From positions 1 through 18,145 of the forward strand of contig SGPM01000449.1 in NCBI GenBank assembly GCA_004802725.1: 18,145 bases of DNA. Reading direction: 5' to 3'. This stretch comes from Antrodiella citrinella (lineage: Eukaryota > Basidiomycota > Agaricomycetes > Polyporales > Steccherinaceae). The notes beneath the pieces are model-generated. The model made no database searches. It worked only from the letters and a program-made list of their open reading frames with translations, and was not told where the DNA came from. The translations under genes were made by a program, and so were the position numbers. Below are positions 1 to 18,145 of the stretch, in pieces (position 1 is the first letter of the stretch; each line of letters begins with the position of its first letter).

Positions 1-127
1 CTAACCTAACCTAACCTAACCTAACCTAACCTAACCTAACCTAACCCTAACCTAACCTAACCTAACTAACCTAACCTAACCTAACCTAACCTAACCTAAC
101 CTAACCTAACCTAACCTAACCTAACCT
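1..127. repeat. Telomere tract, mainly 5-bp CTAAC units (TTAGG on the minus strand)
   Basis: About 25 head-to-tail copies of CTAAC start at base 1. The C-rich strand reads left to right, as expected at the left end of a chromosome. Two irregular units are visible: a 6-bp CCCTAA unit near 45-50 and a shortened CTAA unit near 64-67. These are consistent with telomerase slippage, although a sequencing error is possible. The tract ends around 127, where unique sequence starts. It shares bases 121-127 with the 3' end of the adjacent broken gene. Confidence 0.95.
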
Positions 128-1340
128 GCGGCGGTAAACTGCTTGGGCCATGGAACACTGAATCGGATGAGCTTCTGGGCTGCAAATTCGACAAGTCTGT
201 CTCGAAGCTCAATGCGCTGCCGTCCGAGAGGTTTTGGCCTGACATCAAACGAGAAGCAAAGCTACAGACTCCATGAGTTCGGCAAACTGAATACCACTCA
301 AGAGATACGCACAGAGGACGACCGAGGCTAGCTTTATAGTCTAGAGAACACACCTGAGATAACGTCATTGGATCCGGGAATGGAGCAGCACATTGATCCC
401 AGCCAAGAGTACAGAACGGAGGGATCACCGACAATTCTCCACTCTGCACCCGCGCAGAGCTGTCATCCTCCTTAGGCGGAACGAATTGGGGGATTTGTGC
501 CGTGGTGGAGAGGAAAATCGCAAATAAAGGGAACTGGCGCACAGATCGCAGAATCTTTCGAAGATGAGTGAATGCCGATGCAACGTCGTCGGGTCCCATG
601 AGTGTGTGAGCTTCGTCGAAGGCCATGTAGAGAAGGGGTTCGCCTTTCCTTGGTGACTTGTCCTTAACATCCCAGAGTTGGATCAGCGTGTTTGCGGTGT
701 CTACGACGGAAAGTTCCCCTGTAAAAGCGCAATTCCTTGTTAGAACCGCACAGTTGATCCTACCACGAATGGTTATCAATTCACCTGCACTGGCGAATTT
801 GATCGGTTCCGGCGAGGATTCTTTTTCCTTTACCATCAAGCCTGAATAACCCCCTTTGGCGAGCTGTAATATATCGGTCAGTACACTGTCCATGCGAGTG
901 CAGAATCTACTACAATCTGTTGAGCCCGTGCGACAACGGATTTGTAGAAGTTCACCCGATATTCGCCTTGAGACGCTATCGTTTGGCCTTCCGTCATTTT
1001 GTCCCGAAACCACGCCGCGCCCTTGTTGCGAAGCCACTCTCTGGGGTCGTTATCGCGGAGACGTTCATCCTCCATGACAGTCGCGATGGCCTTCTTGCAT
1101 TCCTCGAACAGCGCCAATATAAAGGCGGTCACGTGAACCCGAAGCACATCCGGGCTCATACCACGAAGCAATTTGGGCTCAAAAAAGTGGTACACTTCAT
1201 CGTCGGAAGGAGGAAAGCCTGGAACGCAACAAGTCAGCGGAGACATTGCGAAGGGACCTGGTTGGACATACACACCTCGCGCTGTGGGATTTCTGAGGTT
1301 CATCGGGATAACAAAACTTGCCCTACTGAACTCGTCCACC
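121..1340 (-). pseudogene. Fragment of a basidiomycete ATPase-like gene, cut by telomere repeats on both sides
   Basis: Five exons join in one frame: 1339-1276, 1218-914, 863-764, 718-309 and 261-121. The introns are 57, 50, 45 and 47 bp with GT..AG ends, giving 339 residues. Visible motifs are GFPPSDDEVYHFF near residues 22-34, a Walker-B-like MAFDEAH (DEAH at about 191-194), FLSTT, IPPFCTLGWDQ, SLGRPL and RDRLVEFAAQKL. From memory, this motif series is typical of a multi-copy ATPase-like family of unknown role in mushroom-forming fungi; I could not check this. No Walker A motif or credible start codon remains, because the upstream end abuts the TTAGG tract at 1341. At the 3' end the last codons run into the telomere, which supplies the TAG stop (121-123). 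The fragment is probably non-functional. The last intron is the least certain: a 5' site 4 bp earlier gives PLFASR, but then loses the frame of the FAAQKL segment. Confidence 0.7.
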
Positions 1341-1357
1341 TAGGTTAGGTTAGGTTA
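1341..1357 (+). repeat. Interstitial telomere tract, TTAGG orientation
   Basis: The sequence TAGG TTAGG TTAGG TTA (17 bp, about 3.4 units) begins exactly where the truncated gene fragment ends. It is in the opposite orientation to the terminal tract, so the 1.2-kb fragment between them is bracketed by outward-facing telomere repeats. This short tract could mark a healed break, a fusion of telomeric ends, or a junction produced during assembly. Confidence 0.8.
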
Positions 1358-1502
1358 TGAGAGATGCCAGGATGACCGTAGGACTTGAGCCCAGAAAAAT
1401 ACACAGGACAGAGGTGGGATACGAGACACGTCGGCCACAGGACACACCGTAGGATGGGTACTGTTGAATTGTGGTCTGAACACTTTCCATGAGCAAGGCA
1501 TG
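1358..1502. other. Subtelomeric spacer with no recognised feature
   Basis: Between the interstitial telomere tract and the inverted-repeat array I see no credible gene, RNA or repeat. Open frames crossing it continue into the repeat array and have no coding character. Confidence 0.5.
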
Positions 1503-1849
1503 GGCGTCTGACTGCCTGCCCAGCTGTCTCCTTCCAGGAGCGAGACATGGCTGGGGAACGTTGGGCGTCTGACGAGCTGCCCAACCGTCTCCTTCCAGGA
1601 GCGAGACATGGCTGGGANNGTTGGCAGCGTTGGGGCGTCTGCCCCAACCGTCTCCTTGACGGTTGGGCAGGCAGTCAGACGCCCAACGCCGCCCGACCGT
1701 GTCTCGCTCCGGAAGGAGACGTTGGCGCTTGTCAGACGCCCAACGCTGCCCAACCGTGTCTCGCTCCTGGAAGGAGACGGCTGGGCAGGCAGTCAGACGC
1801 CCAACGCTGCCCAGCAGTGTCTCGCTCCTGGAAGGAGACGGTTGGGCAG
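1503..1849. repeat. Inverted array of ~60-bp palindrome-containing units
   Basis: Two units on the left (palindromes at 1526-1546 and 1587-1607, 61 bp apart) face units in reverse orientation on the right (1701-1720, 1758-1778 and 1819-1839). The segment 1503-1546 matches the reverse complement of 1758-1801 at 43 of 44 positions by hand count. The segment 1577-1607 matches the reverse complement of 1819-1849 at all 31. Each unit has an imperfect 21-bp palindrome with core CGCTCCTGGAAGG or its complement, related to the 17-bp palindrome found elsewhere in the window. The centre (about 1620-1680) is irregular and includes two undetermined bases. Confidence 0.85.
1618..1619. other. Two undetermined bases (NN) inside the inverted-repeat array
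   Basis: The Ns lie just after the second left-arm unit, close to the turn of the inverted repeat. Hairpin-forming DNA often stalls polymerases and breaks assemblies, so the length and order of the array centre should not be trusted. Confidence 0.95.
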
Positions 1850-1897
1850 GGACAATAATTGGCAGGTCATGAGCCGCACAAAGATGGGTGGTGGACA

Positions 1898-1994
1898 GTC
1901 ACTCCAGGAGCGACGCCCTTGTGGTGGATGTGATGGTAAGGAATCACACATGTGATGAAACCGCAGCCAAGCAAAGTGTCGCTCCAGGAGCGAC
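1898..1994. repeat. Two copies of the 17-bp palindrome, 3' side of helicase A
   Basis: The copy at 1978-1994 is a perfect GTCGCTCC-A-GGAGCGAC. The copy at 1898-1914 has one change in the left arm (GTCACTCC). Both are in the non-coding stretch between the inverted array and the helicase A stop codon. Confidence 0.9.
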
Positions 1995-2178
1995 CACTTA
2001 CACTACGCATTGCCAGGGGAGCATGAAGATATATTTACAAACCAGAAATGTACAATGTCCATAGGGAATCGAGATAGCGTACACAAACAATTCAGGGAGG
2101 GGGTTGGGAGTCGGAGTAGGAGTATTGTCCATGATATCAACAGAAAAAAAAAGAATTCAAACAGCGGGGTACGAGAGT

Positions 2179-2234
2179 AAGTCCAAGAATCTACAACTAC
2201 AAGGTCAAGTCCAAGAATGTACAAGTACAAGGTC
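2179..2234. repeat. 28-bp tandem duplication downstream of helicase A
   Basis: Units 2179-2206 and 2207-2234 are directly adjacent and differ at two positions. Each starts AAGTCCAAGAAT and ends TACAAGGTC. They lie about 115 bp past the helicase A stop codon, probably in or just past its 3' untranslated region. The rest of 1995-2349 shows no feature I can name. Confidence 0.85.
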
Positions 2235-2349
2235 ATAAAAGTCGTGAGTACGCAGCAATTCTACGTCGTAAGAATGTTCGAATGTGTATGGATGTAAAAA
2301 AAACGCAACGACGGAGCGGACGGGGACCAAAACGACACGATGAGCCCAA

Positions 2350-5300
2350 CTACCTAGTGGACTTCTGCATGGAAGCCTTCCTCGGCATTCTTCGGTTGGC
2401 GATGGGGATGAAGTCCTGAAAGTCGTCGTCGTCATCGCCGTCTCGGCGACGCTGTTGGCCCTTGGTCATCTTCTGTGCCGCCCGCTTGGCCTGTCGCTTC
2501 TTGGCGCGCGACGCCTTCGAAGGAGACTTGGGCGAGGTGTCCGAGGGGTCCCGCTGTCGCTTACGACTCGATCCCGCCTCATCAGGGGAGAGATCCGACA
2601 AGTCCGATGACTCCGCAGTTGGTGTAACAGGGTGAGGAGCAGGTTGGGGCGGCGATGACATGTGGGCGTCGGGACCACCGTCGGGCACAGGCGTTGCCAA
2701 GCGGTTGGGAGACATGTCCATCGGCTCGGCGTGTGAACCACTGCCCGATGCCATTGCACCTCCCTGGGTCGATGGCGCGTCTTCTTCCGACTCGACGGTG
2801 GCAGCAGACTTACCCTTGCCTTTGCCGCGCTTCGAACCGCCTTTGGCTTTGGCTTTGGCTTTGCCTTTGGCTGGCTCAGGCTCGGCATCTCCATCCTCCG
2901 GGGCGAACGCTTGCAAGTTCTCGGGCAAGTCCTCAATCATGCCGGAATACATCGCTTCTGCAGTGGAACAGTCAATATGTGGCATATTGTCGACGAACTT
3001 AGTACGTACGGACGGCAGGTGTCGCCTCAGCGAAAGCCTTGGCAACCGACAGCTTGTTGAACGACATGTTGTTGAGGAACACGTCGGGCGACTTGTCCCC
3101 AACCAGCCTGTAGACGACGACGTCTTTGACCTGTGGAAAGCGTTGGACGCGGCCAATCAACTGTTCGTCTTCCAGCGCGGACCAAAGCATATCCTGTTAC
3201 AATATCAGCAGTGTAACAGGACATCAAATGAAAACAGCTTACCAGGACGATGATGACGCANGCCGATGCCAAGTTCAAACCCATGATACCCACGGACGAG
3301 AGTATCATCACACGCGGTCCGTCCCGATCAGCGTCGTTGAATGCCTTGATCGCCTTCTTGCGACCGTCGAGGCTGATGCTCCCATTCACGACCACGTACT
3401 TGATGCCGTGCAAGAACAAAACCTATTGTCCGCTTCAGCAGCTGCGCATTAGGCCGATAAATTGTGTTTACCTGTCCAATGAATGCGTTGTTGACGGGGA
3501 ACGCCGAGTACAAGACGATCTTGTCGGGTCCCAAGGGAACACCCATCAAGTCGACGGCAGGCCGTGGATTGGCGTTCTCCGAGAAGATATAGCCGTCGTC
3601 CTCGGTGTCGTAGTCCATGAAGGGCTGGTTGTCTGCTTGCAGGTGATGTTCGCACAGGGCGAGCACTGCGTCCAGCTTCCTCGAGGGCAGCGCCTCCCAT
3701 TCATCTAAGGTCATGGGGATCTTAGCACCATCCAACGCGAATTGCGAGTGTACCAATGCCTGCCGAAGGTTGAAATAAAAGCTCTGTGAACGAGGATTAG
3801 TTTGTCATCACAACGAGCTGTGAGACTGTCGCTCCCGGAGCGACGGCGACGCAGCAACAGTCAGCCTTCGCCTGACTCAGAGCTTCGCCGTACGTGTCGC
3901 TCCAGGAGCGACCGCTCTGGCAAGATGATCAGGCGCCGAGTGACTGCCTGCACCGGTCGCTCCAGGAGCGACTGATCAGGCGATGTGATCAGGCGCTGAG
4001 TGACTGCCTGCGACGGTCGCTCCAGGAGCGACCACGAGAACACCCAAGCACAATAACAAAAACTTACCCTTGAGTACCCGTCACGCTTTGCCCCGGCTTC
4101 GATGGAAGCGTACTCGGCGTCGTACAACGTCATCAGGAAGATCTTCTCCGTGTACGGCCGCAAGTCGATGATGTAGTTGCCGTCGATGTCGCGAGAAGCC
4201 TGAGTGCGTCGAATAACGAGGCCCGTGAACTCCTTGCGTAAGACCTGCGTCCACTTCACGTTGACCGCGAGACCCTCGCTGAATGCAGCAGCCTCGCCTC
4301 CTGCCACCGCAGAGCGCGCCAAGATCGTCGAGTACTCTTGTTTTCGGCGATCTTTCGTTTCCGCCTTGCTGATCTCCCTCTCAGCTTGTCCGCGCAACCG
4401 AATGTTCTTTGGATCCTTCACCCAGGTAATTCGTAGCATGTAGGCCACGTTCCACACATCCTGCCTTGTTATCAGCAACAATGTCTGGAATGCTGAATTG
4501 AAACGTACCATAATACGACTGTTCAGGGGTGTGGCCGACATCCCGCACGTAACCTCACTTTTCATGCTGAGGTACGACAGCGACTTGAACTTGGCCCCCT
4601 TGTTGCGCGCGAGGTGAATCTCATCGATTGCGGTGAACGTGAAATCCCAGTCCAGAATGCTGAATTGGCGGTCGGCGGTCGACGCGTTGGTCTTGGATAG
4701 TCCAAGCACAGGGTTGTTCGGCGGGCACTCCACTTCAACGTGGTCGGAGGCAATCGCCTGAAGAAACCGTCAGTGGGTTAATTAGTACCATACAACGTTA
4801 CAGTACTCACACTGAGTCGGGCAAGAATGATTCGGCGTCCCTCCGCCTGCTTGAGCTCGGGATCGTGATACGCGTCGTAGAAGGTGCGGCCACGGGTGCC
4901 GGCTGATTGCGTATACGGGAAGATGTCGAAGGCCCCTTTCCTGAGAAATCGGCGCAGCTCCCCCATCATCTGGTCCTCCAGGTTGTTCGGGACGACGATG
5001 AGGTTGGGCAAGTCTGGGATATTTCCCTCCTTGCCCTGCCACTTCTTGCCCGCTACGCCGATGTCAGTTCGGTATCGCATCTTGCAGACAAAAACTCACT
5101 AAATTCTCCCGGGAAGTCGCCGTTTTCGTCGTACGCGTCGCGGTACACGGCCAGCATTGCAATCACTCCGATCACTTGGAGGGTCTTCCCAATACCCACT
5201 GAATCCATGAGGAGGATCGGTTTACCTTCGAAAGAGTTTCGGAGCATCTTCAGGATGCCGACGAGCTGATGCCACCTCAACTTGATCGGACGGATGGAAG

Positions 5301-6591
5301 CGTCCGGCGGAGGATTGTTGAACCAGTCGGCATGGTCCACAACGTTGTGAACTCCTTCCGTGTCGTAGACTTCGGGCATGCCGGGGATTCCGTGCCCCTC
5401 CACCAGACCGAGAGCAGCGTACAGCTGTGAAACGTTCATATTGGCAAACTCTTCGGTACCCTCCTCCCACTTATCGTCGAGCTCGTAACCCTGCGGGGCG
5501 TCATTCGCGGCAGCGTCCTCGATGTCCTGGACGGTCACGGCCAGAGCCGCGGCGATCTCATCGTCGATCGTGCTCTGGTCCTTCGTCATCTGTGCAATCG
5601 CCAGGCGCAAAGGTTTCGGAATCCCTGAGTCATGGTCAGCTTGAATAGGAGCATTGTACCATGTCATTGACTCACGTTTCATAGCCTCTGCATCCTTCTT
5701 CAACGCCCAGGAAACATCCTTCAGCCGCTCCACTCGCCTATCGTACGCCTCCCGTGTCGCGGTGTTGCCTACCGCGATGAGGTCGACGATGTGCCTGTTC
5801 AAGTCCCGGATGAACGCCTTCACAGTCTTGACATCAACGTCGTCTATGTGCTCAGCAAAGTCTACGCAAAAAGGTCAGTGGTTAGATCGTATCGAGCGTA
5901 TTGTGACTTACCCCGCCAGCGTTCTTCCAGCTTCTCGTCCGCCGCTCTCACCCTCTTGTCCGCCTTCCTGTACGATGCAACGATACGCTCCCACTCGATT
6001 TTGAAGAGTCGGCCGAGGTACTCCTTCACTGCGGGTTGGACGAATTGGGAATTGTTACCCACCAGGACACCCCGCCCGAACACCCGCAGCGCGATAACGG
6101 GGGCACGGGGAGTCCATGGCAAGCCCTCATTGAAGTCGGGTACCTGAGGGATTGTGAGCGCAATCACGGCTTCTAATTTACGACACACTCACCGTAGTAC
6201 CATCCATGCTCAGCCAATCCGACAACTGGTTCAGCTCGTACTCGGTGATGCACTGTTTGAGCACCTGACCTACGTTCCACACCTTCCACTTGTCGGTAAG
6301 CCATTTCTTCAGCAGTGCCCGAGCCTCCTTGTGATCGTCGTTGGCCGACGTCGTGCCGAACTTGATCTCTCCCGTCGTCAGCTCGCAGAACGCCTTGAAG
6401 TACGCTTTGACCAGGTTGATTTGCGCCGCCTTGTACCCATGCGTGCGGTCGCGGAGAGGGACGTCGTCCTCGGGGGTGTACATCCATAATGGACCGTGCT
6501 CGTCGGTCGCCTCTCGCCACTCCTCGCAAGCCCACGGATTGAAAACTTTGAGCAACGCCATGAAAGACGTTGTGAGAGTGTGGGACGGCAT
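2350..6591 (-). CDS. SNF2-type helicase/translocase, subtelomeric copy A (11 exons, 1169 aa)
   Basis: The exons are 6591-6193, 6143-5912, 5861-5676, 5624-5100, 5052-4811, 4757-4509, 4460-4068, 3783-3472, 3422-3243, 3193-3010 and 2957-2350. All junctions keep frame and match copy B. Helicase motifs in order are: Q-like LRWHQLVGILKM before motif I; Walker A DSVGIGKT (Lys about 419); Ia LIVVPNNL; II DEIH (573-576); III SATP (602-605); IV KIVLYSAFP; V SSVGIMGLNL (about 888-897); VI QLIGRVQRFPQ (917-927). This order and the spacing of the two lobes indicate an SNF2-family, DNA-dependent ATPase, presumably nuclear. About 400 residues of unrecognised sequence precede motif I. The C-terminal tail (from about 968) is disordered, with GKAKAKAK-type, Ser/Pro-rich, basic and DDDDDF segments. 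Motif II is DEIH rather than DEAH or DEGH, and motif VI has Gln where His is usual. The start MPSHTL is shared with copy B. Catalytic residues are intact, so activity is plausible but unproven. Confidence 0.88.
3261..3261. other. Single undetermined base in helicase A exon 9
   Basis: The N is the third base of a GCN codon on the coding (minus) strand. All four possibilities encode Ala, so the protein reads NLASACVIIVL regardless, just after motif V. It does not damage the gene model. Confidence 0.95.
3784..4067 (-). repeat. Intron 7 of helicase A, expanded to 284 bp by four palindromes
   Basis: All other introns of this gene are 47-53 bp. This one holds palindromes at 3828-3844, 3896-3912, 3956-3972 and 4016-4032. 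The last three are exactly 60 bp apart, and the sequence between them is also repeated (GATCAGGCG and GAGTGACTGCCTGC blocks), so 3896-4015 is a two-unit tandem repeat. The splice sites are GTAAGT on the minus strand at 4067-4062 and CAG ending at 3784. If the intron were retained, the frame would run about 69 codons before a stop, losing the second helicase lobe. Confidence 0.88.
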
Positions 6592-6747
6592 TTTGGTAGT
6601 GGAAGCTATACACCATCAATGAATATCCTGCCTTACTCTTATATCTTACTATGATATGAAATTGCTCCATCAATTGGAAATCATGTCGGAATCGTGAAGA
6701 ACAATCAGTGGCACAAATGTCAAGAATTACGGTGGCTTATTGTAGCA

Positions 6748-6810
6748 GATGCGTTCTAGCACGCCGCGTGCTGTCGATGGTGGCGGCGATGCATTCTAGT
6801 ACGCCTCATG
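6748..6810. repeat. Imperfect 23-bp direct repeat upstream of helicase A
   Basis: Segments 6748-6770 and 6788-6810 match at 19 of 23 positions by hand count, 40 bp apart. The shared frame is GATGC-TTCTAG-ACGCC. It could be a duplicated protein-binding site or decay of an older tandem unit. Confidence 0.5.
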
Positions 6811-6870
6811 GCAGCTCATCTTACCCGATCCGGAGCGGGGTATAATCAGCATGAGGCTTGCTGTCCGGCA

Positions 6871-7129
6871 GTCGCTCCCGGAGCGACAGACAGAGACACG
6901 CACGCTAATCACGTGATCGTGGACGCACACACAGCGTCTCCCCCACGCATGTGTCCATAAGCGCCCCGAAACGCGCTGGCTCTGTAGTCGCTCCAGGAGC
7001 GACAGGTCTTGCGTCCGCATCCAACCTCATTTTTGTGGGATACTGCGTCGCTCCATCATGGTCACCGGCTTCTTTCATCCGGTATAACATGCCTCTCGTC
7101 TCGTCCCTCAGCATCGCTCTTCGAGCGAC
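6871..7129. repeat. Two 17-bp palindromes plus a variant, upstream of helicase A
   Basis: Perfect copies are at 6871-6887 (centre C) and 6987-7003 (centre A). A looser copy, ATCGCTCTTCGAGCGAC, lies at 7113-7129, with a three-base TTC centre flanked by six-base arms. All lie 280-540 bp upstream of the helicase A start, between the two minus-strand genes. Confidence 0.85.
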
Positions 7130-7209
7130 AATTCCTTTCGCTCATTAACATTCTCAGCCCATTCACAACTGCAGTACTCGATTCAACAATTGCGTCCACT
7201 CAGCATAAA

Positions 7210-9857
7210 TCAACCCTCAGCTATATCTTCATCCTCCTCATCCCTGTCCGCCCTCTCTCCTCCCACCTTCACCTGTGCGTGCTTTCTGAAGACTAACACA
7301 ACGCTGACCTCCTTCGCAGTGCCAGATGGGTACCAAATCGCTCCAGCTCCGGCCGATTTAGTCGTCTTCCACATACGATCGCTCTCTGTTCTCGGCATCC
7401 AAAGTAATGTATCGAACTCCTTCTTGAGTCGCCGACGGACCTTCGCGATGTCATTTGGCCGGAGTCTCGCTAGCAACCAGACCCATTGGCCGAAATAACG
7501 CGCCTTCTTGAATCCTTGAAGGCGTGTCACATCCAACGGTACCTGCGAGGGAAAGAGACGATCGAAGTTCGCGTCCCACGGCGTCCTCTCCATGCCAGTG
7601 CCTGCGAACGAGCTTCCCCCTCCAAAAATGACGTGTGCGTGGGGGAACACTCCAAAAAGATCCGCAGTTCGGAAGGTACTATGGCGGACCTCCCTTCGAC
7701 GATCGGCATCCAACAGACAGTACGAATTGTCCTGCCTATATCTCCTGTTCGGACTGAGTGATATCAGGTCGTTTGGAAACTGCGTCCATATATTTGCCAA
7801 AATCGTTTCCAATCCGCCGTGTTCCTCGTCTTCCTCGTCGCCTTCCGCAATCATCGGTACATCGTCTCCTGCCATCGTGGCCAATGGTTGTAAGACGATC
7901 TCGGCCAATCCCCACTCCACAATCGACTCGTCATCCACTTCGTCCCTCAGTGTTGCGATATCTCCCGTCATTCCGGTACGTCGATTGTTCGTCCTGGTCG
8001 GATTTGTACGAGTTCCCCCTGTCTCCGCTCGACCCGTCGCCACGAACAGCTGCTCGACCGCTGTCCACGTCCCTAGCCTCATCATGGATGCAAGCATCTG
8101 TAAATCAGATCGATGTGACCCGGACATGCGCAGTATCCCGCACCGGTCCTGGCGTATGCTGTCAATGAAGTACAGGCCCCGATAGTATAGATCGCGATCG
8201 GGAGCGTCCTCCTCGAGGGCGGCGGCGGAGCGCGTAATATAGGACTCGTGACGGCCTTCTCGAGGACGGTATATGAGGCCGTTGAATATGTACAGCGTAA
8301 TCAGGCCAAGTGTGAGGGTCTGAGACCATGCCCGCGGGAGCCCCGGGTTCTGGAGGTGATTCAAAAACACCTCCACACATGCCTGCGCGCGATAGGCTTT
8401 GAACACCCTGTCATGTTTGAATTTAAATGTGGTCCGGGGGAGAAGACTGTGTTACTTACCACCACGTCTTCGTCGGGAACGCCACCATCGTGTCGTCGAT
8501 GAACTGACGGGAAAGTTTGTAATGAGTCTTGTTGACGGACAGCAGCGGGACGCGAATCTCGAACCGTGTGGCTCCGTCGAACCCAGTTTGTTCGCTGTTG
8601 ACACCTGCGCAATCAAAGAAAGTATCCCGGGTCGTCTCTACACTCCTCGAGAGGCGCTCTAGACGAGCAGGACCGACGTCGGTGTATCGACGTCGCTCGA
8701 AGTCGCCTTGGTGCAGTTGGTACGTCGCCGCCTTGTCCGTGGTGTACACATTTATGTATAGCACACCCCGATTCAGGCCCAACGTCCCGGGGTGCGACCG
8801 AAAACCTCCCAATTCCTTGAGTTGAGCGCACAGATCCACGCTCGTCTTATGCCTGCTCCGCATTAAAGCACGGGCTTCGTCGTCGTCGCAGCCCAAAGCG
8901 CGCTGGACGACTTTGTAATGCGCATCCGTTTTCCACAACAGGACTCGCTGTGGCCAGCGGACTTCGATAGCCACGTCGACCATCCAGTCTCCGAAATTGA
9001 GACGAGTAGGATCCAACACGTCGCAGACCTTATCAAACGCCGCCTCCCGGTCCACATTGTCCCTCGGGTGGTGTCGTGTTGCGCCCTTCACCCCACGAAT
9101 CTCGTGCCCGAAGAAGAAGTTGTTGAATTTCGGAATCAACGCCATTTTGGTCACCAGTGCCGTCTCGAACAGCGGAATCGACTCCAACGGGATGTCGGTA
9201 CTACTGAAATGCAGCTGGGAGTTATGGTCCCTGCTACGTCTGTACACAGCTTCGTAGGACGGCAGCCAATGGACAGTGCCACCAATGACTACCTCCTCAA
9301 CAGCAGGCCGCAGACACTGCTCGTAGAATTTCTTGAGGAGATCGGTCGGCACGGTAGGCTCCCCACTCCATCCCGAGCTGTTCGCCTCGGGACAAAAGAT
9401 ACGGGTCACATGTCTGCCTCCGAATTTGAAGAAAGCGAAGTTCGGTATCTTTGACAACTCAACCGCGATGTGACTGCCGTTCTGAGTCCATGTTATCTTC
9501 TACCCTGTGAGAGCGAGCAATCACGGCACTTACTGGGTTGAGCACTGGTTGCGTGATATGACTGTTTTTCTTCAATGTTTCCGAGAATGGCGCAATGGGG
9601 AAAATAGAGAGTGGTACCTTGAATGGCAGAGTCTGGGTCACACCTATGATGGAGTCTATGTCTCGAGAGAACTCGAGTTCGTCATGTATGATGGGAGATG
9701 CACCTTGCAGCGCATTTACCGCGTACTGCTGTACGTCGCCGTTATCGTCGTTGGCTTCACCTGAAAGCACAAACGAAAGGAAGTCTCCCGTGTTGTCTTC
9801 GTAAAGGCGTGACGCCGTCGTCGCAAATTGCCTCAACGAAAGCTGGTGAAGAGCCAT
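7210..9857 (-). CDS. Protein of unknown function, 847 aa, three exons
   Basis: The exons are 9857-9534, 9481-8460 and 8407-7210. Both introns are 52 bp with GTAAGT donors and CAG acceptors, and the frame is continuous (324 + 1022 + 1198 nt including the stop). The start ATG at 9857 has a good context (GTCATGG) and a TATA-like element 31 bp upstream. I do not recognise the family. The second exon is rich in aromatic and charged residues (for example IPNFAFFKFGGRH just after the first junction, and FNNFFFGHEIRG). The third has a hydrophobic stretch (LTLGLITLYIFNGLIY, about 480-495) that could be a membrane or buried segment, an acidic patch (GDEEDEEHGG, about 638-647) and an acidic end (DEEDEDIAEG). 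No signal peptide, zinc finger or nuclease motif is evident. Its position next to helicase A, on the same strand, suggests shared ancestry or function of the locus, but this is only inference. Confidence 0.78.
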
Positions 9858-10087
9858 GACTGGCAGCAGGATAAGGTTCGAGGAAGAGTATAACGAGTGC
9901 TCAGACCTAAACTGCTCTCCATCATTACACCCTAATGCATGTCCGCCTCACTGCTGACACGTTTACTCACATGTGGTGCCACCCAGACCCATAGGCCGGC
10001 GCATTTTTTCTTGCATCACGACAAATTGACCTCGAGGCGATTGCTATATATGTCCGAGTCACTGCGTTGCGAATCTCTGAGATGGCA
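9858..10087. promoter_or_regulatory. Divergent promoter region at the centre of the locus
   Basis: These 230 bp separate the start codons of the minus-strand 847-aa gene and the plus-strand 498-aa gene. A minus-strand TTATAC (9888-9893) lies 31 bp before the first start, and a plus-strand TATATAT (10045-10051) lies 37 bp before the second. Unlike the promoters of both helicases, it contains no copy of the 17-bp palindrome. Confidence 0.6.
10045..10051 (+). promoter_or_regulatory. TATA box of the 498-aa proline-rich gene
   Basis: TATATAT lies 37 bp upstream of the chosen ATG at 10088. Its position supports that start over the upstream ATG at 9939, which reads through sequence of no coding character. 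Confidence 0.5.
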
Positions 10088-11745
10088 ATGTCTTTCCCCA
10101 ATCTCGCAGACGAGCCTCCGCTGTTCAGGTTTTATACCCAGTCACGCACACACTACGTCGAAGCTGATGTTGAAAGTGAGCTCCATTGACATCTATTCAT
10201 GTCCATCTCTGATTCGGCGTGGCACAGATCCACCTGCGGAACAGACATGTCGGTTCGGCATTCATGTGCGCGTTCTTCGTGATCTTGTCACTCAAATGGC
10301 AGAAATTGGTGAACATGATTACCTCCTCCCAGTCCCGGCATTCAGTGGGTCACATCATCGCTTTTTATTGCCAGAAATTGACACGCTCTGCAGCAGGTGA
10401 CGAATTGCATGGATTGCTGCTCGAACGTATGCTGCGCACGATCCACGTACACCTACGTGCTCGTCCTCGGCTGTCTCGTCACTGGTGTATGCCTGTGGTT
10501 TTCAGGCTCGTCGGGGAGGCCATGCGAGTCATGGCTCGCATCCACCGTTCTCAGCCACACCTGTTTGCGAGACTTAACCGGTATTTGGCGTCCATTACAA
10601 CGGAGACCGATGAGCTTGTTAATCTTAGGTATGGGCTTGCGTTCTCGGGCTCAGGCATTATCGGCCCACCGTCTTCGGTAGGAAATTACTATCAACGGTT
10701 GTTGATTGTGATGCAACCTACCACGCCGAGGCAATCTGTGCAGAGCGTAGCAGTCGTTGCGCCACCGGTCCGTGTCCTCATCACGACGAACATCCACTAC
10801 GGTGGGACCGATGAGCATACTCCTGTGTCCGCCGGTGAAGACGATAACGTAGGATCGCAATTGCTCGGTGCTCCCGTTTCTCTGCAGAGGGTACCGACAT
10901 CAACAGAGCTAATTGTGGCTCAGCACGCTGCTGCCGTTCATGACCCGCCTCCCAGGGCTTCCCGATCTCCCTCGGGTGCCCCGCCTCCCCCGCCTCCCCC
11001 GCCTGCCTTGCCTCCCCCTTCGCATTCTCCTGCAAGATCATTGCAGGCACCACGGAATCACAAGTTCAGCTTCGTAGCACCACTCGCGCCCCGGAATCAG
11101 CCGACACAGCGGTCAAGAGCTTCACCGTCACCTATGCGCTCTAGCAAGCACCACGGTCGCAAACGTGCCGCTTCCAATACTCATCCAGCCAGCGAACAGC
11201 GTAGCCGTCGTGCCCGTCACAGCCAAAATCAGTTTCGTCAACGAGCTCAGCTACCTGACGTCGGATCTCTGCCGTCCGAAGACGATTCATATGGCCCGTT
11301 CAATCCTGCTCTCACCGGAAGTCGCCGCCTTCCCACCATCAAAGGTCAAGCCCATCACACACCGGATCCGCCATCCGACGATAAGGAGGAGGTGCCCGTA
11401 TATCAAAACGTGCCTTCGACGGTCGCTGCGAACGCATTCCGATTCACAGCCACGCCTGCTCCAGGTCTCCTTGATTCACCGGTCGATGGGTCCACCCCGA
11501 CGCCGCCGCTCCCAGACACGGAGTATCCCGATTCCGAGGACGGACACTTGTGGTCCAAGTCGGACGCAGATGAGACCCCTCCCGACTCGGAAGAGGAGCT
11601 TCGTCCGGATGATTTCTTCACTGACTATGTCGGATATAAGAGACGAATGGCCATGGGCAGTACCAGTCAGCCGGTCAAGCCATCGAGGCAAGTGAACCCC
11701 GCCCCCAGATTGGCGGCATCGCAGAAAGGCAAGAGCAAAGCTTGA
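10088..11745 (+). CDS. Proline-rich, mostly disordered protein of unknown function, 498 aa, three exons
   Basis: The exons are 10088-10175, 10228-10396 and 10506-11745, separated by introns of 52 and 109 bp. The spliced start reads MSFPNLADEPPLFRFYTQ and continues in frame through ENPPAEQTCRFGIHVRVL, HDYLLPVPAF and RFLLPEIDTLCSRLVGEAM. The first ~170 residues look folded. The rest is low complexity: a run of eight prolines near 245-252, basic RKR/RSRRAR patches that could be nuclear localisation signals, and an acidic Ser/Asp/Glu-rich end. I do not recognise the family. The gene is transcribed away from the 847-aa gene and towards helicase B. A 53-bp stretch at 10630-10682 (GTATGG..GTAG) could be read as another intron, but the unspliced frame stays open to the end, so I left it in. 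The first ATG and the 109-bp intron are the weakest parts of the model. Confidence 0.68.
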
Positions 11746-11792
11746 GTATATTTGTTAACGCGTAGTCTGTCGAAAATTGAATGCTCGAACCG

Positions 11793-12054
11793 GTCGCTCC
11801 GAGAGCGTGATCAAAATATATCAGTTGAAATGTTGCATCCTCGCATTGATCGCTCCGAGAGCGACATGCAGAGATCTCCGTTCATCATACAACAAAGTGT
11901 CATCGGATCGCTCCTGGAGCGACTCCTCGCAACAACCCAACACTCTGATGACTGCCGGTGTCATGGGATCGCTCCTGGAGCGACTCCTCGCAACAACCCA
12001 TCCCTCTTTTGAACACTTTTGTGCCGCCAAGCCCCGCGTCGCTCCTGGAGCGAT
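11793..12054. repeat. Cluster of five palindromes upstream of helicase B
   Basis: Copies start at 11793 (degenerate), 11849 (one interior change), 11907, 11968 and 12038, so spacing is 56, 58, 61 and 70 bp. The copies at 11907 and 11968 share a longer block, including CTCCTCGCAACAACCCA immediately after, showing a recent 61-bp duplication. The centre base of the three good copies is T. The cluster fills most of the 479 bp between the stop of the 498-aa gene (11745) and the helicase B start. Nothing else is evident there apart from a TATA box. Confidence 0.88.
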
Positions 12055-12175
12055 CAATGTTTCACAATCAACGTCCTCATCAATCCATTCATTTCCTGAA
12101 GCCTCTTATTTGCTAGTTTATTTCTGTACGCCTCATGTATGGCACGTTTCTTCGCCCGACCCCATGCAAGAACGT

Positions 12176-12181
12176 TATAAA
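12176..12181 (+). promoter_or_regulatory. TATA box of helicase B
   Basis: TATAAA lies 44 bp upstream of the helicase B start codon (12225), closely matching the TATA-to-ATG spacing seen for helicase A. It supports the MPSHTL start shared by both paralogues. Confidence 0.6.
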
Positions 12182-12224
12182 GACTGGGCAGCCAGTGTCA
12201 GTGTCACTATCGCTTGCCTTGTCC

Positions 12225-15200
12225 ATGCCTTCCCACACCCTGCTTTCCGCTCATCTTGGCCTGTTTAAGAAGTATCCTGGCATATGGGGATGGCCGCGGT
12301 GGGTCGAGGTGACTCGCGGTGAACTGCCTGTCTGGCAATGTACTGCGCAGTCGGGGTCTCATGGGTACGGACAAGCCGACATCGACAAAGCGAAGGCATT
12401 CGTCGACGCTTTCTGTAATCTCGGTGACGCCCAACAGATCGAGTTCGTTTCGCGCAAGAAAGACCAGCATGTCGAAGGACGCGAAGTGGTGAAGAAATGG
12501 TTCGCCGCCGTCTGGAAGTCTTGGACGGTGAACAAAGAAATCAAGGACCTTGTCGTCGAGGCTGAAGTGAACAGACTCCCTGCTTGGTTTAGCGACGGGA
12601 CTCATGACTCGGTATGTTTGCTGTCCAACGTCAAGCTATATCTTTGCTAATCTGCCCCCCTAGACACCATTTCCATCCTCAGAGATGGTATTCCAATGGG
12701 CGCCGCATGCCGGTGCACTGTCCTACCGTCTATTCGGTGAGGATGGCATGATGTCGGACTTCCCCAAAGTGGACGTGCACGTCTATCTTACTCGTGTTAT
12801 GCACATTGAGTGGGAGGCCACCGCAAAGCGTTGGCGATACACGACAGTGAAAGTCCTGAAGGCTGACGAGGAACTCACGCAAAGATGGGCCTGTAAGTGT
12901 TATCGTTAGTACATGGGCTTCGTGCTCACTTGTCACGTGTTAGCATTCGAAACTGCTGGAATGGTGATATCTCAGACCGACGCGAGGGTCTTCATCCGTA
13001 GAATGAATGCTCACGTCCTCAACCTACTGTCAGTGGGTGACAAGCAGTCACGCGAACTATACCAAGAACGCGTGGCCCTGCTCAAGGACATCCTCGTCAC
13101 GCTGCGGAAAGATGCCGCAGTCTCTCGTACGTTCACGAGTTTGTTGTCCTAACACATGTGCTGAGTGATTATGTATCAGGAATACCGAAAGCTTTCAAAG
13201 CGATCATCGAGCAATTCACGACGGACGAGTCTAAAATCGAAGGCGAGATTCAAGCAGCCTTGGCAGTGACTCCGGATGACATTCATGCGGTCCCGGAGAC
13301 TATCCCGCACACGGATTATGCTGTCGGTGATTGGAAGGATGGTGTCGAGGAGTATTCTCAAGTCACCCGCTCGCAGCTGTTAGCCAATCTTGGTGTTGAC
13401 CCTAACGGTCTGATTGTCGGGTGTAACCCAATGATGGACCGCACTGGCGATCGGAACCCTTGGTTGCATCCTGAGTACTTCACTAATCCTCCACCTGACG
13501 CAGGCCTTGCACCGGTCGAGTTCAAATGGCACCAGCTCGTCGGCATTCTAAAAATGGTTACTAACGGGTTCGACCGTAAACCGGTGTTACTCATGGATGG
13601 CGTTGGTATTGGAAAGACTTTACAGATCATTGGCGTCATCGCCATCCTGGCATACTATCGCACGTGGTACAAAACGCACGGCAAGTTTCCCGGAATATTC
13701 AGTAAGTGTCTTTGCACTCTTATCGTCACGCCCTCAATTCACGGGACCATCAGTCTCGCGGCGGTGGCCTGACAGTCCCGACGGGAACATCCCGGACAAC
13801 CCATTTCTGATTGTTGTCCCAAACAACCTTGAGGGTCAATTCACGAACGAGCTCTACAGGTTCCTCAAACCAGAAGCATTCGACATCTTGCCGTACACGC
13901 AGACCGCCTCCGCTCGTGGCACTAAGTTCCACGACGAGCTGTGGAGTGCCTGTAAATTGGACCCTGGGCGTAGGATAATCGTCGCCCGTCTCAGCGTAAG
14001 ATGCGTACCGTCGTTAGCAGTAACATGTCACTTATGTTCGTTCATCTAGGCATTGGCGTCGGACAGCTCGCAGCTGAGTTTCAGGCCGGATGACCCTGTC
14101 CTCAGTCTGAAAATGACAACTGAAAAACCCAGACAATCGATACTGAGTTGGAAGTTTACGTTCACAGCCATCGACGAAATCCACGGAGCACGCAATCTCG
14201 GTACAAAGTATTCTGTCCTTGCTTGGGTGTGTCGTAACTCTTCGATGGTAGCTGGGGTGACTGCCACTCCACTCACCACCCGACTTCTTGTAAGCCTACA
14301 CTCGATCAAGGCTTGTTCAACGCTGACTCATCGATCAGGACCTGTGGAATATTGGACGCATGATATATATTCCCTTCGTGAGACAGATAGACAATGTCGC
14401 GCTATGCAAGCAGGCTGATTCGGAAATCAAAGCTGCTGAACGAGCAGATCGCAAAAACGACCCTGACGGTGCCACCCTCGTTCGTCTCTCCGAAGAAGAT
14501 CCTTCCCACTCCGAGACGTTCCAAGTGACGCTTGGATGGACGATGAAATTGCGAGCCGAATACGACGGTATGGTCATCCGACGGACGCAGCAGTCATTGG
14601 ACATTGACGGACGTCCCATCACCGATCTCAATCCCTACGTAGATCGGACATTGAACATGCTGCTGTATCCGGCCGAATACGACCGACTTGAACAATCAGC
14701 CATCAGCGGAAAACATTCGAACGTAAGTGATCTATCCAGTATATTACCTTCTCTCGTGTAGTCGCTCCGGGAGCGACCCTCGCCACCGACCAACAAGCGC
14801 CCACTTTCGCCGCCTCACAGCTGTCGCTCCCGGAGCGACTGCTCATACACACAACTCCTTCTGACGATGCACGCCTGCAGACATTTTATTTGCGGTTCCG
14901 ACAGCAGCTCACCCATCCGAGCTTCAACGATGTGGACCATGTGCAGCCCAAGTCGCTGAGCGAATGGGAAGCAAATCCGTCACGCAAACTCGACGCCCTC
15001 GCTCAGATCGCACAACACCATCTTCTCGCTGATAATCAACCCGTCCTTCATTACGACGACAACACGCACTGCCTGGTCCCGGACACAGAAGTACCAGCTC
15101 CACGTCCAAGCGAAGACACGCTCCACAATCCTCTCGGGCCCGACAAAATCATTATTTACTCGTCCTTCCCAGGAAAGTCGGAATTCATCATCACGGTACG

Positions 15201-16493
15201 TTTACGCATTCGAATAGAAGTAACATACTGACCTGTTAATAGCTGTTAAACCTTCACGGCATCAAGCATACTTCCTTAAATGGAACTATGTCTTTATCAG
15301 AACGTCAACACGACGTTGCAGAGTTCAAAGCCTCTGGCCGCGATGGCCCACGCGTTTTGGTTATGTCTGCATTGGGCATTGTGGGGTTGAACTTGGCTTG
15401 TGCCAATTACGTGATATGCGTGGTGAGTTTCATACCCAAGTCAGTAACTTTATCTCATCGTCATTGTAGGATACGTTGTGGTCGGGTCTAGAGGACGAAC
15501 AGTTGATAGGGAGAGCACACCGGTTCCCGCAGCCGAAGCAGGTCGTCGTATACCGCCTAGTTGCGAACAACACCCAAGACGTCTTCTTGAATAACGTCTC
15601 ATTCAGTAAATGGGTTATCCACCTGGCATTCATGAAAGCCACACCGGCCGTTCGTGAGTTAAAACTGTCCTTTTTGCAATGCCCTATCTGATCTCGCTGT
15701 AGGTGCTGCATTCCAAAACATCAAGGACGATATCACGCCCGAAATGAACGCCGAATTGGGCATCGAGGACGATGTTGAGGGAGAGACAACCCAGACCAAG
15801 ACCACAACCAAAGCCCGAGCGAAACGTGCTCCGAAGGCCGCTCCGAAGGCCGCTCCGAAGGCCAAAGCTACTTTGAAAGGCAAGGCTGATGCCCCCAATT
15901 TGCGCGAAACGGCTCCCGTACTACAAGCCGCTTCCCCTGCAATCTTGCCACCGGAAGTGGCTACGTTCACTCACGACCGCACCACTCAGCCATCATCGAC
16001 AACAGTTTCCGAACGACTTCCTTCTCCACCTCGACGCGCCGTGTCTCCCATGACATTCACTGACTTTGACGAAACTTTCCCCGTCGATCTCAGTAATCTC
16101 TCCAGTCCAGTCTCGCACATCAGTTCGCTCCCGCCCAGTGCGCCTCCCAGTCCAGAGGCTCCATCGCTATCTCTCGCTCCCAGTGCCAGTGGTTCAACGG
16201 CAACCAACGCGATAAGTGACGACGAAGAGAGCGGCACGGAGGATAGCGACGGAGGTCGCACTCATTCGAAGAAGCGACCCCGCACTTCGGAAGCGAGCCT
16301 AAACCCAGCTGCTCGTAAGACGAGCAAGACGACGTCCTCTATCAGCCAGATGATCAAGAGCAAGCCAAAGGGCAGCAAGATTGCGGGATCCGACTCGGAT
16401 CCAGAACTCCCGAGCGCAGGTTCGATGGCGATGATGTTCAGAGGAGGCAAAGGCAGCAAAGGCAAAGCTCCGGTCAATCAGCGGCGGCGTTAG
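12225..16493 (+). CDS. SNF2-type helicase/translocase, subtelomeric copy B (11 exons, 1218 aa)
   Basis: The exons are 12225-12611, 12664-12892, 12944-13126, 13180-13701, 13754-13995, 14050-14289, 14339-14722, 14881-15195, 15243-15422, 15470-15653 and 15703-16493. All ten introns fall at the same positions and phases as in copy A, and exons 5, 9 and 10 have identical lengths. Motifs: FKWHQLVGILKM; Walker A DGVGIGKT (Lys about 412); LIVVPNNL; DEIH (563-566); TATP (592-595); KIIIYSSFP; SALGIVGLNL; QLIGRAHRFPQ with the canonical His (about 911). It is therefore a DNA-dependent ATPase of the SNF2 family by motif order. Around motif VI, 33 of 45 residues match copy A by hand count, but the N-terminal third is much more diverged, so this is an old duplication. 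The tail is longer than in A, with an Ala-Pro-Lys repeat, Ser/Pro-rich sequence and a KKRPR nuclear-signal-like patch. No break or missing catalytic residue is seen. Confidence 0.9.
14723..14880 (+). repeat. Intron 7 of helicase B, expanded to 158 bp by two palindromes
   Basis: This is the only intron of the gene longer than 54 bp. It carries perfect palindromes at 14761-14777 (centre G) and 14823-14839 (centre C), 62 bp apart. The donor is GTAAGT and the acceptor CTGCAG. It occupies exactly the same position and phase as the palindrome-filled intron of helicase A. Confidence 0.9.
15828..15863 (+). repeat. Three tandem 12-bp units in the helicase B tail
   Basis: GCTCCGAAGGCC is repeated three times without change and encodes Ala-Pro-Lys-Ala each time. 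It lies in the basic, disordered tail. Copy A has a comparable but different Lys/Ala/Gly repeat at the equivalent place, so the tails evolve by short tandem expansion. Confidence 0.9.
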
Positions 16494-16579
16494 GTTCCAA
16501 CTCGTGTTCATACCTTATACGAATGTGTCAATTTTCGAATTGTTGGGGACATTATTATAATACGTAGACTGTAGTAGTG

Positions 16580-17099
16580 GTCACTCCACGAGCGACTCTG
16601 ACCACACGACATATATATACCGTTGTCTGCTCGACAATGTCCGACGGAACATTGTTCGACGCCATTAGAACTGACGCAACGAGTGTTACGGATGTTGAGG
16701 TTGGTGCAGGTGACCAGTGGTTACTCACTATGAATCGAAGTTTTCCCGATTGAGTGTAGTCCAAGTACTATATGTCCGTCATAAACGAATCGCTCCCGGA
16801 GCGATTGCAGAGCAGAGAACACACTGAGCAGCCAATGATCAGCACGGGCACATTGGTCGCTCCAAGAGCGAGCGCAGGCATGTGTCGAAGATTCGCCTCG
16901 ACGGACCGTAATCCCGCACGGCAAACTCATCGAAAACACCTGTAAACCTTGCCAGCAAGGTGAAGGAACAACAGTCGCTCCTGGAGCGACGTTCCGACAG
17001 GGCATCTGTCCTTCAGCAGAGAGTGAGATTACAACCTGTCATCAAGTGTAATGAGTCAACGAAAACATATTTCAAAGTTCTGATCGCTCCAGGAGCGAC
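16580..17099. repeat. Five palindromes downstream of helicase B
   Basis: Copies lie at 16580-16596 (degenerate), 16789-16805, 16856-16872 (degenerate), 16974-16990 (perfect, centre T) and 17083-17099 (one end base changed). The copy at 16789 reads ATCGCTCC-C-GGAGCGAT: both outer bases differ from the consensus in a way that preserves pairing. Confidence 0.88.
16637..16753 (+). CDS. Possible small ORF or remnant first exon, 38 codons
   Basis: An ATG at 16637 opens a 38-codon frame starting MSDGTLFDAIRTDATSVTDV and ending RSFPD before TGA. A TATATATA run (16612-16619) lies about 20 bp upstream, and a degenerate palindrome lies at 16580. The amino-acid composition looks protein-like and a possible donor (GCAG followed by GTGACC) occurs inside it, so it could be the first exon of a decayed or spliced gene. 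I recognise no family. The start codon also lies inside an imperfect hairpin (TCGACAATGT facing ACATTGTTCGA, 16631-16659), so the reading frame may be coincidental. Confidence 0.3.
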   Translation: MSDGTLFDAIRTDATSVTDVEVGAGDQWLLTMNRSFPD

Positions 17100-18145
17100 C
17101 ACTGACACAGCACAGTATTAATACCAGTGCGGCATATTGTGTATAATGATTATGACATAAATATACTATTGAAGGTAGAACGAGTCGTACCCGAGGAGGG
17201 AGACGCGTTACTGAGAAAGTAGTACCATGATTGCTTAGAACAAGATACAAACGACGCATGTACTGTACGATATCTACGGGCGCTAATCGCTGTAATCGGA
17301 ACATCTTGCTTGTACTTGTTAAGACCGTGCGGAGGGTCCTGAAAATCCCAAACGGAGATAGGTGTGGCACATCGGGGGCATACCGGAGGTTCCGACAAGG
17401 GTAGACGGGGCAATGCGGGGCAGGGCCGGAGTCCATGCAGGGAGCGGGGAGGAAGGTCGGGGAGGATCGCTGGGCAACCGTCGGACAAGCCAGACGTCGC
17501 AACAATGGAGGGCGAGGGAGAGAAAGGAGTGACAGCGGTCGGGTGTAAGGCCGGAGGTCGCGAACACCACAGAGATGGGTGACGCGCTATTCAGCTCAAG
17601 TGTAAGGAGTGTGGGGGAGGGTCAGAAGGCCTAAGAAGATAGCACGGAATAACAACATTAATTTACGAACTAAGTAATTATGTACATCCAGGTGACCCTT
17701 TTATACTACTACTTGAGTAAGTGGCTACAGAATGCGGTACGGAAATGGAGCACGCCTATAACAGTCACCCTCTTTAAAAGTGAACCGATTTGCACGTTAC
17801 AGCCAACTCACATACTGAAAGTGTCTGTCGGGTGTACAGATTGTTTGTAAGAGTAAACCGACTTACATGAGTCATCCAACTAGGGCAGGGCACAAGTATA
17901 CCTATGGGTACTTTTGGGTCTACCTCCTACTCTTACCTGCCAAAATCCCTACTCTTGGTCACAGGTATTGTTATATTCGTGCAGACGCAGACTTACCGCC
18001 CGGACCCCTCCGAGCCTGGCCTCCGAGGTCCACCAGGACACCTCCGCGATAGCATCCGTTCTGACTTAGGAACACGTTGAGCTCACGGGTTTTATGCCGT
18101 GATGATCTACTGAGCTTTCCCGTTGAGCTCACGTTTTCTTACCAG
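17100..18145. other. Intergenic DNA without a convincing gene
   Basis: No frame here shows conserved motifs, plausible splice structure or palindromes. A G-rich, purine-rich patch spans about 17400-17470. From about 17640 to 17900 the composition is more AT-rich. A 13-bp direct repeat, CGTTGAGCTCACG, occurs at 18075-18087 and 18121-18133 near the right edge and may belong to a feature beyond the window. No tRNA-like or rRNA-like sequence was recognised. Confidence 0.5.

Follow-up and report, generated by a model that had tools for sequence, protein, structure and literature searches.

A single contig of the Antrodiella citrinella genome assembly carries about twenty copies of a 17-bp palindrome around and inside two SNF2-family genes, which raises the question of what these copies are and why they lie there. 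The window analyzed here, 18,145 bases in length, is the entire contig C389 of an assembly of 30,003,328 bases in 602 contigs.

Restriction of the palindrome to one locus

When the window was scanned with the pattern RTCGCTCCNGGAGCGAY, 21 sites were found at up to three mismatches, 15 of which are exact, whereas 200 dinucleotide shuffles of the window gave a mean of 0.35 sites and a maximum of 3. An earlier note on this DNA had reported about 21 copies, divided into 15 and 6; this number, the division, and the coordinates were all reproduced by the scan. At up to five mismatches, seven additional sites appeared, namely four in a neighbouring satellite, two in exons, and a half-site at 7047. 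Palindromes with arms of at least 7 number 17 in the window against 8 in 12 partly overlapping host loci (40,269 bases), where 5 of the 8 are one sequence.

Genome-wide, the exact pattern occurs at 15 sites, and 15/15 lie on C389, which represents 0.06% of the 30.0 Mb; the reversed-letter pattern, used as the control, gave 1 site. At up to two mismatches, 57 sites were found, consisting of 20 on C389 and 37 elsewhere, with 28 for the control; one site, on C88, differs from the pattern by a single mismatch. The core TCGCTCNNNGAGCGA (TCGCTC-N3-GAGCGA) occurs 23 times, with 18 sites on C389 and 5 elsewhere, the control also giving 5; repeat counts in the genome may be lower bounds, although the contrast between C389 and the rest is not created thereby. 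The genome scan that the earlier note had proposed thus finds the motif bound to the locus and not spread through the genome. As the palindrome is private to one locus, the observation is not only confirmed but also more remarkable than it had first appeared. As there are 0 exact copies outside the contig in 30 Mb, a freely mobile short repeat with scattered copies is disfavoured, and with it the idea that the palindrome is the core of a very short mobile repeat.

Each end of the contig is made up of repeats that have copies on other contigs of the assembly. At the left end, the repeat pieces are 78–100% alike on C516, C484, C27, C264, and C390, and at the right end at least sixty pieces match at 70–92% (among the best 40 of 52 candidates scored). 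Contamination or a separate plasmid was rejected as the main reading on account of these shared ends. Two host dispersed repeats (17317–17752 and 17969–18145) bound the module on the right. A search of the assembly with the CENA protein, described below, and with the DNA of 6592–12224 gave matches only to themselves, and the module looks to be single copy, within the host's own genome. The left end also carries a (CTAAC)n array, whose patterns of 20 and 30 bases are absent elsewhere in the assembly, and the locus is likely subtelomeric, although related Polyporales are reported to have TTAGGG telomeres. Terminal inverted repeats or a target duplication were also considered and rejected: between 1340–2349 and 16494–17400, the matches listed are the palindromes, extended by flanking sequence of up to approximately 25 nt, together with a few words of 9–11 bases.

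Gene layout and placement of the sites

Four genes were modelled in the order SNF2A - CENA - CENB - SNF2B, forming a module of approximately 15 kb. SNF2A (2350–6591, reverse strand; 1,186 amino acids, 10 exons) is an SNF2-family ATPase, in which PF00176 (SNF2-rel_dom) scores 37.5 bits against a cut-off of 24.9 and PF00271 (Helicase_C) 38.9 against a cut-off of 23.5. The Pfam scan covered SNF2A, and SNF2B (12225–16493, forward strand; 1,218 amino acids, 11 exons) was classed as its paralogue by 43% identity. The motifs GIGKT, DEIH, SATPL or TATPL, and EDEQLIGR, which we take to be helicase motifs I, II, III, and VI, are kept in both proteins. A public model of SNF2A from Antrodiella citrinella, EUX98_g8376, is slightly different and 97% identical to the model used here. 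Agaricomycete proteins named 'P-loop containing NTP hydrolase' (from Pisolithus, Boletus, Suillus, and Lactarius) belong to the same family, are 24–33% identical to SNF2A, and align with it from the N-terminus onward. Between the two helicase genes lie CENA (7210–9857, reverse strand; 847 amino acids, 3 exons), a member of an unnamed family with named homologues in Agaricomycetes, and CENB (10082–11745, forward strand; 520 amino acids, 3 exons), which has no Pfam domain and for which no homologue was found beyond the window itself.

Under these gene models, 0/21 sites overlap coding sequence, as the earlier note had maintained. Six of the seven non-coding stretches longer than 100 nt in 1851–17316 bear sites (2, 4, 3, 5, 2, and 5, from left to right), whichever gene adjoins. 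Downstream of SNF2A, the palindrome at 1898–1914, GTCACTCC-A-GGAGCGAC, has one mismatch, and that at 1978–1994 is exact. Intron 6 of SNF2A holds four exact copies (3828–3844, 3896–3912, 3956–3972, and 4016–4032). Upstream of SNF2A, two copies are exact (6871–6887 and 6987–7003), while at 7113–7129 the inner pair is lost and the core is intact. The lone left arm GTCGCTCC at 7047–7054, which lies 60 bp beyond 6987 and 66 bp short of 7113, is possibly a decayed site. Upstream of SNF2B, a degenerate palindrome with three mismatches (11793–11809) and one that has lost the inner pair with an intact core (11849–11865) are followed by three that are exact to the R/Y pattern (11907–11923, 11968–11984, and 12038–12054), the second of which is a tandem copy of the 11907 unit. 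Intron 7 of SNF2B holds two exact copies (14761–14777 and 14823–14839). Downstream of SNF2B lie a degenerate palindrome with two mismatches (16580–16596), one with the outer pair changed on both sides to A...T (16789–16805), one with the inner pair lost and the core intact (16856–16872), an exact copy (16974–16990), and a copy exact to the R/Y pattern (17083–17099).

The sole stretch of this length lacking a palindrome is the 224-bp divergent promoter of CENA and CENB (9858–10081). It is true, as was noted earlier, that no copy lies in 7210–11745; however, this region is nearly all exon, with two short introns per gene and the shared promoter. At the density of 21 sites in the 3,085 nt of the seven long stretches, approximately 1.5 sites are expected in 224 bp, and the chance of finding it empty is approximately 0.2. 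The site-free central block and the empty promoter are therefore weak evidence and prove little.

The two introns that carry palindromes correspond to each other. SNF2A and SNF2B have nine intron positions in common, of which eight fall in identical alignment columns and the first is offset by two columns; SNF2B has one further intron. Intron 6 of SNF2A (3784–4067, reverse strand) is 284 nt long, its other eight introns being 47–53 nt, and intron 7 of SNF2B (14723–14880, forward strand) is 158 nt long, the other nine being 47–54 nt; they occupy the same alignment column in the same phase. The 284-nt intron is also spliced out in the public model, and the intron sequence outside the palindrome array is exactly 79 nt in both genes. 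That palindromes occur in the matching intron of both paralogues could also be due to chance, at odds of 1 in 9. A link of the palindromes to the helicases, as proposed in the earlier note, gains from this involvement of the same intron in both paralogues, which the note does not mention. However, a tie to the helicases and a tie to the locus are inseparable here, because a search of the assembly with SNF2A finds SNF2B and, outside the contig, only two weak matches (C101 and C379) to the helicase C-terminal part at 29–34% identity, and because CENA and the central DNA have none.

The placement bears on two other explanations. The copies may be sites for an ordinary transcription factor of the host whose targets happen to include these genes, and both SNF2 genes are indeed flanked by sites, each with sites upstream. 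For such a factor, sites elsewhere in the genome would be expected, whereas the core outside the contig is found at the control count (5 vs 5). In each gene, moreover, sites are also clustered in one intron and in the 3' flank. We regard this explanation as very unlikely. The copies could instead act in RNA, as hairpins or long-range stems that aid the splicing of the long introns or the formation of transcript ends. Both introns fold far beyond shuffles (z = −7.0 and −4.2), and the palindromes pair with one another, leaving 79 nt of intron outside; such folding, however, comes with any set of palindromes. In the sense RNA, when the outer seven pairs of each site are counted, the SNF2A side shows 2 wobbles and 0 broken pairs, while the SNF2B side shows 8 broken pairs and 1 wobble, which is unlike selection on base pairs; only the site at 16789 is changed on both sides. 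In addition, some sites lie up to approximately 600 nt beyond the stop codon and may escape transcription. On the whole, selection on RNA pairing does not appear to be favoured, and an RNA-level role seems highly improbable.

Constraint and spacing of the sites

The 21 sites carry 19 changes from the consensus, which are distributed unevenly along the palindrome: 10 fall in the outermost pair, 6 in the innermost pair, and 3 in the six core pairs, which make up 75% of the positions. The simulated probability of such core sparing is approximately 2 × 10−5, and it is 1.4 × 10−4 when the four tandem-copy sites are removed and 17 are left; the sites were picked for likeness to the pattern, a bias that the scan at up to five mismatches limits but does not remove. 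The centre triplet is CNG in 16/21 sites, CGA in two, and CAA, CAC, and TTC in one each. On average, the flanks, taken as 25 nt per side, match one another at 13.5 of 50 positions, and only a few adjacent tandem copies stand well above this. The 17-mers are therefore alike where the intervening DNA is not.

The sites are also spaced at a rough pitch. Within the stretches, 9/15 gaps measure 54–72 bp, the smallest being 56, where random placement gives 1.9 (p = 1 × 10−4), and 13/15 are covered if gaps of 108–144 bp are also counted, which occurred in 0 of 20,000 random placements; the bounds were chosen after the gaps were seen, and the test keeps shared descent in. One doubled gap is filled by the lone half-site at 7047. 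Plain tandem duplicates are present among the units (3896/3956 and 11907/11968), and the spacing and likeness are clearly due in part to shared descent, to which tandem duplication contributed. Homology of single palindromes between the two halves of the module was dropped as a candidate: the best pair of A-side and B-side flanks, 1978/16580, has p = 0.001, which is not significant over the 216 comparisons made.

These features bring in the main rival explanation, a functionless repeat amplified locally. The copies would then form a minisatellite with a unit of approximately 60 bp and a palindromic heart, spread within this chromosome region by slippage and unequal exchange, perhaps from a ~61-bp satellite, and now decaying. 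The pitch near 60 bp and the clear tandem copies agree with it. A host dispersed repeat with a tandem unit of ~61 bp lies beside the array at 1353–1850; it has the same pitch, contains an imperfect palindrome, and has the 11-mer TCGCTCCTGGA in common with the sites. The word TGACTGCCTGC is shared by this satellite and the left flanks of 3956 and 4016, with significance for 3956 only (p = 0.007, against 0.32 for 4016). Over all 21 sites, however, the flanks do not resemble the satellite significantly (combined p = 0.11), and the copies of the satellite on C484 and C27 are without an exact palindrome. A derivation of the sites from this satellite was thus not upheld, and a common origin is possible. 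Moreover, nearly identical 17-mers are separated by spacers most of which bear no relation to one another, and even decay would be expected of a functionless unit, whereas the core is spared. We consider this rival doubtful. The two-fold symmetry, together with changes that spare the core of the half-site, looks more like what is expected of a conserved dimeric site repeated at a rough pitch than of an evenly decaying 60-bp repeat. As a predicted site, it also fits the earlier suggestion that the palindrome is bound by a dimeric protein.

A candidate protein-DNA system

The explanation that we favour, with a probability of roughly one half, is that the palindromes are a private array of predicted double-stranded DNA sites for a dimeric, two-fold symmetric protein. 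Each site would consist of two half-sites TCGCTC separated by three free bases, with many sites approximately 60 bp apart; the array lies in almost all the longer non-coding DNA of the module and would be kept by selection. Given that the site is confined to the module, the protein that reads it would most likely be encoded there as well, with CENA as the first candidate. SNF2A and SNF2B would then act on chromatin or DNA near the occupied sites, which may serve to control the helicase genes locally or else to copy or maintain the module.

Short two-fold symmetric sites in several copies, private to one genetic unit, are well known from plasmid iterons and phage operators. These and the present palindromes have in common a graded constraint across the half-site; in contrast to them, the present sites lie in a fungal nuclear genome, in introns and 3' flanks, and often approximately 60 bp apart. 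In the available portions of the respective accounts, the LIMP palindromes of Lobosphaera (19 copies; PMC4524435) and the mitochondrial palindromes of Fusarium (PMC7218506) are likewise short or repeated palindromes in the non-coding DNA of one replicon, but both belong to mitochondrial DNA and have other sequences. Unlike in the organelle cases, the genes here have spliceosomal-type introns, and the contig bears host nuclear repeats. The titles and abstract beginnings of the open-licence literature revealed no paper that deals with this palindrome, with a locus of this kind, or with a Rep_trans protein from a fungus.

The candidacy of CENA was examined against the Rep_trans rolling-circle initiators, to whose TBP-like fold it bears a weak resemblance. 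In RepDE, the metal-binding acids are D46, D142, and E214, according to the excerpt available of PMC4797284. In CENA, D68 (9654–9656, reverse strand) was compared with the first of these ligands, D46; the match of D68 to D46 and D9 was taken from the range starts and is valid only if the ranges are gap-free. On the same strand, D277-x-A279-x-E281 (8963–8977) was compared with motif I (D-x-A-x-D), Y350...Y354...K358 (8732–8758) with motif III, which contains the catalytic Tyr and Lys, and R414-x-E416-x-R418 (8552–8566) with motif IV (R-x-E). In the CENA family, the candidate metal acids are conserved in 8/8 rows with the region, CENA included, for D68 and in 12/12 for both D277 and E416, and Y350, Y354, and K358 are invariant in 11/11 rows with the region, with a Y-x-x-x-K spacing against the Y-x-K of RepDE. 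Two residues before D277 and Y354, CENA has M275 and N352, where Rep_trans has the conserved R140 and R189, in a provisional alignment.

Profile comparisons gave no such likeness. With the Rep_trans profile (PF02486), nothing in the genome matched at E up to 10, whereas a signal was obtained for Bacillus subtilis, and Pfam at E 10 listed Rep_trans for none of 11 CENA-family homologues. In hhalign, the CENA profile reached a probability of 0.1 against Rep_trans, and both control comparisons scored alike; the yardstick here comprised nine proteins, two of them 78% identical, of which one was Pfam-scanned (Rep_trans, 69 bits) and the remaining eight, which carry the annotation of replication proteins, are related to it by tblastn. 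Profile kinship was therefore set aside as non-significant, although a single alignment puts motif I of CENA on that of Rep_trans. Relative to the initiators as described in the accessible part of PMC4797284, CENA has a suggested TBP-like fold and a similar order of most candidate catalytic-type residues, and both systems involve a palindromic, element-specific DNA site and a helicase partner, the latter being proposed here. The differences are the lack of a sequence-level match, the eukaryotic host, and the long insertions between motifs; furthermore, Rep_trans in that source pairs with PcrA and one origin, whereas here there are SNF2 proteins and many dispersed sites.

This comparison permits a further explanation, a replicon- or transposon-like module in which the palindromes would be recognition or origin sites, CENA a Rep_trans-like nicking enzyme, and the SNF2 proteins motors; we hold it to be decidedly unlikely. 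The boldest reading overlaps with the favoured explanation, that of a private array read by a dimeric protein, and is its most far-reaching form. Here, the locus would be a replicon-like or domesticated mobile module in a eukaryotic nucleus, CENA would represent an unrecognised fungal branch of the Rep_trans proteins (TBP-fold endonucleases) that binds the palindrome as a dimer and perhaps nicks it as well, the SNF2 proteins would serve as motors, and other Agaricomycete modules would each have their own palindrome. We think this form rather unlikely.

A DNA site confined to one locus of a 30-Mb eukaryotic genome, in approximately twenty copies, points strongly to a self-contained protein-DNA system. 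If CENA is the reader, a mushroom protein family so far regarded as hypothetical would acquire a function that can be tested. The Rep_trans fold is described as bacterial and, lately, archaeal in the available part of PMC13107129; if the Rep_trans reading of CENA is true, this fold would extend to the eukaryotic nucleus.

Contig ends

A (CTAAC)n array, a five-base repeat of the TTAGG type, occupies positions 1–125 of the window at the left contig end. In the assembly pattern search, its 20- and 30-base patterns matched no other contig, and a 21-base pattern of the TTAGGG type matched no contig, although TTAGGG telomeres are reported for related Polyporales (PMC11783313, PMC8865532, PMC10817607). 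An inverted short TTAGGTTAGG is observed at position 1345.

Two families of dispersed host repeats are present towards the right end, at 17317–17752 (nine further long copies among the matches listed, 78–86%) and 17969–18145 (about 29 further places among the matches listed, 84–92%). The contig ends within the latter repeat, which is likely the cause of the assembly break.

Left dispersed repeat

The dispersed repeat at 413–1340, which has long open frames on the minus strand, shows 84% identity to contig C516 of the same assembly, and part of it matches C264 (98%) and C390 (88%).

Central genes

The modelled gene CENB (10082–11745) encodes a protein with a proline-rich middle part, for which a word-based protein search with 7,989 candidates scored gave no homologues beyond the window itself. 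The modelled gene CENA (7210–9857) and the proteins P0001–P0011 form a family of uncharacterised proteins, whose named members are from Agaricomycetes and whose invariant motifs are of the types R-x-E-x-R, D-x-(A/G)-x-E and Y-x-x-x-Y-T-T-D-K. The CENA family as a whole merits separate study.
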